From Desulfolithobacter dissulfuricans (GTDB lineage: Bacteria > Desulfobacterota > Desulfobulbia > Desulfobulbales > Desulfobulbaceae): DNA of 64,000 nucleotides. Both the position numbers and the translations under genes were made by a program. Each line of letters starts with the position of its first letter. Within the stretch, counting starts at the first letter, position 1. Under the pieces are notes generated by a model, which made no database searches, was not told the origin of the DNA, and saw only the letters and a list, made by a program, of their open reading frames with translations. This document shows positions 1-64,000 of the stretch, piece by piece. Location of the stretch: the NCBI RefSeq assembly GCF_025998535.1, contig NZ_AP024233.1:2240001-2304000 (forward strand), in the 5' to 3' direction.

Positions 1-1
1 A

Positions 2-415
2 GAGGCGCTGAGCCGGGGCGCCCGACATGCGGTGTTCGTCGACCGCTCCCGCCACGCCCTGACCCTGACAGCTGCCAACCTGGAACTATGTTTTGCCTCT
101 CCCCGGGCTACACTGGTCCGCCTCGATCTCTCAAAAGAGAAACATTTCAGGAAACTCCACCGGCCCCTGGCCGATTCACCCGGGTTTGACCTGATCTTTC
201 TCGATCCTCCCTATGAAAAAAACCTGGCACACCACTGTGTGATGATGGTAGAAAAAGCCGGTATTTTGGCTCCTGGAGGGTTGCTCGTGGCGGAAGAACG
301 GCATAGTGTTGTGCTGCCCGAAGTCACAGCCGCTCTCAAGCTCAGAACCAGTCGCCGATATGGAGAAACCGGAATCTGGATCTATGAGGCGGCCACCCAG
401 GCGCCCAACCGCTAA
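2..415 (+). CDS. rsmD: RsmD-like 16S rRNA guanine-N2 methyltransferase (3' part)
   Basis: The gene enters from the left edge; the frame is open from base 2 and ends at 415, so only about the last 137 codons are present. The product would methylate G966 of 16S rRNA using S-adenosylmethionine. The visible part carries the N6/N2-adenine/guanine methyltransferase motif DPPY (in LIFLDPPYEKN) and, near the left edge, the EALSRGA...FVD stretch that in RsmD forms the second SAM-binding strand. It is followed 76 bases later by coaD, the classic rsmD-coaD order in many bacteria. The first internal start (GTG at 32) is not a real start because the conserved frame continues upstream. Confidence 0.88.
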   Translation, partial: EALSRGARHAVFVDRSRHALTLTAANLELCFASPRATLVRLDLSKEKHFRKLHRPLADSPGFDLIFLDPPYEKNLAHHCVMMVEKAGILAPGGLLVAEERHSVVLPEVTAALKLRTSRRYGETGIWIYEAATQAPNR

Positions 416-491
416 CCTCAAAGACCCTCAAAAGCGGGTGTTGCCCGCAACCAGATAACTCGTGGAAGACAAATAATTTTTCTTATTTTTT

Positions 492-1058
492 ATGACAGGA
501 ACCCAGGAGTCAGGCTCGAAAACCATGACCACGCCCCACACCAGTGAACAGACAGTGTGTCGAACACAGCCGAGTTCCATAGCCATCTATCCCGGTACCT
601 TTGATCCCATCACCAATGGCCATGTGGACATAATCAAGCGGGCGCTGCGGCTCTTTGACAAAATCATCATCGCCGTGGCCATCAACGCCCAGAAAACCCC
701 GCTCTTTACCCTGGACGAACGCATCGACCTGATCAGGAGATGCTTCAGCAAGGAAAACGACCGCATAGAGGTGGATGCCACCAGCGGCCTGACCGTGGAC
801 TATGCCATGGAACGCGGGGCCTGTGCCATTGTCCGGGGCCTGCGGGCAGTATCCGATTTTGACTACGAGTTCCAGCTGGCGCTGATGAACCGGAAACTGC
901 AGCGAAAAATCGAGACGGTCTTCCTGATGACCGGTTTCCGCTGGATCTACATCTCCTCGTCCATCATCAAGGATGCGGCCAAACATGGCGGCGATGTTAG
1001 CGGAGTGGTGCCGGCCCATGTCCAGGCCGCTCTGAAACAGAAATACAGCCAGCACTGA
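492..1058 (+). CDS. coaD: Phosphopantetheine adenylyltransferase
   Basis: Catalyses the fourth step of coenzyme A synthesis, ATP plus 4'-phosphopantetheine to dephospho-CoA. The core shows GTFDP (35-39), the nucleotidyltransferase motif TNGH (41-44) and the ISSSIIKDAA motif near the C-terminus. The protein is 188 residues against the usual 155-165; the excess is N-terminal. ATGs at 492 and 525 are both possible, and a GTG at 555 (codon 22) would give a family-length protein; no start has a convincing Shine-Dalgarno. The extra N-terminal stretch contains a diverged copy of the 18-bp repeat found elsewhere in this window (555-572). Downstream the Rieske gene starts 2 bases after the stop, suggesting co-transcription. 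Confidence 0.93.
   Translation: MTGTQESGSKTMTTPHTSEQTVCRTQPSSIAIYPGTFDPITNGHVDIIKRALRLFDKIIIAVAINAQKTPLFTLDERIDLIRRCFSKENDRIEVDATSGLTVDYAMERGACAIVRGLRAVSDFDYEFQLALMNRKLQRKIETVFLMTGFRWIYISSSIIKDAAKHGGDVSGVVPAHVQAALKQKYSQH
555..572 (+). repeat. Diverged single copy of the 18-bp TGTC-N3-GACA repeat at the coaD 5' end
   Basis: Reads gtgtgtcgaacacagccg, 16 of 18 matches to the unit GTGTGTCGAAGACAGACG. It is preceded by CA as in most copies. It is translated as VCRTQP in the N-terminal extension of CoaD, if that extension is translated at all. The changed base leaves a different small palindrome, TGTGT-CGA-ACACA. A tandem partner is not clear: the 18 bases upstream keep only the CAGAC end. Confidence 0.55.
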
Positions 1059-1060
1059 TC

Positions 1061-1501
1061 ATGGGCTCCCGGGAGGCCCGGCGGGGCCAGAACCGCAGAA
1101 CATTTCTCGGTCGCCTGCTCACCTGGGCCACCACCGTTGCCGCTGTGCTCCTGTCCTGGCCGCTTTTCCGCTTCCTTGGCTTTTCCGTCCCGCCAAAACC
1201 GCGCTACGTCACCGTCAAGGCCCCTCTGCCTGCCAGCGGTGTCCATATCGACCGCGACTTTCTCCTCTTTGGCGACAACAAAACCAAAGCCCATGCCGTA
1301 TCGCGGATCTGCACCCATCTCGGATGCCGGGTCAACTTTCTTGAAGACAGGCAGCTCATAGAATGCCCCTGCCATCAGAGCCGATTTACCCCGGAGGGTC
1401 GGCGGATAGCCGGTCCGGCCAGGCGGGACCTGCCCTCCTACCCGGTGGAGATAAAAAGAGACAGTGACGGAACGGTTATCAGCTATATCGTGACCCTATG
1501 A
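1061..1501 (+). CDS. Rieske [2Fe-2S] protein of a cytochrome b complex
   Basis: A 146-residue membrane-anchored Rieske protein, the electron-accepting subunit of a quinol oxidase complex at the outer face of the membrane. A twin-arginine motif (NRRTFL, residues 11-16) precedes a hydrophobic segment (about 20-40), consistent with Tat export and an uncleaved anchor. The cluster ligands are C84-T-H86 and C102-x-x-H105, with C89 and C104 placed to form the usual stabilising disulfide. The stop overlaps the start of the cytochrome b gene (ATGA at 1498-1501), so the two subunits are translationally coupled. No cytochrome c or f gene is adjacent, so the electron acceptor is not shown here. Confidence 0.9.
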   Translation: MGSREARRGQNRRTFLGRLLTWATTVAAVLLSWPLFRFLGFSVPPKPRYVTVKAPLPASGVHIDRDFLLFGDNKTKAHAVSRICTHLGCRVNFLEDRQLIECPCHQSRFTPEGRRIAGPARRDLPSYPVEIKRDSDGTVISYIVTL

Positions 1502-2412
1502 GGACCACCGCACCGCCAGTTCTTCGCCGCCTCCTTGCCGCCCTGCCACGACCCGTCCTCACCGGGCTGACAGCCCTTCCCTGGGGTGGCATGTCGCTGA
1601 TCAGCCTCTATATTTCAGTACTCTCCGGCATTGTCCTTTCCCTCCAGTACGACGTTGCCGAGCCCTTCTATTCCACTGCCACCCTGGAGCTGATCATTCC
1701 CTTCGGTTCCTTCTGGCGGGCCCTGCATTATTTTTCCAGCCAGGCCTTTTTTCTCCTCCTTGTCTGTCATTTCGCCGCCATCCTGGTGAACAACCGGGAA
1801 ACCATATTCAACCGGGCCAGCTGGATACGACTCACCCTCTCCCTGCCGGTGGCCATTCTCCTCCTGTTCACCGGCTATATCCTCCGCGGAGACGCCACGG
1901 GCATGGCTGCCGGGACCATTGGCGAGCACATCGCCCTGGCCGTGCCGGGGCTCGGCCCCCTGATCAACAACCTGCTCTTTGCCCTGTCCACCGGTGGCTT
2001 CAAGCGGGTCTACGCCAACCACCTGATCGGCCTGATGGTACTTGGCGGCTGGTGCGTCTGGCCCCACCTGCGCCGCTACAGGGCCCGCTGGCGCGACCAT
2101 GCCGGTCTCACGCTCATCCTGCTGGCCACTTCCATCCTTCTCACCGCCCCCATGGAGCCGGAACGGTTCGGCATGCTGCATATCGCCGGCCCCTGGTTCT
2201 TCCTCGGCCTCCAGGAGCTCCTGCGTTACATTCCACCCTTCTGGGCCGGGGTGGTCGTGCCGTCCTCACTGGTAGTTCTCCTGCTCTGTATTCCCCTGCA
2301 GGAGAGAGATAAAAACAAAAATAAAAAAAGCTTCTACCTCCGAGGTATCCTGCTCTGGCTGGCAGTCTATGCAGTGCTGACAGTGCGGTGTTACCTGTGG
2401 GTCAAGGGATAA
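1498..2412 (+). CDS. Cytochrome b/b6-type subunit
   Basis: A 304-residue polytopic membrane protein with about seven helices. Two bis-histidine haem pairs are visible: H77/H91 (spacing 14) in the second helix and H175/H190 (spacing 15) in the fourth. The 15-residue spacing in the second pair is the b6f-type arrangement, whereas mitochondrial-type cytochrome b has 14. The C-terminal part (GPWFFLGLQELLRYIPP) resembles the start of subunit IV or the C-terminal half of cytochrome b, but the protein stops early, so it looks like b6 fused to a shortened subunit IV. With the Rieske gene it would form a minimal quinol-oxidising module. Confidence 0.88.
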   Translation: MRTTAPPVLRRLLAALPRPVLTGLTALPWGGMSLISLYISVLSGIVLSLQYDVAEPFYSTATLELIIPFGSFWRALHYFSSQAFFLLLVCHFAAILVNNRETIFNRASWIRLTLSLPVAILLLFTGYILRGDATGMAAGTIGEHIALAVPGLGPLINNLLFALSTGGFKRVYANHLIGLMVLGGWCVWPHLRRYRARWRDHAGLTLILLATSILLTAPMEPERFGMLHIAGPWFFLGLQELLRYIPPFWAGVVVPSSLVVLLLCIPLQERDKNKNKKSFYLRGILLWLAVYAVLTVRCYLWVKG

Positions 2413-2602
2413 CCTCAAGTTCGACAGGAGTGGAGCAAGGGGAAATCTATGCTGCTAACCTGGTTCCTGTCCATGACGCTACGTGAGGGAAAAGGGAGTT
2501 ACGCCGCTGAGCGGTATGCCGTCCTTCAGAGCGTTGGATCGGGGGTAGGGAGTACATCTGCATCGCACCGAAGAGCGGTGCAACGAAAAGAGCTACCTGA
2601 GT

Positions 2603-2631
2603 AAAAAAATTCAGATACACGTAAGTATCTG
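2603..2631 (-). terminator. Rho-independent terminator overlapping the end of the HAD gene
   Basis: On the minus strand a perfect 7-bp stem (CAGATAC / GTATCTG, 6-base loop) is followed within three bases by a T run at 2609-2603. The stem covers the last six codons and the stop codon of the HAD gene, so the terminator is partly coding. It would end the 10.7-2.6 kb minus-strand operon. Between here and the cytochrome b stop (2413-2602) no gene is seen; a second hairpin (GCACCG/CGGTGC) lies near 2565-2582. Confidence 0.75.
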
Positions 2632-3483
2632 GGCGAGTTCCGAGAGCACGATGTCTGGTTGTACTCCGCGCACCCGTGGATCGTCCTCGCGCAACCGGAG
2701 CGAACGGCGATCGCCGGCAAAAAGCCCGGTTCGCCAGCCGACCTGCCGGGCCGGCCAGATATCTTTAAGCATGTCATTGCCGATGTAGAGTACCTCTGTC
2801 GGAGCGATACCCGCCTGACCCAGCCGGGCGGACAGGCGGGTAAAGAGGTGCGCCGAGGGCTTGGCCTCACCCTCGCAAAACGACCACAGGCAGAGATCCG
2901 GACTGAAACCACACCGCTCAGGGGGTGCATGGAGCAGATATTCAAAGAGTTCCAGGGTATAGAACTGGGCATTGGAGAGAATGCCAAGCACAACGGACCG
3001 GTCGCGGAGTTCACCGAGAACTGTGGACAGACCGGGCATGGGCCAGATGGGATTGATCCGGCATTCATAGGATAGCGCCAGCAGCCGGACCTGCTCCTCC
3101 CGGACCCCGGAGATTCCCAGACGCTCCAGGACCCAGAACCAGACAGCGACGATATCCACCTCGGGATACGAAATCCCGGCTTCCTTGCACCGCAGGTGGA
3201 TCTGTTCTATGCGCTGATGGAGAAGGGAAATCCCCTCCCCGGCCACTGCTGCTCCATCCAGGGACGGGATGCCGGCGTCGCGTCCGGCCCGCATGAGGGA
3301 AAGCACATTATCGGTGGCCGCGTCCACTCCCACGTCTCCGGCGGCCGACACAAACAGGGTTCCGTACAGATCAAAGACCAGAGCCCGGACAGAGAGCGAC
3401 TGCAGCCGCACCGGATATCCGGTGGGAACCGGCTCCAGGGGCCGGAGCATGGATGCCATCAACTGTTGCGACCTGGGTTCCAC
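2611..3483 (-). CDS. HAD-superfamily hydrolase, possible glycosyl-phosphoglycerate phosphatase
   Basis: A 290-residue haloacid dehalogenase-like hydrolase. Motif I is FDLYGTL with the nucleophile near residue 38, motif II is the LSN triad in GILSNAQF, and the late acidic motif is YIGNDMLKDI. GTG is the start, 7-8 bases after GGGAG; it overlaps the preceding glycosyltransferase gene by no bases but follows it by 12. The family removes phosphate from small molecules. As last gene of a cluster containing a glucosyl-3-phosphoglycerate synthase-like gene, it is a candidate for the phosphatase that yields glucosylglycerate, but the sequence alone does not fix the substrate. Confidence 0.75.
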   Translation of the reverse strand: MEPRSQQLMASMLRPLEPVPTGYPVRLQSLSVRALVFDLYGTLFVSAAGDVGVDAATDNVLSLMRAGRDAGIPSLDGAAVAGEGISLLHQRIEQIHLRCKEAGISYPEVDIVAVWFWVLERLGISGVREEQVRLLALSYECRINPIWPMPGLSTVLGELRDRSVVLGILSNAQFYTLELFEYLLHAPPERCGFSPDLCLWSFCEGEAKPSAHLFTRLSARLGQAGIAPTEVLYIGNDMLKDIWPARQVGWRTGLFAGDRRSLRLREDDPRVRGVQPDIVLSELAQILTCI

Positions 3484-3495
3484 CTGTCCGTCTCC

Positions 3496-5028
3496 CTAAT
3501 CCACCCGCAGCAGGGTCAATCTTTCCGGGGCCAGAAACCGGTTCAGCAGGATTTCACCATCCAGCTGATCCAGCTTAGTGGCCGTGCTTCCGGCCAGGGC
3601 CTGGTACACCTGCATGAGCCTGGTTCCATAACCTTCCAGGCTGTACCTGGCGGCAAGAATCTCCCGGTTGTGAGCGATGTCTTCCCGGCAGGCTGCCGGA
3701 TCAGGAAAAAAGGTGGGTTCAAGATGCCCGGCTTCCTGCGGATCGGCCACCACCCGGCGCAGGACAATCTCCTGCATCTCCTCGTCCAACCGCCCGAAAT
3801 CAACCCGGTCATTCTGGATCCAGGCCTCGAGGAGCCGCTCGAGGCTGTCCGGAGCCGGCCGACGACCATAGGCTTCCAGGCTCCGCTCAAGACCAGCCCA
3901 GGCCCGGTCACGGATCCTGCCCCGGCCCAGCCATTCCACCGGCACCCCGAGCCGGTGGTACAGCAGCGGTAAGCGGACCCCCTCATCCCGGAACTCATCG
4001 GTTATTTCCGGCAGGTCCCGGCCGCAGACCGGCCGCCCGGCCAACCACGGCTCCAGGAAGGCGAGCCCGAATCCCTCGGCCACGCTGGTGGTCACAAGAG
4101 CACTGGCCTGCCTGAGCAATCCTTCAAAACTCTGTCCCGGACGACGTGAGAGCTCAAACTCCACCGGCAGCCCCAGCTCGGCCGCCAGCCGCTTCCAGGC
4201 CTCGTACCGGGGCCGTTCCCGCGGATTCTCCGGCCCCATGGTGGTGGCAAACCGGTGGCCGGGACCTGCCACCGCCGCCCACAGGAGAAATTCACCCAGG
4301 TTCTTGCGCCGGATGGCCCGGGTGGGATAAAGCCAGAGGTGCTCCGTCTGTCTTCGACACACCGTCTGTCTTCGACACACTGCTTCGGAAACCACCTGGT
4401 CCTCTCCGGCCGGCAGCGAGTCTGGCAGCTGGACAGGATTTGGCAGCCGCCACAGGCATGCCTCATCAACCCCGGCTTCACGGAGGAAAGTACAATCCCT
4501 CCGGTTGAGCACCCCGTAATGGACATGGGCACCGCGGGGATAGAGCAGTCGGGACATGGTAGCCGGATCATGACCGGCCAGTTTATCCAGCATCAGGTGA
4601 TAGTTGGCCGGCCGGCCATCCTCGGCAAAATCGTGGATGTGGAGCAGGAGGTGGTGCCCCTTTTCGGCCAGGCCATGCAGGGCCACGGGCAGGGCCAGGT
4701 TCTTGCCCAGGGAGTGGTTATGGACATGCCAGAGATCCGGCACTCCGCCCAGGGCATCGGTGGCGGCATCCACCATCTGCTGCTCAAGCCGGGCCGGCGA
4801 CACCGGGTCCCGCACCCCTTCATAGAGCAGTCCTGGAAGGACCCGGACCGGGATCGGCAGAGGGTCCGGTGGAGCCTTGCCGGTCAGAACCACCAGAGAA
4901 ACCCTGTAGTCGTCTGTCTTCGACACACCGTCTGTCTTCGACACACTGGCCAGACCGCGAACAGTGTGCTCGATAATCCGGCTCACGCCGCCGGGCTGCA
5001 GATGATAGTGGACTATGGCAATACGCAT
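3496..5028 (-). CDS. Glycosyltransferase family 4-like protein carrying two in-frame repeat insertions
   Basis: A 510-residue GT-B fold glycosyltransferase. The N-terminal domain begins MRIAIVHYHLQPGGVSR, the C-terminal nucleotide-sugar domain begins near LWLYPTRAIRRKN, and the E-x7-E motif EGFGLAFLE is present. Two tandem 18-bp repeat pairs lie inside the gene: one translated as VSKTDGVSKTD after the first helix, one as VCRRQTVCRRQT in the linker just before the C-terminal domain. They sit in different reading frames of the repeat and both preserve the gene frame. The sugar donor and acceptor are unknown; the neighbourhood suggests glycosylglycerate-type solute synthesis. Start ATG at 5028 fits the family N-terminus. 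Confidence 0.82.
   Translation of the reverse strand: MRIAIVHYHLQPGGVSRIIEHTVRGLASVSKTDGVSKTDDYRVSLVVLTGKAPPDPLPIPVRVLPGLLYEGVRDPVSPARLEQQMVDAATDALGGVPDLWHVHNHSLGKNLALPVALHGLAEKGHHLLLHIHDFAEDGRPANYHLMLDKLAGHDPATMSRLLYPRGAHVHYGVLNRRDCTFLREAGVDEACLWRLPNPVQLPDSLPAGEDQVVSEAVCRRQTVCRRQTEHLWLYPTRAIRRKNLGEFLLWAAVAGPGHRFATTMGPENPRERPRYEAWKRLAAELGLPVEFELSRRPGQSFEGLLRQASALVTTSVAEGFGLAFLEPWLAGRPVCGRDLPEITDEFRDEGVRLPLLYHRLGVPVEWLGRGRIRDRAWAGLERSLEAYGRRPAPDSLERLLEAWIQNDRVDFGRLDEEMQEIVLRRVVADPQEAGHLEPTFFPDPAACREDIAHNREILAARYSLEGYGTRLMQVYQALAGSTATKLDQLDGEILLNRFLAPERLTLLRVD
4345..4380 (-). repeat. In-frame tandem 2 x 18-bp repeat (copy A) in the glycosyltransferase gene
   Basis: Two identical units GTGTGTCGAAGACAGACG (minus strand) at 4380-4363 and 4362-4345. 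They are read as VCRRQT twice, in the predicted linker before the C-terminal Rossmann domain. No frameshift or stop results. The preceding bases are CA as in most copies. Confidence 0.95.
4911..4946 (-). repeat. In-frame tandem 2 x 18-bp repeat (copy B) in the same glycosyltransferase gene
   Basis: Two identical units GTGTGTCGAAGACAGACG on the minus strand, base for base the same as copy A but read in another frame, giving VSKTDG then VSKTDD. The site is a predicted loop after the first helix of the N-terminal domain. Identity of copies A and B at DNA level, with different protein output, shows the conservation is of DNA, not protein. Confidence 0.95.
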
Positions 5029-5082
5029 CGCGGGATACCAAGGCTCTGTTGTTTGTATGGGAACTCCGGGGAGCCCCGGCTG

Positions 5083-6072
5083 TCAATGGATACCGAATTT
5101 TTCCCGGTAGGCGGGAATCTCGATCATGGGCGGCCGTTCCTCTTCATAGATCTCATGGATCACCTGTTCGTAGTGATCGCCCTGGACCTGGAACTGGCGG
5201 AGATTGGCGGTCAGTTCCGGCAGGTCACCGACAATGCCGCGCTCCCTGAGTCGCTTCAAAAAGGTCCGGAGAATGCCAAAGGCCATCTTGCCGAGATCCC
5301 GGGTCGGCTGGTGCCGGTGGACCCGCTGATCAAGATCGGTCTGGGCAAAGGCTTCCAGGCCCCACTCCTGGTATACATCGATGAGGTGGGAGGTCTCCAC
5401 CCCGTAACCCACCGGAAAGGGAATACGCTCCAGGATCTCGCGACGGACAGCATATTCACCGGAAAGGGGCTGGATGATCGCGGTCAACTCGGGGAAGAAG
5501 AGGGAAAAGAGAGGCCGGACCAGGATCTCGGTCACCCGGCCGCCACCCGAGGGCCGTATTTCCCGGGAAAGGGCCAGCGGCCGATCGTAGAATGCCTTGA
5601 CATATTTGATCTCGGGCCGGTAGATAAGCGGCGCCACTAACCCGTAGGCGAACCGGGGATGGATATTCTTGATGTCCGCATCCACGTAGACAATGATATC
5701 ACCCTTGAGCTGGTAGATCGCCTTCCACAGGTTTTCGCCCTTGCCCCGCTTGAAGCCCATTTCCGGCAGGATATCGGCCGACAGGTAGACATCGGCGCCG
5801 AAGTCGGCCGCAACTTCCCTGGTCCGATCGGTGGAGCCCGAATCGATCACCGCGATCTCGTCCAGGAGCGGGTAGCGATCCTGGAGCTCGGACTTGAACA
5901 GAACCACCTCCTTGCCGATGGTCTTCTCCTCGTTCAGGGCCGGGATGCAGAGCGAAATGGTCAGGCCCTGTTTCTCCTTTTCCCTGATAAGCCGCAGCAG
6001 ATCCCAGAACTGGCGGTGGTGAAAGGTGTTGGTCTCGATCCAGTTGCCTATATTAAACACAGCACCCTCCAT
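5083..6072 (-). CDS. Glucosyl-3-phosphoglycerate synthase-like glycosyltransferase family 2
   Basis: Likely transfers glucose from an NDP-glucose to 3-phosphoglycerate, the first step of glucosylglycerate synthesis. Of 329 residues, about 38-140 form the GT-A nucleotide-binding half with PALNEEKTIG (44-53), VIDSGSTDRT (75-84) and the metal-binding DAD (131-133). The second half has GYGVETSHLIDVY and HRHQ, as in GpgS proteins. Two starts compete: ATG at 6072, and GTG at 6060 (codon 5), which has GGAGG placed six bases upstream inside the first codons; the GTG start looks better served. The 5' end overlaps the stop of the upstream M20-like gene, so the two are coupled. Confidence 0.85.
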   Translation of the reverse strand: MEGAVFNIGNWIETNTFHHRQFWDLLRLIREKEKQGLTISLCIPALNEEKTIGKEVVLFKSELQDRYPLLDEIAVIDSGSTDRTREVAADFGADVYLSADILPEMGFKRGKGENLWKAIYQLKGDIIVYVDADIKNIHPRFAYGLVAPLIYRPEIKYVKAFYDRPLALSREIRPSGGGRVTEILVRPLFSLFFPELTAIIQPLSGEYAVRREILERIPFPVGYGVETSHLIDVYQEWGLEAFAQTDLDQRVHRHQPTRDLGKMAFGILRTFLKRLRERGIVGDLPELTANLRQFQVQGDHYEQVIHEIYEEERPPMIEIPAYREKFGIH

Positions 6073-7228
6073 CGATGGCGAGCAGTATGCCGATCAACTG
6101 AGCCACCCCGGTCATGATCGGTTCGATCTCCACAAATTCATCCTCATAGTTGACGTTATCGGCGTTGGTGATCCCCACGCCCAGGGCCGGCAGTTCATGC
6201 TCCACATATCCGGACATGATGGAGGAGTAGATGGAATAGCGCGGCTCTATCCCGAGGACCGCCATGATCCTGCGGGTCTGGACCACCAGGGGATGGCTGG
6301 AACTGATCCCGCCGGACCGGGTCCGGGCGATCACCTCGAGATGGGCCGAAACCCCGGCCTGCAGGGCCATCTCGTCAAGAATGCGATTGATCCGGCCGGT
6401 GACCTCCCGGACGATCTCGTCCGAGTCGGAGCGGAGCTGAAACTTGAGCCGGGCATTACGGGCCGGCACCTTGTAGGAGGCGCCGCCGCTGATAGACCCC
6501 AGGATGAGCGCGGTATTGCTCTCCCGGGGCATGTCGATCTCGCGCAGCCTGGTTATGATCTGGTTCAGTACATCGATGGCACTGCGCTGACTCACCTTGC
6601 GGTCCACATGACAGCTTATGGTGCCACCAAGCGAGGCCATGGAGCGAAAATGGAGCCGACCCAGAGAGGCCCCCTCCACCGCGATACCGGCCTTGAGCGG
6701 CAGATCAGTATTGGCTAGAAAAAACCGCAGACCCGACTGGTTTCCCATGTCCAGACTGCGGGTGGCCCCCATCAGCACGATATCATAAGAAAATCGTAAG
6801 CCCAGTCCCTCCAGGATGGTGGGTAGAGTGGCGAGCACAGCCAGACCAAGGATATCATCGGCCACCCCGGGACCACGAATTTTGCCACCACTGACCGTAT
6901 AGGTGTGATCGATGGTGGCCGGAAAGGGGGTATCGCTGTGGGCCGAAACCAGGAGGCATTTTTCCCCGCTGGTGCCGGGCAGAATGGCCAGGCCGTTGCC
7001 GGCCTCATCGGTCGAGCAGTTCTGGAGACCGCATTCGGTGAAACGCTGGACCAGGAAATTGACCCGGTCCTCCTCGCCAAAAGTGGGCCCCGGAATCTCG
7101 CCGATCATGACCACGTTGGCCAGCAGCATTTCCCTGTACGGTTCCAGCGCCTGGGGCAGCTTGCGGACCTGGTCGAGTATCTTTTCCATGGCAAGGGACG
7201 TCATGGCATCATTGGCTGTTTTCTCCAT
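6053..7228 (-). CDS. M20-family peptidase-like protein with altered metal-binding site
   Basis: 391 residues with the M20/M28-like layout: SAHSDT (H97, D99), GPGVADDILG (D124/D125) and a lid-type middle domain. The motif that should hold the catalytic and metal-binding Glu pair reads TRSLDMG (156-162), and the late His ligand position reads NADNVNYEDEF, with Asn. With these changes a normal two-metal peptidase active site is unlikely. The start at 7228 follows GAGGT by nine bases; longer upstream frame is within the cupin gene and was rejected. Its place between a PMI-type cupin and the GpgS-like gene suggests a role in the solute pathway (perhaps binding or hydrolysis of a small molecule), which is inference. 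Confidence 0.72.
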   Translation of the reverse strand: MEKTANDAMTSLAMEKILDQVRKLPQALEPYREMLLANVVMIGEIPGPTFGEEDRVNFLVQRFTECGLQNCSTDEAGNGLAILPGTSGEKCLLVSAHSDTPFPATIDHTYTVSGGKIRGPGVADDILGLAVLATLPTILEGLGLRFSYDIVLMGATRSLDMGNQSGLRFFLANTDLPLKAGIAVEGASLGRLHFRSMASLGGTISCHVDRKVSQRSAIDVLNQIITRLREIDMPRESNTALILGSISGGASYKVPARNARLKFQLRSDSDEIVREVTGRINRILDEMALQAGVSAHLEVIARTRSGGISSSHPLVVQTRRIMAVLGIEPRYSIYSSIMSGYVEHELPALGVGITNADNVNYEDEFVEIEPIMTGVAQLIGILLAIDGGCCV

Positions 7229-7235
7229 TGCATTG

Positions 7236-7631
7236 TTACCTCGGGCTCCGGCCATAGTCGTCTTCAAGTCGTTCGATATCGTCTTCACCAAAATAATCGC
7301 CCAGCTGGACCTCGATAAAGACCAGGTCCTCCTGGTCGTCGTTCTGCACCCGGTGCACAGCCCCCCGGGCAATATCCACCGATTCTCCCGGCCCCAGAAC
7401 CAGGAACCGGTCATCCAGGGTCACACCGGCCCGGCCGGAAACCACCAGCCAGTGTTCCTGGCGATGGCGGTGGCGCTGGAGGGAAAGCCGCTGACCGGGC
7501 AGAACGACGATCCGTTTCACCTTGTGATCCTTTTCGTCAGCCAGCACAGTGAACCTTCCCCAGGGCCTGTGCTCCGTAATCTGGACAGTGTGTCTCTGAC
7601 AGATGAACTCCTGCGTGGTGATGTCACCCAT
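7236..7631 (-). CDS. Cupin protein of the mannose-6-phosphate isomerase type II family
   Basis: 131 residues forming one cupin barrel closely like the stand-alone C-terminal domain of bifunctional mannose-1-phosphate guanylyltransferase/phosphomannose isomerase: PWGRFTVL, KRIVVLPGQRLSLQRH, then HRQEHW and GAVHRVQN. The metal-binding His and Glu of the cupin motif are present. It could supply mannose phosphate for GDP-mannose, which a mannosyltransferase in the same cluster would use. The stop lies 7 bases before the M20-like start and contains part of its ribosome-binding site. The N-terminal stretch EFICQRHTVQITEH contains a diverged copy of the 18-bp repeat. Confidence 0.82.
   Translation of the reverse strand: MGDITTQEFICQRHTVQITEHRPWGRFTVLADEKDHKVKRIVVLPGQRLSLQRHRHRQEHWLVVSGRAGVTLDDRFLVLGPGESVDIARGAVHRVQNDDQEDLVFIEVQLGDYFGEDDIERLEDDYGRSPR
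7588..7605. repeat. Possible decayed 18-bp repeat in the cupin gene
   Basis: Plus strand gtgtgtctctgacagatg matches the unit at 14 of 18 positions. The palindromic arms TGTC and GACA are intact and only the three-base centre and one end base differ; CA precedes it as in other copies. One such match in 64 kb could be chance. Confidence 0.35.
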
Positions 7632-7685
7632 GGTTCCCTCCAGCTGAGCCTTCAGGTTTCGGGGCTGACTGTACCGGTGGCTCTT

Positions 7686-9410
7686 TCAGGTAAGCCAGCA
7701 GCACTGGTATGGTTCCAGCTTCACGGTGTCGTGGAACTCCTTACCGGAAAGGATATCATGCAGTGTGGAGCGGCCTGCGAACGGACCGAGCTTTTTCATG
7801 GAGACCTCCTGATCTGCCGGACTCACATTGTGCAGGCAGACGATCACCCGATCATGGGGTGGAATCCGGACAATACCGAACAGGGAATCCGGCAGCTCGA
7901 GAACTTCCTGTTCCGCGTCCGGATGGAAGGCGGTCTGCCTGCGTCGCAGGCGCAGCAGTTCGATGTAGCGATGGAACACCCTGGCGGTCACGGTCTCAGG
8001 GTCTTCCAGCAGCTCACGCAGCTCCTCTTCATGCCACCGTCGCCGGTTGATGGCCCGGTTCTGTCCGGTGGCCTTGACCCCCTCCAGGTCATTGGCGGTG
8101 GCGGTCAGGCTGTGGAAATAGATCGCCGGGATACCACGCAGACCCAGCATGATGATCTGCGAACAGAGAAAGCGGCGGACATGGAGCTCTTCGTCATCCG
8201 GGTTCTTCGGATCCCTGAGGGCATCGAAATAAGTGATATTGAGTTCATAAGGCTGTTCGACCCCGTCCTCGTCCCGACGGCAGGAGACCAGACCACCGCA
8301 GGCCCGGACAGTCGCCACCAGGTGCTCGATCTCCTCGGGGCGCAGCAGCCCTTCCAGGGGCCGCACCCCGATGCCGTCATGGGAGGCGGTAAAATTCAGA
8401 AAGGCACACCCATCGGGTGGCGGCTCCAGCTGCGCGGCCCACTGCCGGAGGTGGCGGGCCGACCCGGTATGAAGGGTATGCAGCAGCAGGGGCGGCAGGC
8501 TGAACTGGTAGACCAGATGGGCCTCGTCACCCTGGCCGAAATAACTGATATTCTGTTCATGGGGGAGATTGGTTTCAGTCAGCAACAGGACCCCGGGGGT
8601 CACATTGTCCACCACGTCCCGCAGCAGCCTGACCAGTTCATGGGTCTGGGGCAGATTGATACAGGGCGTACCAATCTCCTTCCAGAGATAGGCAATGGCA
8701 TCCAGCCGGATAATGGCCGCACCCCTGGCCACGTAACCGAGCAGGATATCGAGCATTTCCAGCAGCACATCGGGATTCTTATAGTTGAGATCCACCTGGT
8801 CGGGACTGAACGTGGTCCACACCCAGCGCTTGCCGGCAATGGTCTCCACCGGGGTCAGCAGCGGAGTGGTCCGGGGCCGGACCACCATGGACAGGTCGGT
8901 ATCCGGATCCACTTCGATAAAATAATCCCTCGCCGGGGCGACCCCACCCACATAATCCTCAAACCAGTGGGAGCGGCTGGACACATGGTTGATGACCAGG
9001 TCCACCATCAGGCGGAAATCCCTGGAGATATTGGTGATATCATTCCAGGTTCCCAACTCCCGGTTGACCCGCCGGTAATCGATGACCGAAAAGCCATCGT
9101 CTGAGCTATAGGGAAAAAAGGGCAGGACATGGATGCCGGAGACCACGTAATAGAGATGCTTTTTCAAAAAGCGATGCAGGGTGAAAAGAGGCTTCTTTTC
9201 CGGATGAAGCAGCATGTCACCATAGGTGATCAACAGCACACTGGTCTGGTCCCAGCAGGGCTGGTCTTTCCTGCAGCGCTCCTCCAGGTAGTTGTAGCGG
9301 CTGGCCATGAGCGCGATCCGTTCCAGCAACCGGTCGGTGTTATGCTCCGGATAGAGCATCTCCAGCCGTGGCCTCAAGCGCTCCTTGAAGGTGTTGATAA
9401 GTCTCCACAT
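7686..9410 (-). CDS. GH13 subfamily 18-like phosphorylase (sucrose/glucosylglycerate phosphorylase type)
   Basis: A 574-residue alpha-amylase-superfamily enzyme. The four conserved regions are present in order: DLVINHVSSRSHW, AIIRLDAIAYLWK (nucleophile Asp), LLLTETNLPHEQN (acid/base Glu) and FTASHDGIGVRPLEG (transition-state Asp). The RLDAIAYLWK and SHWF signatures are those of sucrose-phosphorylase-like enzymes, including glucosylglycerate phosphorylases, rather than hydrolases. Next to a GpgS-like gene it would reversibly split glucosylglycerate (or a relative) with phosphate to glucose-1-phosphate and glycerate, allowing recovery of the solute when osmotic stress ends. Substrate choice is an inference from context. 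Confidence 0.83.
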   Translation of the reverse strand: MWRLINTFKERLRPRLEMLYPEHNTDRLLERIALMASRYNYLEERCRKDQPCWDQTSVLLITYGDMLLHPEKKPLFTLHRFLKKHLYYVVSGIHVLPFFPYSSDDGFSVIDYRRVNRELGTWNDITNISRDFRLMVDLVINHVSSRSHWFEDYVGGVAPARDYFIEVDPDTDLSMVVRPRTTPLLTPVETIAGKRWVWTTFSPDQVDLNYKNPDVLLEMLDILLGYVARGAAIIRLDAIAYLWKEIGTPCINLPQTHELVRLLRDVVDNVTPGVLLLTETNLPHEQNISYFGQGDEAHLVYQFSLPPLLLHTLHTGSARHLRQWAAQLEPPPDGCAFLNFTASHDGIGVRPLEGLLRPEEIEHLVATVRACGGLVSCRRDEDGVEQPYELNITYFDALRDPKNPDDEELHVRRFLCSQIIMLGLRGIPAIYFHSLTATANDLEGVKATGQNRAINRRRWHEEELRELLEDPETVTARVFHRYIELLRLRRRQTAFHPDAEQEVLELPDSLFGIVRIPPHDRVIVCLHNVSPADQEVSMKKLGPFAGRSTLHDILSGKEFHDTVKLEPYQCCWLT

Positions 9411-9445
9411 ACGGTTACGCTTCCCTGGCAGGCATCTTTTCCCGG

Positions 9446-10705
9446 TCAGATACCATACTTGATATTATTGAGCAGTGTCTGCAGACAGTACCGGAGAATC
9501 GGGTAGCTGTAGTATCTCTTTCCCTGTTCGTAGTTGTAATCGACGATCTGCTGTCGGTATAACCGATCCTCAAGCAGGCGACGGGCATTCTCCACGATCC
9601 GTTTATTGACAAACCCTTCCATGACCGGCACCTGAAATCCCTTGGGCTCGATATCACGGACCCAGACCGGATACCGGTTGACTATAATGGGCACCTTGAA
9701 ATAGAAGGCCTCCAGCAGGGCATTGCCAAACCCCTCGTAGATACTGGGATACATGACCAGGTCGGCGTGGGGATACAGGTCATGGAGCACGTAGATCTTC
9801 TTCCCCTCGCCGTTGATATGACGCCGATCTCCCACCCGATCGCCAAACAGAATCAGATCCACTCCTTCCATACGGGCCAGTTCGATGATCTGTTCCAGGT
9901 AGTCCGAGCCTTCATCACCGGCAGCGTGTGAGATAACCAGTTTACAGCGGGGATCTTTGAGGCGCTGGACCAGGGTGATGGAATGCTCGATGCCCTTGCG
10001 CGGGACGATCCGCGTTGGCTGCAGAATCATCCGGTCATCGGGACCAAGGCCCATCTCATCACGGATGTCGGCCCCGTAATCGTCCTTGTAGTCCAGGGGT
10101 TCATGAAAATTGAACACATTGGGGACCAGCATGGAGGATATCCCCTTGCGCAGAGCCAGTTCTTCCCTGGCCGCCTGGTTGATCACCACGTGCTGAAGAT
10201 TGACATCCCGCGGCGGGAAGGCCATATCCAGAAAGTCCGGAACATTATTGACCTGAAACCGACTGCGTTCCCAGTAGAAATCATGGTGGTGGGCAATGGC
10301 CTGCATCTCGGTTTCGGCAAGGAACTCGGCCAGGGCCACCCCCAGGGGCAGGTGCATGGGAATGGTGAGGGCGTTTTGGATGATCAGGATGGAGATGTCG
10401 AACTGGTCGACAAAATCGTACAGGGTTCCCTTGAGATACTCCGCCAGGTCGCGGATACGGCGGGTAACCCTGCGAGAACGCCTGGTCTGCCCCCAGATAC
10501 GTCGATTGATCCACTCGTTCTCCGGATGGCCGAAATAGGCCTCGGGCACACACATGGATACATCTCTGCCGCGGTCAAGAACTCCTGCGTACCAGAAACT
10601 GAGGTGTTTATCCTGCCAGAGCACTTCGGCCCATTTGGCCGACTCCAGGGACACCCCGTCGGTACCGGCAAATCGTGTGGAGATAAAACCTATACGTTCG
10701 GACAT
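9446..10705 (-). CDS. Glycosyltransferase family 4, mannosylglucosylglycerate synthase-like
   Basis: 419 residues with ATG at 10705, preceded by AGGAG only three bases away; a TTG five codons upstream is the alternative. N-terminal GT-B domain starts ERIGFISTRFAGTDGVSLE, the donor domain contains QPTRIVPRKGIEHSI, and the E-x7-E motif is YEGFGNALLEAF. It is the first gene of the minus-strand cluster. Together with the GpgS-like and PMI-like genes it fits the enzyme that adds mannose from GDP-mannose to glucosylglycerate; the family contains many other retaining glycosyltransferases, so the exact reaction is not proven. Confidence 0.78.
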   Translation of the reverse strand: MSERIGFISTRFAGTDGVSLESAKWAEVLWQDKHLSFWYAGVLDRGRDVSMCVPEAYFGHPENEWINRRIWGQTRRSRRVTRRIRDLAEYLKGTLYDFVDQFDISILIIQNALTIPMHLPLGVALAEFLAETEMQAIAHHHDFYWERSRFQVNNVPDFLDMAFPPRDVNLQHVVINQAAREELALRKGISSMLVPNVFNFHEPLDYKDDYGADIRDEMGLGPDDRMILQPTRIVPRKGIEHSITLVQRLKDPRCKLVISHAAGDEGSDYLEQIIELARMEGVDLILFGDRVGDRRHINGEGKKIYVLHDLYPHADLVMYPSIYEGFGNALLEAFYFKVPIIVNRYPVWVRDIEPKGFQVPVMEGFVNKRIVENARRLLEDRLYRQQIVDYNYEQGKRYYSYPILRYCLQTLLNNIKYGI

Positions 10706-10842
10706 GGACTCCTGTGGCAAGCTGTTTTCGCAGGATGGAGAACCTGGCCTCGACCGCCGGACGACTCCAGACCGCGCAGGGATCTATCACCGCTCCTCTG
10801 GCGCACCGGCTGTCTGCGGCTAAACCAGCATGGCTGGGCCAG

Positions 10843-10892
10843 GTAAGCGACCAAAAGGAGACTCCGGGTAAGCGACCAAAGGGAGACTCCGG
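10843..10892 (+). repeat. Intergenic tandem repeat 2 x 25 bp, GTAAGC...ACTCCGG family
   Basis: Two near-identical units: gtaagcgaccaaaaggag followed by actccgg, then the same with one base changed (ggg for agg). It lies in the 369-base gap (10706-11074) between the glycosyltransferase start and the XdhC-like gene. The shared core GTAAGC...GACTCCGG recurs at 13900, 27371 and 63855. Apart from this repeat no gene or clear promoter was recognised in the gap. Confidence 0.85.
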
Positions 10893-11074
10893 GTTTCGGC
10901 ACAGTCCAGCGGCAACAGACCATGAAAATCACCCTGGCAACACCACACCCCGGGGGCGATTTTCGAATCAACCGTTCCGAAATCACGGACAGGTCGGATG
11001 ATATCCAGGTAAACTATAGGTCCGGCTCAGGCCATGTCAAGACCGGAGCCGAAACGGGCTTCTCCCCCTGTCGC

Positions 11075-11869
11075 TTACTGCGTGGCCGGAACATAGGTCC
11101 CGGCAGAGGAACTCCCTTTCCGGTACCGCTCGATGAGCTGGGCCACCACGGCAACTCCGATCTCCTCCGGGGTGACCGCGCCGATGGCCAGCCCCACCGG
11201 GCAGACAACCCGCTGCAGCTCGTCTTCTGCGACCCCTTCGCGACGCAGAGTGGCAAAGAAATTTTCCCGCTTACGGCGCGAACCGAGCAGGCCGACAAAC
11301 TCTGCCGGGGTCCGCAGGGCCTGGCGCAGGACCTCTAGATCCATGGTGTGACTGCGGGTGCAGATAAGAAGATATGTCTTGGCAGTCACATTGATATCGG
11401 CGAAAAAATGTTCCACGCTGCGCAGGAGAAACCTGGCGTCAGTGCCCACCTGGCTGCCAATCTCTTCCTCCCGGTCATCGACCAGGGTTACCTGGAATCC
11501 GGCCAGCATGGCCATCCCGGCGACGGCCCGACCCACATGACCGGCGCCAAAGATGATAAGGTTCTTGCCGGCCAGAATCGGCTCCAAGAAGACCACTGTC
11601 CGACTGCCACACCGGTCTTCTTCACCTCCCGGAGGACTGATGGTGACAAGCCGGGGCTCGCCGCTTTCCAGCACTTCGGCACCGTGGCGGATAACCTCGG
11701 CCTCCAGCAGCCCGCCCCCCAGGCTGCCCACGGTTTCGCCGTTGTCCAGAATCAGCATCTTGGTCCCCACCGGCCGGGAGCCGGACCCGCTCCGCTCCAC
11801 CAGGGTGGCCAGGACCCCGGCCTCACCCCGTTCCTGCAGGGCCAGTATTTCCGAATAGATATCTTTCAT
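11075..11869 (-). CDS. XdhC/CoxI-family protein
   Basis: 264 residues from ATG 11869 (a GTG two codons earlier is possible). The N-terminal XdhC_CoxI domain contains ERSGSGSRPVGTKML and GSLGGGLLEAEV, and the C-terminal domain is a Rossmann fold with LIIFGAGHVGRAVAG, where a Cys-free but typical GAGHVG loop binds a nucleotide. Proteins of this family help insert or sulfurate the molybdenum cofactor in xanthine dehydrogenase-type enzymes. No molybdoenzyme gene is next to it, so its client is not known here. It ends only 16 bases upstream of no minus-strand gene and follows the UbiB-like gene by 15 bases, suggesting an operon with it. Confidence 0.87.
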   Translation of the reverse strand: MKDIYSEILALQERGEAGVLATLVERSGSGSRPVGTKMLILDNGETVGSLGGGLLEAEVIRHGAEVLESGEPRLVTISPPGGEEDRCGSRTVVFLEPILAGKNLIIFGAGHVGRAVAGMAMLAGFQVTLVDDREEEIGSQVGTDARFLLRSVEHFFADINVTAKTYLLICTRSHTMDLEVLRQALRTPAEFVGLLGSRRKRENFFATLRREGVAEDELQRVVCPVGLAIGAVTPEEIGVAVVAQLIERYRKGSSSAGTYVPATQ

Positions 11870-11884
11870 GAGCACCTATCCTGT

Positions 11885-13582
11885 CTACATTCGTCCGTGG
11901 CGGATAATAGAGAGCAGCAGCCAGAATCCCATGACTCCGGCCATGAGAAAACCGATCAGGCCAATGATGGGAATGCCGTTCCACTTGGGCGGAATATCGG
12001 AAAGCACCACCAGGGACGAACCGATGATCTGCGAGGCCAGAACAATGGCAAAGGCGATCCGGTTGGATACCCGGTCCAGCACCGCCTGCAGCGGCTGCAG
12101 CCCCCGGTGCTCGAACTCCATTTTCATCCGCCCGTGGCGCATCTGGCTGACAATGGAGCGCAGCTCCTCGGGCAGTTCCCGGATCAGATGCAGGTATTCC
12201 GAACCGGTCTCCCCCACCTCCTCGGCTATCCGGCCCGGCTTCAACCGGTCCATCTGGATGCGGCGCATGAAGGGTCTGGCCAGGGTGATCAGCTCCAGCT
12301 CCGGATCAAGCATAAGCCCCACCCCTTCCACTGTGGACAGCGCCTTCATCATCAGATAGAGATTGGGCTTGAGGTAGAGCTCATGCCGGGCCACCAGGTC
12401 CAGGAGATCCTGGAGCATCTTGCCGGCCTGCAGTTCCCCCAGGGGCAGGTAGAGGTAACGGTCGATCAGGTCGCCGAGATCACGGCTCAGCGCATCCCGG
12501 TTGAGCTCCCGGTGATGAATGGTCAGCCGCAGGACCCCGTCGGTCACCTTGCGTTCATTGCCGGCCACTATACTGAGGACCAGGTCGGTGAAATCTTCCT
12601 TGTCCGTGCGGCTCAGACGCCCCATCTGGCCGAAATCGATGAAACAGATCACGTTGCCCGGCAGGACAAAGATGTTGCCCGGATGGGGGTCGGCATGGAA
12701 AAAGCCATGAACGAATATCTGTTCCATGACCAGTATGGAGCCCCTCCTGGCGATCAGCTTCAGATCATAGCCCTTTTCGCGCAGCAGCTCCAGCTCCGAG
12801 GCCTTGATGCCATCGACGTATTCCATGGCCAGGATCCGCTCGGTTGAGAGCTGCTTGTAGACCGCCGGCACGTGGATATTGGGGTTGCCCTCGAACTGGC
12901 GGGCGAAACGCTGGATGGACGAGAGCTCGATGGTGAAGTCGATCTCCCGGGACAGGCTGCGGGCGAATTCCTCGACGATCGCCGAGGGCCTGTGGCCCTG
13001 CACCTCTTCGAGATACTGCTCCATGAGCTGGGCGATGTGGGCCAGGATCTCCAGGTCCACGGCAATGACATTCTCGATACCCGGCCGCTGAACCTTGACC
13101 ACCAGTTCCTCCCCGGCCAGGGTCCGGGCCCGATGTACCTGGCCGATGGATGCAGCGGCCATGGGCTCGGCGTCAAAGTATTCAAAGATTTCTTCCGGTG
13201 TCCGGCCCATTTCCTCCTGGAAAATCTGGGCCACCTCCTCGTAGGAAAAGGGCGGCACCCGATCCTGGAGTTTGGCCAGTTCGGTGAGATAGTCAGGCGG
13301 AACGAAATCGGGCCGGGTGGAGAGCAGCTGGCCGAATTTGATAAACGTCGGCCCCAGCTCTTCAAGGGCCATGCGCAACCGCTCGGGACGGGTATGTTTT
13401 TCTATCTGGTCCCGGGGTTTGCGGTTGATCATCTGCAGACCCGTCTCCAGGTACTGGTCTATGTGCAACCGCTCCACAAGGTCGTCAAAACCATACTTGA
13501 ACAGGACCCGCAGGATTCGCTGGTACCGGTTCAGATGACGGTACGTCCGACCTATGGCTCCGAGTTTTCTGATACTGAACAT
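11885..13582 (-). CDS. ABC1/UbiB-family atypical kinase
   Basis: 565 residues. Diagnostic UbiB features are present: the KxGQ motif in FIKFGQLLSTRPDFVP, the Ala-rich loop AAASIGQVHRA, the VVKVQRPGI lysine strand, and the catalytic HADPHPGN. Two hydrophobic segments at the extreme C-terminus would anchor it in the membrane. The family supports isoprenoid quinone synthesis or lipid homeostasis in bacteria, organelles and archaea; which role applies here is not shown. ATG 13582 fits the family N-terminus. Confidence 0.9.
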   Translation of the reverse strand: MFSIRKLGAIGRTYRHLNRYQRILRVLFKYGFDDLVERLHIDQYLETGLQMINRKPRDQIEKHTRPERLRMALEELGPTFIKFGQLLSTRPDFVPPDYLTELAKLQDRVPPFSYEEVAQIFQEEMGRTPEEIFEYFDAEPMAAASIGQVHRARTLAGEELVVKVQRPGIENVIAVDLEILAHIAQLMEQYLEEVQGHRPSAIVEEFARSLSREIDFTIELSSIQRFARQFEGNPNIHVPAVYKQLSTERILAMEYVDGIKASELELLREKGYDLKLIARRGSILVMEQIFVHGFFHADPHPGNIFVLPGNVICFIDFGQMGRLSRTDKEDFTDLVLSIVAGNERKVTDGVLRLTIHHRELNRDALSRDLGDLIDRYLYLPLGELQAGKMLQDLLDLVARHELYLKPNLYLMMKALSTVEGVGLMLDPELELITLARPFMRRIQMDRLKPGRIAEEVGETGSEYLHLIRELPEELRSIVSQMRHGRMKMEFEHRGLQPLQAVLDRVSNRIAFAIVLASQIIGSSLVVLSDIPPKWNGIPIIGLIGFLMAGVMGFWLLLSIIRHGRM

Positions 13583-13652
13583 GCAGGATTAAGTCCTGGA
13601 TTCCAGGCTCCGGGAACAATACATTCCAGAGCCCGGAGCCGCAAAAGTTTAT

Positions 13653-13824
13653 CTGATTACCACTGAAATTCAGTCTTCGATGGATAAAGGTGTCGGCCTC
13701 GCTTGTTGCACGGGTGTCTGTGGCCTGGATGGCCACAGTCAAGCCCCCAGGGACGGGTTTATGGCGTCCCGTGAAACAAGCGAGGCCGACACCGGTTTCA
13801 ATGCTGAAGATTGATGGTAATCAC
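13653..13824. mobile_element. Miniature transposon-like element, TGATTACC ends, 172 bp, with 10-bp target duplication
   Basis: The ends are an imperfect terminal inverted repeat: gattaccactgaaattcag on the left and the complement of ctgaagattgatggtaatc on the right. The 10-bp direct repeat aaaagtttat flanks it at 13643-13652 and 13825-13834, as expected of a target duplication. Inside, a perfect 19-bp inverted repeat (ggtgtcggcctcgcttgtt and its complement) encloses two further hairpins (around tggcc/ggcca and gggacg/cgtccc). It encodes nothing. It lies in the 369-base gap between the phasin-like and UbiB-like genes, together with the repeat at 13900. The same ends occur at 35017-35079 with a different, much shorter core. 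Confidence 0.85.
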
Positions 13825-13899
13825 AAAAGTTTATGAAATGCCGGTTTTGAGATCTTTCGATGCAGTTTGGCCTGCATGGAACGACGCAAGGTGCAGCAG

Positions 13900-13926
13900 G
13901 TAAGCGGAGCGAAGCGGAGACTCCGG
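13900..13926 (+). repeat. Single GTAAGC...ACTCCGG repeat, 27 bp
   Basis: Reads gtaagcg, a 12-base spacer (gagcgaagcgga), then gactccgg, preceded by gcag as in two other copies. It lies 26 bases beyond the end of the phasin-like gene, outside any coding region. Confidence 0.75.
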
Positions 13927-13951
13927 ATTTGAGAACCGCTCTATCCAGGTA

Positions 13952-14260
13952 TCACTCTTCGGCCCTGGCGTTGATGGCCACCTGCAGTTCTTCGATCTTG
14001 CGGCGCAGTTCCTGGATATCCTCGGCGGTGGCCAGGTTCATTTTCTTGATCTGGTCGGCCACCATCTGGTTCAGCTTGAGTTCAAACTGATCCTTGAGGG
14101 TTTCTGATTTCTTCATCCATTCATCGACCAGTTCCTTACCTTCATCCTGGGTCAGTTTGCCCTTGTCGACCAGCTCGTTTTTCAGCTCCTCAATCTTTTC
14201 CTTGGTAAGGAATGCGGCACCTGCACCCATGAACAGCATATTCTTCAACAACTCCTTCAT
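13952..14260 (-). CDS. Phasin-like small coiled-coil protein
   Basis: 102 residues from ATG 14260, which follows GGGAGGT by six bases, an excellent ribosome-binding site; the frame open further upstream is not used. The N-terminus (MKELLKNMLFMGAGAAFLTKE) has a short hydrophobic stretch, then KIEELKNELVDKGKLTQDEG and a long heptad-like helix to the C-terminus (DIQELRRKIEELQVAIN). This matches the phasin/PhaI-like superfamily of small helical proteins, some bound to polyhydroxyalkanoate granules, others of unknown role. No PHA synthase gene is near. Bases 14261-14517 upstream hold no recognisable gene. Confidence 0.7.
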   Translation of the reverse strand: MKELLKNMLFMGAGAAFLTKEKIEELKNELVDKGKLTQDEGKELVDEWMKKSETLKDQFELKLNQMVADQIKKMNLATAEDIQELRRKIEELQVAINARAEE

Positions 14261-14517
14261 TTTGCTACCTCCCTTGTTCGAGTCGATCCATTGACATTTT
14301 CCGTTACCCGATACCTGCGTCATAGCAGATAAGAGCAGACTCCGAAACGAAAAACACCCCCATCCGGGCCGCTCGGAGCCGGAACCGGACCGGGCACCGA
14401 GTCGGCACCTGCCTTTGAGTGCGCCCCGGCAGCGCGAGCATATGAAAACCTGTTTTCCCGAAACCATAACCCTGTCCCCTGTCTTTTTCCCGTGAAGGGC
14501 CTCCCGGTCACCACTGC

Positions 14518-14916
14518 TCACCGCTTGTCGATATCGCGATGAAACACCTCCACGCAATAATCCCGGCGGGCCAGGGCACGACCCAGGAACTCGGTCACGG
14601 CCACGGAGCGGTGACGCCCTCCGGTACAGCCAATCGCCAGCCGGATCATCTCCCGCTTTGCCCGGTGGTGATGGTTGAGCGTAAACTGCACCAGAGGCTC
14701 TACCAGACGGAGAAACTCCTGGCCGGCCTCATTGTCCAGGACATAGCGGGCAACTTCCTGTTCAAGCCCGCTGTATTCCTTCAGGGCAGGCACCCAGTAG
14801 GGATTGGGCAGAAACCGTACATCCCAGACCAGGTCAGCCTCCGGATGACCGTGTTTGAACCCGAAAGAGAACAGGGTAACCCGCAATCGTCCGGTACCGT
14901 TCTTTATTATCTCCAT
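14518..14916 (-). CDS. Stand-alone RapZ C-terminal-domain protein
   Basis: 132 residues equal to the C-terminal half of RapZ (YvcJ): VTLFSFGFKHGHPEADLVWDVRFLPNPY at the start and IGCTGGRHRSVAVTEFLG near the end. In full-length RapZ this half binds RNA (GlmZ) and glucosamine-6-phosphate, and the missing N-terminal half is the P-loop ATPase. Here there is no room for the N-terminal domain: no matching frame is seen upstream. Free-standing C-domains are known in various bacteria, but their function is not settled. The start at 14916 fits the family N-terminus. Confidence 0.82.
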   Translation of the reverse strand: MEIIKNGTGRLRVTLFSFGFKHGHPEADLVWDVRFLPNPYWVPALKEYSGLEQEVARYVLDNEAGQEFLRLVEPLVQFTLNHHHRAKREMIRLAIGCTGGRHRSVAVTEFLGRALARRDYCVEVFHRDIDKR

Positions 14917-15080
14917 AATCAGATTATATAGTAATCACTGGATTTCAAAAATGGTGATTTTTTTCATCACAGCATGAAACATCGCCCGGCCCGCAGGCCT
15001 GTTCCCCTTGCCGACATAAAAAAAGGGAGCCACGCCAGCACGCACTCCCCCTGAAGCCACCCCTCACGTCTTTGCAGTTA

Positions 15081-16861
15081 TCAGGAGGTGGAACAGACCA
15101 TACGGATCGAGTCCGCCTTCTCCGAAATGCCCCGCTTGAGTACTTCGTGGTTATAGGCGGCAATCACATCTCTGCGCTTGAGCATACCAAGCACCCAGGG
15201 ATCCTCCCTGGACTCAACCACCGGAATTTCCTCGATGCCCTTGAGATCGAACAGCTGCATGGCCTCGTAGAGATTATCATCCGGAGTAAGAGAAATGACA
15301 TCACGACTGCAGATGGCCCCCACCAGGTAACAGACGCGCTGCTCTTCATCGTGAAGGATATTTTTCACATCCTGCATGGAGACCACGCCCACCATCCGAC
15401 CCCGTTCATTGACCACTGGAAAGTAGAAGCTGTCCTTGGCCATCCTGAAGAGCTCGAGCAGATGATTTATATTTGCGTTTTCACTAATAAAATCAACATC
15501 CTCCGTGATTGCCTTGCCCACCTTGATCGATTTCATGATCGCCACCTCGCGGCCCTCGTGAATATTGATCCCCTCGCGGGTGAAGTCCACGGTGTCGATG
15601 GAGTCGTGATAGAATTTGGTGGCGGTGACCGTACCGAGGATGGAGGTCAGCATGACCGGGATGATAATCATGTAGTTGCCGGTCATCTCGAAGAGCAGAA
15701 AGATGGCGGTCATGGGCGCATGGGTGGAGGCGGCAAGAAAGGCGCCGATACCGATGGTCGCATAGGCCCCGGAGGTGGCGGTGTACTGGGGCAGGTACTG
15801 ATGCATGATACCGCCAAAGGCACCTCCCAGCATGGCGCCGATAAACAGGGAGGGCGCAAACACACCGCCGGCCCCGCCGGACCCGAGCGTAATGGCGGTG
15901 GCAATGGACTTGAGAAACACCAGCGCCATCATGACCCAGATAATGCCATGCCCGGCCAGAGCTTTTTCGATCTCCTCATATCCGTCACCCATGACCTGGG
16001 GAAAACCGATACCGATGAGCCCCACCAGCACCGCGCCCATGATCGGCTTGAGCTGAGGATGGAGCGGCAGGTCCCGGAACCAGTCGCGGACCCAGTAGAA
16101 AAAGCGGATATGGAGCACGGCCAGCATGCCGACGATGAGGCCCATGATGGTATAAAGCGGCATCTCGACAAAGGGATTGACCATGTGATAGTCCGGAATG
16201 GGAAAGGCGGGGACCTCACCGTAATAGGCCCGGGAGACCACGGTGGACATGGCCGAGGCAATAACCAGGGCGGCAAAGGAGGAAATCTCGTAGGTCCCGA
16301 GCAGAACGATCTCCGCGGCAAAGAATATCCCGGCTATGGGGGCGTTGAAGATACCGGCGATCCCCCGGCGCAGCCGGCGGCGATATAAACCTTCATCCGG
16401 GAACCGGAGACCCGGGTCTGCTGGCCGATCTGGGAACCAAGGGCCCCGCCGATGGTGGCGATGGGTCCTTCGACCCCGGCTGAATTACCGGTTCCGATGG
16501 TCAGGGCGGTGGAGACGATCTTGATGAAGATAGTCCGCGCCTTGATAACACCGTTTTCCAGGTTGACCCGGCGCAGAAAGTTCGTGAAGCTGTAGCCGTT
16601 CACTTCGCCGGGGAAGAGCAGGGAAAGCGGAATCAGCAGCACGGCCCCGGTCACCGGCAGCAGGGGCAACAGATAACGGCGCCAGCCCCCCTCCCCTATC
16701 CGGAGCAGTTCATACCCCTGAACAAAGATCAATTCATGGACCAGGTCGACCGCGCTGCGGAAGACAATGATCGCAAGTCCCGCCATGAGCCCGATGCAGG
16801 CCGCGGTGATGATAAGCCGGGTATTTTCACCCGGGAGGAAGATTTTCAGTTTGGTAAACAT
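15081..16861 (-). CDS. ClC-type chloride channel/antiporter with C-terminal CBS pair (one-base frameshift)
   Basis: A ClC membrane protein split by a single missing base. The N-terminal part (16861 to about 16366) carries GTGNSAGVEGP with the gating Glu; the C-terminal part carries GSGGAGGVFAPSLFIGAMLGG, the pore motif, then two CBS domains (from about 15560 to 15150). At the break, minus strand reads tgcgccgggggatc: adding one G to the G5 run (plus-strand C run 16362-16366) restores AAGCAGGIAGIFNAP, the canonical chloride-filter helix. Loss of one G in a homopolymer suggests a sequencing error. The restored protein would be about 593 residues. Its start overlaps the end of the dGTPase gene by 16 bases. 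Confidence 0.85.
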
Positions 16862-18054
16862 GTACGCTCCGGTATGCGACAGCCAATCTCCTGGGCCTGA
16901 CGCAGAAAAAAATCATCTGTCATCCCGGCAAGATAATCCCTGACAACAGCGGGCGCCGGATGATCCTGCAAATAGGCTTCAGACATGGTCTGCAAAAAAT
17001 CCCGGCCGCTACCGCGTCCCGTGGAATCCTTTTCGAGCTGACGCAGATAGTGGGCAAAAAGACGTTCGTAACAGATGTGTATCTTCTCGAAATCCGGCTT
17101 AAAAGACGGATTCTTGTAAATTCGTTCGTAGTTGAACTTTTTCAGTTCAAGCAACAGCTCGGCGGTCTCCTCGCCAAGACCGATCCAGTCCTGATCCGAT
17201 CCACGGCAGGCGGAACGCTCTCGGACGTGATGACTGTGCAGGAGCAGATCGGTGACCAGGTTGTAGACAATGGAGCCGTTGCTGCTGCCCAGACGACGGG
17301 AACACCGCTCAGGGATTTCGTCCCGGCGGATCAGGCCCAGCTCGACGGCGTCCTCGATATCGCGCCCCACATAGGCAATGGTGTCGCAGAGCCGGACCAC
17401 GCAGCCCTCGAGCGTCATGGGCCGCAGGGCCAGACGGGGATTGTGTCCCTTGTCCCGGATTTCCTGGTCCAGCCTGGCAAAGTCCTTGTCCCGGCAGGGG
17501 GCAAGCCGCGGGTTATGCACTTCCCCGTCATGGCAGAGGATTCCGTCGAGCACCTGGAGGGTCAGGTTCCAGCCGGCGCCCTTGCGCTCAAAGCGCTCAA
17601 GAAACTGGACAGACTGGATGTTGTGCTGAAACCCCTCCAGGCCATGGGCCCGACAGAGTTTGTCCAGAATACGCTCCCCCTCGTGGCCAAAGGGAGGATG
17701 ACCGATATCGTGTCCCAGGGCGATGGCCTCAATCAGATCCTCGTTCAGGCCGAGGAAACGCCCCACCGTCCGCCCGATCCGTGAGACCATCTGCACATGC
17801 AGAACCCGGTGGGTGATATGATCGTTGTCCACCAGGGAAAAAACCTGGGTTTTGTCAATGTAGCGGGAATAGGCCCGGGAATGCAGTATTCTGTCAGCAT
17901 CGCGGGCGAACGACTGACGATAATCCAGGCGGGTATCGGGATGTCGCCACCGGGCCTCACAGCTTCTGCATGCCAGGGGTGAGAGATGCTCTTCCTCTGC
18001 CCTGTATAATGCGTCCTGAATCCGTTGCAGGATCAATTCATCCGACCTGTGCAT
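16846..18054 (-). CDS. dGTPase-like deoxynucleotide triphosphohydrolase (HD domain)
   Basis: 402 residues from ATG 18054 (TTG three codons earlier is possible). Hydrolyses a dNTP to the deoxynucleoside and triphosphate. Conserved stretches are RDADRILHSRAYSRY followed by KTQVFSL, then the HD metal motif in IALGHDIGHPPFGHEGE, and later GILCHDGEVH. The N-terminal CRSCEARW adds a Cys pair not needed for catalysis. It overlaps the ClC gene start, so the two are probably co-transcribed. Confidence 0.9.
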   Translation of the reverse strand: MHRSDELILQRIQDALYRAEEEHLSPLACRSCEARWRHPDTRLDYRQSFARDADRILHSRAYSRYIDKTQVFSLVDNDHITHRVLHVQMVSRIGRTVGRFLGLNEDLIEAIALGHDIGHPPFGHEGERILDKLCRAHGLEGFQHNIQSVQFLERFERKGAGWNLTLQVLDGILCHDGEVHNPRLAPCRDKDFARLDQEIRDKGHNPRLALRPMTLEGCVVRLCDTIAYVGRDIEDAVELGLIRRDEIPERCSRRLGSSNGSIVYNLVTDLLLHSHHVRERSACRGSDQDWIGLGEETAELLLELKKFNYERIYKNPSFKPDFEKIHICYERLFAHYLRQLEKDSTGRGSGRDFLQTMSEAYLQDHPAPAVVRDYLAGMTDDFFLRQAQEIGCRIPERTCLPN

Positions 18055-18181
18055 CTTCGTCAACCGGCCTGTCTACTGTTGTTATTTTGAAAAAAAATTG
18101 AATTATATCAAAAATAAGCCCCCCGGCAAATCACTTTCCACAGCATGCGACATAAAATACGGCAAAACAGCAGGATAGTCA

Positions 18182-20079
18182 TCAGCAATCCGAACCGACC
18201 ACCTTCACCTGAACCAATCCGCGCAACGAATTGCCCACATAAACGGCCTCTGCCCGAAAGACATCCTCCCGGAAGACCACCTGCTCCCGGACCAGGCCCT
18301 TCTCGAGCAGCAGGCGGCGGAAGGTCCCGGGCAACAGCCCGCAGTGAACCGGCGGGGTGACCAACTCGCCTTCGAGTTCAAGGAATACGTTGGTAATCGT
18401 CCCTTCGGTCACCTCGCCCTGCCGGTTGCAGAACAGGACCTCGAAATACCCCTGGCTGACAGCGACCGCCCGTTCGCGCTCATAGAGCTCCCGCCGGGTT
18501 GTCTTGTGGAAAAACTCGGTTTTCCTGTTATCGACCAGGGTTTCGGAGAAGAAGACCCCGGGCAGGGGGTCCTCCCGCCGCGCCTGGAGGTATCTCCTGG
18601 GCCGAGACCAGGAGACCGGCGCCGAGCTCACCTCCACACGGCCGTCCCGGTGGAGCAGGAGCCGGACCCGACACGAGGTCCCCCTGCCGGCAACCTCCTG
18701 TTCCAGTGCCCGCCGGATCTCCACCGGGTCACAGACAAACATGTGGTAAATGGCCGAATCCCGGAGCCGGTCCAGGTGATAGTCAAGGAGCCAGAACCCA
18801 TGGCCGGGCTCCCAAAGCAGGGTCTCGATGAGCTGAAAATCCGGCCGGGGACGGGTCAGAAACCGGGATTTGAGCAGACTCTCCTCCCACTCACCTTCAG
18901 GATCCGAATCATGGACAATTCCCGAGCCGATACCCATCTCGCCCCGGCCCTCCTCCAGCACCAGTGTGCGGATGGGCACATTGAACACCGCATGATCCAT
19001 TCCGGCCCAGCCGATGGCGCCGCAATAGACTCCACGCCGTTTTTTTTCCAGTTCATGGATGATCTCCATGGTCCGGATCTTGGGCGCCCCGGTCACCGAG
19101 CCGCAAGGAAAAAGGGCCTGGAGCAGCCGGGTCAGACCGGGAAGGTGACCTGCAGTGGCCAGGCCCTCGATGGTCGAGGTCATCTGGTGCAGCGTTTCAT
19201 AGGTCTCCACGTCAAACAGCGAGCGCACCGTTACTCGACCGCCACCGCAGTCATGGAGCAACCGTCCGAGATCGTTACGCAACAGGTCGACAATCATCAC
19301 GTTCTCGCTGCGGTTCTTGACATCCGTTCTGAGCGCCCGCACGGCCCCGGCGTCTTCGGCCGTGGTCCGCCCCCGGGCAAGGGTACCCTTCATGGGCCGC
19401 ACGGTGATGCGCTCGCCCCGGGCCCGGAAAAAAAGCTCCGGAGAAAAGCTGAGAATATCCCGGCCGCCTGTCCGCAGCCAGGCCCCGAAACCAACAGACT
19501 GGTTGCGCCGCAGGGTACGATAGAGGGCCGCCACCGAACCCTGGAAGGAAAAATCCAGTTTCAGGGTGTAGTTGACCTGATAGGTATCACCGGCGCGGAT
19601 GTATCTCTTGATGGCATCGATGGCCCGGAGGTATTCCTCCCGGGAAATGGCCGGGCGTACCTCACTGACCCTGTACTGCTGTTCCCCTCCGGCCGCCATC
19701 GGGATATCCGGCTCCGAAGACCATGAGGAGGTCCGATGGTCATAGATCCTGGGCTCGCGGAAGACTCCGAGCTCGGCGACCACCTGTCCCGGGGAAGATC
19801 GGCGGCGAGGTGCTGCAGGGCCGGCTCCAGGAGGTAGCCAAACTCATAGCCGATCCAGCCGGCCAGGACATACCCGCGGGCCTGCCAGCGGGCAGCCTGG
19901 GCCAGAAAAACTTCGGCATTCTCCCCGGCCCGGCACACCAGCCAGGTCCGGGCACCGGTAAACAGCAGCGACCGGTGCTCCCCGTCACCCATCCGGGTGG
20001 TTTCGAGAAACACAAAGTCGTGCTGATGCTCGAGCCAGATCGAAAGGGCTTTTATTTCCGGATCAGTAAAGGGCTTCAT
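18182..20079 (-). CDS. pabB: Fused aminodeoxychorismate synthase I / aminodeoxychorismate lyase, pabB-pabC (one-base frameshift)
   Basis: A bifunctional enzyme of p-aminobenzoate (folate) synthesis. The N-terminal half is PabB: GWIGYEFGYLLEP, then KGTLARG, ENVMIVDLLRNDLGR and FPCGSVTGAPKIRTMEIIHELE. The C-terminal half is a class IV PLP lyase: EGTITNVFLELEG and HCGLLPGTFR. The first ~95 codons (20079 to about 19795) are in another frame from the rest. At the break minus strand reads cttccccgggac; one more C gives DLPPGQVVAELGVF and joins both frames. The site is a C/G run (plus-strand g run 19791-19794), so a sequencing error is likely. The ATG at 20079 has no good Shine-Dalgarno; a TTG at 20148 is an alternative start. 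Confidence 0.85.
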
Positions 20080-20529
20080 AATTGGATCAGTCAGACAACT
20101 CCCGGATGCGCAGATGGCGCATATTTCCAGAATGACTTTGCCGCGCAACTATTTTTCATCACATTTCTGTTTCCTTGATGGAAAAACAGGACCTTCATAT
20201 AACCACCAGAACCATGAAGAGCACGAAGATTTTTCCCCTGCAACCCTTTTTTCGACCCTTGCCTCCTGAACAAAAACCAAACACCCTGCTACCTGCACGA
20301 CCAGCCGCTCCACAACAACGCAACAAGCTGTTTTTCCGTACCACCAAATGAGAAATGGCCTTTTTTCCCACGCAAATGCACAAGGTTGGCAGACGATTAC
20401 TGTTGCCAGAAGTAAACCAATATTCTATAATGGGGGATTACGGTACTTTTCCAGACCTATTGCCGGCAACTGCCACTTCCCGGTCATTGCTGCCGCATTC
20501 CCTGGATCTTTTTCTGTGACGACTTAACC
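20080..20529. other. Non-coding gap upstream of pabBC; nothing identified
   Basis: About 450 bases between the divergent pabBC start and the foldback element before the CBS-ACT gene. It is AT-richer than its surroundings, with poly-A/T stretches (ttttttcg, gtttttcc, ccttttttccc). Short reading frames here have no ribosome-binding site or recognisable motif. It must contain the pabBC promoter, but no convincing -35/-10 pair could be picked by eye. Confidence 0.5.
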
Positions 20530-20674
20530 AGTGCCTGTCCATAAATGAGAATTTTCGTTCGAGTTCAAGGAGCATAGAAAAATAAAAAGCGCAGCATATC
20601 AGGAATATGTGAGCATTTTTATTTTTCGTAGCGACGCAGGAATCGGGCGAAAAGACCATTTATGGACAGGCACT
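20530..20674. mobile_element. 145-bp foldback/MITE-like element with perfect 18-bp terminal inverted repeats
   Basis: The ends agtgcctgtccataaatg (20530-20547) and its exact complement (20657-20674) bound a 145-bp AT-rich segment. The inner flanks also pair imperfectly (ttttcg..., aaaaataaaaa...), so the whole element can fold on itself. A direct aacc lies immediately outside both ends, a possible 4-bp target duplication. There is no reading frame. It ends 20 bases before the CBS-ACT start and could therefore lie in its promoter or 5' leader. Confidence 0.8.
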
Positions 20675-20694
20675 AACCAACCAAGGAGGTTTCC

Positions 20695-21381
20695 ATGCTG
20701 ATCAAAGACTGGATGACCACGGCCATACTTACAGTGGACATCAACACCTCTGTCATGCGGGCCACACGGATCATGAAAGAAAACAATATCCGTCGGCTGC
20801 CGGTCATGTCCCACGGCAAACTGGTTGGTGTTGTCACTGACCGTGATCTCAAGGAGGCTTCACCCTCGACCACCTCGGACGTCGACCTGCACGAGATGTA
20901 CTACCTGCTCGCCGAGATGAAAATCAAGGATGTGATGACAGACAAGTGTATCAGCCTGCAGGAGGACGATACCCTGGAGAAGGCTGCCCTGGTCATGCTC
21001 AAGGAAAAGATCTCGGGAATCATGATCCTCGATGCCGAGGGAAACCTCGTTGGCCTGCTCAGCGAAACCGATATCCTGCGCGGCTTCATCCATGCCACCG
21101 GCATCCAGGACGGCGCCCACCAGTTTGTCATCGACATGCCCGACAAGCCCGGTTCCGTCTCCAGGGTCATCGACTTGCTGCGCAAGCAGGATGCCAGAGT
21201 CCTTTCCATCCTCACCTCCTTCGATGACGCACCTCCGGGGATGAAACGGGTGGCCATCCGGGTCTCCATCGATGACGCCAATGTCGACACCCTGAAAGAA
21301 GCCATCGGCAAACTGGAAAGCTACCGCATAGTGTACCATGGCAAGGACGACCTGAAAAATCTGCCAACAAAGAGCAACTGA
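20695..21381 (+). CDS. CBS-pair plus ACT-domain protein (AcuB-like)
   Basis: 228 residues. Two CBS domains (roughly 1-60 and 75-135: MLIKDWMTTAILTVD..., IKDVMTDKCISLQEDD...) are followed by an ACT domain beginning HQFVIDMPDKPGSVSRVIDLL. CBS pairs bind adenine nucleotides and ACT domains small ligands such as amino acids, so this is a cytoplasmic sensor. AcuB-like proteins are named from acetoin utilisation in Bacillus, but the real role here is unknown. The start has a strong AGGAGG seven bases upstream. It stands just ahead of the pyruvate:ferredoxin oxidoreductase gene (235-base gap), which may be coincidence or a metabolic link. Confidence 0.85.
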   Translation: MLIKDWMTTAILTVDINTSVMRATRIMKENNIRRLPVMSHGKLVGVVTDRDLKEASPSTTSDVDLHEMYYLLAEMKIKDVMTDKCISLQEDDTLEKAALVMLKEKISGIMILDAEGNLVGLLSETDILRGFIHATGIQDGAHQFVIDMPDKPGSVSRVIDLLRKQDARVLSILTSFDDAPPGMKRVAIRVSIDDANVDTLKEAIGKLESYRIVYHGKDDLKNLPTKSN

Positions 21382-21616
21382 AGGGAAGAAAAAACCTGTT
21401 TCAGGTCTGTCTGAAAAGCAGGAATTCTGTCCGGATTCACACCAGCTCAACCTTTTCCCCGACCGACGGCCACACGCGCTGGATGAAGAAAGGGAAAAGA
21501 TGACCCTGGTACCGGGGCTGGAGAGAAGAACGGGTTTTCAGAGGGGCCGTTAGATTTGCCGGCACCAGCGAGCGCTGCCGGTAAACGTCAACTTAAGTAA
21601 GTCAAGGAGAGTTTTT

Positions 21617-24600
21617 ATGTCGCGAAAAATGGTCACCATTGACGGCAACCAGGCATGTACCCATGTTGCCTACGCCACCAGTGAAGTTATCACGATCTAC
21701 CCCATCACTCCTTCGTCCCCCATGGCGGCTGAAGCTGATGCCAAGGCCAATGCCAAACAGGAGAACATCTGGGGTTCCATTCCAGTCATCTCCCAGATGC
21801 AGTCCGAAGGTGGTGTGGCAGGTTCTCTGCACGGTTCCCTGCTCACCGGTGCCCTGTGCACCACGTTTACCGCCTCGCAGGGCCTGATGCTGATGCTGCC
21901 CAACATGTACAAGATTGCCGGTGAGCTGACTCCGACGGTCTTCCATATCACCGCCCGTTCACTGGCCTGCCAGGGACTCTCCATTTTCGGTGACCATGGC
22001 GACGTCATGGCTGCCCGCCAGACCGGCTGGGGTATGCTCTGCTCACAGAACGTCCAGGAAGCGCAGGATTTCGCCCTGATCTCCACCCAGTCCACCCTGA
22101 AATCCCGCATCCCGTTCATGCATTTCTTCGACGGTTTCCGGACCTCCCATGAGATCGAGAAGGTCGAGCAGCTCACCTACGACGACATGCGGGCCATGAT
22201 CGACGAAGAGCTCGTACTGGCCCACCGCGAGCGGGCCCTGACCCCGGACCGGCCCACCATGAGCGGTACGGCCCAGAACCCGGATGTCTACTTCACCGGA
22301 CGCGAGACCGTCAACAAGTACTACCAGGCTGTACCCGGCATCGTCCAGGAGACCATGGACAAGTTCGCCAAACTCACCGGCCGCCAGTACAGACTCTTTG
22401 ATTACCATGGCTCTCCGGATGCCGAAGACGTCATTGTCATCATGGGTTCCGGCGCCGAAACCGTGGCCGCCACCATCGATTACCTGGCCAGCCAGGGAAA
22501 GAAGGCCGGCGTGGTCATCGTCCGCCTCTTCCGGCCCTTTGACGCTAAAGCCATGGTCAACAGCCTGCCAGCCACGGTCAAGCGGATCACGGTCCTGGAT
22601 CGCTGCAAGGAGCCCGGTTCCGCCGGCGAGCCGCTCTATCTCGACGTCCGGGCCGCCATTGCCGAGGCCTTCGAGGCCAACCGGGCCGCCTCCATGCCGC
22701 TGGTCCTCTCCGGTCGCTACGGTCTGGGTTCGGCCGAGTTCAGCCCGGCCATGGTCAAGGCCGTGTTCGACAACATGACCGCCATGGCACCCAAGAACCA
22801 CTTCTGTGTCGGACCGCAGGATGACGTCACCTTCACCAGCCTCGACTATGACAAGAACTTCAACATCGAGGGCAAGGACGTCTTCCGGGCCATGTTCTAC
22901 GGTCTGGGTTCCGACGGTACGGTCGGTGCCAACAAGAACACCATCAAGATCATCGGCACCGAGACCGACAACTACGCCCAGGGCTATTTTGTCTACGACT
23001 CCAAGAAGTCCGGGTCCATGACAGTGTCGCATCTGCGCTTCGGCCAGAACCCCATCGAGGCTCCCTACCTGATCAACAAGGCCAACTTCATCGCCTGCCA
23101 CAACTTCACCTTCCTGGACAAGTACGACATGCTGTCCAACCTGGAGGAAGGCGGTATCTTTCTGCTGACCACCAGCTATCCCAAGAACAAGGTCTGGGAC
23201 AAGCTGCCGGCCAAGGTCCAGAAGCAGCTGATCGAGAAGAAAGCCCAATTCTACATCATCGATGCCATCAAGCTGGCCGAGGCCATCGGCCTGGGTGCGC
23301 GCATCAACATGATCATGCAGACGGCCTTCTTCCTGATCTCCGGTATCCTGACCAAGGAACAGGCCATCAAGGCGATTAAGGATGCCATCAAGAAGACCTA
23401 CGGCAAGAAGGGTGAGAAGATCGTCAAGATGAACTTCGATGCCGTTGACGCAGCCATCAACAACATCGTCGAGGTCAAAATCCCGGGCAAGATCACCGGC
23501 CATGAAGTTCCGCCCACGGTACCGGACGAGGCTCCGGACTTTGTCAAGGAAGTCACGGCCAAGATGATCGAGGGCAAGGGTGACGAGCTCAAGGTCTCCC
23601 AGATCCCGGCCGACGGTCGCTGGCCCACCGCAACAACCCAGTGGGAAAAACGTAACATCGCCGTCCATGTACCCGAATGGATTCCGGAGAACTGCATCCA
23701 GTGCGGTCAGTGCTCCCTGGTCTGCCCGCACGGCTGCCTGCGGATCAAGGTGGTCAAGCCGGAAGATCTCAAGAAGATGCCCAAGAGCTTCAAGACCGTA
23801 GACGCGGTGGGCAAACAGTTCAAGGGCATGAAGTTCGCCCTCCAGGTTTCCACCGAGGACTGTGTCGGCTGTACGCTGTGCGTCGGTGTCTGCCCGGCCA
23901 AGAAGAAGGCCCTGCAGATGGTGGACAACACCGAGACCCTGCGCAAACGGGAATCCAAGAACTGGAAGTACTTCATGGAACTGCCCGAGGTGGACAACTC
24001 GCTCATCAACCCGGCCACCATCAAGGGCAGCCAGCTCAAGCGGCCGCTGTTCGAGTTCTCCGGTGCCTGCGCCGGCTGCGGCGAGACCCCGTACATCAAG
24101 CTGGCCACCCAGCTGTTCGGCGACCGGATGCTGATCGCCAATGCCACCGGCTGCTCCTCCATCTATGGTGGCAACCTGCCCACCACCCCGTACTGCAAGC
24201 GCAACGACGGTCGCGGTCCAGCCTGGTCCAACTCGCTCTTCGAGGACAACGCCGAGTTTGGCCTGGGTATGCGCCAGTCGGTCAACAAGCTGGCCCACCA
24301 GGCGGTCGAGCTGCTGGAGGCCGCGGTGGCCGAGAAGCTGGTCACCAGGAAGATGGCCACCGAGATGATCGAGGCCTCCCAGAAGACCCAGGACGAGATC
24401 GAACAGCAGCGGGCCCGGGTGGGCAAGCTCAAGGCCAAGCTGGAAGGCAACAAAAACCCTGTTGCCGTTCGCCTCTACCACGTGGCCGATTACCTGGTCA
24501 AGAAATCCGTCTGGATCATCGGCGGTGACGGCTGGGCTTACGATATCGGCTATGGTGGTCTGGACCATGTGCTGGCTTCCGGCGAGAACGTCAATGTTCT

Positions 24601-25156
24601 GGTCCTGGATACCGAGGTCTACTCCAACACCGGTGGCCAGATGTCCAAGTCCACCCCGCGGGCAGCCACGGCCCAGTTCGCTGCCGGCGGCAAGAAGATG
24701 CCCAAGAAGGACATGGGCATGATCTTCTCCACCTACGGCAATGTCTACGTTGCCAAGGTGGCTCTCGGCGCCAATCCGCAGCAGACTGTCAAGGCCTTCA
24801 ACGAGGCCGAGGCATACGACGGTCCCTCGCTGATCATCGCCTACTCCCACTGCATCAACCACGGCCTGAACCTGGCCTTTGGTCTTGAGCAGCAGAAAAA
24901 GGCGGTTGCCTGTGGCCACTGGCCGCTGTACCGGTACAACCCGCAGCTTGAAGAGCAGGACAAGAACCCGCTCATCATCGACTCCAAGGAGCCGACCATT
25001 CCGTTTGCCGAGTATGCGCTGGCTGAAAACCGCTACCGCATGCTGAAGATGACCAACCCGGAAATGGCCGACAAGCTCATGGAGCAGGCCCAGAAGGACG
25101 TGGAACGTTCCTGGAAGTTCCTGATGGGACGTTACAAAGCCCTGGAAGAGGGTTGA
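21617..25156 (+). CDS. nifJ: Pyruvate:ferredoxin (flavodoxin) oxidoreductase, homodimeric type
   Basis: 1179 residues, the normal length of the single-chain enzyme. It oxidatively decarboxylates pyruvate with CoA to acetyl-CoA, CO2 and reduced ferredoxin, or runs in reverse. Domain order is complete: N-terminal pyruvate-binding domain with YPITPSSPMAE-type start, gamma-type domain, a two-cluster ferredoxin domain with CIQCGQCSLVCPHGC (near 692) and CVGCTLCVGVCP (near 749), a Cys-rich CAGCGE (third cluster), and the thiamine-diphosphate domain with GDGWAYDIGYGG (near 970) and NTGGQMSKSTPR. A Shine-Dalgarno AAGGAGAG precedes the ATG. High-frequency use of strongly preferred codons (aag, ctg, ggc) fits an abundant protein. 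A hairpin (CTGCTG/CAGCAG) follows the stop and is directly abutted by the group II intron. Confidence 0.97.
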   Translation: MSRKMVTIDGNQACTHVAYATSEVITIYPITPSSPMAAEADAKANAKQENIWGSIPVISQMQSEGGVAGSLHGSLLTGALCTTFTASQGLMLMLPNMYKIAGELTPTVFHITARSLACQGLSIFGDHGDVMAARQTGWGMLCSQNVQEAQDFALISTQSTLKSRIPFMHFFDGFRTSHEIEKVEQLTYDDMRAMIDEELVLAHRERALTPDRPTMSGTAQNPDVYFTGRETVNKYYQAVPGIVQETMDKFAKLTGRQYRLFDYHGSPDAEDVIVIMGSGAETVAATIDYLASQGKKAGVVIVRLFRPFDAKAMVNSLPATVKRITVLDRCKEPGSAGEPLYLDVRAAIAEAFEANRAASMPLVLSGRYGLGSAEFSPAMVKAVFDNMTAMAPKNHFCVGPQDDVTFTSLDYDKNFNIEGKDVFRAMFYGLGSDGTVGANKNTIKIIGTETDNYAQGYFVYDSKKSGSMTVSHLRFGQNPIEAPYLINKANFIACHNFTFLDKYDMLSNLEEGGIFLLTTSYPKNKVWDKLPAKVQKQLIEKKAQFYIIDAIKLAEAIGLGARINMIMQTAFFLISGILTKEQAIKAIKDAIKKTYGKKGEKIVKMNFDAVDAAINNIVEVKIPGKITGHEVPPTVPDEAPDFVKEVTAKMIEGKGDELKVSQIPADGRWPTATTQWEKRNIAVHVPEWIPENCIQCGQCSLVCPHGCLRIKVVKPEDLKKMPKSFKTVDAVGKQFKGMKFALQVSTEDCVGCTLCVGVCPAKKKALQMVDNTETLRKRESKNWKYFMELPEVDNSLINPATIKGSQLKRPLFEFSGACAGCGETPYIKLATQLFGDRMLIANATGCSSIYGGNLPTTPYCKRNDGRGPAWSNSLFEDNAEFGLGMRQSVNKLAHQAVELLEAAVAEKLVTRKMATEMIEASQKTQDEIEQQRARVGKLKAKLEGNKNPVAVRLYHVADYLVKKSVWIIGGDGWAYDIGYGGLDHVLASGENVNVLVLDTEVYSNTGGQMSKSTPRAATAQFAAGGKKMPKKDMGMIFSTYGNVYVAKVALGANPQQTVKAFNEAEAYDGPSLIIAYSHCINHGLNLAFGLEQQKKAVACGHWPLYRYNPQLEEQDKNPLIIDSKEPTIPFAEYALAENRYRMLKMTNPEMADKLMEQAQKDVERSWKFLMGRYKALEEG

Positions 25157-25184
25157 TCCTCCCCTGCTGACCAACAGCAGATAA

Positions 25185-27244
25185 ATCGAGTAGGGTGAGG
25201 CAAGGTAATTAAGCTTGCCTCATCCCTCTCACAGAACCGTACGTACGGGCCTCGTATACGGCTCCTGTTTATTTTCCTTCATACTGAAACAGAAATTCCG
25301 GTCTGTACAGATGCGAGGTCAAAGAGCCCCATTTCCCCATGCAGGCAGCTGTTGGGAAGGGCATAATGGCTCAGTGGACTTGCTGCATTGGCCCAGGAGT
25401 CCATCTTGATACTTTTGAACTCTCCTCTATAGCCCAGCTGTCTCAGTCTGCGGTGTAGCCTGCGCGGCTTTTTCCACAGCTTCAACTGAACAGCACGCAG
25501 CCGTCTTCTGATCCACCTCATCAGCCGAGAAAACTCTCCCTTGCAGTTCGCTATCCGAAAGTAGTTGGCAAAACCCCTCAGCAACCGGTTGAGATCGGCT
25601 ATCACCTTCTCAAGGTTCACCGGGGAGTTACGCCGGGTCATCGCCTTGACCTTCGCCTTGAAGGCCCTCACCTTGCCTCGCTGTATTCGGGTCATCACGG
25701 AGTGGATACAAACTCCGAGAAATTTAATCCCTTTGAGGCTGTGGCTTATATGGGTCTTTTCCTGGTTGACGGTCAACAGCAGTTCTTCTTCAAGATAACG
25801 ACTGGCCTGGTTCAGTGCATTTTCGGCTGCGCTCTTTGACTGGCACAGGATCAGGATGTCGTCCGCATAGCGGACGATGCGGTGGCCACGATTCTTCATA
25901 AACTGATCGAAGGAATCAAGGTATACGTTGGCAATCAACGGGCTGATAACTCCGCCCTGCGGACTGCCGACCTCGCTGGCCTGCCAACCATCTCCTGTCA
26001 GAACTCCGCTTTTCAAAAACTTCTCCAGCAGACCAAGAATACTTCCATCACTGACCCGGCGACGGAACGAGGCAAGGATCAGGTCATGGTTCAACGTGTC
26101 GAAGCATTTCGACAGATCCATGTCCACTACCCATTTCCGCTCGTACGTCCGGATGAACATCGTGGCTTTGCTGATTGCCTGGTGACAACTCCGACCAGGA
26201 CGGTAGCCGTAGCTCGACGGATGGAAATCGCGGTCAAATATTGGTTGAAGTATATCCAGCAGGGCCTGCTGTACCACACGGTCACGGACTGCAGGTATGC
26301 CGAGTAGCCGTTTCCCGCCGTTCGGCTTCGGGATCTCCACCCGTCGCGCGGCCAGCGGCTGGTAGCTCTTGTCCTGCAGTTCCGTCAGGAGATGATCGAT
26401 ATTGGTCGCAAGTGATCCGGCAAAATCATCGATGGACTGGCCGTCTATACCGGCAGCTCCTTTCGAGGATTTCACCTTGTAGAATGCCTTGACCAGGTTC
26501 TCCCGGCTCAGCATTCGATCATATAGGCTGTACCAGACGTCAACCATGCTCCTGTCCTGCGTTTCCCTTCCTCTATTTCCACGTGGAGACTTCGGTTCTT
26601 CAATGGGCGCGACCGCTTTCTATCCTCATGGGCAATATACGATCAACACTCCCATCTACTCCGATGAACGGCCAAAATCGGCAGAGGACCTGTCACGGCA
26701 TACCGCCGATAGCGTGCCCCGTCCCGTCGGACGGCTTGTGTTCAGTCTGCCAGGTGTCCATAGATTCCGGAAAACCTTCAAATAAACTTCATCCCTTCGC
26801 AACAGATATGGCTTTTGGCTCATAACTGCCCCCAACGAACCAGGCCGTTGGGTCATCCCGGTTTTATCCTCCACACTGTTACCAGGCTTCACAGGCCGGA
26901 ATTTCATCACTACTACGGAATCATCTGCCACCTCACACCGCTTCGATCCGCCTTGGATTTCTCCTTGTGCTTCTCTTTTTCCGCTTAATGCGGAAACAGT
27001 GCAAGGCTTCCCCGGTTAAGGCGAACTCCCTGTGAGCGACCGCATCCTCAATCACGTATCAGGACTGACCAGGTATCGGGCTTCGCGCTATTTAGGACGC
27101 TTACCCTCCTGATACGCCGAATCAGGTTCGCTTGCGCTATGTGCCGCTCACCTCCTATCGCTTCCTTCAGACCCTGCCGTTACCAGCAACGCCCTTACGA
27201 CTCGGATTGTCTTCCCCCTGGTCAGGGTGACGCCTGCTTAACAC
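25185..27244 (-). mobile_element. Group II intron encoding a maturase without endonuclease domain
   Basis: On the minus strand the 3' end has a recognisable domain V: GAGCCGTATACGAG, a short loop, then CGTACGTACGGTTC (about 25259-25231), followed by a domain VI helix with a bulged-A region (gaggcaagcttaattacc ttgcctc) and the terminal CTACTCGAT ending near 25185. The 5' part (27244 to 26600) contains domain I-type sequence such as GTCGTAAGGGCG and GGTCTGAAGGAAGCG. The 5' border is set at gtgttaag (27244) by analogy with GUGYG starts and is uncertain by tens of bases. It lies downstream of a terminator on its own strand and runs antisense toward the end of the PFOR gene without interrupting it. 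Confidence 0.85.
25279..26547 (-). CDS. ltrA: Group II intron reverse transcriptase/maturase
   Basis: 422 residues inside the group II intron. The reverse transcriptase domain spans roughly 15-290 with SKGAAGIDG, EIPKPNGGKRLLGIP, SPQGGVISPL (196-204) and the catalytic YADD (227-230). It is followed by the maturase (X) domain with GFANYFRIA and a basic C-terminus. There is no HNH endonuclease, so mobility would use nascent DNA strands or other target-primed routes, as for endonuclease-less introns. The frame is intact, so the intron may be active. Confidence 0.95.
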   Translation of the reverse strand: MVDVWYSLYDRMLSRENLVKAFYKVKSSKGAAGIDGQSIDDFAGSLATNIDHLLTELQDKSYQPLAARRVEIPKPNGGKRLLGIPAVRDRVVQQALLDILQPIFDRDFHPSSYGYRPGRSCHQAISKATMFIRTYERKWVVDMDLSKCFDTLNHDLILASFRRRVSDGSILGLLEKFLKSGVLTGDGWQASEVGSPQGGVISPLIANVYLDSFDQFMKNRGHRIVRYADDILILCQSKSAAENALNQASRYLEEELLLTVNQEKTHISHSLKGIKFLGVCIHSVMTRIQRGKVRAFKAKVKAMTRRNSPVNLEKVIADLNRLLRGFANYFRIANCKGEFSRLMRWIRRRLRAVQLKLWKKPRRLHRRLRQLGYRGEFKSIKMDSWANAASPLSHYALPNSCLHGEMGLFDLASVQTGISVSV

Positions 27245-27282
27245 AGGCTGGGTTTGCCCGCCATGCCGGGCAAACTAAAAAA

Positions 27283-27313
27283 AGCCCCTCCAGCAATGGA
27301 GGGGCTTTTTTTG
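27283..27313. terminator. Bidirectional rho-independent terminator
   Basis: Perfect 9-bp stem AGCCCCTCC/GGAGGGGCT with a 6-base loop, A7 on the left and T7 on the right, so it can terminate on both strands. On the minus strand it follows the YkgJ-type gene. On the same strand a second hairpin (GTTTGCCCG/CGGGCAAAC, 27252-27275) lies between it and the group II intron. Confidence 0.85.
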
Positions 27314-27370
27314 TGCAGTATGATGCCTGCTGCTGATCCGCCCGGGACGGGGGAGCCAGAAGCAGTTACC

Positions 27371-27404
27371 CCGGAGTCTACGCTTACCCGGAGTCTACGC
27401 TTAC
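27371..27404 (-). repeat. Intergenic tandem repeat 2 x 17 bp, GTAAGC...ACTCCGG family
   Basis: On the minus strand, two perfect units gtaagcgtagactccgg in direct tandem, preceded by tgcag. It is located 26 bases past the stop of the YkgJ-type gene and before the terminator, so it would be in that gene's 3' untranslated RNA. Confidence 0.85.
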
Positions 27405-27429
27405 CTGCAAGCAGCGCAGGGAGATGGCA

Positions 27430-28413
27430 TCAGCCTTTGGCTTCCTTTTGGGCGGCCAGTTCCCTGGCCCGTTTTTCCTGTTCTTTTTTCAACCGCTCAC
27501 GTTCGGCCTTGAGCTCCAGGTACTCCTGCTCGGCCTTCTTCAGGGCCTCGTCCTGGCGTTTCTTGATCTCTTCTACCTTCTTCTTGATCTTCTCATCCCT
27601 GATCTTCAGGCCCTCGGCCCCGAACAGAGTGTTGGCCAGGTATTTAAACGAGAACAGCATCAGCTCGATATCATCTTCCCGGATCTTGTCCAAAGTCTCC
27701 TGGTCCACCTCGTAGGTGTCGAGGAAGGAACTCTCGAAGATGAACTTACGAAAGGAATCGAGATCGGTGGAGGCCATGAAGAACATCCGCTTGGCAGCCT
27801 CGGACAGGGAGGCCTGATGGCCAAAGGACTTGCGGCGCATGACCAGACGCAGCCACTCCTTGTTCATCTCGTCCCGCAAATCCACGCCCTGATCAGCACG
27901 CCATTCGCCGATGGTCCAGTGCTTGGGCTCTTCAAAACCCTTGCAGTGCGGCTCCTTGACAATGAAGAAAAACTTCTCTTCCTTGGCGTCGTTGCTGCCC
28001 CCTTCATGGAAATCAGCCATACCCACCGGATAGTACCGACAGGCGGACGGACGATCCGAATAGACCGTGCATCCCTCGGGCGTCACAAAAGGGCAGGCCT
28101 TTTTCTCTTCGGTCAACTTGATCTGGACACCCGGCATGTCGGTCTTTTCCAGGTATGTGGGCTCGGTGTATTTCATGATGAATTCATGGGCCGGGATTCC
28201 GAGGCGTTTCCGCAGAATAAGAATATCGTACGGGGTGAGGACGATCTTGATATTATGACAGCAGGCGGTAAAGCAGGAAACACCGGGATGACACTGGAAC
28301 TGGAGATGGGAGTCCAGGGTCAGTTTCTCCGGCAGGATATGAGAGGGATTCTTGTCTGTTATCTTGGTAAAATCTTTTTCTTTGCTTATAAAACTCTTTT
28401 TTGTCTCTGTCAT
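27430..28413 (-). CDS. YkgJ-family cysteine-cluster protein
   Basis: 327 residues. The N-terminal two thirds hold the CxxxCxxCC-type cluster of the zinc/iron-chelating UPF0153 family: CHPGVSCFTACCHN near residue 41, then CPFVTPEGCTVYSDRPSACRYYP. The C-terminal ~60 residues are a strongly charged coiled coil (Lys/Glu-rich, KKKVEEIKKRQDEALKKAEQ), an extension not typical of the family. Proteins of this kind probably bind a metal or Fe-S centre; function is unknown. Followed by a GTAAGC repeat and a terminator. Confidence 0.85.
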   Translation of the reverse strand: MTETKKSFISKEKDFTKITDKNPSHILPEKLTLDSHLQFQCHPGVSCFTACCHNIKIVLTPYDILILRKRLGIPAHEFIMKYTEPTYLEKTDMPGVQIKLTEEKKACPFVTPEGCTVYSDRPSACRYYPVGMADFHEGGSNDAKEEKFFFIVKEPHCKGFEEPKHWTIGEWRADQGVDLRDEMNKEWLRLVMRRKSFGHQASLSEAAKRMFFMASTDLDSFRKFIFESSFLDTYEVDQETLDKIREDDIELMLFSFKYLANTLFGAEGLKIRDEKIKKKVEEIKKRQDEALKKAEQEYLELKAERERLKKEQEKRARELAAQKEAKG

Positions 28414-28807
28414 GCTATGCAGTATCCTTTATAAAGGTTTGTCTTTGGCAACAGAATCAAGGGGATATCCCGTCTGCGGGCCAAAAGAGGCAAGCCCATG
28501 ACAGCTCGCATCTCCTGGTCCTGCCCCCACGTGGTTTCCCCGCCGAAACACTGTCTCACTCCGACCTGAGTTCGGCCGGGCCCGCCCGCAGCTCTTTGAA
28601 AGCAGGCAGAAAACACAAATTTTTATTGTACCATCTCCTTGTTTTCTGTCAAACGATAAGACCACTGGCCAGAGGAATGGATAAAAAAATTCGGATGGCC
28701 TTTCCACCAGCCAGGGCGGGGACTCCTTGCCATTTCCATGAAAAGTATATATATTTACTCCACTCTCATGAAACATGATTTTCAGACCTTAAATATACCA
28801 CCCACAA
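28414..28807. other. Divergent intergenic region; no gene recognised
   Basis: 394 bases between the YkgJ-type gene (-) and the small ORF at 28808 (+). Reading frames here have no Shine-Dalgarno and no recognisable motif. It contains AT-rich stretches (for example aagtatatatatttactcc near 28742) that could hold promoters for either side. Confidence 0.4.
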
Positions 28808-29005
28808 ATGAAAAAAATTTTTACCACCCCCATTGACCTGAGCAAGGTGGAAACGCTGATCTACCATCTGCCCGATGGTCCCTCCTTCTCTCTTGAGATG
28901 AAAGGGATGGAAGACTTCATTGAAATCGAACTGGAACTCGGTGACATCTGTGACACCTCGGACATTGATGGAGTGATCCATTTCTTTCCCCGGGGCAATG
29001 CCTGA
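28808..29005 (+). CDS. Small acidic hypothetical protein
   Basis: 65 residues, acidic (many Glu/Asp), beginning MKKIFTTPIDLSKVETLIYHLPDG and ending HFFPRGNA. No signal peptide, membrane helix or known domain is seen. Codon composition looks coding (GC-rich third positions), while the start has only a poor ribosome-binding site. It is followed 146 bases later by the PHP gene on the same strand. The overlapping antisense frame was rejected. Confidence 0.55.
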   Translation: MKKIFTTPIDLSKVETLIYHLPDGPSFSLEMKGMEDFIEIELELGDICDTSDIDGVIHFFPRGNA

Positions 29006-29151
29006 GTCGGCGGTTGCCGATCACCTGGATTCCAGAATCACCCCGTCAGCCGGCCTTGAACATCGCCGGTGCCCCCTTTCCACCTGGTGGTACGTGGCAG
29101 AAGAAAGCGTAACCCTGTTCTCTTCCCGTTGCCGATACCAGGCCCTGTTTC

Positions 29152-29931
29152 GTGACTGACTGCGATCTCACATCCGATACCCACGTCCACACCCTGCTGT
29201 GTAACCATGCCCGGGGCGAGATGGAAGACTATGTCCGGGCTGCGCTCAAGCGCAACCTGACGCGGTTGACCTTTCTCGAACACCTGGAAGCAGATATCTC
29301 CTATCCGCAGCGAACCTGGCTGCGGGATCAGGATTTCAACAGCTATTTCGCCGAAGGTTACCGGCTGCAGGATAAATATGGCGGCCAGCTCACCATTGAG
29401 CTGGGGGTAGAGGCGGGCTATAATCCCGAGGCCGTGGACCTCATGCAGGCCCGGCTTGCGCGCTGGCCCTTTGAACGGATCGGCCTTTCCTACCATTTCT
29501 ACCGCGTGGGCTCGCGTCATTACAATCTGGTCAGCCGGAGGCGGGAAAACATGACAGCCCTGGGCCGAATCGGCGTCGAACAGGTGACCAGCGACTACCT
29601 GAGCGGTCTCATTCAAGCGGTACAGGAGCTGGAGTGCGACGTGCTCTGCCACCTGGACGCGGTCATGCGTCACCATCCAGGGTATCGGCTCCTGCCCTCC
29701 CACCAGCGCCAGATCGACACTCTGCTCGATCTCATGGCTGCCCGTAACATTTCCCTGGAGATCAACACCTCCGGCTTTCCCATCCGCGACCTTCCCTATC
29801 CCTCGCCGGACATCATCGCCAGAGCCAGGGACCGTGCCATTCCCCTGGCTGCCGGCTCCGATGCCCACCATCCCGAGCAGGTGGGCCGCCATTTCGAAGA
29901 CCTGGCCCGTCTCCTCAACAGCGGCAGCTGA
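29152..29931 (+). CDS. PHP-domain phosphoesterase, histidinol-phosphatase-like
   Basis: 259 residues, probably starting at GTG 29152, with no strong Shine-Dalgarno. The PHP metal ligands are visible: DTHVHTLLCNHARGEM near the start, then FLEHLEAD, the ELGVEAGY Glu, SYHFYR, CHLDAVMRH, and GSDAHHPEQVG near the end. This is the HisK-type histidinol-phosphatase/PHP superfamily; a role in histidine synthesis is likely but other phosphoesters are possible. No his genes adjoin it. Confidence 0.8.
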   Translation: MTDCDLTSDTHVHTLLCNHARGEMEDYVRAALKRNLTRLTFLEHLEADISYPQRTWLRDQDFNSYFAEGYRLQDKYGGQLTIELGVEAGYNPEAVDLMQARLARWPFERIGLSYHFYRVGSRHYNLVSRRRENMTALGRIGVEQVTSDYLSGLIQAVQELECDVLCHLDAVMRHHPGYRLLPSHQRQIDTLLDLMAARNISLEINTSGFPIRDLPYPSPDIIARARDRAIPLAAGSDAHHPEQVGRHFEDLARLLNSGS

Positions 29932-30181
29932 CCAGACCCTGTCCTCGACCGGCTCCCAGCCGGAATCAGCCACCAGGTTCCACCATATCCCTTCCGGGAG
30001 AAAGTAAGCAGCAGACCCAAAAAAAATCCTCACCCCCGGGAAATGTGATAATTTTGTGAGAACCGTCCGGCATAATAAATCGGCAAGGAGGCCAGCAGGT
30101 CCTGAACCGGTCCGGGCAACAACCGGCCAGGGACATCACAGTCTGACAGAGAGAAACCATGTCGGAGGGGAGAGAAGAAAA

Positions 30182-30562
30182 ATGAAACAGGTCATCAGCG
30201 ACCAGACCAGGCACTGGCTCACCATATCGGCCCTGGTACTCAGGGAGCCTCTGGAAAACCTGCAGGAACTGGTCCTGCGAATCACCAGGAAGAATCCTGC
30301 CATGGGCTTTTACGCCACCGATCTGGCCCGGCTCCGCATGTCCGGCATGGACATGGAAACAGTTCTCCACCGGATATGGCAGGCGGACACACCGGTTTCC
30401 ATCCAGGAGATCATGAATACGGAAAAATTCCGTTCCCATCCCTCGGCCAGGGCAATCTGCTTCCTGGCCGATCTGGTCCTGTCCGACGCCGGCGGCACCA
30501 TCAGGAACCGGCTCAGCCAGAGGGCCGAAACCGGTTCGCACAACGGCCCCATACTCCATTGA
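30182..30562 (+). CDS. Hypothetical protein, 126 aa
   Basis: ATG at 30182 follows GGAGGGGAG by ten bases; a longer frame open from 30056 lacks a ribosome-binding site. The protein is mostly helical in appearance, with no signal peptide, metal motif or membrane segment (MKQVISDQTRHWLTISALVL...). No family was recognised. It lies tail to tail with the HEAT-REC gene and 250 bases after the PHP gene; the gap 29932-30181 shows no other feature. Confidence 0.6.
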   Translation: MKQVISDQTRHWLTISALVLREPLENLQELVLRITRKNPAMGFYATDLARLRMSGMDMETVLHRIWQADTPVSIQEIMNTEKFRSHPSARAICFLADLVLSDAGGTIRNRLSQRAETGSHNGPILH

Positions 30563-30638
30563 CGACAAAAGCGGGTACCGTCCGGTAATCCGCTTCCCTA
30601 TTGTTTTCCTTCCCTGCCTTTCGCAGGACGGTCCCGGC

Positions 30639-32270
30639 TCAGGAAACCGTTATATATTTACCCATGGCCTTTTTCAGGGACTCGGCATTGAAGGGCTTGA
30701 TCAGGATATCGTTCACACCGACCTTCTGCGCCGCCTCATGATCCTGGGCATCCCCCTGGGTGGTCACCATGATAATGGGCAGCTCTGAGGGCCCATACTT
30801 CTCGCGGATCTTTTCAGTAAGCTGAATACCGGTAATTTCCGGCATATTCAGGTCGGTCAGGACCAGGGCCGGTTTCTCCTTTTCAAGCCACTCCAGGGCC
30901 CCGGCCGGGAACTCGAACAGGACCGGCTCAAAGCCAAGCTCATGCAGGGTGGCCTTGTAGATGTTAAGGATCATCCGTGAGTCATCCACGGCACAGATCT
31001 TCTGCCGTCTGCCGGCGGCATCGACGGTCCCGTCACCGATCCGGGCCGCAAAGCTGTCCAGACCATGTTTTTTGAGCAGTCGTACGTAGTGGTCGCGAAT
31101 ATCCTTGTGGGCATGGGGCAGATAGATAAGGGCCTTTTCCTGAAAATACTCTTCTCCGGCCAGGCTGAGGAAGACATTGTCCACCTGGGCATTGACGATG
31201 ATCTTGACGATATGGCGCGCTTCGTCGCTGTCGTTCTTGACCAGGTTCTTTATTCCCGCGGCCAGAATTTCGTTGAAATTCCGATCAATGGCCCGGGCCG
31301 CGGCAATGCAGACATGGTCCTCGGGATCGGTCAGCCCGGCGGCCAGGGTGTAGGCGCCCTTGCGCAGCGGCAGCCTGGCCAGGGCCTCGTAGGCGGCAAA
31401 CCGGACGTTGGGGTTGCGCGGCTCGCTGTTCAACAGTTTGCGGATCGGCATGATGGCGCTCTCATCCCCGATATCTCCGAGTACGTTCAGGGTATGGATG
31501 AGCAGGTCATCGTCCTCTTCCTTGAGATTTTCAATGAGCACCGGCACCGATTTGACCCCGATCCGGATGAGCTCCTCCTTGGCATAGGTCCGCATATGGG
31601 CGTAATGGGACCGGAGGGTGTCGTTTAATTTTTCCAGCGAGACCGAGTCCTGGACATCGGCAAAGATGCCGAGGATCAGAAAATCGAGCTCGTTATCCGT
31701 CCCCATCCGTTCGGCCAGACGATGCATGGCCGTGGGGGTGCCCACCATTCCCAGGGCATGGATGGCGGTGATGATCAGCTCCCGGTCCGCCGAGTAGAGA
31801 TAATCGGTCAGGGTATTGATACACTGGGGATCGCCGATCAGCCCCAGGGTCTCGATGATCAGCTTGATCTGCAGGGAATCATCGGTCTCGCCGAGCAGAT
31901 CGATCAGCGCCTGGGTCGCCTCTTCGAGCCGCAGCTCACCGGCGGTCTCGATCATGATGGTCTTATCCTCGATCTGTGGGTCGCGCAAACTCTCGATGAG
32001 CACCTCCGGATAGGCGATCAGGTGGGATATCAGGGTTTCCCGGACCACGGGCAGGGATTCACAAAGCTCGGGCTGGGTGGTGAGCAGATAATTGAGAAGC
32101 CGAACACTGAACCTGGGCTCGGCCCTGGACAGTTCGTAGAGAATACGGTTCTGGGTTGTCTTGTCCACATCCGCTAGATGATTCAGGACAAGGCGGGCCT
32201 TGAGGGTGTCGCCGGTCTTGATATTGTCCCGGATCTCCTGAACCATGTGTTCGGGATTCACATCTGCCAT
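30639..32270 (-). CDS. HEAT-repeat protein with C-terminal response-regulator receiver domain
   Basis: 543 residues. About 1-400 consist of HEAT-like alpha repeats (for example LIDLLGETDDSLQIKLIIETLGLIGDPQC, then similar blocks every ~30-40 residues with DP/DE turns). About 420-543 are a CheY-like receiver: ICAVDDSRMIL, the phosphoacceptor Asp in LVLTDLNMPEITG, VTTQGD, and the Lys in ILIKPFN. There is no DNA-binding or output domain, so phosphorylation probably changes protein-protein contacts through the HEAT solenoid. No kinase is adjacent. A good Shine-Dalgarno AAGGAG precedes the ATG. Confidence 0.88.
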   Translation of the reverse strand: MADVNPEHMVQEIRDNIKTGDTLKARLVLNHLADVDKTTQNRILYELSRAEPRFSVRLLNYLLTTQPELCESLPVVRETLISHLIAYPEVLIESLRDPQIEDKTIMIETAGELRLEEATQALIDLLGETDDSLQIKLIIETLGLIGDPQCINTLTDYLYSADRELIITAIHALGMVGTPTAMHRLAERMGTDNELDFLILGIFADVQDSVSLEKLNDTLRSHYAHMRTYAKEELIRIGVKSVPVLIENLKEEDDDLLIHTLNVLGDIGDESAIMPIRKLLNSEPRNPNVRFAAYEALARLPLRKGAYTLAAGLTDPEDHVCIAAARAIDRNFNEILAAGIKNLVKNDSDEARHIVKIIVNAQVDNVFLSLAGEEYFQEKALIYLPHAHKDIRDHYVRLLKKHGLDSFAARIGDGTVDAAGRRQKICAVDDSRMILNIYKATLHELGFEPVLFEFPAGALEWLEKEKPALVLTDLNMPEITGIQLTEKIREKYGPSELPIIMVTTQGDAQDHEAAQKVGVNDILIKPFNAESLKKAMGKYITVS

Positions 32271-32344
32271 TCATCCACTCCTTTTCCTTGGAAAGTTTAT
32301 CTCGCCCCGGGGGCCGGTCAACCGCCCCCGGGGCTGGCCGAGGC

Positions 32345-34081
32345 CTACTGCTGCGGAATCCAGTCCACCCCGATGCGGCGGATCACGTTAAAACCACCGC
32401 TTAGTACCATGGTATTCGTTTTTCCAAGATGGTCAAGGAAGACTTGTACCTCAAAGGACCTGGTACCGGCGTCGCAGAGGATGATCAGGGTCTTGTCGTC
32501 GGGAATCTCGTGGTACCGTTTCCGGACCTCGGCATAGGGCACCGCCACCCACCGCTCGGCGCCAAATTTCTCCACAAAGGGCGTGGCTTCCAGCGGATGG
32601 CGGATGTCCAGGGCCGCCCAGTCCGGTTCCCGGGAGAAGTCCTCCATCCAGGCCAGGAAACGGCGCATGGACACCTTCCTGAGCCGGCCGGCACAGATAT
32701 TATCGGCCACAAAGGCCGCCGCATTAATTGAATCGACAGCGGCGGAAAAAGGCGGCGCATAGGCCATTTCCACGGTGATAAAGTCCTCAATGGTCGCCCC
32801 CTTGCTGATGAGGGCAGCCGCGGTGTCGATCCGGGCGGAAATGGAATCGTTCATCATCCCGAATCCCTGCAGCCCCAGGACCTTCCTGGTCCGTTTATCA
32901 AAAACCATCTGGTAGACGACAATGGCCTCGCCGGGAAAGAAATGGGCCCGGTCCGAGGGGGCGGTGAGGGCATAATCCGCCTCGAACCCCTCGGCCAGGG
33001 CAGCCTCGTAGGTCAGGCCGGTGGCGGCGATACACCGATCAAAGGCCTTCATGATGAAGGAGCCGACCACCCCGTCAAAGGTGGACGGGATGCCGGCCAT
33101 GTTGTCGCCGACAATGCGCCCCTCCCGGTTGGCCAGCGAACCCAGCGGCGCATAGGTCTCCTTGCCGGTGATCAGGTTGGTGGTGGCGATGCAGTCACCG
33201 GCGGCATAGATATCGGGATCCGTGGTCTGCAGCCTGCGGTTGACCACGATACCGCCCCAGGGGGCCACAGCAAGGCCGGCCTCCCTGGCCAGCTCGCTGC
33301 GCGGCCGCACGCCGGCGGCCATGATCACAAGATCAGCCTCCAGGGTCCGCTCCGGCGTCTTGACCGCCACCACGTGCCCATCCCCGTTGCCGATCAGCTC
33401 AGTTGCACCCTCGCCGGTATAGACCGCCACTTCCTTCTCTTCCAGATGGGTTTTGAGCATGGCGGCGAACTCCCAGTCCACGATCCGCGGCAGCAGCTGA
33501 GGCATGAACTCCACCAGAGAAGTCTGTACCCCCCAGAGGTCGGTCAGGGCCTCGGCCATCTCCACGCCGATGGCACCACCGCCGATAACCACGGCTTTTT
33601 CCACCATGCCCCGGGCGATCCTTTTCTTGATCTCGATGGCCTTGTGGAGATCAGAGATGGTGAAGACCCCGTCCAGATCCGTGCCGGGAACGGGCAGGAC
33701 CACCGGTCGGGCGCCGGTGGCCAGCATGAGCTTGTCATAGGGCAGCTCACTCTGCTCGCCGGTGTCCAGATTTTCCACCAGTACCTTTTTTTCCTCTCTG
33801 TTGATGGACAGGGCCCGGGTCCGGGTCAGTACCGTGACCCCCTTGGCATCGGCAAAGAACTTCTCATCCCGGATCATGTGAAACGAGGTGGAACGGAGTT
33901 CGGATTCGTCGGAGACATCACCACAGACATAGTAGGGAATGCCGCAGCCGCCATAAGATATGAGAGAATCCTGATCGACAACGGTCACCTCCCATCCGGG
34001 CTTGACCCTTTTCAGATGACAAGCCGCCTTGGGTCCGGCAGCCACCCCGCCGATGATGAGAACTTTCTTGACCTCACTCAT
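32345..34081 (-). CDS. CoA-disulfide reductase-like flavoprotein with C-terminal rhodanese domain
   Basis: 578 residues. The N-terminal FAD/NAD domains show LIIGGVAAGPKAA and the single redox Cys in SYGGCGIPYY (C46), typical of CoA-disulfide reductase, polysulfide/NADH persulfide reductase and related enzymes. The last ~100 residues form a rhodanese domain (LDIRHPLEA, active-site LCDAGTRS). The fusion resembles NADH-dependent persulfide reductases (Npsr-type) that reduce polysulfide or CoA-persulfide, which would suit a sulfur-metabolising anaerobe; substrate is inferred, not seen. Confidence 0.88.
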   Translation of the reverse strand: MSEVKKVLIIGGVAAGPKAACHLKRVKPGWEVTVVDQDSLISYGGCGIPYYVCGDVSDESELRSTSFHMIRDEKFFADAKGVTVLTRTRALSINREEKKVLVENLDTGEQSELPYDKLMLATGARPVVLPVPGTDLDGVFTISDLHKAIEIKKRIARGMVEKAVVIGGGAIGVEMAEALTDLWGVQTSLVEFMPQLLPRIVDWEFAAMLKTHLEEKEVAVYTGEGATELIGNGDGHVVAVKTPERTLEADLVIMAAGVRPRSELAREAGLAVAPWGGIVVNRRLQTTDPDIYAAGDCIATTNLITGKETYAPLGSLANREGRIVGDNMAGIPSTFDGVVGSFIMKAFDRCIAATGLTYEAALAEGFEADYALTAPSDRAHFFPGEAIVVYQMVFDKRTRKVLGLQGFGMMNDSISARIDTAAALISKGATIEDFITVEMAYAPPFSAAVDSINAAAFVADNICAGRLRKVSMRRFLAWMEDFSREPDWAALDIRHPLEATPFVEKFGAERWVAVPYAEVRKRYHEIPDDKTLIILCDAGTRSFEVQVFLDHLGKTNTMVLSGGFNVIRRIGVDWIPQQ

Positions 34082-34181
34082 TTTCTCCTCCTGTGCAAAA
34101 AAGAAAAAGTTACGGAAAACTCAAAAAAACAGAGAACCCGGATTGAAAGAGCAGCCGGGTACAGGGTGCAGAGATCGGCCA

Positions 34182-34532
34182 TCAGGCGCCCGGGCCGGTT
34201 CGCCTCCCCCGGTACAGACGGATATGCATTTTTTCAAAGGTGACCAGGCCGTCGTCGAGAATGGGATCTATGATCTCGAAAAACTGTTCCAGCATATCCC
34301 GGGTATCAATGAACTCGACAATCACCGGCAGGTCTTCGGACAGGCGGAGGATAGATGCGGTCTTGATCCGGGAATTGGCGCCGTAGCCCATCATACCCCG
34401 GATCACCGTTGCTCCGGCAATCCCGCATTCCCGGGCCTTGAGCACCAGCCACTCGTAGAGCGGTTTACCTTCGCACCGGTTATCTTCGCCAATGATCACC
34501 CGCAGCATGTATCCTTCTCTGGGCAGTTCCAT
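34182..34532 (-). CDS. DUF190 (PII-like) protein
   Basis: 116 residues of the DUF190 family: MLRVIIGEDNRCEGKPLYEWLVLKA, GATVIRGMMGYG and LPVIVEFIDT. It has a strong AGGTG ribosome-binding site and follows the crcB stop by three bases, a pairing seen in many bacteria, so the two are surely one operon. The fold resembles PII signalling proteins; the ligand is unknown. Confidence 0.9.
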   Translation of the reverse strand: MELPREGYMLRVIIGEDNRCEGKPLYEWLVLKARECGIAGATVIRGMMGYGANSRIKTASILRLSEDLPVIVEFIDTRDMLEQFFEIIDPILDDGLVTFEKMHIRLYRGRRTGPGA

Positions 34533-34535
34533 AGA

Positions 34536-34928
34536 TCACCTCCACATACCGGATGCTATCATCCGGCCAAACCAGACCATCAAGAGGCCGATGATAACCT
34601 GGGAGCCGGCATTGGCCGTGGCCAGCCCTATACGGCCATCCCGGATCAGGTTCAGAGTTTCGTTGCCAAAGGTGGAAAAAGTGGTGAAGGCCCCAAGCAG
34701 ACCGATGAGCACAAAAGCGCGGGTCTCCACAGACAGCATGCCCCTGGTTTCCACCAGCTGGGAAAGCAGGCCGATGACCAGACAGCCGAGCATATTTACC
34801 GCCATGGTGCCAAAAGGAAAGACGATGGACCCGGAACGGTCCTGAACCCAGCCGCTGACCAGGTATCTCAGTACCGCGCCGGTGAAGCCGCCCATGCCGA
34901 TAATGGCCAGTCTGCTCAATGATTCCAT
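34536..34928 (-). CDS. crcB: CrcB fluoride channel
   Basis: 130 residues from ATG 34928, the normal CrcB/Fluc length; the frame open to 35027 runs into the mobile element and has no support. Four hydrophobic helices are evident. The fluoride-channel signatures GGFTGAVLRYLVSGW, FGTMAVNMLGCLVIG and GAFTTFSTFGNE are present. It would export fluoride as a dual-topology dimer, coupled to DUF190 downstream. The sequence upstream does not match a fluoride riboswitch by eye. Confidence 0.93.
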   Translation of the reverse strand: MESLSRLAIIGMGGFTGAVLRYLVSGWVQDRSGSIVFPFGTMAVNMLGCLVIGLLSQLVETRGMLSVETRAFVLIGLLGAFTTFSTFGNETLNLIRDGRIGLATANAGSQVIIGLLMVWFGRMIASGMWR

Positions 34929-35016
34929 GACATCTGTTGCAAGGTGATCGGAGGTCCGCCTCCAGCCCGGGGCTCCAGACGGATTCCCGGTCCGCGGACC
35001 GGGCTCATTGTTCTTT

Positions 35017-35079
35017 GTGATTACCACTGAAATTCAGCCACCGATACCGGTTTCAATGCTGAAGATTGATGGTAATCAG
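35017..35079. mobile_element. Short copy (63 bp) of the TGATTACC miniature element, with 10-bp target duplication
   Basis: The left 19 bases (gattaccactgaaattcag) and the right ~32 bases ending tggtaatc are identical to the ends of the element at 13653-13824, but the long internal stem is gone. The 10-bp direct repeat attgttcttt flanks it at 35007-35016 and 35080-35089. Removing the element and one repeat restores the reading ...gaacaaTGA, so the insertion happened exactly at the stop codon of the AsmA-like gene. Confidence 0.9.
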
Positions 35080-36598
35080 ATTGTTCTTTCAATATCTGGA
35101 CCGCTCCGGGCAGGAAGCGGGACCAGTCGTCAAAAACCAGCTCATCCAGGGTGATGGTTCCAGCACTGGTTTGAACACGTAATCCCCGAAGATACACAGT
35201 ATGACCGGTCAAATCAACCGCCGTATGGCCAGCGCCGGCCCGGAACCAGGGTTCCATGGCCGCAGCCACTGTCAGAGGGCCGACCGCCATGACCACCGGA
35301 CCGGGACCCACCTCCGGGCCACCCTGGACCACGAGACGTGGTTCCTCGACACTGTCGAGAGGATCACGGAAGACCAGCTGCTCCACGGACAGCTGCAGCT
35401 GCGGCAACACCAGCAGACCATCCTCGAGGTAGCCTGTACCCTGCATCTGCAGCCTCCCATCAAGACGCACCTCCGGGTCGAGCCATTGCCCCTGGTGCAG
35501 GATGGTGGCAAGCCGCTCCAGATCCATGGTCAGACCGAGCCGGCAGCGACCATCCATGCCCATGGGACCAAAGGCAGAGAAGTCCTCAAGATCAAGCCAG
35601 AACCGGCCAGGCCAGGATTCAAGCTGCAGTCGTCCTTCCAGGGGTAATCCCGCCCCTGGCCAGCCGCCTGCACCATCCAGGATCAACCGGCCCTCGAGAG
35701 GGCTCCGGGGCAGAATGTTCTCCTGCCGGCAGGACAGAGAGAACTGTTTGACCCTGGCCTGGCTCTCCAGCCGGTACCTGGAGCCCGAATAGCTGTACTC
35801 AAGGTCCAGATCCAGAAAACCATCACCGCTCACCGGCCATCCGGTACGCCTGGAAAGCTGCTCCAGCAGTGGAGTGAGGACAAAATGACGCGCCCTGACA
35901 CTGGCCTTGATCACCAGGGCATCACCGTTCAGCCCCAAGTGGGCGGGCGGCAGGTTGACACGTCCCCTGACCGTGACCACCTGGCCATCGCCCAGGGCCA
36001 GAAGCACGGAAGAGGAAAAGGTGATGGTGCCGCTTTCCAGGGCGGCCTGGAGGCGGAACCGATCCGGGGGCTCCGCGGGCTGCCTCGCAGGCTGGATGGC
36101 GCCATCGATTATACGAAGCTGCACCAGCAGATCGTCCCAGGGCGGGAGAAACCCGGTTTCCTGGACGGCCTCGCCGCTGGCCTTCTGCCCGGTACTCCGG
36201 GACGGAGACAGGGTCCAGGGCCGGGTTTCGACCTGAAAAACCGGTTGCTCGAGGGTGAAGACTCCAAGATTTTTCGGCGCCGCAACCAGGGCAAGCAGCC
36301 CGCGGCTACCGGTCATCCGGGGAACAATAACCCGTACACCCAGCTCCGGACTCTGGCAGGTCAGGTTGCGGATTTCCAGGCCCCGAAACCAGCCAAAGGA
36401 GCAGGAGCCCAGCTCCAGGGTGATGGCCAGGCGCGAACGGAGCTCTTGGCGAAGCAGGTCCAGGACCACCGGGGAGGAGAGAATGGCAGGCAGAAAGATA
36501 AAAAACAGCCCGACAGTGAACAGACCGGTTATCCACAGTATTTTTATTTTTCTGGTCTTCCCTGCTGCCAATTCGCGCCTCTTGCTGTTCGAAATCAC
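35021..36598 (-). CDS. AsmA-like inner-membrane-anchored protein, C-terminus extended by a mobile element
   Basis: 525 residues. One N-terminal membrane helix (about 20-45: WITGLFTVGLFFIFLPAIL) is followed by a long beta-rich periplasmic region with many LxLxxGxL-type strands, as in AsmA/DUF748 or YhdP-like repeating beta-groove proteins; no exact family could be named. The last 19 residues (from SDYHQ to AEFQW) and the stop codon come from the inserted miniature element. Before insertion the protein ended LKEQ, so the core is complete and only the tail has changed. It is divergent from the sigma-54 regulator gene (110-base gap). Confidence 0.65.
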   Translation of the reverse strand: MISNSKRRELAAGKTRKIKILWITGLFTVGLFFIFLPAILSSPVVLDLLRQELRSRLAITLELGSCSFGWFRGLEIRNLTCQSPELGVRVIVPRMTGSRGLLALVAAPKNLGVFTLEQPVFQVETRPWTLSPSRSTGQKASGEAVQETGFLPPWDDLLVQLRIIDGAIQPARQPAEPPDRFRLQAALESGTITFSSSVLLALGDGQVVTVRGRVNLPPAHLGLNGDALVIKASVRARHFVLTPLLEQLSRRTGWPVSGDGFLDLDLEYSYSGSRYRLESQARVKQFSLSCRQENILPRSPLEGRLILDGAGGWPGAGLPLEGRLQLESWPGRFWLDLEDFSAFGPMGMDGRCRLGLTMDLERLATILHQGQWLDPEVRLDGRLQMQGTGYLEDGLLVLPQLQLSVEQLVFRDPLDSVEEPRLVVQGGPEVGPGPVVMAVGPLTVAAAMEPWFRAGAGHTAVDLTGHTVYLRGLRVQTSAGTITLDELVFDDWSRFLPGAVQILKEQSDYHQSSALKPVSVAEFQW

Positions 36599-36708
36599 AC
36601 CTGGTGGCTACCTTGCCGCGAAAGGGGATCCTTGTCAACCGGGATCAGGTTGCGTACAATGCATACTGGTACAAACCTGGATTCTCATCTTTGATGGCCC
36701 CCTAAACT

Positions 36709-38115
36709 ATGGTTGCCGATACCCTGCTCATTGTTGACGACGAGATCGACCTGCTGGCCGGACTCAAGCGTCTTGCCGCCAGCTCGCTGGACTGCGAGGT
36801 CCTGACCGCTGACTGCGGGCACAAGGCCCTGGACCTGCTCCAGAGCCAGGATGTCCAGATTGTCCTCTCTGACATCCGCATGCCGGACATGGACGGCATG
36901 ACCCTGCTACAGCGGATCCGGGACGAATTCCCTGGAACCGATGTCATCCTGATGACGGCCTACGGCTCCATAGACCAGGCAGTCAAGGCCCTGCAGCAGG
37001 GAGCCTATGACTTCATCACCAAACCACTCAACCACCAGCAGCTCTTCCACCTCATCGGCAACTGCCTGGAACGACGCCACCTGCTCCAGAAAAACGTCAT
37101 CCTGGAACGCCAGATCAAGGCCCAGCGCGAAACCGGGCGCTTCATCGGCCAGAGTCCCGCCCTGAGCCAGGTTCTGTCGGTGATCAAGCTGGTGGCAGCC
37201 TCCAATATCTCGGTACTTATCACCGGCCAGTCCGGAACCGGCAAGGAGCTGGCGGCCAAGACCATCCACCGGCTCAGCGACCGGGGCGACCGGGAACTGA
37301 TCGCCGTCAACTGCCCGGCCCTGCCGGAAGCGGTGCTGGAAAGCGAACTGTTTGGCCATAAAAAAGGCGCCTTCACCGGCGCGGACAAGGACCATCCCGG
37401 GCTCTTTGCCGCCGCCGACGGCTCCACTCTGTTTCTCGATGAAATCGGCGACCTGCCCATCGGGTTGCAGACAAAACTGCTTCGCGTCCTCCAGGAGCGT
37501 GAAATCCGCCCGGTGGGAGGTACCAGGACCCGCAGGATCGACGTGCGGATCATCGCCTCGACCAATCAGGATCTCCAGGAGAAAATGCGCCAGGGCCAGT
37601 TCCGCGAAGACCTCTACTACCGGCTCAGCGAGATCACCCTCCACATGCCGCCCCTGTGTTCCATGTGCGAGGACATTCCGCTCCTGGCCGAACATTTTCT
37701 CACCCGCTACTGCCGGGAACTGAACCGGGAACCCAAGACCCTCTCGCCCGAGGCCGTGCGCCAACTCTGCCAGGCCAGGTGGCCCGGCAATGTCCGGGAA
37801 CTGCAGAACACCATCAAACGGGCCGTGCTCCTCGCCCCCGGCCCGGTCATACAGCCGCAGGACCTCGCCCTGGAAGACAATCCCTGTACCTGCGACGAGA
37901 CCGACATGGAGGCCCTGCTCAACATGGACTACCGCAGCGCCAAGGACCAGGCCCTGCGGCTGTTCAGCACCAGGTACCTCACCGGACTGCTCAAACGCAC
38001 CGGCGGCAATGTCAGCCAGGCTGCCAGGGAATGCGGCCTGGAACGCCAGTCCCTCCAGCATCTGCTCCGCAAATACAACATCTCGGCCCAGCAGTTCCGC
38101 ACCGCCCGGTCCTGA
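36709..38115 (+). CDS. NtrC-type sigma-54-dependent response regulator
   Basis: 468 residues in three domains. Receiver at 1-120 with phosphoacceptor D55 in VLSDIRMPDMDG. AAA+ domain at about 140-370 with Walker A TGQSGTGKE, the sigma-54-contacting GAFTGA loop in KKGAFTGADKDH, and FLDEIGDLP. C-terminal Fis-type helix-turn-helix with GGNVSQAARECGLERQSLQHLLRKY. It would activate sigma-54 promoters once phosphorylated; a GG-N10-GC promoter lies 157 bases past its stop, ahead of the YeiH operon. The haem c sensor kinase at 41260-43785 is a candidate partner. Confidence 0.95.
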   Translation: MVADTLLIVDDEIDLLAGLKRLAASSLDCEVLTADCGHKALDLLQSQDVQIVLSDIRMPDMDGMTLLQRIRDEFPGTDVILMTAYGSIDQAVKALQQGAYDFITKPLNHQQLFHLIGNCLERRHLLQKNVILERQIKAQRETGRFIGQSPALSQVLSVIKLVAASNISVLITGQSGTGKELAAKTIHRLSDRGDRELIAVNCPALPEAVLESELFGHKKGAFTGADKDHPGLFAAADGSTLFLDEIGDLPIGLQTKLLRVLQEREIRPVGGTRTRRIDVRIIASTNQDLQEKMRQGQFREDLYYRLSEITLHMPPLCSMCEDIPLLAEHFLTRYCRELNREPKTLSPEAVRQLCQARWPGNVRELQNTIKRAVLLAPGPVIQPQDLALEDNPCTCDETDMEALLNMDYRSAKDQALRLFSTRYLTGLLKRTGGNVSQAARECGLERQSLQHLLRKYNISAQQFRTARS

Positions 38116-38139
38116 TCCCCCCTGCCTGCAAAAAAAATC

Positions 38140-38150
38140 TGACACTGTCA
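38140..38150. promoter_or_regulatory. Candidate regulator-binding palindrome upstream of the sigma-54 promoter
   Basis: Perfect dyad TGACA-C-TGTCA, about 120 bases ahead of the GG of the sigma-54 promoter, the distance at which NtrC-type activators bind. It lies just after the regulator stop codon. No second copy was seen, so the assignment is tentative. Confidence 0.35.
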
Positions 38151-38271
38151 TCTGAATACTGCTGTTTTTTCCCTTCCACAGTCCTTTTCCCGACCCGCCC
38201 TCCCGGTTGATCAAAAAAATTTATTCATCCTATCAAAGAGTTAAATACCTGATCCCATACCGTCTCCGGGA

Positions 38272-38287
38272 CGGCATACCTATTGCT
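38272..38287 (+). promoter_or_regulatory. Sigma-54 promoter of the YeiH operon
   Basis: cGGCATACCTATTGCT: invariant GG (38273-38274) and GC (38285-38286) with exactly ten bases between, and matches to the consensus flanks GGCA and TTGCT. It lies about 90 bases before the first small ORF of the operon and directly downstream of a gene for a sigma-54 activator. Confidence 0.75.
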
Positions 38288-38373
38288 ATTTCCAGGCTGT
38301 AGATAAAACGCCCGTACCGCGCGCATCGAGCGGACGGGAAAATCGTAAACCATGCTTTAAGACGGAGGTAGTC

Positions 38374-38568
38374 ATGACAGAGAAGAAACAGATGGATTCC
38401 AGTGGATCCGGGACCCTGTCCGGTGGCGAAATGGACACCAGCAGTGTTCTCGAAGGCGCCGAGCCCTGGGAACCGGTGGAGACCAAGCTGGTCCTGGGCT
38501 CGCTGATCGCCGCGGCCATTGCCCTGGTCGTCGGCTTGATGCTTGTCCCCTCATCCATTCTCCACTGA
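38374..38568 (+). CDS. Small single-helix membrane protein of the YeiH operon
   Basis: 64 residues. A Ser/Gly-rich cytoplasm-type N-terminus is followed by one membrane helix (about 40-60: LVLGSLIAAAIALVVGLMLVP). It starts after GGAGG at nine bases and ends 11 bases before the next ORF, so it is part of the operon. No known family was recognised; it may be an accessory subunit of the transporter. Confidence 0.75.
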   Translation: MTEKKQMDSSGSGTLSGGEMDTSSVLEGAEPWEPVETKLVLGSLIAAAIALVVGLMLVPSSILH

Positions 38569-38579
38569 GAGGAACAGCC

Positions 38580-38879
38580 ATGTTCACCCGATGGAAAGCA
38601 AAGATAAAGAGAACCGAAAAGAACCGAAAAACCATTGAACTGATCCTTGGTCACGATGGCCGCAACTGGACCCTGTCCGGTGACCAGCTGGCCTCACTGT
38701 CCGCCCCCACACTCGACGAGCTGGACCGCAAGCTGGAATCAGCCCTGGAACACGCGTGGAAACAGGAACCGCTCGAGGTCTTCATGACCAGTGACAACGA
38801 GATGATTCCCGGCTGGATGCGGCCATTCATGAATCATTACTTCAACCGGATTCTTGAACTGCCGCTCAGGTACAGCTGA
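38580..38879 (+). CDS. Small soluble protein of the YeiH operon (DUF5395-like)
   Basis: 99 residues, no signal or membrane segment. The body LDELDRKLESALEH suggests a small alpha/beta domain; the N-terminus is very basic. By context it resembles the short proteins of unknown function (DUF5395-like) that accompany YeiH-type transporters in sulfate reducers; that naming rests on memory of neighbourhoods, not on a visible motif. Shine-Dalgarno GAGGAAC precedes the ATG. Confidence 0.7.
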   Translation: MFTRWKAKIKRTEKNRKTIELILGHDGRNWTLSGDQLASLSAPTLDELDRKLESALEHAWKQEPLEVFMTSDNEMIPGWMRPFMNHYFNRILELPLRYS

Positions 38880-38981
38880 GCTCACCGGAGCTGTAACCGG
38901 AAGGCGGCGTCCGGGTCCTTCCCGGCCCATCATATCCGGTTATGTTTCAAGAACAAACCATGAAGGGAGGAGAATAGAAAA

Positions 38982-40628
38982 ATGGCAAAAACACAACGCG
39001 CCTGGTACTCAGGCATGCTCACAACCGAAGACTGGTGGGCAGTGTGGCTCGGCCTCACCTTTTTTGGCCTTGGCCTGCTCACCCTGGCCGGCATCGACCT
39101 GGTCGGCTGGATCGCCTATCCCAAGAAATGGGTCTTCAGCCTGCCCGACGGGGCCATTGCCAAGAAAATCGTCACCATTGACAAGGCCTTCTACGCCCTG
39201 GGCGGCAAGTACAGTCTGACCGCCAAGGATACCTACAAGGCCCTGGGACCCATCGGTTCCATCCTGGTAACCTATGTCGTTTTCACCGTGGCGACCACCA
39301 TCGGCGCCTATTTCCAGAAATGGGATGTGAAACGGTACGTGGTTGGCTGGACCATCATTTTTTTCCTGACCTATTTTGTCTGGTTCATCGGCCACCACGC
39401 CTTTTTCTCCGCCTCGGTGGTTGACCTGAAGAAGAGTCACTTCCCCCAGATGTTTACCCTCTCCCTGGGCGGCGGGGCCTCGTTCATCCTGGCCCTCATT
39501 GTCGGCCTGATCATAGGTAACTTCTTCAAACCCCTGGCCCGCTACCTGAGCGAGGCGGCCAAGCCCGAGTGGTTCATCAAGACCGCCATAGTATTTCTGG
39601 GGGTCAAGGTCGGCTACCTGCCGATCAAGGCCGTTCTCCAGACCGCCCACCTCGGCAGCAAAGGTGCCCAGATCGGCCATGAAATGGCCAACCTCACCTT
39701 TGACCTGTTCACCGCCGGGGCCGCGGCCACGGTTGTCGCCTATCTTATCTTCTGGCCGGGCGTCTACTCCATCTCCCGGCTCATCTTCAAACTGCCCAGA
39801 AAGACAGCCGCAGTCCTGGCCTCGGCCATCTCCATCTGCGGTGTTTCCGCCGCTGTGGCCACCGGTGGCGCGGTCCGGGCCCGGCCGGTGGTATCTATCA
39901 TGGTATCGGCCCTGGTAGTTGTCTATGCGGTCATCGAGCTGGTCATCCTGCCCGGTGTCTTTACGCATGTCTGGCCGGGCACCAGTGATCCGCTGGTCGC
40001 CGGTTCGGCCATGGGTATGGCGGTCAAGACCGATGGCGCCGACGCAGCGGCCGGTGAGCTGCTCGATGAGTTCATGCGGACCAAGGTCGAGCAGGAGACC
40101 AACGGCCAGGTGGTCTGGATGAGCGGTGTTATCACCACCTCCGCAGTCATGACCAAGATCTGGATCGACATGTTCATCGGCCTGTGGGCCTTTATCCTGG
40201 CCCTGGTCTGGGTATACAAGATCGAAAAGCACGAGGGAGACCGGGTCCCGTTCTCGGAAGTCTGGTTCCGGTTTCCTAAATTTGTCCTGGGCTACTTTGC
40301 GGCCTGGTTCATCTACCTGGGCATCTTCTTCGGCCCGGGACAGGCCGGGGCCGCGGACGGCATGTCGGTGCTCAAGGCCGCCAAGGCCGGTGCCGTGCCG
40401 GTGGAAAAGGGCATGCGGAAGCTTTTCTTCATGCTGACCTTCATGAGCCTTGGTATTATCACTGATTTCAAGAAACTGGCCGAGGCCCAATTCGGCAAGA
40501 TGGTCTGGGTCTACTTTGTTGCCCTGTTCCTGTTCATCATTCCGGTGGCGGTCATCATCGCCTACCTGTTCCACCACGGGATGCAGATCCCCAACATGGC
40601 ATCCCTGGCAGGGGCAACCATCAATTGA
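38982..40628 (+). CDS. YeiH-family membrane transporter (putative sulfate exporter family)
   Basis: 548 residues and at least ten hydrophobic helices. The conserved core of the UPF0324/YeiH family is present: AIVFLGVKVGYLPIKAVL, AAVLASAISICGVSAAVATGGAVRA, and in the last part LFFMLTFMSLGIITDFKKL. An N-terminal extension of about 130 residues with three extra helices precedes the usual core. The family name 'putative sulfate exporter' is a prediction; no transport data are implied here. The start follows GGGAGGAG. Flanked by small ORFs of the same operon and a sigma-54 promoter. Confidence 0.88.
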   Translation: MAKTQRAWYSGMLTTEDWWAVWLGLTFFGLGLLTLAGIDLVGWIAYPKKWVFSLPDGAIAKKIVTIDKAFYALGGKYSLTAKDTYKALGPIGSILVTYVVFTVATTIGAYFQKWDVKRYVVGWTIIFFLTYFVWFIGHHAFFSASVVDLKKSHFPQMFTLSLGGGASFILALIVGLIIGNFFKPLARYLSEAAKPEWFIKTAIVFLGVKVGYLPIKAVLQTAHLGSKGAQIGHEMANLTFDLFTAGAAATVVAYLIFWPGVYSISRLIFKLPRKTAAVLASAISICGVSAAVATGGAVRARPVVSIMVSALVVVYAVIELVILPGVFTHVWPGTSDPLVAGSAMGMAVKTDGADAAAGELLDEFMRTKVEQETNGQVVWMSGVITTSAVMTKIWIDMFIGLWAFILALVWVYKIEKHEGDRVPFSEVWFRFPKFVLGYFAAWFIYLGIFFGPGQAGAADGMSVLKAAKAGAVPVEKGMRKLFFMLTFMSLGIITDFKKLAEAQFGKMVWVYFVALFLFIIPVAVIIAYLFHHGMQIPNMASLAGATIN

Positions 40629-40642
40629 TCCTTTAAAAGAGT

Positions 40643-40674
40643 AAAAAAACCCGGCCGGTCCCGGACCGGCCGGG
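40643..40674 (-). terminator. Strong GC hairpin with T run on the minus strand
   Basis: Perfect 10-bp stem CCCGGCCGGT/ACCGGCCGGG with a 5-base loop at 40650-40674; on the minus strand it is followed by T7 (40649-40643). It lies between the YeiH gene and the next plus-strand gene. As a terminator it would act on transcripts from the right (for example read-through from the sensor kinase); on the plus strand it would be only a stem without U run. Confidence 0.6.
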
Positions 40675-40690
40675 GCACAGGGAGCGGAAA

Positions 40691-41065
40691 ATGACAGCGG
40701 AAATGACCAGCGGCATTCTCTACCTGCTTGTGGGGGCAGCCATTATCTACCTGTTCCAGCAACGGCGCAGCCAACTCGCCAGCCTGACACCGGACAAGGT
40801 CCCGGAACTGGATGAGGAGGGGTTGGCCGAACTGCGGCTGCTGGTGAAAACCGCCTACGAGCGCATGCTCTACATGGGGGTGCTCTTCCTGCCCCTGGCG
40901 ATCAGTACCATGCGGGGAAGCTCCAATGTCAGCCGATTGTTCTTCCTCCTCCTCATCGGGCTGTTGTTTCTCAGCAACATCCCGCCAAGAAACAAAATCA
41001 TCCGCCTGCTGGAGCGCTACAATCTCACCGTCCCCGACCTGCAGGATCGGGGCATCAAAGTCTGA
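40691..41065 (+). CDS. Small membrane protein of the YeiH operon
   Basis: 124 residues. One helix at the N-terminus (SGILYLLVGAAIIYLF) and two in the second half (LYMGVLFLPLAIST and LFFLLLIGLLFLSNI) around a charged middle segment. No family was recognised. Start after GGGAG at seven bases. It is on the same strand as the YeiH transporter 62 bases upstream and probably is its last operon member. Confidence 0.72.
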   Translation: MTAEMTSGILYLLVGAAIIYLFQQRRSQLASLTPDKVPELDEEGLAELRLLVKTAYERMLYMGVLFLPLAISTMRGSSNVSRLFFLLLIGLLFLSNIPPRNKIIRLLERYNLTVPDLQDRGIKV

Positions 41066-41147
41066 GCAGGCCTAAGCGATGTGGTCTCTTCAGGGAATAT
41101 CAGGGCTTTGGGAGTTGCGCAGCATATCAGTACCGGACAACACGCCC

Positions 41148-41191
41148 CGTTCACGTGCTCGTGCACGTGAACGTTAACAGGCACGAGCACG
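41148..41191. other. Two overlapping, mutually exclusive perfect hairpins
   Basis: An 11-bp stem CGTTCACGTGC/GCACGTGAACG (41148-41158 with 41163-41173, loop TCGT) overlaps a second 11-bp stem CGTGCTCGTGC/GCACGAGCACG (41154-41164 with 41181-41191). The two cannot form at once. The site is the 194-base gap between convergent genes (end of the YeiH operon and end of the sensor kinase). No U run follows on either strand. Confidence 0.75.
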
Positions 41192-41259
41192 GCGCCCGCG
41201 ATGTTATCCCTTCCCCGGGACACCACCGCTCACCTCCCATTCTTCCCTGAACCAGCACG

Positions 41260-43785
41260 TCAGTTTTTTTCATCCCCCGTTACCTCCTCAATCACCGGCA
41301 GGGTGATGATGAACACCGTACCCTGGCCAGGTTCTGATTCCACGGTGATGGTGCCGCCGTGGTCCTCGATGATCCCGTAACTGACCGACAACCCCAGGCC
41401 GGTACCCTCCTCCACGCCCTTGGTGGTGAAAAACGGATCAAAGATCAGGGGAAGGCTATCAGGGCTGATGCCGCAGCCGCTGTCCCGGACCCGGATCTCC
41501 AGGGCCCGGGAATCACTGGAGTCCGAGGAGGAAATCACCCGGGCGGCGACATGGACTTCTCCGTCTTCGCCGATGGCCTGGATGGCATTGATCAGGAGGT
41601 TGACCAGCACCTGCTTGATCCGTTCCCGGTCCATGTAGGAAGGCGGGATATCCGGGGCCAGGTCCAGCTCAAACGATATCCCCTGCCGCTGCATCTGCCG
41701 GCTGAGAATCCGCTGCACATCGTGCACAATGGTTTTGATATCCACCAGGTCCCGGCTGGACTCGTGGCTGCGGGCAAAGTTGAGCAGATCGCTGACAATC
41801 CGCTGGCAGGTCCGGGCATGGCGCTCGATGACCTCCAGGTCTTCAGCGGCCTGACCGGTCCCGATCTCCTTTTTCAGAATATCAGCATAGCAGAGAATAA
41901 CACCCAGGGGATTGTTGATCTCATGGGCCACCCCTGCGGCGAGCTGGCCCACGGCCGCCAGCCGCTCGGTCCGCCGGATTCGCCGGGCCACCATCTGCTG
42001 CTCGGTGATATCGCGGGCAAAACAGACAATGGCCTCATCGGCGGCGCTGGCAAATTTCACCGGGTAGAGCGAAACCGCAAACACGGCCCCGTTCTCCAGG
42101 GTGACCTCGGTCGATTCAGGGAGGGCACCGGGATCAAGGTTGTGGAAACAGCGGGCAAAGGGCAGGGTTACACTGCAGGGCAGCGCCTCGATGGAAAGCC
42201 CGTATATGTCCTCTTCTTCCATGCCACAGTGATCCAGAAAGGCCCGGTTGACCATCCGCACGATACCGCTCTTGTCAAGCAGGGCCATGGGATCGGTGAT
42301 GGCGTCGAAAACCGTATGCAACAGCTCCTTGGAATAGCGCAGCCGGGAAATACTCTCCAGGCTCTCCAGAGTGATACCGATCTGTCGGCCGATGGAGATC
42401 AGAAGCGCCTGCAGAGCGTCATCCAGGTCTTCGAGCTGGATACCGGAAAAAATCATCATCCCCAGCAGCCGTTCCCGGCAGCACAGCGGGACCCGGATTC
42501 CCAGTTCCCGGTTTTCTCCCTCCCCGGTCAAGCGGATATTGCCACACCCCTCGATGGCCACCAGCCGGGCAATGGCGTCCGGATCCGTAACCCGGGTGCC
42601 ACTCAGGGAGGCCGCATCGATTTCCAGCCTCGGGGCCAGTTCCTGGTCCCCTTCCTGGCAGCGAAGCTCCAGCTGCTGCTGCCCACGGTCAAAGAGATAG
42701 ATCCCGGCTCCCCGGGCAGGAATCACCTTGAGCGCAGCCTGCAGCAGGGCCGGAAGCAGGTCTCCCAGGGTCCTGGCCTGGGTGATCAGACCGGCAATGG
42801 TGTTGAGCAGGGCCAGCTCCTTGTTCCGGGCCCGGACCTGGTGGTGCAGCCGCTCCTGGGACCGTTTGAGGGCCTCGGTCCGCTGTTCGACCATGGACTG
42901 CAGGTGGCGGGCATACTGTTCCAGCTTTCTTCGACTTTCCGCCAGATGGTTGGCCATCAGCTCTGCCGCCACATGGAGATCTCGCAGTTCATCGCCCTTG
43001 CGGGCCAGCTGGTAAATCTTCTCCCCTTCCCGGTCGCCCAGGCTGTCCCGGAACAGGGTCAGGACCGACCGCAGGGAGCGGACCACCACCCGGTCAAAGA
43101 ATATCCAGATAATGGCATAGAGAAAGAGCAGCACCAGGACAATGAAGCTGAACACCTGAAGGGCGGCCTCACGGATGGCGGCCATCTGGCTGCCCGCGGG
43201 AATGGATATCGACTGAACGCCGCCGATCATACCTTCCTTTTTGTAAAAACCCAGATCGGTCCCGTACCTGGCCCGGATCTCTGCCGGGGCATCGGCTGGA
43301 TCGCCGTGACAGTGCAGGCATTCAGCAGAGAACTCCACCGGCCGGAACTGGACGAACCGGTCCTCACCCTGATCCCTGAGCATACCGAACCACAACTCCT
43401 CGTCGGGATGGTCCCGGAACCAGGCAATCATCTCCCGCTCTCTCGGGGTGGCTTCAAAATCAGGATTACGGGCATTGATGGCGCTGCGCCGGTAATTGAA
43501 CTCGGGCAGCTTTTCATGAAAAATATCCATGATCACCCGCGAGATATAGGAAGTAGACATGGCCTCCAGGACAAAACGGTCCGGCCCCAGTTCCTCAAAC
43601 ATCCGCGGCCGCAGGGTGGTATGGACGTAGGTCCTGGTGGATTCCACCGCGGCCATGACCAGCTGGGTCTTCTGGAAGGTCTCTTCCTCAAAGAAACTTT
43701 TTTCGTAAAAATAGGTGATCAGGGCGACGATGGCCCCGAAGAACACGAGAATACAGGCAAGCCCGATCTGAAACCTGACCTTCAT
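41260..43785 (-). CDS. Sensor histidine kinase with haem c-binding DUF3365 domain
   Basis: 841 residues. After an N-terminal membrane helix (5-27) comes a periplasmic DUF3365/Tll0287-like domain with a c-type haem motif C156-LH-C159-H160 (ECLHCHGDP), a second helix (about 225), a HAMP-like linker, a GAF-like domain (about 340-480), a PAS domain and the kinase core: H box GVAHEINNPLGVIL, N box LVNLLINAIQA, G boxes DSGCGIS and GTGLGLS. It probably senses redox state or a gas through haem. It faces the YeiH operon, and the NtrB-like kinase type suits the NtrC-type regulator at 36709. Confidence 0.92.
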   Translation of the reverse strand: MKVRFQIGLACILVFFGAIVALITYFYEKSFFEEETFQKTQLVMAAVESTRTYVHTTLRPRMFEELGPDRFVLEAMSTSYISRVIMDIFHEKLPEFNYRRSAINARNPDFEATPREREMIAWFRDHPDEELWFGMLRDQGEDRFVQFRPVEFSAECLHCHGDPADAPAEIRARYGTDLGFYKKEGMIGGVQSISIPAGSQMAAIREAALQVFSFIVLVLLFLYAIIWIFFDRVVVRSLRSVLTLFRDSLGDREGEKIYQLARKGDELRDLHVAAELMANHLAESRRKLEQYARHLQSMVEQRTEALKRSQERLHHQVRARNKELALLNTIAGLITQARTLGDLLPALLQAALKVIPARGAGIYLFDRGQQQLELRCQEGDQELAPRLEIDAASLSGTRVTDPDAIARLVAIEGCGNIRLTGEGENRELGIRVPLCCRERLLGMMIFSGIQLEDLDDALQALLISIGRQIGITLESLESISRLRYSKELLHTVFDAITDPMALLDKSGIVRMVNRAFLDHCGMEEEDIYGLSIEALPCSVTLPFARCFHNLDPGALPESTEVTLENGAVFAVSLYPVKFASAADEAIVCFARDITEQQMVARRIRRTERLAAVGQLAAGVAHEINNPLGVILCYADILKKEIGTGQAAEDLEVIERHARTCQRIVSDLLNFARSHESSRDLVDIKTIVHDVQRILSRQMQRQGISFELDLAPDIPPSYMDRERIKQVLVNLLINAIQAIGEDGEVHVAARVISSSDSSDSRALEIRVRDSGCGISPDSLPLIFDPFFTTKGVEEGTGLGLSVSYGIIEDHGGTITVESEPGQGTVFIITLPVIEEVTGDEKN

Positions 43786-43799
43786 GAATATCCTGTTTT

Positions 43800-44606
43800 T
43801 TATTTTTGCGTGTAAAGCGTGTCGATCCGCAGCCGGTGCCGGTCGTCAAAGAGACGGCGGCAGGTCCAGGCCACGGCGAACATGGTTCCGAACCCTGTGC
43901 CGCCGCAGAGCAGGAACATGATCAGGATCTGGTATTTCACCGCATCCATGGGCGAGGAGCCACCCAGTATCTGACCGGTCATCATCCCGGGCAGGCTGAC
44001 AATACCGGCCGCGGCCATGGAGTTGATAATCGGAATCATGCCGGAACGGACCGCCGAGCGCCGGATCTCATCCACGGCCTCCCGGCTGCTCTGCCCAAGC
44101 AGCAGCCTCTGTTCGACCACCTGGCGCTGCTGCCAGAGGGTCTCGGTGAACCGGTCCATGGACAGGGCCACCCCGTTCATGGTGTTGCCCAGCAGCATGC
44201 CGAGGAGCGGGATGGCGTACTGGGGGGAGTACCAGGGATCATTGCCGATGATAACGGTCAGGGCCAGCAGGGCCACGGTAAAGGAGGAGATGAACATCGA
44301 ACCGGTACCCAGCAGCCAGCCCCCAAGACCCGGAAAGCGGTATTTCTGCCGGGCCATGACCTCCCGGCCGGCCACGGCGAGCATGATCGTGGCGATACCG
44401 AGGACGAACCAGATACTGCCATTTGCAAAGACCAGCCGCAGCACCTGGCCGATGAGCAGGAGCTGGACCGTGGTCCGCAGGGCCGAGATGGCCAGGCGGC
44501 GTTCAAGCCCCAGCCCCAGCCGGTAGCTGGTAAGGCCAAGGAGCAAAACAAGCGATGCGGCCAGGACCAGGTCCAGAGGAGAAAGCTGTATCACCCCCAT
44601 GTTCAT
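43800..44606 (-). CDS. fetB: FetB-like (UPF0014) ABC transporter permease
   Basis: 268 residues from ATG 44606, coupled by an ATGA overlap to the ATPase gene; a second ATG two codons later is better spaced from GGGAGG. Seven or so membrane helices and the family stretch NTMNGVALSMDRF, LLGQSSREAVDEIRRSAVRSGMIPIINSMAAAGIVSLPGMMTGQILGG are present. FetAB in Escherichia coli exports iron and protects from peroxide; the substrate is assumed by homology. Adjacent to a histidine kinase on the same strand. Confidence 0.9.
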   Translation of the reverse strand: MNMGVIQLSPLDLVLAASLVLLLGLTSYRLGLGLERRLAISALRTTVQLLLIGQVLRLVFANGSIWFVLGIATIMLAVAGREVMARQKYRFPGLGGWLLGTGSMFISSFTVALLALTVIIGNDPWYSPQYAIPLLGMLLGNTMNGVALSMDRFTETLWQQRQVVEQRLLLGQSSREAVDEIRRSAVRSGMIPIINSMAAAGIVSLPGMMTGQILGGSSPMDAVKYQILIMFLLCGGTGFGTMFAVAWTCRRLFDDRHRLRIDTLYTQK

Positions 44607-45250
44607 GCCTCCCGGTGCAGAACGGAGTCCCCGTCCATGAACAGTCGCCAGTCGGCCACCCGCTGCAGCTGCTCCGGATCGTGGCTGACCCAGAGAACGG
44701 GCACCTGCCTGCTCTGCATGTACTCCAGGACAAGTTGCTCCACCCGCTTTATGTTGGCTGCGTCCAGGCTGGCGGTGGGTTCGTCGAGCAGCAGGGCCTC
44801 GGGACGGTTGGCCAGAAGACGAAGAAAGGCAAGGCGCTGTTTTTCCCCGGTGGAAAGCCGGCTGATCCGCCAGCCCAGTACCTCGGGACCGAAACCAAGC
44901 CTGACCAGCTGTTCGCTGGCCGGTGGCCGGGAAAAATGCTCGCCGACCAAGTCGTACCACCAGAAACTCTCGGCCGGCAGCAGCCCAACCCGGCGCCGCC
45001 ACCGGGGAGCCGGAATCTCCTCCTGGCGGGTATCACCAAGCCAGACCGTGCCCTGGTGGGGATCCAGATCCACCATGGCCCGCAGCAGCAGGGTCTTGCC
45101 GGCTCCAGAAGCCCCGTGCAGACCAACGCACTGCCCGGCTTCCACAGTGAAACTATAGGGACCGCGGTCATGAAAGCTCAGCTCATCAACCCGCAGGGCC
45201 GCTGCCCACTGCTCTTTCCGGGGGGAACTCGGACGACGCGAAGCCATCAT
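44603..45250 (-). CDS. fetA: FetA-like ABC transporter ATPase
   Basis: 215 residues. Walker A GASGAGKTLLL, a variant signature LSTGEKQRLAF, Walker B LLLDEPTASLD, and the H-loop SHD are all visible. It is short, as in FetA. The start overlaps the stop of the upstream histidine kinase (ATGA) and its own stop overlaps the permease start, giving a tight three-gene unit kinase-ATPase-permease. Confidence 0.92.
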   Translation of the reverse strand: MMASRRPSSPRKEQWAAALRVDELSFHDRGPYSFTVEAGQCVGLHGASGAGKTLLLRAMVDLDPHQGTVWLGDTRQEEIPAPRWRRRVGLLPAESFWWYDLVGEHFSRPPASEQLVRLGFGPEVLGWRISRLSTGEKQRLAFLRLLANRPEALLLDEPTASLDAANIKRVEQLVLEYMQSRQVPVLWVSHDPEQLQRVADWRLFMDGDSVLHREA

Positions 45251-46869
45251 TCCTGCCCGATCCCGGTTTCCATTTCCGGCTCAGGGATCTTTTCACAGCC
45301 AAGATAAACGGTAAAGACACTGCCCTCTCCCTGCCGGCTCTCCACCTCGATCCGGCCGCCATGTTTTTCGACGATATTTTTGGCAATGGCCAACCCGAGG
45401 CCGGTACCCCGATTCTTGTCGGTGAAAAAGGGCGTGAAAATCTGCTCCATCTTCTCCCGTTCCATACCCACCCCGGTGTCCGCCACCTCCAGAATCACCC
45501 CGGCGCCCCGGGTACAGGGCCGGGTGGTGAGGGTCAGGGTTCCGCCCTCGGGCATGGCCTGGACCGCGTTGAACATCATGTTGAGCAGAACCTGGTAGAT
45601 CTGCTCACTGTCCATGACCACATCCGGAAGATGGGGATAGAGCTGCAGGTTCAGGACCACGCCATGTTTTTCAAACTCCGGTTCCATGAACCGGGTGGCT
45701 CGCAGGATCAGCTCGTTCAGGGAACCTCTCTGCATCTTCGGGTCCCGGGGCCGGGCAAAGTCGAGAAACTCGCGAACGATATTGTCCAGCCGGGTGGTCT
45801 CCTCGACGATGATATCGGCCAGGTGCTCGTTGCCCGGCGCCACCTTGCTGATCCGTTTGCTCAGAATTTCGGCGGTGGAGCGGACAATGCCCAGGGGATT
45901 CTTGATCTCATGGGAGACCGCGGCCACCATCTTGCCAAGGGTCGCCAGCCGCTGGGCCTCGTGCAGTTTCTCTTCCAGGCGCCGCCGTTCCTCGGCCCGT
46001 TCCTCCAGGATCCTCTTGCCCCGGGCCACGATCAGACTGAGCACCCCGAACAGCATGCCCATGATGGCCAGGGACAAAACAATGATCCGGGCCTGCATCT
46101 CGATGATGGCCCGGAGGTCGCCGGAAAGATCCTTGACCACCTCGATCACGCCCATGATGGTACCGCTGCGTTCACCGAACTGGTGCTCCTGACGAAAGGG
46201 AATATAAGTCTTGAGCTTGCAGGTGACCGGTGGGGTGCCGGGGAGCAGATTGAAAATAGTTCCCTGGCTTTCCAGCACAGTGGAGTTCTCACCCTGAAGC
46301 GCCTTCTGGTATTCGATCCCGCCCACATTCCGTTTACCCACCAGTTCCGGCCTGGTGGAATAGGAAATAATATTTTCCCGGGAATCAAAGATGGTCACCG
46401 AATCGATCCCCATACCCCGGGTTATGTTGCGGACGATCATGTCCAGGCGGGCAAACTGTTCCTCGTTGGACAGGGCGATACGGCCATAGCGGACCACGGT
46501 GGGCAGGACAAACTGGAGGAATACCTGGCGGTTCAGGTTTTCCGCGAAGAGCAGCGAATAGGCTTCGCTACGGGCAAGGAGCACCTGGCGGGCCTTGTTG
46601 GAAACCGCCCAGGAAAGCACCAGCGAGGCGACGAGGATCACCGAAAGACTGGTAAAGGCAAAGTACTTGACCAGCTGAAACGGCTGCCGACCGGTCTCCA
46701 CGACCTGACGTCGCCGGTTGCCCCGGGAACGGCGCTGAAAGAGCCGGCCCGGATCGACCCGGAAACGGAGACCATCCAGCGCCTGCCATAGCCGTTCAAG
46801 GGAGAGGTTTTTACGTGCCTTTTTTCTCACAGTTCTGATCCAGAAATTCGCGTACCCGTGCCTTTGCAC
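45247..46869 (-). CDS. Membrane sensor histidine kinase
   Basis: 540 residues. A basic N-terminus of about 65 residues, a membrane helix (LVKYFAFTSLSVILVASLVLSW), a periplasmic sensor region of ~170 residues with PAS/Cache character (SVTIFDSRENIISYST), a second helix (IIVLSLAIMGMLFGVLSLIV), then HisKA with AAVSHEIKNPLGIVRS and HATPase with NMMFNAVQAM and GTGLGLAIAKNIVEKHGG. The assigned start is GTG 46869 with no clear Shine-Dalgarno, so the true start may lie further in. It is coupled to fetA. No response regulator gene adjoins it. Confidence 0.9.
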   Translation of the reverse strand: MQRHGYANFWIRTVRKKARKNLSLERLWQALDGLRFRVDPGRLFQRRSRGNRRRQVVETGRQPFQLVKYFAFTSLSVILVASLVLSWAVSNKARQVLLARSEAYSLLFAENLNRQVFLQFVLPTVVRYGRIALSNEEQFARLDMIVRNITRGMGIDSVTIFDSRENIISYSTRPELVGKRNVGGIEYQKALQGENSTVLESQGTIFNLLPGTPPVTCKLKTYIPFRQEHQFGERSGTIMGVIEVVKDLSGDLRAIIEMQARIIVLSLAIMGMLFGVLSLIVARGKRILEERAEERRRLEEKLHEAQRLATLGKMVAAVSHEIKNPLGIVRSTAEILSKRISKVAPGNEHLADIIVEETTRLDNIVREFLDFARPRDPKMQRGSLNELILRATRFMEPEFEKHGVVLNLQLYPHLPDVVMDSEQIYQVLLNMMFNAVQAMPEGGTLTLTTRPCTRGAGVILEVADTGVGMEREKMEQIFTPFFTDKNRGTGLGLAIAKNIVEKHGGRIEVESRQGEGSVFTVYLGCEKIPEPEMETGIGQE

Positions 46870-46939
46870 TCAAAGGGGTGACTGGGCCCGGCCAGGCCCG
46901 GAACACAAAAGATTCCGACCTCACACATAAAACAACATA

Positions 46940-48690
46940 TCAGGGAGTTATGCCACCACAAACCCCGCAGCGACGGCAGATATCCGTATCGCAGGGAGCA
47001 GTGGACCGCTCAGCCAGCCCCTTTTCAAGTTCCTGGAAGAGATAACGTTTATCAATTCCATGGTCCACCACGTCCCAGGGAAAGAGCTCGTCCCGTGCCC
47101 GCGGGCGGACCGCGTATTCCCATGCCGCACGCCCATGTTTCTTCATGGCCCGCTTGAACGTTTCACCTGCGGCCATATCCAGCAGAACCGGGGCCAGCCG
47201 ACGATCCCCCGGGAAAAAACCGCCTGCTGCAGGACCCGTTCGGGCCGGTCAACCTTGATCCGCAGGTTGGCCAGCCCTGCAAGTCCGGCACGCAGATATT
47301 TTATCTTCTTTTTCAGGGCTGACACCGCCCGGGAACAGGTCCGGTCCAGGGACGCCTCATCATTCTCCAGGCCGCCGTAGGGAAGATACTGGAAAGGGGT
47401 CCACGGCTTGGGAACAAAGGAGTTGACCGACAGGGTCAGTTCAGTGACCCGGCCCCGTCGACGGCCGAGTGGCAGGATTTCCCTGTGCATCCGGTGAACC
47501 AGGGAGATCATCTCGTCCAGGTCCGCCCGGGTTTCAGTGGGCAGGCCGATCATGACGTAGAGTTTGAGATGAACGATCCCGGCTCCGACCAGGGCCACGG
47601 CCGCGGAGAGCAGATCCTCCTCGGTCAGGTTCTTGTTGATGACCCGGCGCAACCGTTCTGAACAGCCGTCCGGGGCGATGGCCACCGACTTGAGCTGCGA
47701 CTCGGCCAGCAGAGCCAGGAGCTGATCGTTTATCCGGTCGGCCCGCAGGGAGGAAAAGGACAGACTGCACCCCTCGTCATGCAGGTAGGCGGTAATCCGG
47801 TCAAGCACCTCCGGATCGGCCATCTCCATGCCCAGGAGCCCCACCCGATTGACCGAGGCCGGACGTTCCTCCAGACTCTCCTGGATGGCCTCGCCGCTCC
47901 AGAGCCTGGGAGGCCGGTAAATGAACCCGGCGGCGCAGAACCGGCAGCTGCGGCTGCAGCCCCGTCCCAGCTCCACCATGTACATCCCCAGCTCGGCATC
48001 CGGAGAGAGCAGCCGGGAATGGGCCGCGATCCCGGTATCGGGATGGATCACCCTGGTAACCCGTTCCTCCCGTCCCGCTTCTGCCCGGATCCGCCGTACC
48101 CGGCCGTCTTCCCCGTACTCGAAGTCGTAGAACTCCGGTACGTAACAGCCGCCCAGGGTGGAGGAGATATTTTCCAGCATCTTCCGCCGTGGTGTGGCCG
48201 CGGCCAAGGCCTGATCCACGATCTCGATCAGGGGGCCGAGGACCGGCTCGGCCTCGCCGAGTACTATCAGATCGGCAAAAGGGGCCAGTGGTTCGGGATT
48301 CATGAATACCCCGACCCCGCCCAGAACCACCAAGGGGCTGCCCGGTCCCACCTCCCCGGTCCGCCTGGCGGCCAGGGGCTCCAGACCGCCGGCGAGCAGC
48401 ATACGGATCAGGCGGGGATAATCGTGTTCAAAGCTGATGGAACCGAGAACCACGGGAAAATCAACCAGCGGACGGCAGGATTCCAGGGAACGGAGCGGGC
48501 CCGGCTCCTCGGGGTAGACAAACCGCTCGCAGACCACATAATCGAGCCCGCCCAGCAGATGGTAGACCAGCTGCAGTCCCAGGTTGGATACCGCCAGGGG
48601 ATAGGTGTTGGGATAGAGCAGGGCCACCGGCAGACGGCCCTTCCATTTTTTGACAATGGTCCCTGTTTCTCGATCAAGCCAGGATGTCAT
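46940..48690 (-). CDS. Radical SAM protein (TIGR03960-like, one-base frameshift)
   Basis: The N-terminal region has a B12-binding-like domain and the middle a radical SAM core with the [4Fe-4S] motif CSRSCRFC (GRGCSRSCRFCAAGF). The C-terminal part in another frame begins RRLAPVLLDMAAGETFKRAM and continues to RRCGVCGG at 46940. At the break minus strand reads cccgggggatcgtcgg; one more G (plus-strand C run 47206-47210) gives SRGDRRLAPVLLDMA and joins both parts. As in the other three cases this is a likely sequencing error. ATG 48690 follows AGGGA by a short spacer; an upstream GTG at 48705 is weaker. The family often occurs fused to or beside a DUF2344 protein; none is seen here. Confidence 0.82.
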
Positions 48691-48710
48691 GGTTCCCTGC
48701 AGCACAAAGC

Positions 48711-48737
48711 AAAAAGCCCGGACACCATGTCCGGGCT
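48711..48737 (-). terminator. Rho-independent terminator after ftsZ
   Basis: Perfect 9-bp stem AGCCCGGAC/GTCCGGGCT with a 5-base loop, followed on the minus strand by TTTTT (48715-48711). It ends the division and cell-wall gene cluster and lies just upstream of the radical SAM gene start. Confidence 0.88.
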
Positions 48738-48820
48738 GAAATGACAGATTATGAAAACAGGCAATCTCAGAGGATACACTCCGGCCGGGAGACTACGTCA
48801 AACCGCGGTCCGGCTCCGGC

Positions 48821-50032
48821 TCAGTTGGCCTTTTTGCGGATATAGGCCGGTTCGTCCCAGTCGTCATGCTCATGTTCATCAAAGATAGGGGTGGGCATGG
48901 ACCGGGTCCTGGGCACGGGATTTGGTTTGGCCGGGCTCACGGCCTTGGGCGACAGATCCTCGGCCCCGACCACCCGCTCTTCCAGGGGCAGCACCGTGGT
49001 CTGCTGCGGCTTGGCCTTTTCCTGCCGGCGGCTGCGGCTGACATCGAGCGACGAAATGGTCTCGCTGTCCTCGATGGAGGAGATACCGGTGGCAATCACC
49101 GTGACCCGCAGCTCATCACCCAGACCCTCGTCGAACAGAGCGCCGATGATGATATTGGCATCCTCATGGGCCTTGTCCTGGATCAGGGCCGAGGCCTCCA
49201 TGAACTCGGCCATGGTCAGGCTGGACTCGGTGGCCGAAATATTGATCAGGATGCCCTTGGCGCCGTCGATGCCGACATCTTCAAGCAGCTGGTTGTCAAT
49301 GGCCCGCTTGGCCGCCTCGGCGGCCCGGTTCTCGCCAACGGCCGCACCGGAGCCCATGATGGCCGGTCCCACCTCTTTCATGACCGTTTTCAGGTCGGCA
49401 AAATCCACGTTGATATGTCCGGGCAGGTTGATGAGGTCGGTGATGCCCTTGACCGCCTGCAGCAGGACGTTGTCCACCATCTTCATCATGTCGACCAAGG
49501 TGGAGTTGGTCTGCATGAGGCTCAGCAGCCGGTCATTGGGAACCGTGATGATAGTGTCGGCATACTTTTTCAGCTCTTCCCAACCTGCCTCGGCATTACG
49601 CATCCGCTTCCTGGCTTCGAAGTAAAAGGGCTTGGTGACAACGGCAACGGTCAGCGCCCCCATCTCCTTGCTCAGCTTGGCAATAACCGGCGCCCCACCG
49701 GTGCCGGTACCGCCGCCAAGGCCGGCGGTAATGAAGACCATATCCGCCCCGGCCAGGGCATTCTGGATATCCTCCTGACTCTCCTGGGCAGCTTCCCGGC
49801 CCTTTTCCGGATCCGCCCCGGCACCCATACCCTTGGTAATCCCGGGGCCAAGCTGGAGGCGGATATCGGCCCGGGATTTCTCCAGGGCCTGCAAATCCGT
49901 GTTCGCGGCGATGAACTCGACACCCTTGAGCCGGTTTTCCACCATGGAGTTGATGGCATTACCGCCACCGCCCCCGACTCCGATTACCTTGATGACTGCT
50001 ACCGATTCTTCTTCCGCCATTCTAAACGGCAT
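48821..50032 (-). CDS. ftsZ: Cell division protein FtsZ
   Basis: 403 residues, the tubulin-like GTPase that forms the Z-ring. GTP-binding signature [20 protein letters not shown] and the preceding [13 protein letters not shown] are present, with [11 protein letters not shown] and the T7 loop region [15 protein letters not shown] long linker and the conserved C-terminal tail [10 protein letters not shown], the docking site for FtsA and other partners, end the protein. ATG 50032 follows GAGGGGG by five bases. It is the last gene of the cluster. Confidence 0.98.
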
Positions 50033-50219
50033 GGTTCCCCCTCGAACTCAACTCTGGTATCCTGATCTTGACAAACTATACCATTAATGTAATTCAGACT
50101 AAAGTATAAATTAAGTGAATTTTATTTCCCTCTTTCCCGGTCTCACCCGGCCGGACAGGGACTTCTTTTTCCTGTTCCGCGGAAAAAAATTCCCCGCTGC
50201 TGCAGCTTGTCCGACCCGG

Positions 50220-51461
50220 TCAGACGATGTTCTTCATCCATTCCCGGAGCCGCTGCACCACACCGCTGCGGCTTTTCTGCCCATATTTCCGTTCCTCGCT
50301 GCCATAGAGCACCAGCCCCACCGCCGTGGTGCAACGAGGTGATTCCACCTCTTCCACCTTGCCACCGATCCCCTGGGGATAGCCGATCCGCACCGGCATA
50401 TCGAATATCTGCTCGGCCATTTCCACGATATGGGGCAGCAGCACGGTGCCGCCGGTCAGAACCAGGCCGGCGTTGATCCGGTTGCGATAGCCGGAGGAAC
50501 AGATGTTCTTGTTCACCAGCTCGAGGATCTCCTCCATCCGTGCCTCGAGAATCTCCACCATGACCCGCTGGGAGACCTTGCGCGGTTTCCGGTCGCCCAC
50601 CGTGGGCACCTCGATGATATGGTTGTCCTTGACCATGGACGACAGGGCCCCGCCATAAAGGTACTTCAACTGTTCCGCTTCCTGGAGCGGCGTCCGCAAC
50701 CCGATGGAGAGATCCGAGGTCAGGTTGTTGCCGCCAAGCGCCAGTTCCCAGGTGTGTTTGATGGTCCCGTTACAGAAAATAGCCAGGTCCGTGGTCCCAC
50801 CGCCGATATCCAGGAGCGCCACCCCCAGCTCCATCTCGTCCCGCTTCAGGACCGCCCGGGAGGATGCCACGGATTCAAGAACAATATCAGCCACCTGGAG
50901 ACCGGAACGGTTGCAGCTGGTCATCAGGTTGTGCAGCGAGGTCACATCCGCAGTGACGATATGGACATTGGTCACCAGCCGCACCCCGGTCATGCCCAGC
51001 GGATTCTGGATCCCGGTGTGGTCATCCACCATGTATTCCTGGGGCAGGACGTGGATGATCTGCTGGTTGTCGGAAATCTTTACCGTCCGGGCGGCCTCGA
51101 TCACGGCCTCGATATGCTTCTGCCGGATTTCCTGGTTGTTGATGGCGATGATACCCGGCGAGTTGAATCCCTTGATATGGTTGCCGGCAATGCCCACGTA
51201 GACACTCTCGATATCACAGCCAGCCATTTCCTCGGCTTCGCTCAAGGCCTGGAGAATGGCTTTGACCGTGGACTCGATATTGACCACCACCCCTTTCTTC
51301 ATGCCCGAGGAAGCGGCCGTGCCCACACCGATGATATCGACCCGGTCCGGAAAGACCTCACCGATGACCGCGCATATCTTGGTGGTGCCGATATCCAGGC
51401 CGGCGATCAGCTCGCCCATTTCCTGGCCATCTGCACCGTGTGCATCCTTCACACTGGTCAT
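50220..51461 (-). CDS. ftsA: Cell division protein FtsA
   Basis: 413 residues of the actin-like membrane anchor of FtsZ: phosphate-1 motif AGLDIGTTKICAVIGE, DIGGGTTDLAIFCNGT, the adenosine motif LTGGTVLLPHIVEMAEQIF, and a C-terminal amphipathic helix (RLREWMKNIV). The start codon lies one base after a copy of the 18-bp repeat, whose altered sequence supplies GGAG eight bases upstream. The ftsA-ftsZ gap (187 bases) has no further gene. Confidence 0.97.
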   Translation of the reverse strand: MTSVKDAHGADGQEMGELIAGLDIGTTKICAVIGEVFPDRVDIIGVGTAASSGMKKGVVVNIESTVKAILQALSEAEEMAGCDIESVYVGIAGNHIKGFNSPGIIAINNQEIRQKHIEAVIEAARTVKISDNQQIIHVLPQEYMVDDHTGIQNPLGMTGVRLVTNVHIVTADVTSLHNLMTSCNRSGLQVADIVLESVASSRAVLKRDEMELGVALLDIGGGTTDLAIFCNGTIKHTWELALGGNNLTSDLSIGLRTPLQEAEQLKYLYGGALSSMVKDNHIIEVPTVGDRKPRKVSQRVMVEILEARMEEILELVNKNICSSGYRNRINAGLVLTGGTVLLPHIVEMAEQIFDMPVRIGYPQGIGGKVEEVESPRCTTAVGLVLYGSEERKYGQKSRSGVVQRLREWMKNIV

Positions 51462-51462
51462 T

Positions 51463-51498
51463 CGTCTATCTCCAACACACCGTCTGTTTCCAACACAC
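51463..51498 (-). repeat. Tandem 2 x 18-bp repeat (copy C) forming the ftsQ-ftsA spacer
   Basis: Minus strand units gtgtgttggaaacagacg (51498-51481) and gtgtgttggagatagacg (51480-51463). The stretch starts inside the ftsQ stop codon (TAG: the last base is the first repeat base) and ends two bases before the ftsA ATG, so it accounts for the whole spacer. Compared with the coding copies it has more changes, including an in-frame TAG in one frame, consistent with relaxed coding constraint. Confidence 0.92.
51470..51473 (-). promoter_or_regulatory. ftsA Shine-Dalgarno located inside the repeat
   Basis: Minus strand GGAG with eight bases to the ATG at 51461 (ggagatagacgaATG). The standard repeat unit reads GAAG at this place; the change to GGAG creates the ribosome-binding site. 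Confidence 0.7.
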
Positions 51499-52439
51499 TA
51501 CAGCTCCATTTTTGCAACAAGGACCTTGTTTTCGTCATAGTCCATCCGAATTTCAGCAACTTGTTCCATGGTCTTCTTTTGGTACAGCCGGTCGAGGATC
51601 TTGACCAGCCGTGCATACTTTGTCCGCATTCTTCCGCTGCCCAGATAAATAGGAAACGGCCGGTCCACCAGGTACATGACAAGTTCCTGCTCCGGGGTGA
51701 CATGAATTTCAGAGATCACCTGGACCGGGAGAACCGGATTGCCCCTGCGGGCGACCAGGCGGAGGAAATCCAGGGCCTGGGCCGCCGGGGTGCCTGGAAC
51801 AATCTGCATGCCATCCTGTTCCAGATCATCCTGGATGCCGGTCAGGACCGGAAAATCCAGCTCATAGCCGCTGACTACCCGGGCAAAGACCTCGCCATCG
51901 CTGTCCACGTAGTAGAGCCCGGACAGGTTGTCCCGGCCCTCGAAATTGATCATGGCCAGCGGCCGATGTTCCTGTACGGTCAGCACCAGGGCCGAGGGCC
52001 AGGAGCGGACCACGGTCACCGCGTCGATCCACGGATGTCCGGCAATACGCTTACTCACCTGATCCACATCCAGACGCAGGAGATTCATACCCCGCTCGAT
52101 GCCGGCCAGGTCGATGACGGCCTGGTCCTCAACCATCCGGTTACCCTGGACGGAGATGGTCACCAGCTTGAAGATGTCCGAGCCGGCAAGGACCCGGTAG
52201 GCCCCATACCCGCTGCAGCCAAGCAGCAGGGTCACCACCATGCACATCACCCCGCCCCTGGAGATCCGCCGCAGTTTCCACGATCGCCGGGCACTGGCCA
52301 CAAGGTTCTGCGAATACGGCCGACCGCTGGAAGCACCCCGCACACGGCGCAGCCACCCCGTGCAGGCCGACAACATCCTGCCGAGTCTTCCCGACCTTCC
52401 GGGCGGGGTGGATGAAAATTTCGGAGTGTACGGGGCCAT
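51498..52439 (-). CDS. ftsQ: Cell division protein FtsQ (DivIB-like)
   Basis: 313 residues. A cytoplasmic, basic N-terminus of ~60 residues, one membrane helix (GVMCMVVTLLLGCSGYGAYRVL), a POTRA domain (IFKLVTISVQGNRMVEDQAVIDLAGI) and the beta domain with PWIDAVTVVRSWPSALVLTVQEHRPLA. FtsQ links early and late divisome proteins. ATG 52439. The stop overlaps the repeat. No ddl gene lies between murB and ftsQ, unlike in many bacteria. Confidence 0.92.
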   Translation of the reverse strand: MAPYTPKFSSTPPGRSGRLGRMLSACTGWLRRVRGASSGRPYSQNLVASARRSWKLRRISRGGVMCMVVTLLLGCSGYGAYRVLAGSDIFKLVTISVQGNRMVEDQAVIDLAGIERGMNLLRLDVDQVSKRIAGHPWIDAVTVVRSWPSALVLTVQEHRPLAMINFEGRDNLSGLYYVDSDGEVFARVVSGYELDFPVLTGIQDDLEQDGMQIVPGTPAAQALDFLRLVARRGNPVLPVQVISEIHVTPEQELVMYLVDRPFPIYLGSGRMRTKYARLVKILDRLYQKKTMEQVAEIRMDYDENKVLVAKMEL

Positions 52440-52533
52440 ATGTCAGATAAAAAAAACGCTCCTTGTTCAGGGTAGCCTCAACCTGCCCCGGCAAGACGTG
52501 CCTGCCGGTTACCGGCCAGCTGCAGGATTCAGG

Positions 52534-53469
52534 TCAGATTATATGGACTTCAGGCTCCAGCCAGATGCCAAACTTCTGATAAACCCGCTCCCGGACCTCG
52601 CCAGCCAGGGAGAGAATATCCTCCGGGGTGGCTCCACCGATATTGACCAGAAAATTGGCATGGTCCGGTGAAACCATGGCCTGGCCGTGCCGCAGCCCCT
52701 TGAGTCCGGCGGCGTCGATCAGCCGACCGGCGGAGTCCCCTTCGGGGTTTTTGAAAAACGAGCCGGCCGAAGCCATGTTGGCTGGCTGTTTTTCCCTGCG
52801 TTTTTTCAGATTTTCCCTGCATTTGCGCAGTATTTCCCGCTGGCGCCCCCGCTTGAGCACAAAGGTGGCCGCCACCACGATCAGATCGTCAAGACTTGCC
52901 TGGGCAAGCTCCATTCGCCGGTAGCCGGGTCGCAGCCCCGAGTGATCCACCTCCATCACCTGGCCGAGGCGATCGATCAGGATGATGGAGCGCAAGCTGT
53001 CTGCCATGGCCCGCCCCCAGGCACCGGCGTTCATCCGCACGGCCCCGCCGACACTTCCAGGGATCCCGGCCATGAACTCCATCCCGCCCAGGGCATGGTT
53101 GGTGCACCAGGCCACCAGCTTGGCCACCGAGCAGCCGGCTCCGGCCCGGACAAAGACCGGATCCGAGCCCATCTCCACGCTCTCTTCCAGTCGAATAACG
53201 TGGTTGAATTCGCCGCGCAGCTGGATGATCACCCCGGCAAACCCCTTGCTTCGCACCAGGATATTGGAGCCGCGTCCCACCACCCGCCAGGGGATGCAAC
53301 GCTCTTCAAGCCAGGCCAGCAGCTTTTTCAGCTCCGCCAGGTGCGTAACCGTCACCAGGGCTTCGGCCGGCCCCCCGGTGCGCAGGGTGGAGTACCTGGC
53401 CATGGAGACGTCCCAGAGCACCTCACCGCTCCAGAAGGCCGCAAATTCCCACCGCTCGCCAGGCTTCAT
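52534..53469 (-). CDS. murB: UDP-N-acetylenolpyruvoylglucosamine reductase
   Basis: 311 residues, the FAD enzyme that completes UDP-MurNAc. Flavin-binding VGRGSNILV and GIPGSVGGAVRMNAGAWG, and the active-site region ASAGSFFKNP with the catalytic Ser, are present. It starts four bases after the murC stop; the ftsQ start follows 94 bases after its stop. In size and loop content it is a type II-like or short type I enzyme; this was not resolved. Confidence 0.95.
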   Translation of the reverse strand: MKPGERWEFAAFWSGEVLWDVSMARYSTLRTGGPAEALVTVTHLAELKKLLAWLEERCIPWRVVGRGSNILVRSKGFAGVIIQLRGEFNHVIRLEESVEMGSDPVFVRAGAGCSVAKLVAWCTNHALGGMEFMAGIPGSVGGAVRMNAGAWGRAMADSLRSIILIDRLGQVMEVDHSGLRPGYRRMELAQASLDDLIVVAATFVLKRGRQREILRKCRENLKKRREKQPANMASAGSFFKNPEGDSAGRLIDAAGLKGLRHGQAMVSPDHANFLVNIGGATPEDILSLAGEVRERVYQKFGIWLEPEVHII

Positions 53470-53472
53470 GCC

Positions 53473-54891
53473 TCACCTGCTCCGCAACTGTTCCAGAAAC
53501 TGTTCCCCTGTGCGGACGATATTGCCGGCTCCCAGGGTCAGGAGCAGATCCCCCGGGCGGACAAACTCGTCCAGCCGCCGGAGCAGTTCCTCACCTTCAG
53601 GCAGGTAATGGGCCTGGCGGTGGCCATGCCGCTTTATCGCCGCCAGCAGCCCTTCACTGTCCACCCCGGCAATGGGCTCCTCGCTGGCCGGATAGATATC
53701 GGTGAGCAGCAGCACGTCGGCCCGGTGAAAGGCGGTGGTGAACTCATCAAAAAGGGCCGCGGTCCGGGTGTAGCGATGGGGCTGGAAAAGTACCACCAGC
53801 CGCCGCTCGGGCCACCCATCGCGAACCGCATCAAGGGTGACGCGTATCTCGGTGGGATGGTGTCCATAATCATCGATTACCAGGACGTCGTTCTCCATTC
53901 CCTTGAACTGCAGCCGCCGCTCCACCCCGGCAAAGCCGGCCATGGCCCGGGCAATGACTTCAAAATCGATTTCCAGTTCCAGGGCCACGGCCACGGCGGC
54001 CAGTGTATTGTAGATCGTATGCCGGCCCGGGGTATTTCGCCGCATGCGGCCAAGATCCCTGCCACGGTAGCGGACCGTGAACTCGGAGCCGCCGACCCCT
54101 GTCTCGATGCGTACCGCATGGAGGTCGGCCTGCTCGGTGAGACCATAGGTGATCTTTCTCTTCTTGATCCTGGGCAACAGGCTGGCGATATTGGGATCAT
54201 CCAGGCAGCAGATCACCACCCCGTAAAAGGGGATCAGGTCGATGAACTCAAGAAAGGTCTCCCTGATATGGTCCAGGTCCCGGTAGTAGTCCAGGTGCTC
54301 CAGATCGATATTGGTCACCACCTCGATGACCGGCGAGAGCTTGAGAAAGGAACCGTCGCTCTCGTCGGCTTCAGCAACCAGGAACTCGCCCTCGCCCAGC
54401 TTGGCGTTGCCCCCCAGGTTATCGACCTTGCCACCCACCACCACGGTGGGATCCAGGCCGGCCTCGGTAAGGATGGTGGAGATGAGCGAGGTGGTCGATG
54501 TCTTGCCGTGGCTGCCGGCCACGGCGATACCGTATTTCTTGAGCCGCATGAGCTCAGCGAGCATCTCGGCCCGCTGAATGACCGGAATCTGCTGCTCCCG
54601 GGCGGCCAGAACCTCGGGATTATCCGCAGAGATGGCCGACGAGGTAACCACAACGTCCGCTCCCTCGACCCAGGCCCCGTCATGGCCGGTGTGAATGATC
54701 CCGCCCAGGGATTCCAGCTTACGGGTGATGTCTGAACGGTTCAGGTCCGAGCCGCTGACCCGGTAGCCGAGATTGAGCAGCAGCTCGGCGATCCCGGACA
54801 TACCGATCCCGCCGATCCCGACAAAATGTATGTGCTTTGTTTTGTTATACAAGACAGTTCTCAGCGATTCGCGTTCACAAGACGCAGGCAT
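53473..54891 (-). CDS. murC: UDP-N-acetylmuramate-L-alanine ligase
   Basis: About 470 residues. Adds L-alanine to UDP-MurNAc. The N-terminal Rossmann motif [16 protein letters not shown], the P-loop [12 protein letters not shown], and [26 protein letters not shown] of Mur ligases are clear. The start is uncertain: ATG 54891 overlaps murG by 31 bases, GTG 54906 and TTG 54852 are alternatives, the last one close to the usual family N-terminus. Confidence 0.95.
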
Positions 54892-55958
54892 TCCTCGACG
54901 ATACACAACGTCGCATCGGGGCGACCCATTTTTTTCATACAGCTGGCCATAGTATGCAATTTCTCCGGGGCTTGCAAGAGATCCCCAATCTGGTCGGCGA
55001 CGATGGCCCCGGAGAGCTCCCTTTCCAGGAAGACCCTGGCGCCACCACCCCGGGCGTAGTAATGGGCATTGATTTCCTGGTGATTATCGGCGGCATGGGG
55101 ATAGGGCACCAGCAGGGCCGGCAGGCCCATGACCGCCAGCTCGGCCAGGGTAGTGGCCCCGGCCCGGGAAACCACCAGGCTGGCCCGGCTGTAGAGCGAG
55201 GCCATATCCTGGAAGAAATCCGCCACCTCGGCCCGAATCCCCAGGGCGCTGTAGCCCGCCCGGACACGATCCTGATCCCGGCTGCCGGTCTGGTGGATGA
55301 CCATGAAATCATCAGCCAGCCTTTTTTTCAGTTCAGGAGCAGCCTCCAGCATCACCATGTTGAGGCGATGCGCTCCCTGACTGCCGCCCAGGACCAGCAC
55401 CACAGGTGTTACCGGTTGGGGTCGCTCCTCGGCGGCTGCCTGGACAATTTCCCGCCGGACCGGATTACCGCTCAGCACGGTACGCGCCGGCGGAAAGGGA
55501 TAATCGCAGGGAATGGAGAGAAAAATCCGGTCAGCTATCCTGGCCAGCATCCGGTTGGCCAGGCCAGGGACCGAGTTCTGTTCATGGATGCAGACCGGTA
55601 TCCTCCGCCGGCCCCAGCCGAGCTTTGCCGCCACCAGCACCGGGCCGGTCACATAGCCGCCGACCCCCAGGGCCAGGTCGGGCCTGAACCGGGCCAGGAT
55701 CCTTCCGGCCTGCCACACCGCCTTTGGTAAAACAGCCAGCGACCGGAACCGGTGGCCGATCCCCATACCCTTGAGTCCCATGCAGGAGATGGTGCCCCGC
55801 TCGAAATCATAGCCACCCAGAGTGGTGCGGTCGAGTTGCCGCTCGGTGCCGATAAAGAGTACCCGGCAGCCGGGAATCCGCTCCTGCATGGCCGTGGCCA
55901 CGGCAATACCGGGGAAAAGATGCCCCCCTGTTCCGCCTCCGGTTACGATAATCCGCAT
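54861..55958 (-). CDS. murG: UDP-GlcNAc:lipid I transferase MurG
   Basis: 365 residues. Makes lipid II on the inner face of the membrane. The three glycine-rich loops appear: [15 protein letters not shown] near the start, [14 protein letters not shown], and [11 protein letters not shown]; the C-terminal donor site has [37 protein letters not shown]. It starts 15 bases after the stop of the small CxxC gene, where ftsW would usually stand upstream. Confidence 0.97.
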
Positions 55959-56164
55959 GTGGTCAGATTACCGGTCGAACTCAGACATCCCGCTCCCACG
56001 CCAAGCTGGTGCTGGGCAATGAAGGCCTGCAGGTTTTCCATAACCTCGGCAAAGCACTCCGGGCAGTACCCATGGGTGAGCCGTTCATCGGCCGACAGGA
56101 CAATCCCTTCCATCCAGGTGCCGCCAAGCTCTGTCCGCTGGCAGGCACAACAAATCTTAACCAT
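55943..56164 (-). CDS. Small double-CxxC (zinc-ribbon-like) protein between murD and murG
   Basis: 73 residues. Begins MVKICCACQRTELGG and has a second pair CPEC in HGYCPECFAEVMENL, so four Cys suited to one zinc or an Fe-S centre. Start and murD stop overlap (ATGGTTAA), coupling it to murD; a GGAG lies directly against the ATG, which is unusually close. The end overlaps the murG start by 16 bases. No known family was identified. It occupies the place where ftsW is normally found in this cluster. Confidence 0.68.
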   Translation of the reverse strand: MVKICCACQRTELGGTWMEGIVLSADERLTHGYCPECFAEVMENLQAFIAQHQLGVGAGCLSSTGNLTTCGLS

Positions 56165-57578
56165 CTCCTGGTTCTCCTTCACTCTCTTCTTTTCTCTTCT
56201 CTGACTGCAGGGCCCGGACCGCGTTTTCAAAAACCTCCCCGCGCTGACCGTAGCCTGCAAACATGTCAAAACTCGCACAGGCCGGTGAAAGAAGTACCGT
56301 CCCCCCTTCCCCGGCCAGGGCCGCAGCCTTTGCCACAGCCTCTTCCATGGTGGCGGCCCGGACAGACGGCACCAGGTCACCAAGGGCCTCTTCCAGGGCA
56401 TCGGCCGCCTCGCCGATCAGCACCAGGTGCTTCACCCTGGCAGCCACGCTTTCGCGCAGAACCCTGAAATCGCGCTCCTTGCTGCGCCCGCCGCAGATAA
56501 GCACCACCGGTCCGTCACAGCTTTCAAGGGCCGCGATCACCGCCCCGGTGTTGGTGGCCTTGGAATCGTTGATAAATCGGACACCGCCTACCGTGGCCAC
56601 CTCGGCCATCCGGTGCGCCGGCGGAGTGAACCTCTGCAAACCCTCTGCAATGGCTTGGGGCGGACAGCCAGCCACCCTGGCCGCCAGAATGGCCGCTGCC
56701 GCGTTGAACCGGTTAATCCGCGAGTTCAGTCGGGTTCCCGCAAGCGGGTAGCTCTCGTCGACCATCTGTCCGTGGATAACACCGTGCAACCGGACACCGT
56801 CCGGCAGCACCCGAGCCTGGGCCGACTCTTTTTCGCCGAAGCCAAGCATGCTGACATCCGCCACCACCCGGGTTTCCATGACCAGCGGATCATCGAAGCC
56901 CAGGATCGCCGTATCCCCTGCACGTTGACAGGCAAAGAGCCTGGCCTTGGCCGCCGCGTAACGCTCCATGGTGCCATGGCGGTCGAGATGATCAGGGCTC
57001 AAGTTGAGAAGTATCCCGATATCGGGCCGGAAATCACCGCTGAGCTCCAGCTGGAAGCTGCTCAGTTCCAGGACCGCCACCTCAAACTTCTCTTTCTTTT
57101 TCCTTTCTCCAGAGAGAAAAATCTCCAGCAGCGGCCGGCCGATATTCCCACCCACAAAGGGATGCAGGCCGCCGGTCTCCAGCAGGGTGCCGATGAGCCC
57201 GGTGACCGTGGTCTTACCGTTACTACCGGTCACGGCGATCACCGGCATCTTCAGACGACCACTGGCCAGGGCAAGCTCGCCGACCACGGGAATCCCGCGT
57301 TCCCTGGCACAAACCAGAACATCCAGATCCAGGGGCACCCCGGGACTGGGCACCACCAGGTCGGCATCCTCGATACACTTCCCTGTGTGCCCGCCGCTCT
57401 CCAACTCGACCCCGAGTCTGTCAAGCAGGGACAGATCCGCCCGGCCAAGCGCCTCCACGGGCCGAGACTCGGACACGACCACAGAAGCGCCGAGCTGGCG
57501 AAGAAAACGCACCGTGGCCAGGCCTGAACTTCCCAGGCCGATAACCACTACCTTTGTACCAGGACCCGGATCCAGCAT
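56157..57578 (-). CDS. murD: UDP-N-acetylmuramoylalanine-D-glutamate ligase
   Basis: 473 residues. Adds D-glutamate to UDP-MurNAc-L-Ala. Mur ligase motifs: VIGLGSSGLATVRFL at the start, P-loop TGSNGKTTVTGLIG, NLSPDHLDRHGTM, NDSKATNTGA and LSPACASFDMF at the end. Its ATG overlaps the mraY stop by one base (ATGA), so the two are coupled. A short charged insertion (LSGERKKKEKFE) interrupts the middle domain. Confidence 0.96.
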   Translation of the reverse strand: MLDPGPGTKVVVIGLGSSGLATVRFLRQLGASVVVSESRPVEALGRADLSLLDRLGVELESGGHTGKCIEDADLVVPSPGVPLDLDVLVCARERGIPVVGELALASGRLKMPVIAVTGSNGKTTVTGLIGTLLETGGLHPFVGGNIGRPLLEIFLSGERKKKEKFEVAVLELSSFQLELSGDFRPDIGILLNLSPDHLDRHGTMERYAAAKARLFACQRAGDTAILGFDDPLVMETRVVADVSMLGFGEKESAQARVLPDGVRLHGVIHGQMVDESYPLAGTRLNSRINRFNAAAAILAARVAGCPPQAIAEGLQRFTPPAHRMAEVATVGGVRFINDSKATNTGAVIAALESCDGPVVLICGGRSKERDFRVLRESVAARVKHLVLIGEAADALEEALGDLVPSVRAATMEEAVAKAAALAGEGGTVLLSPACASFDMFAGYGQRGEVFENAVRALQSEKRKEESEGEPGDG

Positions 57579-58657
57579 CAGCGCAGTTTCAAGGTGGCCA
57601 GGGCGATCAGACCCAGAATAATGGAGATGATCCAGAACCGGACCACCACCTTGGGTTCCTGCCAGCCCTTTTTCTCAAAATGATGGTGGAACGGCGCCAT
57701 GAGAAAGATCCGTTTGCCGCCGGAGATCTTGAAGTAACCGACCTGGAGGATCACCGACAGCGCCTCCAGCACAAAAATACCGCCGACAATGGCCAGGAGA
57801 AATTCCTGCTTGATGATAATGGACACCGCGCCCAGGGTACCGCCCAGCGCCAGGGAGCCCACGTCGCCCATGAATATCTCGGCCGGATAGGCGTTGAACC
57901 AGAGAAATCCCAGACAGGCACCCACTATGGTGCCGCAAAAAATGGCCACCTCGCCGGCACCCTGGACATAGGGAATCTGCAGGTAGCTGGCCACCACCGC
58001 GTTACCGGCCACATAGGAAAAAATCAGGTACACACCACCGCTGATCACCACCGGCCCGGCGGCCAGGCCGTCGAGTCCGTCGGTGAGGTTGACGGCGTTG
58101 GATGCGCCGACGATAACCATGACCGCAAAGGGCACATACCACCAGCCAAGGTCAGGATGAAAATTCTTGATAAAGGGCAGGCTGAGAGTGCCGTCATACT
58201 CCGGATGCAGGAGAATATAGAGCCCGACCATGGAGGCCCCGGCCATCTGCAGCACCAGCTTGCCGCGGGCCGAGAGTCCCCGGGTGTTCTGTTTTCTTAT
58301 CTTGCGCAGGTCATCGATGGAGCCGATCATGCCGAAGAAGATACAGATCCCCAGCAGCAGCCAGATAAGACCCGAGGTCAGGTCCGCCCACAGCAGGGTG
58401 GAGACCACCATGGCCGCCAGGATCAGGACCCCGCCCATGGTCGGCACGCCCTGCTTGGAAAAATGGCTGCTGGGTCCGTCACTGCGCACCACCTGGCCGA
58501 TCTGCCGGGCCTGCAGCCAGCGGATGAACCGTGGGCCGAGCCAGACCACGAGCAGAAAGGCGGTGACTGTCGCCCCGATGGACCGGAACGTGATATAGCG
58601 AAACACGTTCAGGGCGCTGAAGGTGGTGTGCAGCGAATAGAGCAGATGATAGAGCAT
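57578..58657 (-). CDS. mraY: Phospho-MurNAc-pentapeptide transferase MraY
   Basis: 359 residues and about ten membrane helices. Makes lipid I from UDP-MurNAc-pentapeptide and undecaprenyl phosphate. The paired Asp of IDDLRKIRKQNTRGLS, the NAVNLTDGLDGLA loop, FMGDVGSLALGG, and the C-terminal FLMAPFHHHFEKKG are all present. It follows murE/murF after a 95-base spacer that contains a long hairpin. Confidence 0.97.
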   Translation of the reverse strand: MLYHLLYSLHTTFSALNVFRYITFRSIGATVTAFLLVVWLGPRFIRWLQARQIGQVVRSDGPSSHFSKQGVPTMGGVLILAAMVVSTLLWADLTSGLIWLLLGICIFFGMIGSIDDLRKIRKQNTRGLSARGKLVLQMAGASMVGLYILLHPEYDGTLSLPFIKNFHPDLGWWYVPFAVMVIVGASNAVNLTDGLDGLAAGPVVISGGVYLIFSYVAGNAVVASYLQIPYVQGAGEVAIFCGTIVGACLGFLWFNAYPAEIFMGDVGSLALGGTLGAVSIIIKQEFLLAIVGGIFVLEALSVILQVGYFKISGGKRIFLMAPFHHHFEKKGWQEPKVVVRFWIISIILGLIALATLKLR

Positions 58658-58693
58658 GCTGGGTTCTGTTTTCTGTGTTGTGGTTATCTCGGC

Positions 58694-58717
58694 GATGGTT
58701 TCCCGGGGGAAACCATC
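58694..58717. other. 11-bp perfect hairpin in the murF-mraY spacer
   Basis: GATGGTTTCCC (58694-58704) pairs with GGGAAACCATC (58707-58717) across a two-base gap. No U run follows on the minus strand, so it is not a standard terminator; a transcript-processing or stability role is possible. It sits in the only sizeable gap in the upper half of the cluster. Confidence 0.6.
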
Positions 58718-58752
58718 CTTTCAACAGTGTGAAATGGCGGTGGACCGCCTGT

Positions 58753-61700
58753 TCAACTCAACTGGCCTGTTTGCAGGCTCAACCGGTCCTCCAGCCCGTG
58801 GATCACTCGCTCCATACGCATCCCGCGTGAGCCCTTGACCAGGATCCAGTCGTCCCCGGTCAGCCGGCCGCAGATAATAAGGGCATGGAGCCAGCCGGCC
58901 ATGGTGTCGGTATCGGTAAAGACCTGGATCTGCCGCGCATCCATGCCGCCCATCCGGGCCCCTTCGGCCACGGTATCGGCAAACCGGCCGGTGACGACCA
59001 GGAGATCGAAACCAAGCTCTGCCACCCGACGGCCCACCTCCGCATGGGCCTCCCGGGCTCCGTCCCCAAGTTCCAGCATGTCACCCAGGGCCGCCACCCG
59101 TCGGCAGTCTTTGCTGCCAAAGGATGATACGGTTTCCAGGGCCGCGGCCATGGAGGCGGGATTGGCATTGTAGGCATCGTTGACCACCTGGATACCGCCG
59201 GGCAGCCGGTATAGCTGCATCCGTTTATCCACCGCCCGATAGGCAACAAGCCCCTGAACAATGGTTTCCGGCGCTATCCCGGCCGCATGGGCGATGGCAG
59301 CTGCGGCGCAGCAGTTACTCACGTTGTGCAGTCCCGGCGCAGCCACGGTGAGCCGCTCCTTCCAGGGGCCGATATGGAGGGTGAAGCGGACGCCTTTTTC
59401 CCCAAGGTTTGCCACCCTGGTGGCCCGGACCTCGGGATTGTATTTTCTGCCCGCAGGGGTCACCGCAAAACCGATCTGGTGCTTCCCGGTACGCCGGGCC
59501 AACCGCCTTGTATGGGGGTTGTCGTAATTGACCACACAGACACCATCGGGTCGCATGGCGGCAAAGAGCTCGCCCTTGGCCTCCATGACCCCTTCCACGC
59601 TGCCCAGGCCTTCCAGATGGGCGGCCTGGACATTGGTGATACAGCCGATGTCCGGATCACCGATCCCGGTGAGGCGCTCGATTTCACCGGGCCGGTTCAT
59701 ACCCATCTCCAGGACAGCCAGCCGATGGGTGGCCCGCAGGGGAAGAAGCGACAGGGGCAGGCCGATCAGATTATTGAAGTTGCCCCGGGTCTTGAGCACC
59801 TCCCACGGCGGCTCGAGATGGCGGCTGAAAATGGCACCGGTCATCTCCTTGACCGTGGTCTTGCCGGAACTGCCGGTGATGGCGGCCACCGTGCATCTGC
59901 GGCCCGCCAAACGACGCCGAAATCCCGCCAGGTCGCCAAGAGCCCGCAGGGTGTCTTTGACCCGGACCGTCACAACCCCGGTATCCGGGCACGTTCGCGA
60001 AACCACGACGCAGGCCGCACCTTTTTCCACCGCTGCCTGGACATAGGCATGGCCGTCAAACCGCTCACCGACCAGGGCGACGAAGATGTCGCCGGGCTGG
60101 ATGGTCCTGCTGTCGGTGGAGACCCGGCCCGTCATGGCTTCAATCGGACCGGTGGCCACAACCCGACCCCTGGTCGCGGCGCAGACCAGGCGCGGATTCC
60201 AGGTCATGAGCCCGTTTTGCGCCTCGAGCCGGTCGTCAAAAAACCGTCGGCTCCCGGCCTGCCCGGCCGGACCGATGATCTGGCAGCTCTCATGTCCCTT
60301 GCCGGCGACAAGGACAATATCTTCCGGTTCAGCCAGGCAGCAGGCCAGATGGATGGCCTTCTTCCGATCCTCCACCAGGATATAGCCCCGCTGACGGAAA
60401 AAGAGCTCTGCCACTGGGTACCTGGCGAGCCCGCCTTCCCGTATACCTTCCTCGATAGCGGCCAGGATGACAAAGGGATTTTCGGTACGCGGATTATCCG
60501 AGGTCACCACCACCAGATCGGCCAGCTCGGCCGCGATCCGGCCCATCTCCGGTCGTTTGCCCTGGTCCCGGTCACCGCCGCAGCCAAAGACGCAGACAAG
60601 CCTGCCCCGGGCCAGGGGACGGAGGGTGGCCAGGACACTGGCCAGGGCATCGGGCGTGTGGGCATAATCGACGAACACGGTGGGAAAGAGTTCCGGAGGC
60701 CCCCCTTCCAGGCTGACCCGTTCCAGCCGACCGGGAACCTGCCCCACCGTGGCCAGACCCGCGGCCACCTGCTCCAGGTCCAGGCCAAGCGCCAGGCCGG
60801 CCCCGGCGGCGCTGAGCAGGTTGGCCATGTTGTATGTGCCGGTCAGGGAGGTGTCGAGTACCACCCTTGTGGTCTCATGTCGTCTATCTTCGACACACCG
60901 TCTGTCTGCGACACACTCCATGACCAGGCGGCTGCCGGTCACCCCCTGCTGTTCGATGCGCCCGCGCAGCTGACAGTCGGCCGTGAAACCGGAGGCAAGC
61001 AGCCGATAGCCACCGGTCGTCTGTCTTCGACACACCGTCTGTCTTCGACACACTGCCTCCAGCTCCGCATACAGCCGCCGTCCCCAGTCCTGCACCGTAT
61101 CGCCCATGGCGATGACCGCAACTCCGTCCGGGGCCAGGTAACGGGTGAAGAGCAGCTTCTTGGCCGCAAAATAGGATTCCATGTCACCGTGGAAATCCAG
61201 GTGATCACGGCTGAGGTTGGTAAAGACCGCCACATCAAACCTGAGCCCGGCCACCCGTTTCTGAACCAGGGCATGGGAGGAGACCTCCATGATCACGTGG
61301 CTCACCCCGGCCGCTGCCATTTCCGCCAGCAGACCCTGGAGCCGAACCGGATCCGGGGTGGTCAACGGTGCTTCCCGCAGGACCTGTTCTCCGCTGGCGT
61401 CGGTATAGCGGTAATTAACCGTCCCGATCACCCCCACCCGATTCCCCTGGTGGGTGAGCATGGCTTCCATGAGCCAGGAAGTGGTGGTCTTGCCGTTGGT
61501 GCCGGTGAGGCCGATCAGCACCATCTTCTGCGCCGGATGATCGTGCAGGGCCGCTGCCAGCAGACCAAGAGCCAGGTGTGTGTCTGCCACCCGGATCATC
61601 GCTACACCCGGGCCCGGTGCCGGTACTTCCCGCTCGACCACCACCGCGGCTGCTCCCTGGGCCACAGCCTGGAAGATAAAATCGTGCCCGTCCACCCGCT

Positions 61701-61854
61701 CTCCGGCAAGGGCGACAAAGAGACTGCCCGGCTCCACCGCCCTGGAATCGGCGGCAATGGCCGTTATTTCCGGAGCAGGGCTGTCCGCCTGCACCTGGAG
61801 CACCAGGTCCCGGGGCAGGGAATCTATCAGGGCATCAAGTTTCATGCTTTCCAT
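58753..61854 (-). CDS. murE: Fused MurE-MurF ligase with two in-frame repeat insertions
   Basis: 1033 residues in one open frame. Residues ~1-520 are MurE (adds meso-diaminopimelate): DSRAVEPGSLFVALAG, P-loop GTNGKTTTSWL, and the DAP-type signature SDNPRTENP. Residues ~545-1033 are MurF (adds D-Ala-D-Ala): STDSRTIQPGDIFVAL, P-loop GSSGKTTVKEM, NPASMAAALE. The join reads DDRLEAQNGLMTWNPRL, with a Met where murF would normally start, so the fusion looks like loss of the murE stop. Two tandem 18-bp repeat pairs lie in the middle domain of the MurE half, in two different reading frames. Natural MurE-MurF fusions are known in a few bacteria. Confidence 0.92.
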   Translation of the reverse strand: MESMKLDALIDSLPRDLVLQVQADSPAPEITAIAADSRAVEPGSLFVALAGERVDGHDFIFQAVAQGAAAVVVEREVPAPGPGVAMIRVADTHLALGLLAAALHDHPAQKMVLIGLTGTNGKTTTSWLMEAMLTHQGNRVGVIGTVNYRYTDASGEQVLREAPLTTPDPVRLQGLLAEMAAAGVSHVIMEVSSHALVQKRVAGLRFDVAVFTNLSRDHLDFHGDMESYFAAKKLLFTRYLAPDGVAVIAMGDTVQDWGRRLYAELEAVCRRQTVCRRQTTGGYRLLASGFTADCQLRGRIEQQGVTGSRLVMECVADRRCVEDRRHETTRVVLDTSLTGTYNMANLLSAAGAGLALGLDLEQVAAGLATVGQVPGRLERVSLEGGPPELFPTVFVDYAHTPDALASVLATLRPLARGRLVCVFGCGGDRDQGKRPEMGRIAAELADLVVVTSDNPRTENPFVILAAIEEGIREGGLARYPVAELFFRQRGYILVEDRKKAIHLACCLAEPEDIVLVAGKGHESCQIIGPAGQAGSRRFFDDRLEAQNGLMTWNPRLVCAATRGRVVATGPIEAMTGRVSTDSRTIQPGDIFVALVGERFDGHAYVQAAVEKGAACVVVSRTCPDTGVVTVRVKDTLRALGDLAGFRRRLAGRRCTVAAITGSSGKTTVKEMTGAIFSRHLEPPWEVLKTRGNFNNLIGLPLSLLPLRATHRLAVLEMGMNRPGEIERLTGIGDPDIGCITNVQAAHLEGLGSVEGVMEAKGELFAAMRPDGVCVVNYDNPHTRRLARRTGKHQIGFAVTPAGRKYNPEVRATRVANLGEKGVRFTLHIGPWKERLTVAAPGLHNVSNCCAAAAIAHAAGIAPETIVQGLVAYRAVDKRMQLYRLPGGIQVVNDAYNANPASMAAALETVSSFGSKDCRRVAALGDMLELGDGAREAHAEVGRRVAELGFDLLVVTGRFADTVAEGARMGGMDARQIQVFTDTDTMAGWLHALIICGRLTGDDWILVKGSRGMRMERVIHGLEDRLSLQTGQLS
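60881..60916 (-). repeat. In-frame tandem 2 x 18-bp repeat (copy D) in murE
   Basis: Minus strand units gtgtgtcgcagacagacg and gtgtgtcgaagatagacg, each one base from the consensus. They are read as CVADRR and CVEDRR. The changed base in the second unit would give TAG in another frame, but not in the frame used. Copy E lies 101 bases further upstream in the gene. Confidence 0.93.
61018..61053 (-). repeat. In-frame tandem 2 x 18-bp repeat (copy E) in murE
   Basis: Two perfect consensus units on the minus strand, read as VCRRQT twice, identical in DNA and in frame to copy A in the glycosyltransferase. Both are preceded by Glu-Ala, because the bases just outside the unit (CA) are also shared. 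Confidence 0.95.
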
Positions 61855-61929
61855 ATTGGATTCAAACGGTTACAGGGAATATCTCCCCCACCGGAGTGCA
61901 TCGTCTGGTCAAGAATTCAGGTCCCTGGT

Positions 61930-63821
61930 TCAGATAACCGGCTCCAGGGTCAACACACATTCCTGACCGGCGGCCAGGGGCTCTCCGGGACCCGGGCGCT
62001 GGCCGACTATCCGGCCGCTGCCCTGGATCCGGACCAGTATTTTCTTGCCATCGAGCCGCTGCAATCCCTTGCGCAGGCTCAAGCCCACCACCTCCGGCAT
62101 GGCCTCCCTGGGTAAAGGAGCGTATTTCTTTTTTTCTTCCCGGTACTCGATATGGCTGGCGATAAGAAACCGTTTGTAGTTGGCTTCATCCCGGCCGGCG
62201 GGATGGTCTGCCACCAGGGTCTGGCTGCTGCTCTCCAGGATGTCCGGCAGGAGTTCCATCCCCAGGTCGGCCAGAGACCGGGCCCTGGTATCGACCTCTC
62301 CGGGAAGCGGGTAGTAAGAGTCACGACTGGTAACCAGCAAGAGCAGAACCTGGGGGTTTTTCCTCGGGGTCACCCCGAGAACCAGGTCCTGCAGGACAGT
62401 TATTCTTGTCTGGTCCTTCACCTCGGTACGGCGGCCCGAGCGGCTGTACACGGCCATGGTCCCGCTGCCCTGCATGGTGGACAGGAGTTCCCGACGCAGC
62501 CTGAGTGCCAGGACCGGGTCAACCACCTGGCGACGTTTTTTGCGGTCATAACTTTCCGAACGGGTATAGGTCCGCCCTGTTGCCCGGTCATACACCGCCT
62601 CGAGGAAAACAGGTTCCACCCGACGACCGCCATTGATCATGCTGGCCGCCGCCGCCACCTTCAGAAGGGTGATCCCCTGCCCTGCGACATTATTCTGGCC
62701 GGCAGCCCCCACCACAGCCACCGACGGCAGTGTGTCGAAGACAGACGGTGTGTCGCAGACAGACGACCGGCCCGGCAGCGGGTTACGGAGCCCGAAACGG
62801 GCTCCGGCTTCCGCCACATCCCCGGCGGTCAACCCCAGGTCCGGAGCCGCGACTGCTTCCGGCGGCAATGGCGGGCCAAAAGGACCCTGGCTGCTGATCG
62901 CCCCGGCCCGGGCCAGCAGGGGCCGAACCAGGTCTTCTGCCAGGGGTTCACTGACCACCTGGTTACGGCGGGCCGGATCATCAGCCTGCCAGAAATGATT
63001 GGGATTAAACGATGGCAGGCTCACCATGGCCAGGATTCTGCCGGTACGGACCTCCATGGCCAGGGCCATGCCCCGGTCGGCGGCCTGTTGTTCCAGCATC
63101 CGGCCCAGCTCCTGCTCTATCTTCTTCTGCAGCTCAAGATCCAGGCTCAGGACCACATCCATGCCACGGCCGCCGAAACTCTCCTGGCCGCCAAAGTCGA
63201 TCTCCGGCACATCCGCGGCCTGGAGCTCGCCAGGCTGCAGGAGAATGTCATAGATGGACTCGGCTCCGGCCAGCCCTACCCCATCTCCTGAAAAACCTAC
63301 CACATGGGCACCGCTGGCATGGGCCGGATAATACCTGACCTCGGCCGGCCGGCAGTACACCCCGGGTAGCCGGCTGGCGCAGACCTCCCGGGCCGCGGCC
63401 TGCTCCAGGTTGTCGGCGATCTTGACCGTATGCCGGGGGAACGGAGCTGGCTGTCGATCTCAGCCCGGGAACGACCGGTCAGGCGGGCCAGGAGCCCGGC
63501 AATCTCTTTTTTATCCTCGATCTCGGCCGGCCGGACATACAGGCCAAACAGCGGATAGCTGACCGCCAGCTCCCGGTAGCTGCGATCATACACCGTGCCC
63601 CTCAAAACAGGTTCAGCGGACTCGATGTCCGCTGAAGAAGATGGCCTTTGGTCTGTCTTTGACAAACTGCCGGCAGCGAGCTGGATTATTCTGCCGATAT
63701 CCTGGAGGGAGAGAGGTAATCTGAACAGGAAAGATCCAGCTGCTACCAGCAAAAAGACAAGCAGTATACACAGGCAGAACTGCCTTTTTTTACGTTTCCG
63801 TGTCTTGGGAGGCCGTATCAT
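61930..63821 (-). CDS. FtsI-like protein lacking transpeptidase motifs, with PASTA domain (one-base frameshift)
   Basis: Position in the cluster and layout match the division transpeptidase FtsI: N-terminal membrane helix (CLCILLVFLLVAAGSF), RGTVYDRSYRELAVS, DVVLSLDLELQKKIEQ, GRILAMVSLPSFNPNHFW, then a C-terminal PASTA domain. But the SxxK site (EPGSTFK in active enzymes) reads EPLAEDL, the central SxN region is missing, and KTGT is replaced by RSGRRTE. The first ~130 codons are in another frame: minus strand cgttcccccggcata needs one more C (plus-strand G run 63435-63439) to give RSPRHTVKIADNLEQ. This is a likely sequencing error. Copy F of the 18-bp repeat lies in the degenerate catalytic domain. 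ATG 63821 has a poor ribosome-binding site. Confidence 0.85.
62730..62765 (+). repeat. In-frame tandem 2 x 18-bp repeat (copy F) in the ftsI-like gene, opposite orientation
   Basis: Plus strand gtgtgtcgaagacagacg then gtgtgtcgcagacagacg. Here the gene runs the other way, so the sense strand carries the complement and is read SVCDTP then SVFDTL. This is the only clear coding copy in reverse orientation relative to its gene, and shows that a reverse frame can also be used. Confidence 0.93.
63650..63667 (-). repeat. Diverged single 18-bp repeat near the ftsI-like N-terminus
   Basis: Plus strand ggtctgtctttgacaaac matches the complement of the unit at 15 of 18 positions and keeps the arms TGTC and GACA around a changed centre (TTT). 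It is read as SLSKTDQ in the protein. A tandem partner is not visible. Confidence 0.5.
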
Positions 63822-63854
63822 TTTTTCTTATCTGCACCACCAGTTTCCATGCAG

Positions 63855-63888
63855 GTAAGCGAAGACTCCGGGTAAGCAAAAACTCCGC
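63855..63888 (+). repeat. Tandem repeat 2 x 17 bp, GTAAGC...ACTCCGG family, between ftsL and ftsI-like genes
   Basis: gtaagcgaagactccgg followed by the diverged gtaagcaaaaactccgc, preceded by gcag. It fills much of the 95-base spacer between the ftsL-like stop and the ftsI-like start, inside an operon. Confidence 0.8.
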
Positions 63889-63916
63889 AATCACAGACCT
63901 GCAGGGCTGAGCAGAC

Positions 63917-64000
63917 CTACATCTTGACCCGATGCACCTGGTTTTTTCCAGGGGCATGGAGATCAAAACGAACTGCGGCCACGGCTTCCACATACTGCCG
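63917..64000 (-). CDS. C-terminal end of a probable FtsL
   Basis: Only the last 27 codons are in the window: a frame open from the right edge, ending ...FDLHAPGKNQVHRVKM and stop TAG at 63917-63919. FtsL proteins of related bacteria end with a short motif such as LGLxxPxPxQVxxx, and ftsL normally stands just before ftsI. The assignment rests on this and on position. Confidence 0.55.
   Translation of the reverse strand, partial: RQYVEAVAAVRFDLHAPGKNQVHRVKM

Follow-up and report, generated by a model that had tools for sequence, protein, structure and literature searches.

A pair of 18-bp palindromic repeats between ftsQ and ftsA of a Desulfobulbaceae bacterium and its GGAG as a candidate replacement Shine-Dalgarno sequence

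The window, i.e. the whole 64,000-nt stretch of DNA that was analysed, carries ftsQ and ftsA on its minus strand, and sequence, gene calls and Pfam matches agree with the initial annotation that a 36-bp repeat pair fills the spacer between them (Table 1). On the minus strand the junction reads ATG GAG CTG TA(G TGTGTTGGAAACAGACG GTGTGTTGGAGATAGACG) A ATG ACC, where the brackets enclose the 36 bp (51498-51463) and unit GTGTGTTGGAAACAGACG is followed by unit GTGTGTTGGAGATAGACG. The pair spans the distance from stop to ATG as described, but its first G is shared with the ftsQ stop codon, and the ftsA ATG (51461) begins after one further base (51462). A second stop codon split as TA/G at a repeat edge is found in an outer-membrane efflux gene (genome 3138656). 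Since the end of FtsQ (NKVLVAKMEL before the stop) resembles those of relatives (..VAKMEP and ..VAKVES), its C-terminus looks intact.

Past the ftsQ stop, no other in-frame start codon precedes the annotated ftsA ATG, which places 19 residues before the AGLDIG motif; in 69 relatives this lead ranges from 8 to 39 residues with a median of likewise 19, only starts that give at least 8 residues being taken into account. A start of ftsA elsewhere, which would have removed the basis for any role of the repeat in its translation, was considered as well; the sole alternative ATG, near 51419, leaves only 5 residues and has no Shine-Dalgarno (SD) sequence (-1.5 kcal/mol).

Table 1. Positions in the window of the ftsQ-ftsA junction features and of further repeat copies
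Feature	Position	Strand	Remark
Distal repeat unit GTGTGTTGGAAACAGACG	51481..51498	-	first G doubles as the last base of the ftsQ TAG
Proximal repeat unit GTGTGTTGGAGATAGACG, adjoining ftsA	51463..51480	-	
GGAG, predicted ftsA Shine-Dalgarno sequence, at the tip of the proximal unit's weak hairpin	51470..51473	-	8 nt 5' of the ATG
GGAG in the last ftsQ codons (ATG GAG CTG), probable displaced ancestral Shine-Dalgarno sequence	51504..51507	-	
ftsQ, 313 aa	51498..52439	-	Pfam POTRA_1 and FtsQ_DivIB_C; TAG stop at 51500-51498
ftsA, 413 aa	50220..51461	-	Pfam FtsA and SHS2_FTSA
murE repeat pair, in frame, peptide VCRRQTVCRRQT	61018..61053	-	absent from relatives
murE second repeat pair, peptide CVADRRCVEDRR	60881..60916	-	each aligned relative has a gap of exactly 12 residues
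ftsI repeat pair, antisense, in frame (SSVCDTPSVFDTL)	62730..62765	+	
Single diverged unit in the N-terminal part of ftsI (SLSKTDQ)	63650..63667	-	
Repeat pair in predicted glycosyltransferase ORF (3496-5028)	4345..4380	-	
Further repeat pair in ORF 3496-5028	4911..4946	-	
Single diverged unit in cytidylyltransferase-like ORF (492-1058), in frame near its start	555..572	+	
Single diverged unit, no predicted gene across it	7588..7605	+	

The junction pair is a diverged member (three mismatches in each unit, among the most diverged) of a repeat family comprising about 45 arrays with 67 units, whose host is one sulfate-reducing bacterium of the Desulfobulbaceae. The unit is an imperfect palindrome of 18 bp, GTGTGTC-NNN-GACAGACG, flanked by A on either side (unit consensus GTGTGTCGAAGACAGACG). 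Its centre, positions 8-10, is variable, the palindrome arms measure 7 bp, and the unit folds into a 4-bp stem, a mismatch, 2 further bp and a loop of 3. At up to 3 mismatches the genome of 3.6 Mb contains 67 matches compared to 8 for a reversed control pattern, and the window alone contains 14 compared to 0.05 expected in shuffles. Grouping of the matches in register and subsequent filtering yielded 24 single units, 20 head-to-tail pairs and one triple. An A is present 5' of 44 and 3' of 35 of these 45 arrays, and the array at ftsQ-ftsA has both. The arrays are clustered, with 26 gaps below 5 kb vs 2.7 expected (maximum 9 in 5000 simulations), and only 5 of the 45 lie in the first 1.7 Mb of the genome. 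Among all units only one case of close neighbours on opposite strands was observed (3128950/3128986). The evidence for structural selection on the stem is slight: double compensatory changes number 3 vs 0.43 expected in shuffles (P 0.005), and changed stem pairs still pair in 45% of cases vs 41% in shuffles, the units being related to each other.

The family was absent from 257 other genomes of the order, the named relatives among which are Desulfobulbaceae, and each of these genomes had at most one or two isolated inexact matches. Near matches (AGTGTGTCTGCGACAGNCG) in one genus (g5) amount to 2-4 per genome and form no family. The exact pair pattern had no match in a collection of genome contigs from which the own genome is possibly excluded, and the 9 single-unit matches among viral contigs correspond by estimate to about chance level for the size of the collection. 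None of the five loci for Y1 transposases (Y1_Tnp) that were searched has a convincing unit nearby. Two other features of the window are a group II intron on the minus strand (25185-27189), another of which is present elsewhere in the genome, and a 38-bp direct repeat (13786-13823 and 35041-35078) with 97% identity and a distance of 21 kb.

According to gene predictions, made outside the window with a simple codon-usage gene finder built for this analysis, about 32 of the 45 arrays are fully intragenic, 3 are at the edge of a gene and 10 are outside genes. Since the predicted coding share of the stretches around the repeats is 82%, coding sequence is neither avoided nor clearly preferred. The unit length is a multiple of three and all six frames of the consensus are free of stop codons; intragenic copies thus add 6 or 12 codons and leave the gene unbroken. 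All three sense frames (CVEDRR, SVSKTD, VCRRQT) and antisense frames as well are used, and the carriers identified by Pfam are LpxB-Smr, PdxA, RimM, MurE-MurF, FtsI, CbiG, CbiD, RecB, RecC, PlsY and a PEP-synthase-like protein. In alignments, CbiD shows a 12-residue insert; of the 10 relatives, 7 lack precisely 12 residues and the others 11-14. MurE, part of a fused murE-murF ORF (58753-61854), shows two inserts relative to its relatives. The triple unit joins LpxB and Smr into one ORF (genome 867795-869345); in relatives Smr is encoded by a separate ORF and LpxB ends exactly where the triple unit starts. A further pair lies within a cobalamin riboswitch (genome 2904031-2904254), which is intact apart from it and still scores 127.6 bits; this insert fits 36 or 37 bp, as the joining region differs by a base between paralogues. 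The pair in PdxA is located in a variable N-terminus of the alignment. Judged from such comparisons, the copies are evidently net insertions in genes and not sites made by substitution.

Several carriers show additional peculiarities. The genes recB and recC (genome 3128318-3134003) contain several copies each, in both orientations. At the end of cbiD (genome 2896946-2896999) a degenerate middle unit provides the TGA stop codon, and the downstream gene, a methylase, has its ATG 2 nt past the array. ftsI is split into two overlapping frames (63297-63821 and 61930-63360), with the homology changing frame near 63420-63450; either the assembly is wrong here or this essential gene has a genuine frameshift.

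Without the 36 bp the ftsQ-ftsA junction reads ATGGAGCTGTAAATG, in which the genes abut (CTG-TAA-ATG, 0 nt between them) and a GGAG in the last ftsQ codons, now 42 nt away, lies 6 nt before the ATG. The proposal that the insertion separated an earlier overlap of the two genes is thus weakened, since excision gives TAA-ATG. Of 69 relatives, for which the ftsA start was picked by the best SD sequence, 16 have a negative spacer, 38 one of 0-15 nt, 6 one of 16-40 nt and 9 one above 40 nt (median 6 nt). The empty form is therefore ordinary among relatives, and an ancestral abutting arrangement is likelier than an overlap. The repeat family was not found at 80 ftsA loci of relatives. The initial annotation would have been contradicted by relatives that have the same spacer length and an unrelated SD sequence without the repeat; repeat-free relatives do have unrelated SD sequences, but their spacer lengths vary, and among the closest (84% FtsA identity) some have 53-71 nt without any repeat. 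Although the empty site is a reconstruction, we consider it very likely that an insertion took place at this junction.

The GGAG reported 8 nt upstream of the ftsA ATG is present in the proximal unit. Within a spacing-limited window and assuming the standard anti-SD sequence for the host 16S, the pairing energy at the ftsA start is -6.4 kcal/mol, compared to -3.3 with the sequence of the distal unit, -1.5 with the family consensus and -5.6 for the empty junction. In sampled stretches of the genome a value of -6 is reached by 34% of ATG genes vs 7% of random sites. Taken by itself, the proximal unit forms a weaker hairpin (-2.4) than the consensus unit (-5.9), so that the GGAG would be more exposed; in the longer junction context the fold was no better than in shuffles. 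A ribosome-binding role of the repeat's GGAG for ftsA is plausible on sequence grounds, and it quite likely serves as the working SD sequence. Since the empty junction already has a GGAG 6 nt from the ATG, the repeat would have replaced a signal and not provided the first one; it probably displaced one SD sequence and supplied another.

The view that a mobile repeat became the ftsA translation signal thus stands in so far as its GGAG is the sole good SD sequence for the annotated start and the family inserts elsewhere, but the case for adaptation is weak. The change from GAAG to GGAG had been regarded as private to the ftsA-proximal unit; however, both units carry the A-to-G change, the distal one reading GGAA and the proximal one GGAG. 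GGAG occurs in 3 of the 67 units, including the proximal one, and in the array at genome 3133103 there is no start codon for it to serve. No part of the unit varies more than the loop, and tandem units have the same loop variant above chance (11 of 22, P 0.003). Due to the change in both units, the GGAG without a start codon and the shared loops of tandem units, selection of the GGAG for an SD role is unlikely, and the replacement signal is perhaps owed to the luck of a loop variant. The array at the cbiD junction, which ends 2 nt 5' of an ATG, reads GAAG and not GGAG, so that supply of an SD sequence is not a general property of the family.

We propose, with a probability of roughly 0.7 for the explanation as a whole, that the 36 bp consist of two units of the 18-bp imperfect palindrome, arranged head-to-tail, and that this palindrome has spread genome-wide as a small insertion element. 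One such insertion would have hit the stop-start junction of the formerly abutting ftsQ and ftsA (TAA-ATG), whereby the first G of the repeat remade the ftsQ stop from TA to TAG, the old SD sequence in the last ftsQ codons was moved 36 nt away, and a new GGAG was brought to a working distance from the ftsA ATG. That this family stands for a distinct class of ultra-short mobile palindromes (18 bp, 6 codons) that spread locally, double in tandem once they have arrived, are tolerated in any frame and strand and repeatedly rewire operon junctions (ftsQ/ftsA, lpxB-smr, CbiD, and a riboswitch whose fold stays recognisable) is a more tentative idea and less likely than not. If harmless entry into essential genes and operon junctions is true, such repeats would naturally give rise to gene fusions, small in-frame linkers and translation signals that are ready for use. 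A concrete testable case is the ftsQ-ftsA junction, where the replacement SD sequence would have come with the very insertion that displaced the old one.

It is less probable that the repeat is merely tolerated, with ftsA translated by coupling to ftsQ and the GGAG being a coincidental loop variant. The two genes share a reading frame at a distance of 36 nt, GGA loops are present in both fts units and in the array lacking a start codon, the loop is variable anyway, and relatives cope with very different junctions and SD sequences. Nevertheless, the GGAG is well spaced, is the best SD sequence for this start and is confined to few units. An operator or a nucleoid-organisation site, kept for its function and not as a selfish element, would fit a dyad with a variable 3-bp centre and the clustering of the arrays, but is very improbable for copies that are net gene insertions, not substitution-made sites, and that occur in both orientations, whether in coding regions, at gene junctions or in a riboswitch.

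Improbable, too, is the assignment of the family to aberrant, shortened CGTC-tagged REPs, mobilised as those are (PMC3733652). The opposite strand of the palindromic unit does start with CGTC, position 18 being G in 62 of the 67 units; CGTC-tagged REPs have no linked transposase (PMC3733652), in likeness to the present family as far as the five Y1 loci show, and intragenic CGTC and GTAG REPs, also short dispersed palindromes, have repair genes such as recBCD among their carriers (PMC3733652), as do the repeats in recB and recC described here. However, CGTC-tagged REPs have a stem of 8-9 bp and a loop of 4-5 nt outside an unpaired tag, and head-to-head dimers predominate while head-to-tail ones are negligible (PMC3733652), whereas the 18-bp unit has a stem of 4 bp plus 2 after the mismatch, a loop of 3 and a partly paired tag, and 21 of its arrays are head-to-tail. 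The mismatch in stem, loop and dimer orientation argues for a variant working like CGTC REPs and against membership.

Returning to the insertion element that we favour, intragenic bacterial palindromes and TAG stops from REP ends are already known, as GTAG REP ends often give neighbouring ORFs their TAG stop codon (PMC3733652). In contrast to REPs, which usually avoid coding sequence (PMC3733652), the 18-bp family is mostly intragenic and paired head-to-tail. It also differs from GTAG REPs and REPINs with RAYTs, since its consensus contains no GTAG and the Y1_Tnp genes present are unflanked by units. MITEs have terminal inverted repeats of 15-30 bp (PMC3733652) in contrast to palindrome arms of 7 bp. 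With respect to a target-site duplication, most arrays have A..A flanks, and the 12-codon inserts permit only 0 bp or a multiple of 3 bp. Cyanobacterial small dispersed repeats, as reportedly described by Elhai and colleagues in 2008, are very short, apparently mobile hairpins with a mobility mechanism said to be unknown; by this description, not by sequence, they resemble the 18-bp family in being very short hairpin repeats, but are reportedly mainly intergenic. The term small dispersed repeats occurs in PMC3116915. The palindromic elements of about 150 bp reported from Rickettsia (PMC10969869, PMC3733652) resemble the family, by description, in being palindromic and in adding an extra peptide by in-frame insertion in unrelated housekeeping genes (here MurE, CbiD and LpxB-Smr), whereas the insertions in the Desulfobulbaceae host are 18, 36 or 54 bp long (6 codons per unit). 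The closest known systems are thus the intragenic CGTC/GTAG REPs and the Rickettsia palindromic elements, of which the 18-bp family is a shorter, head-to-tail variant.
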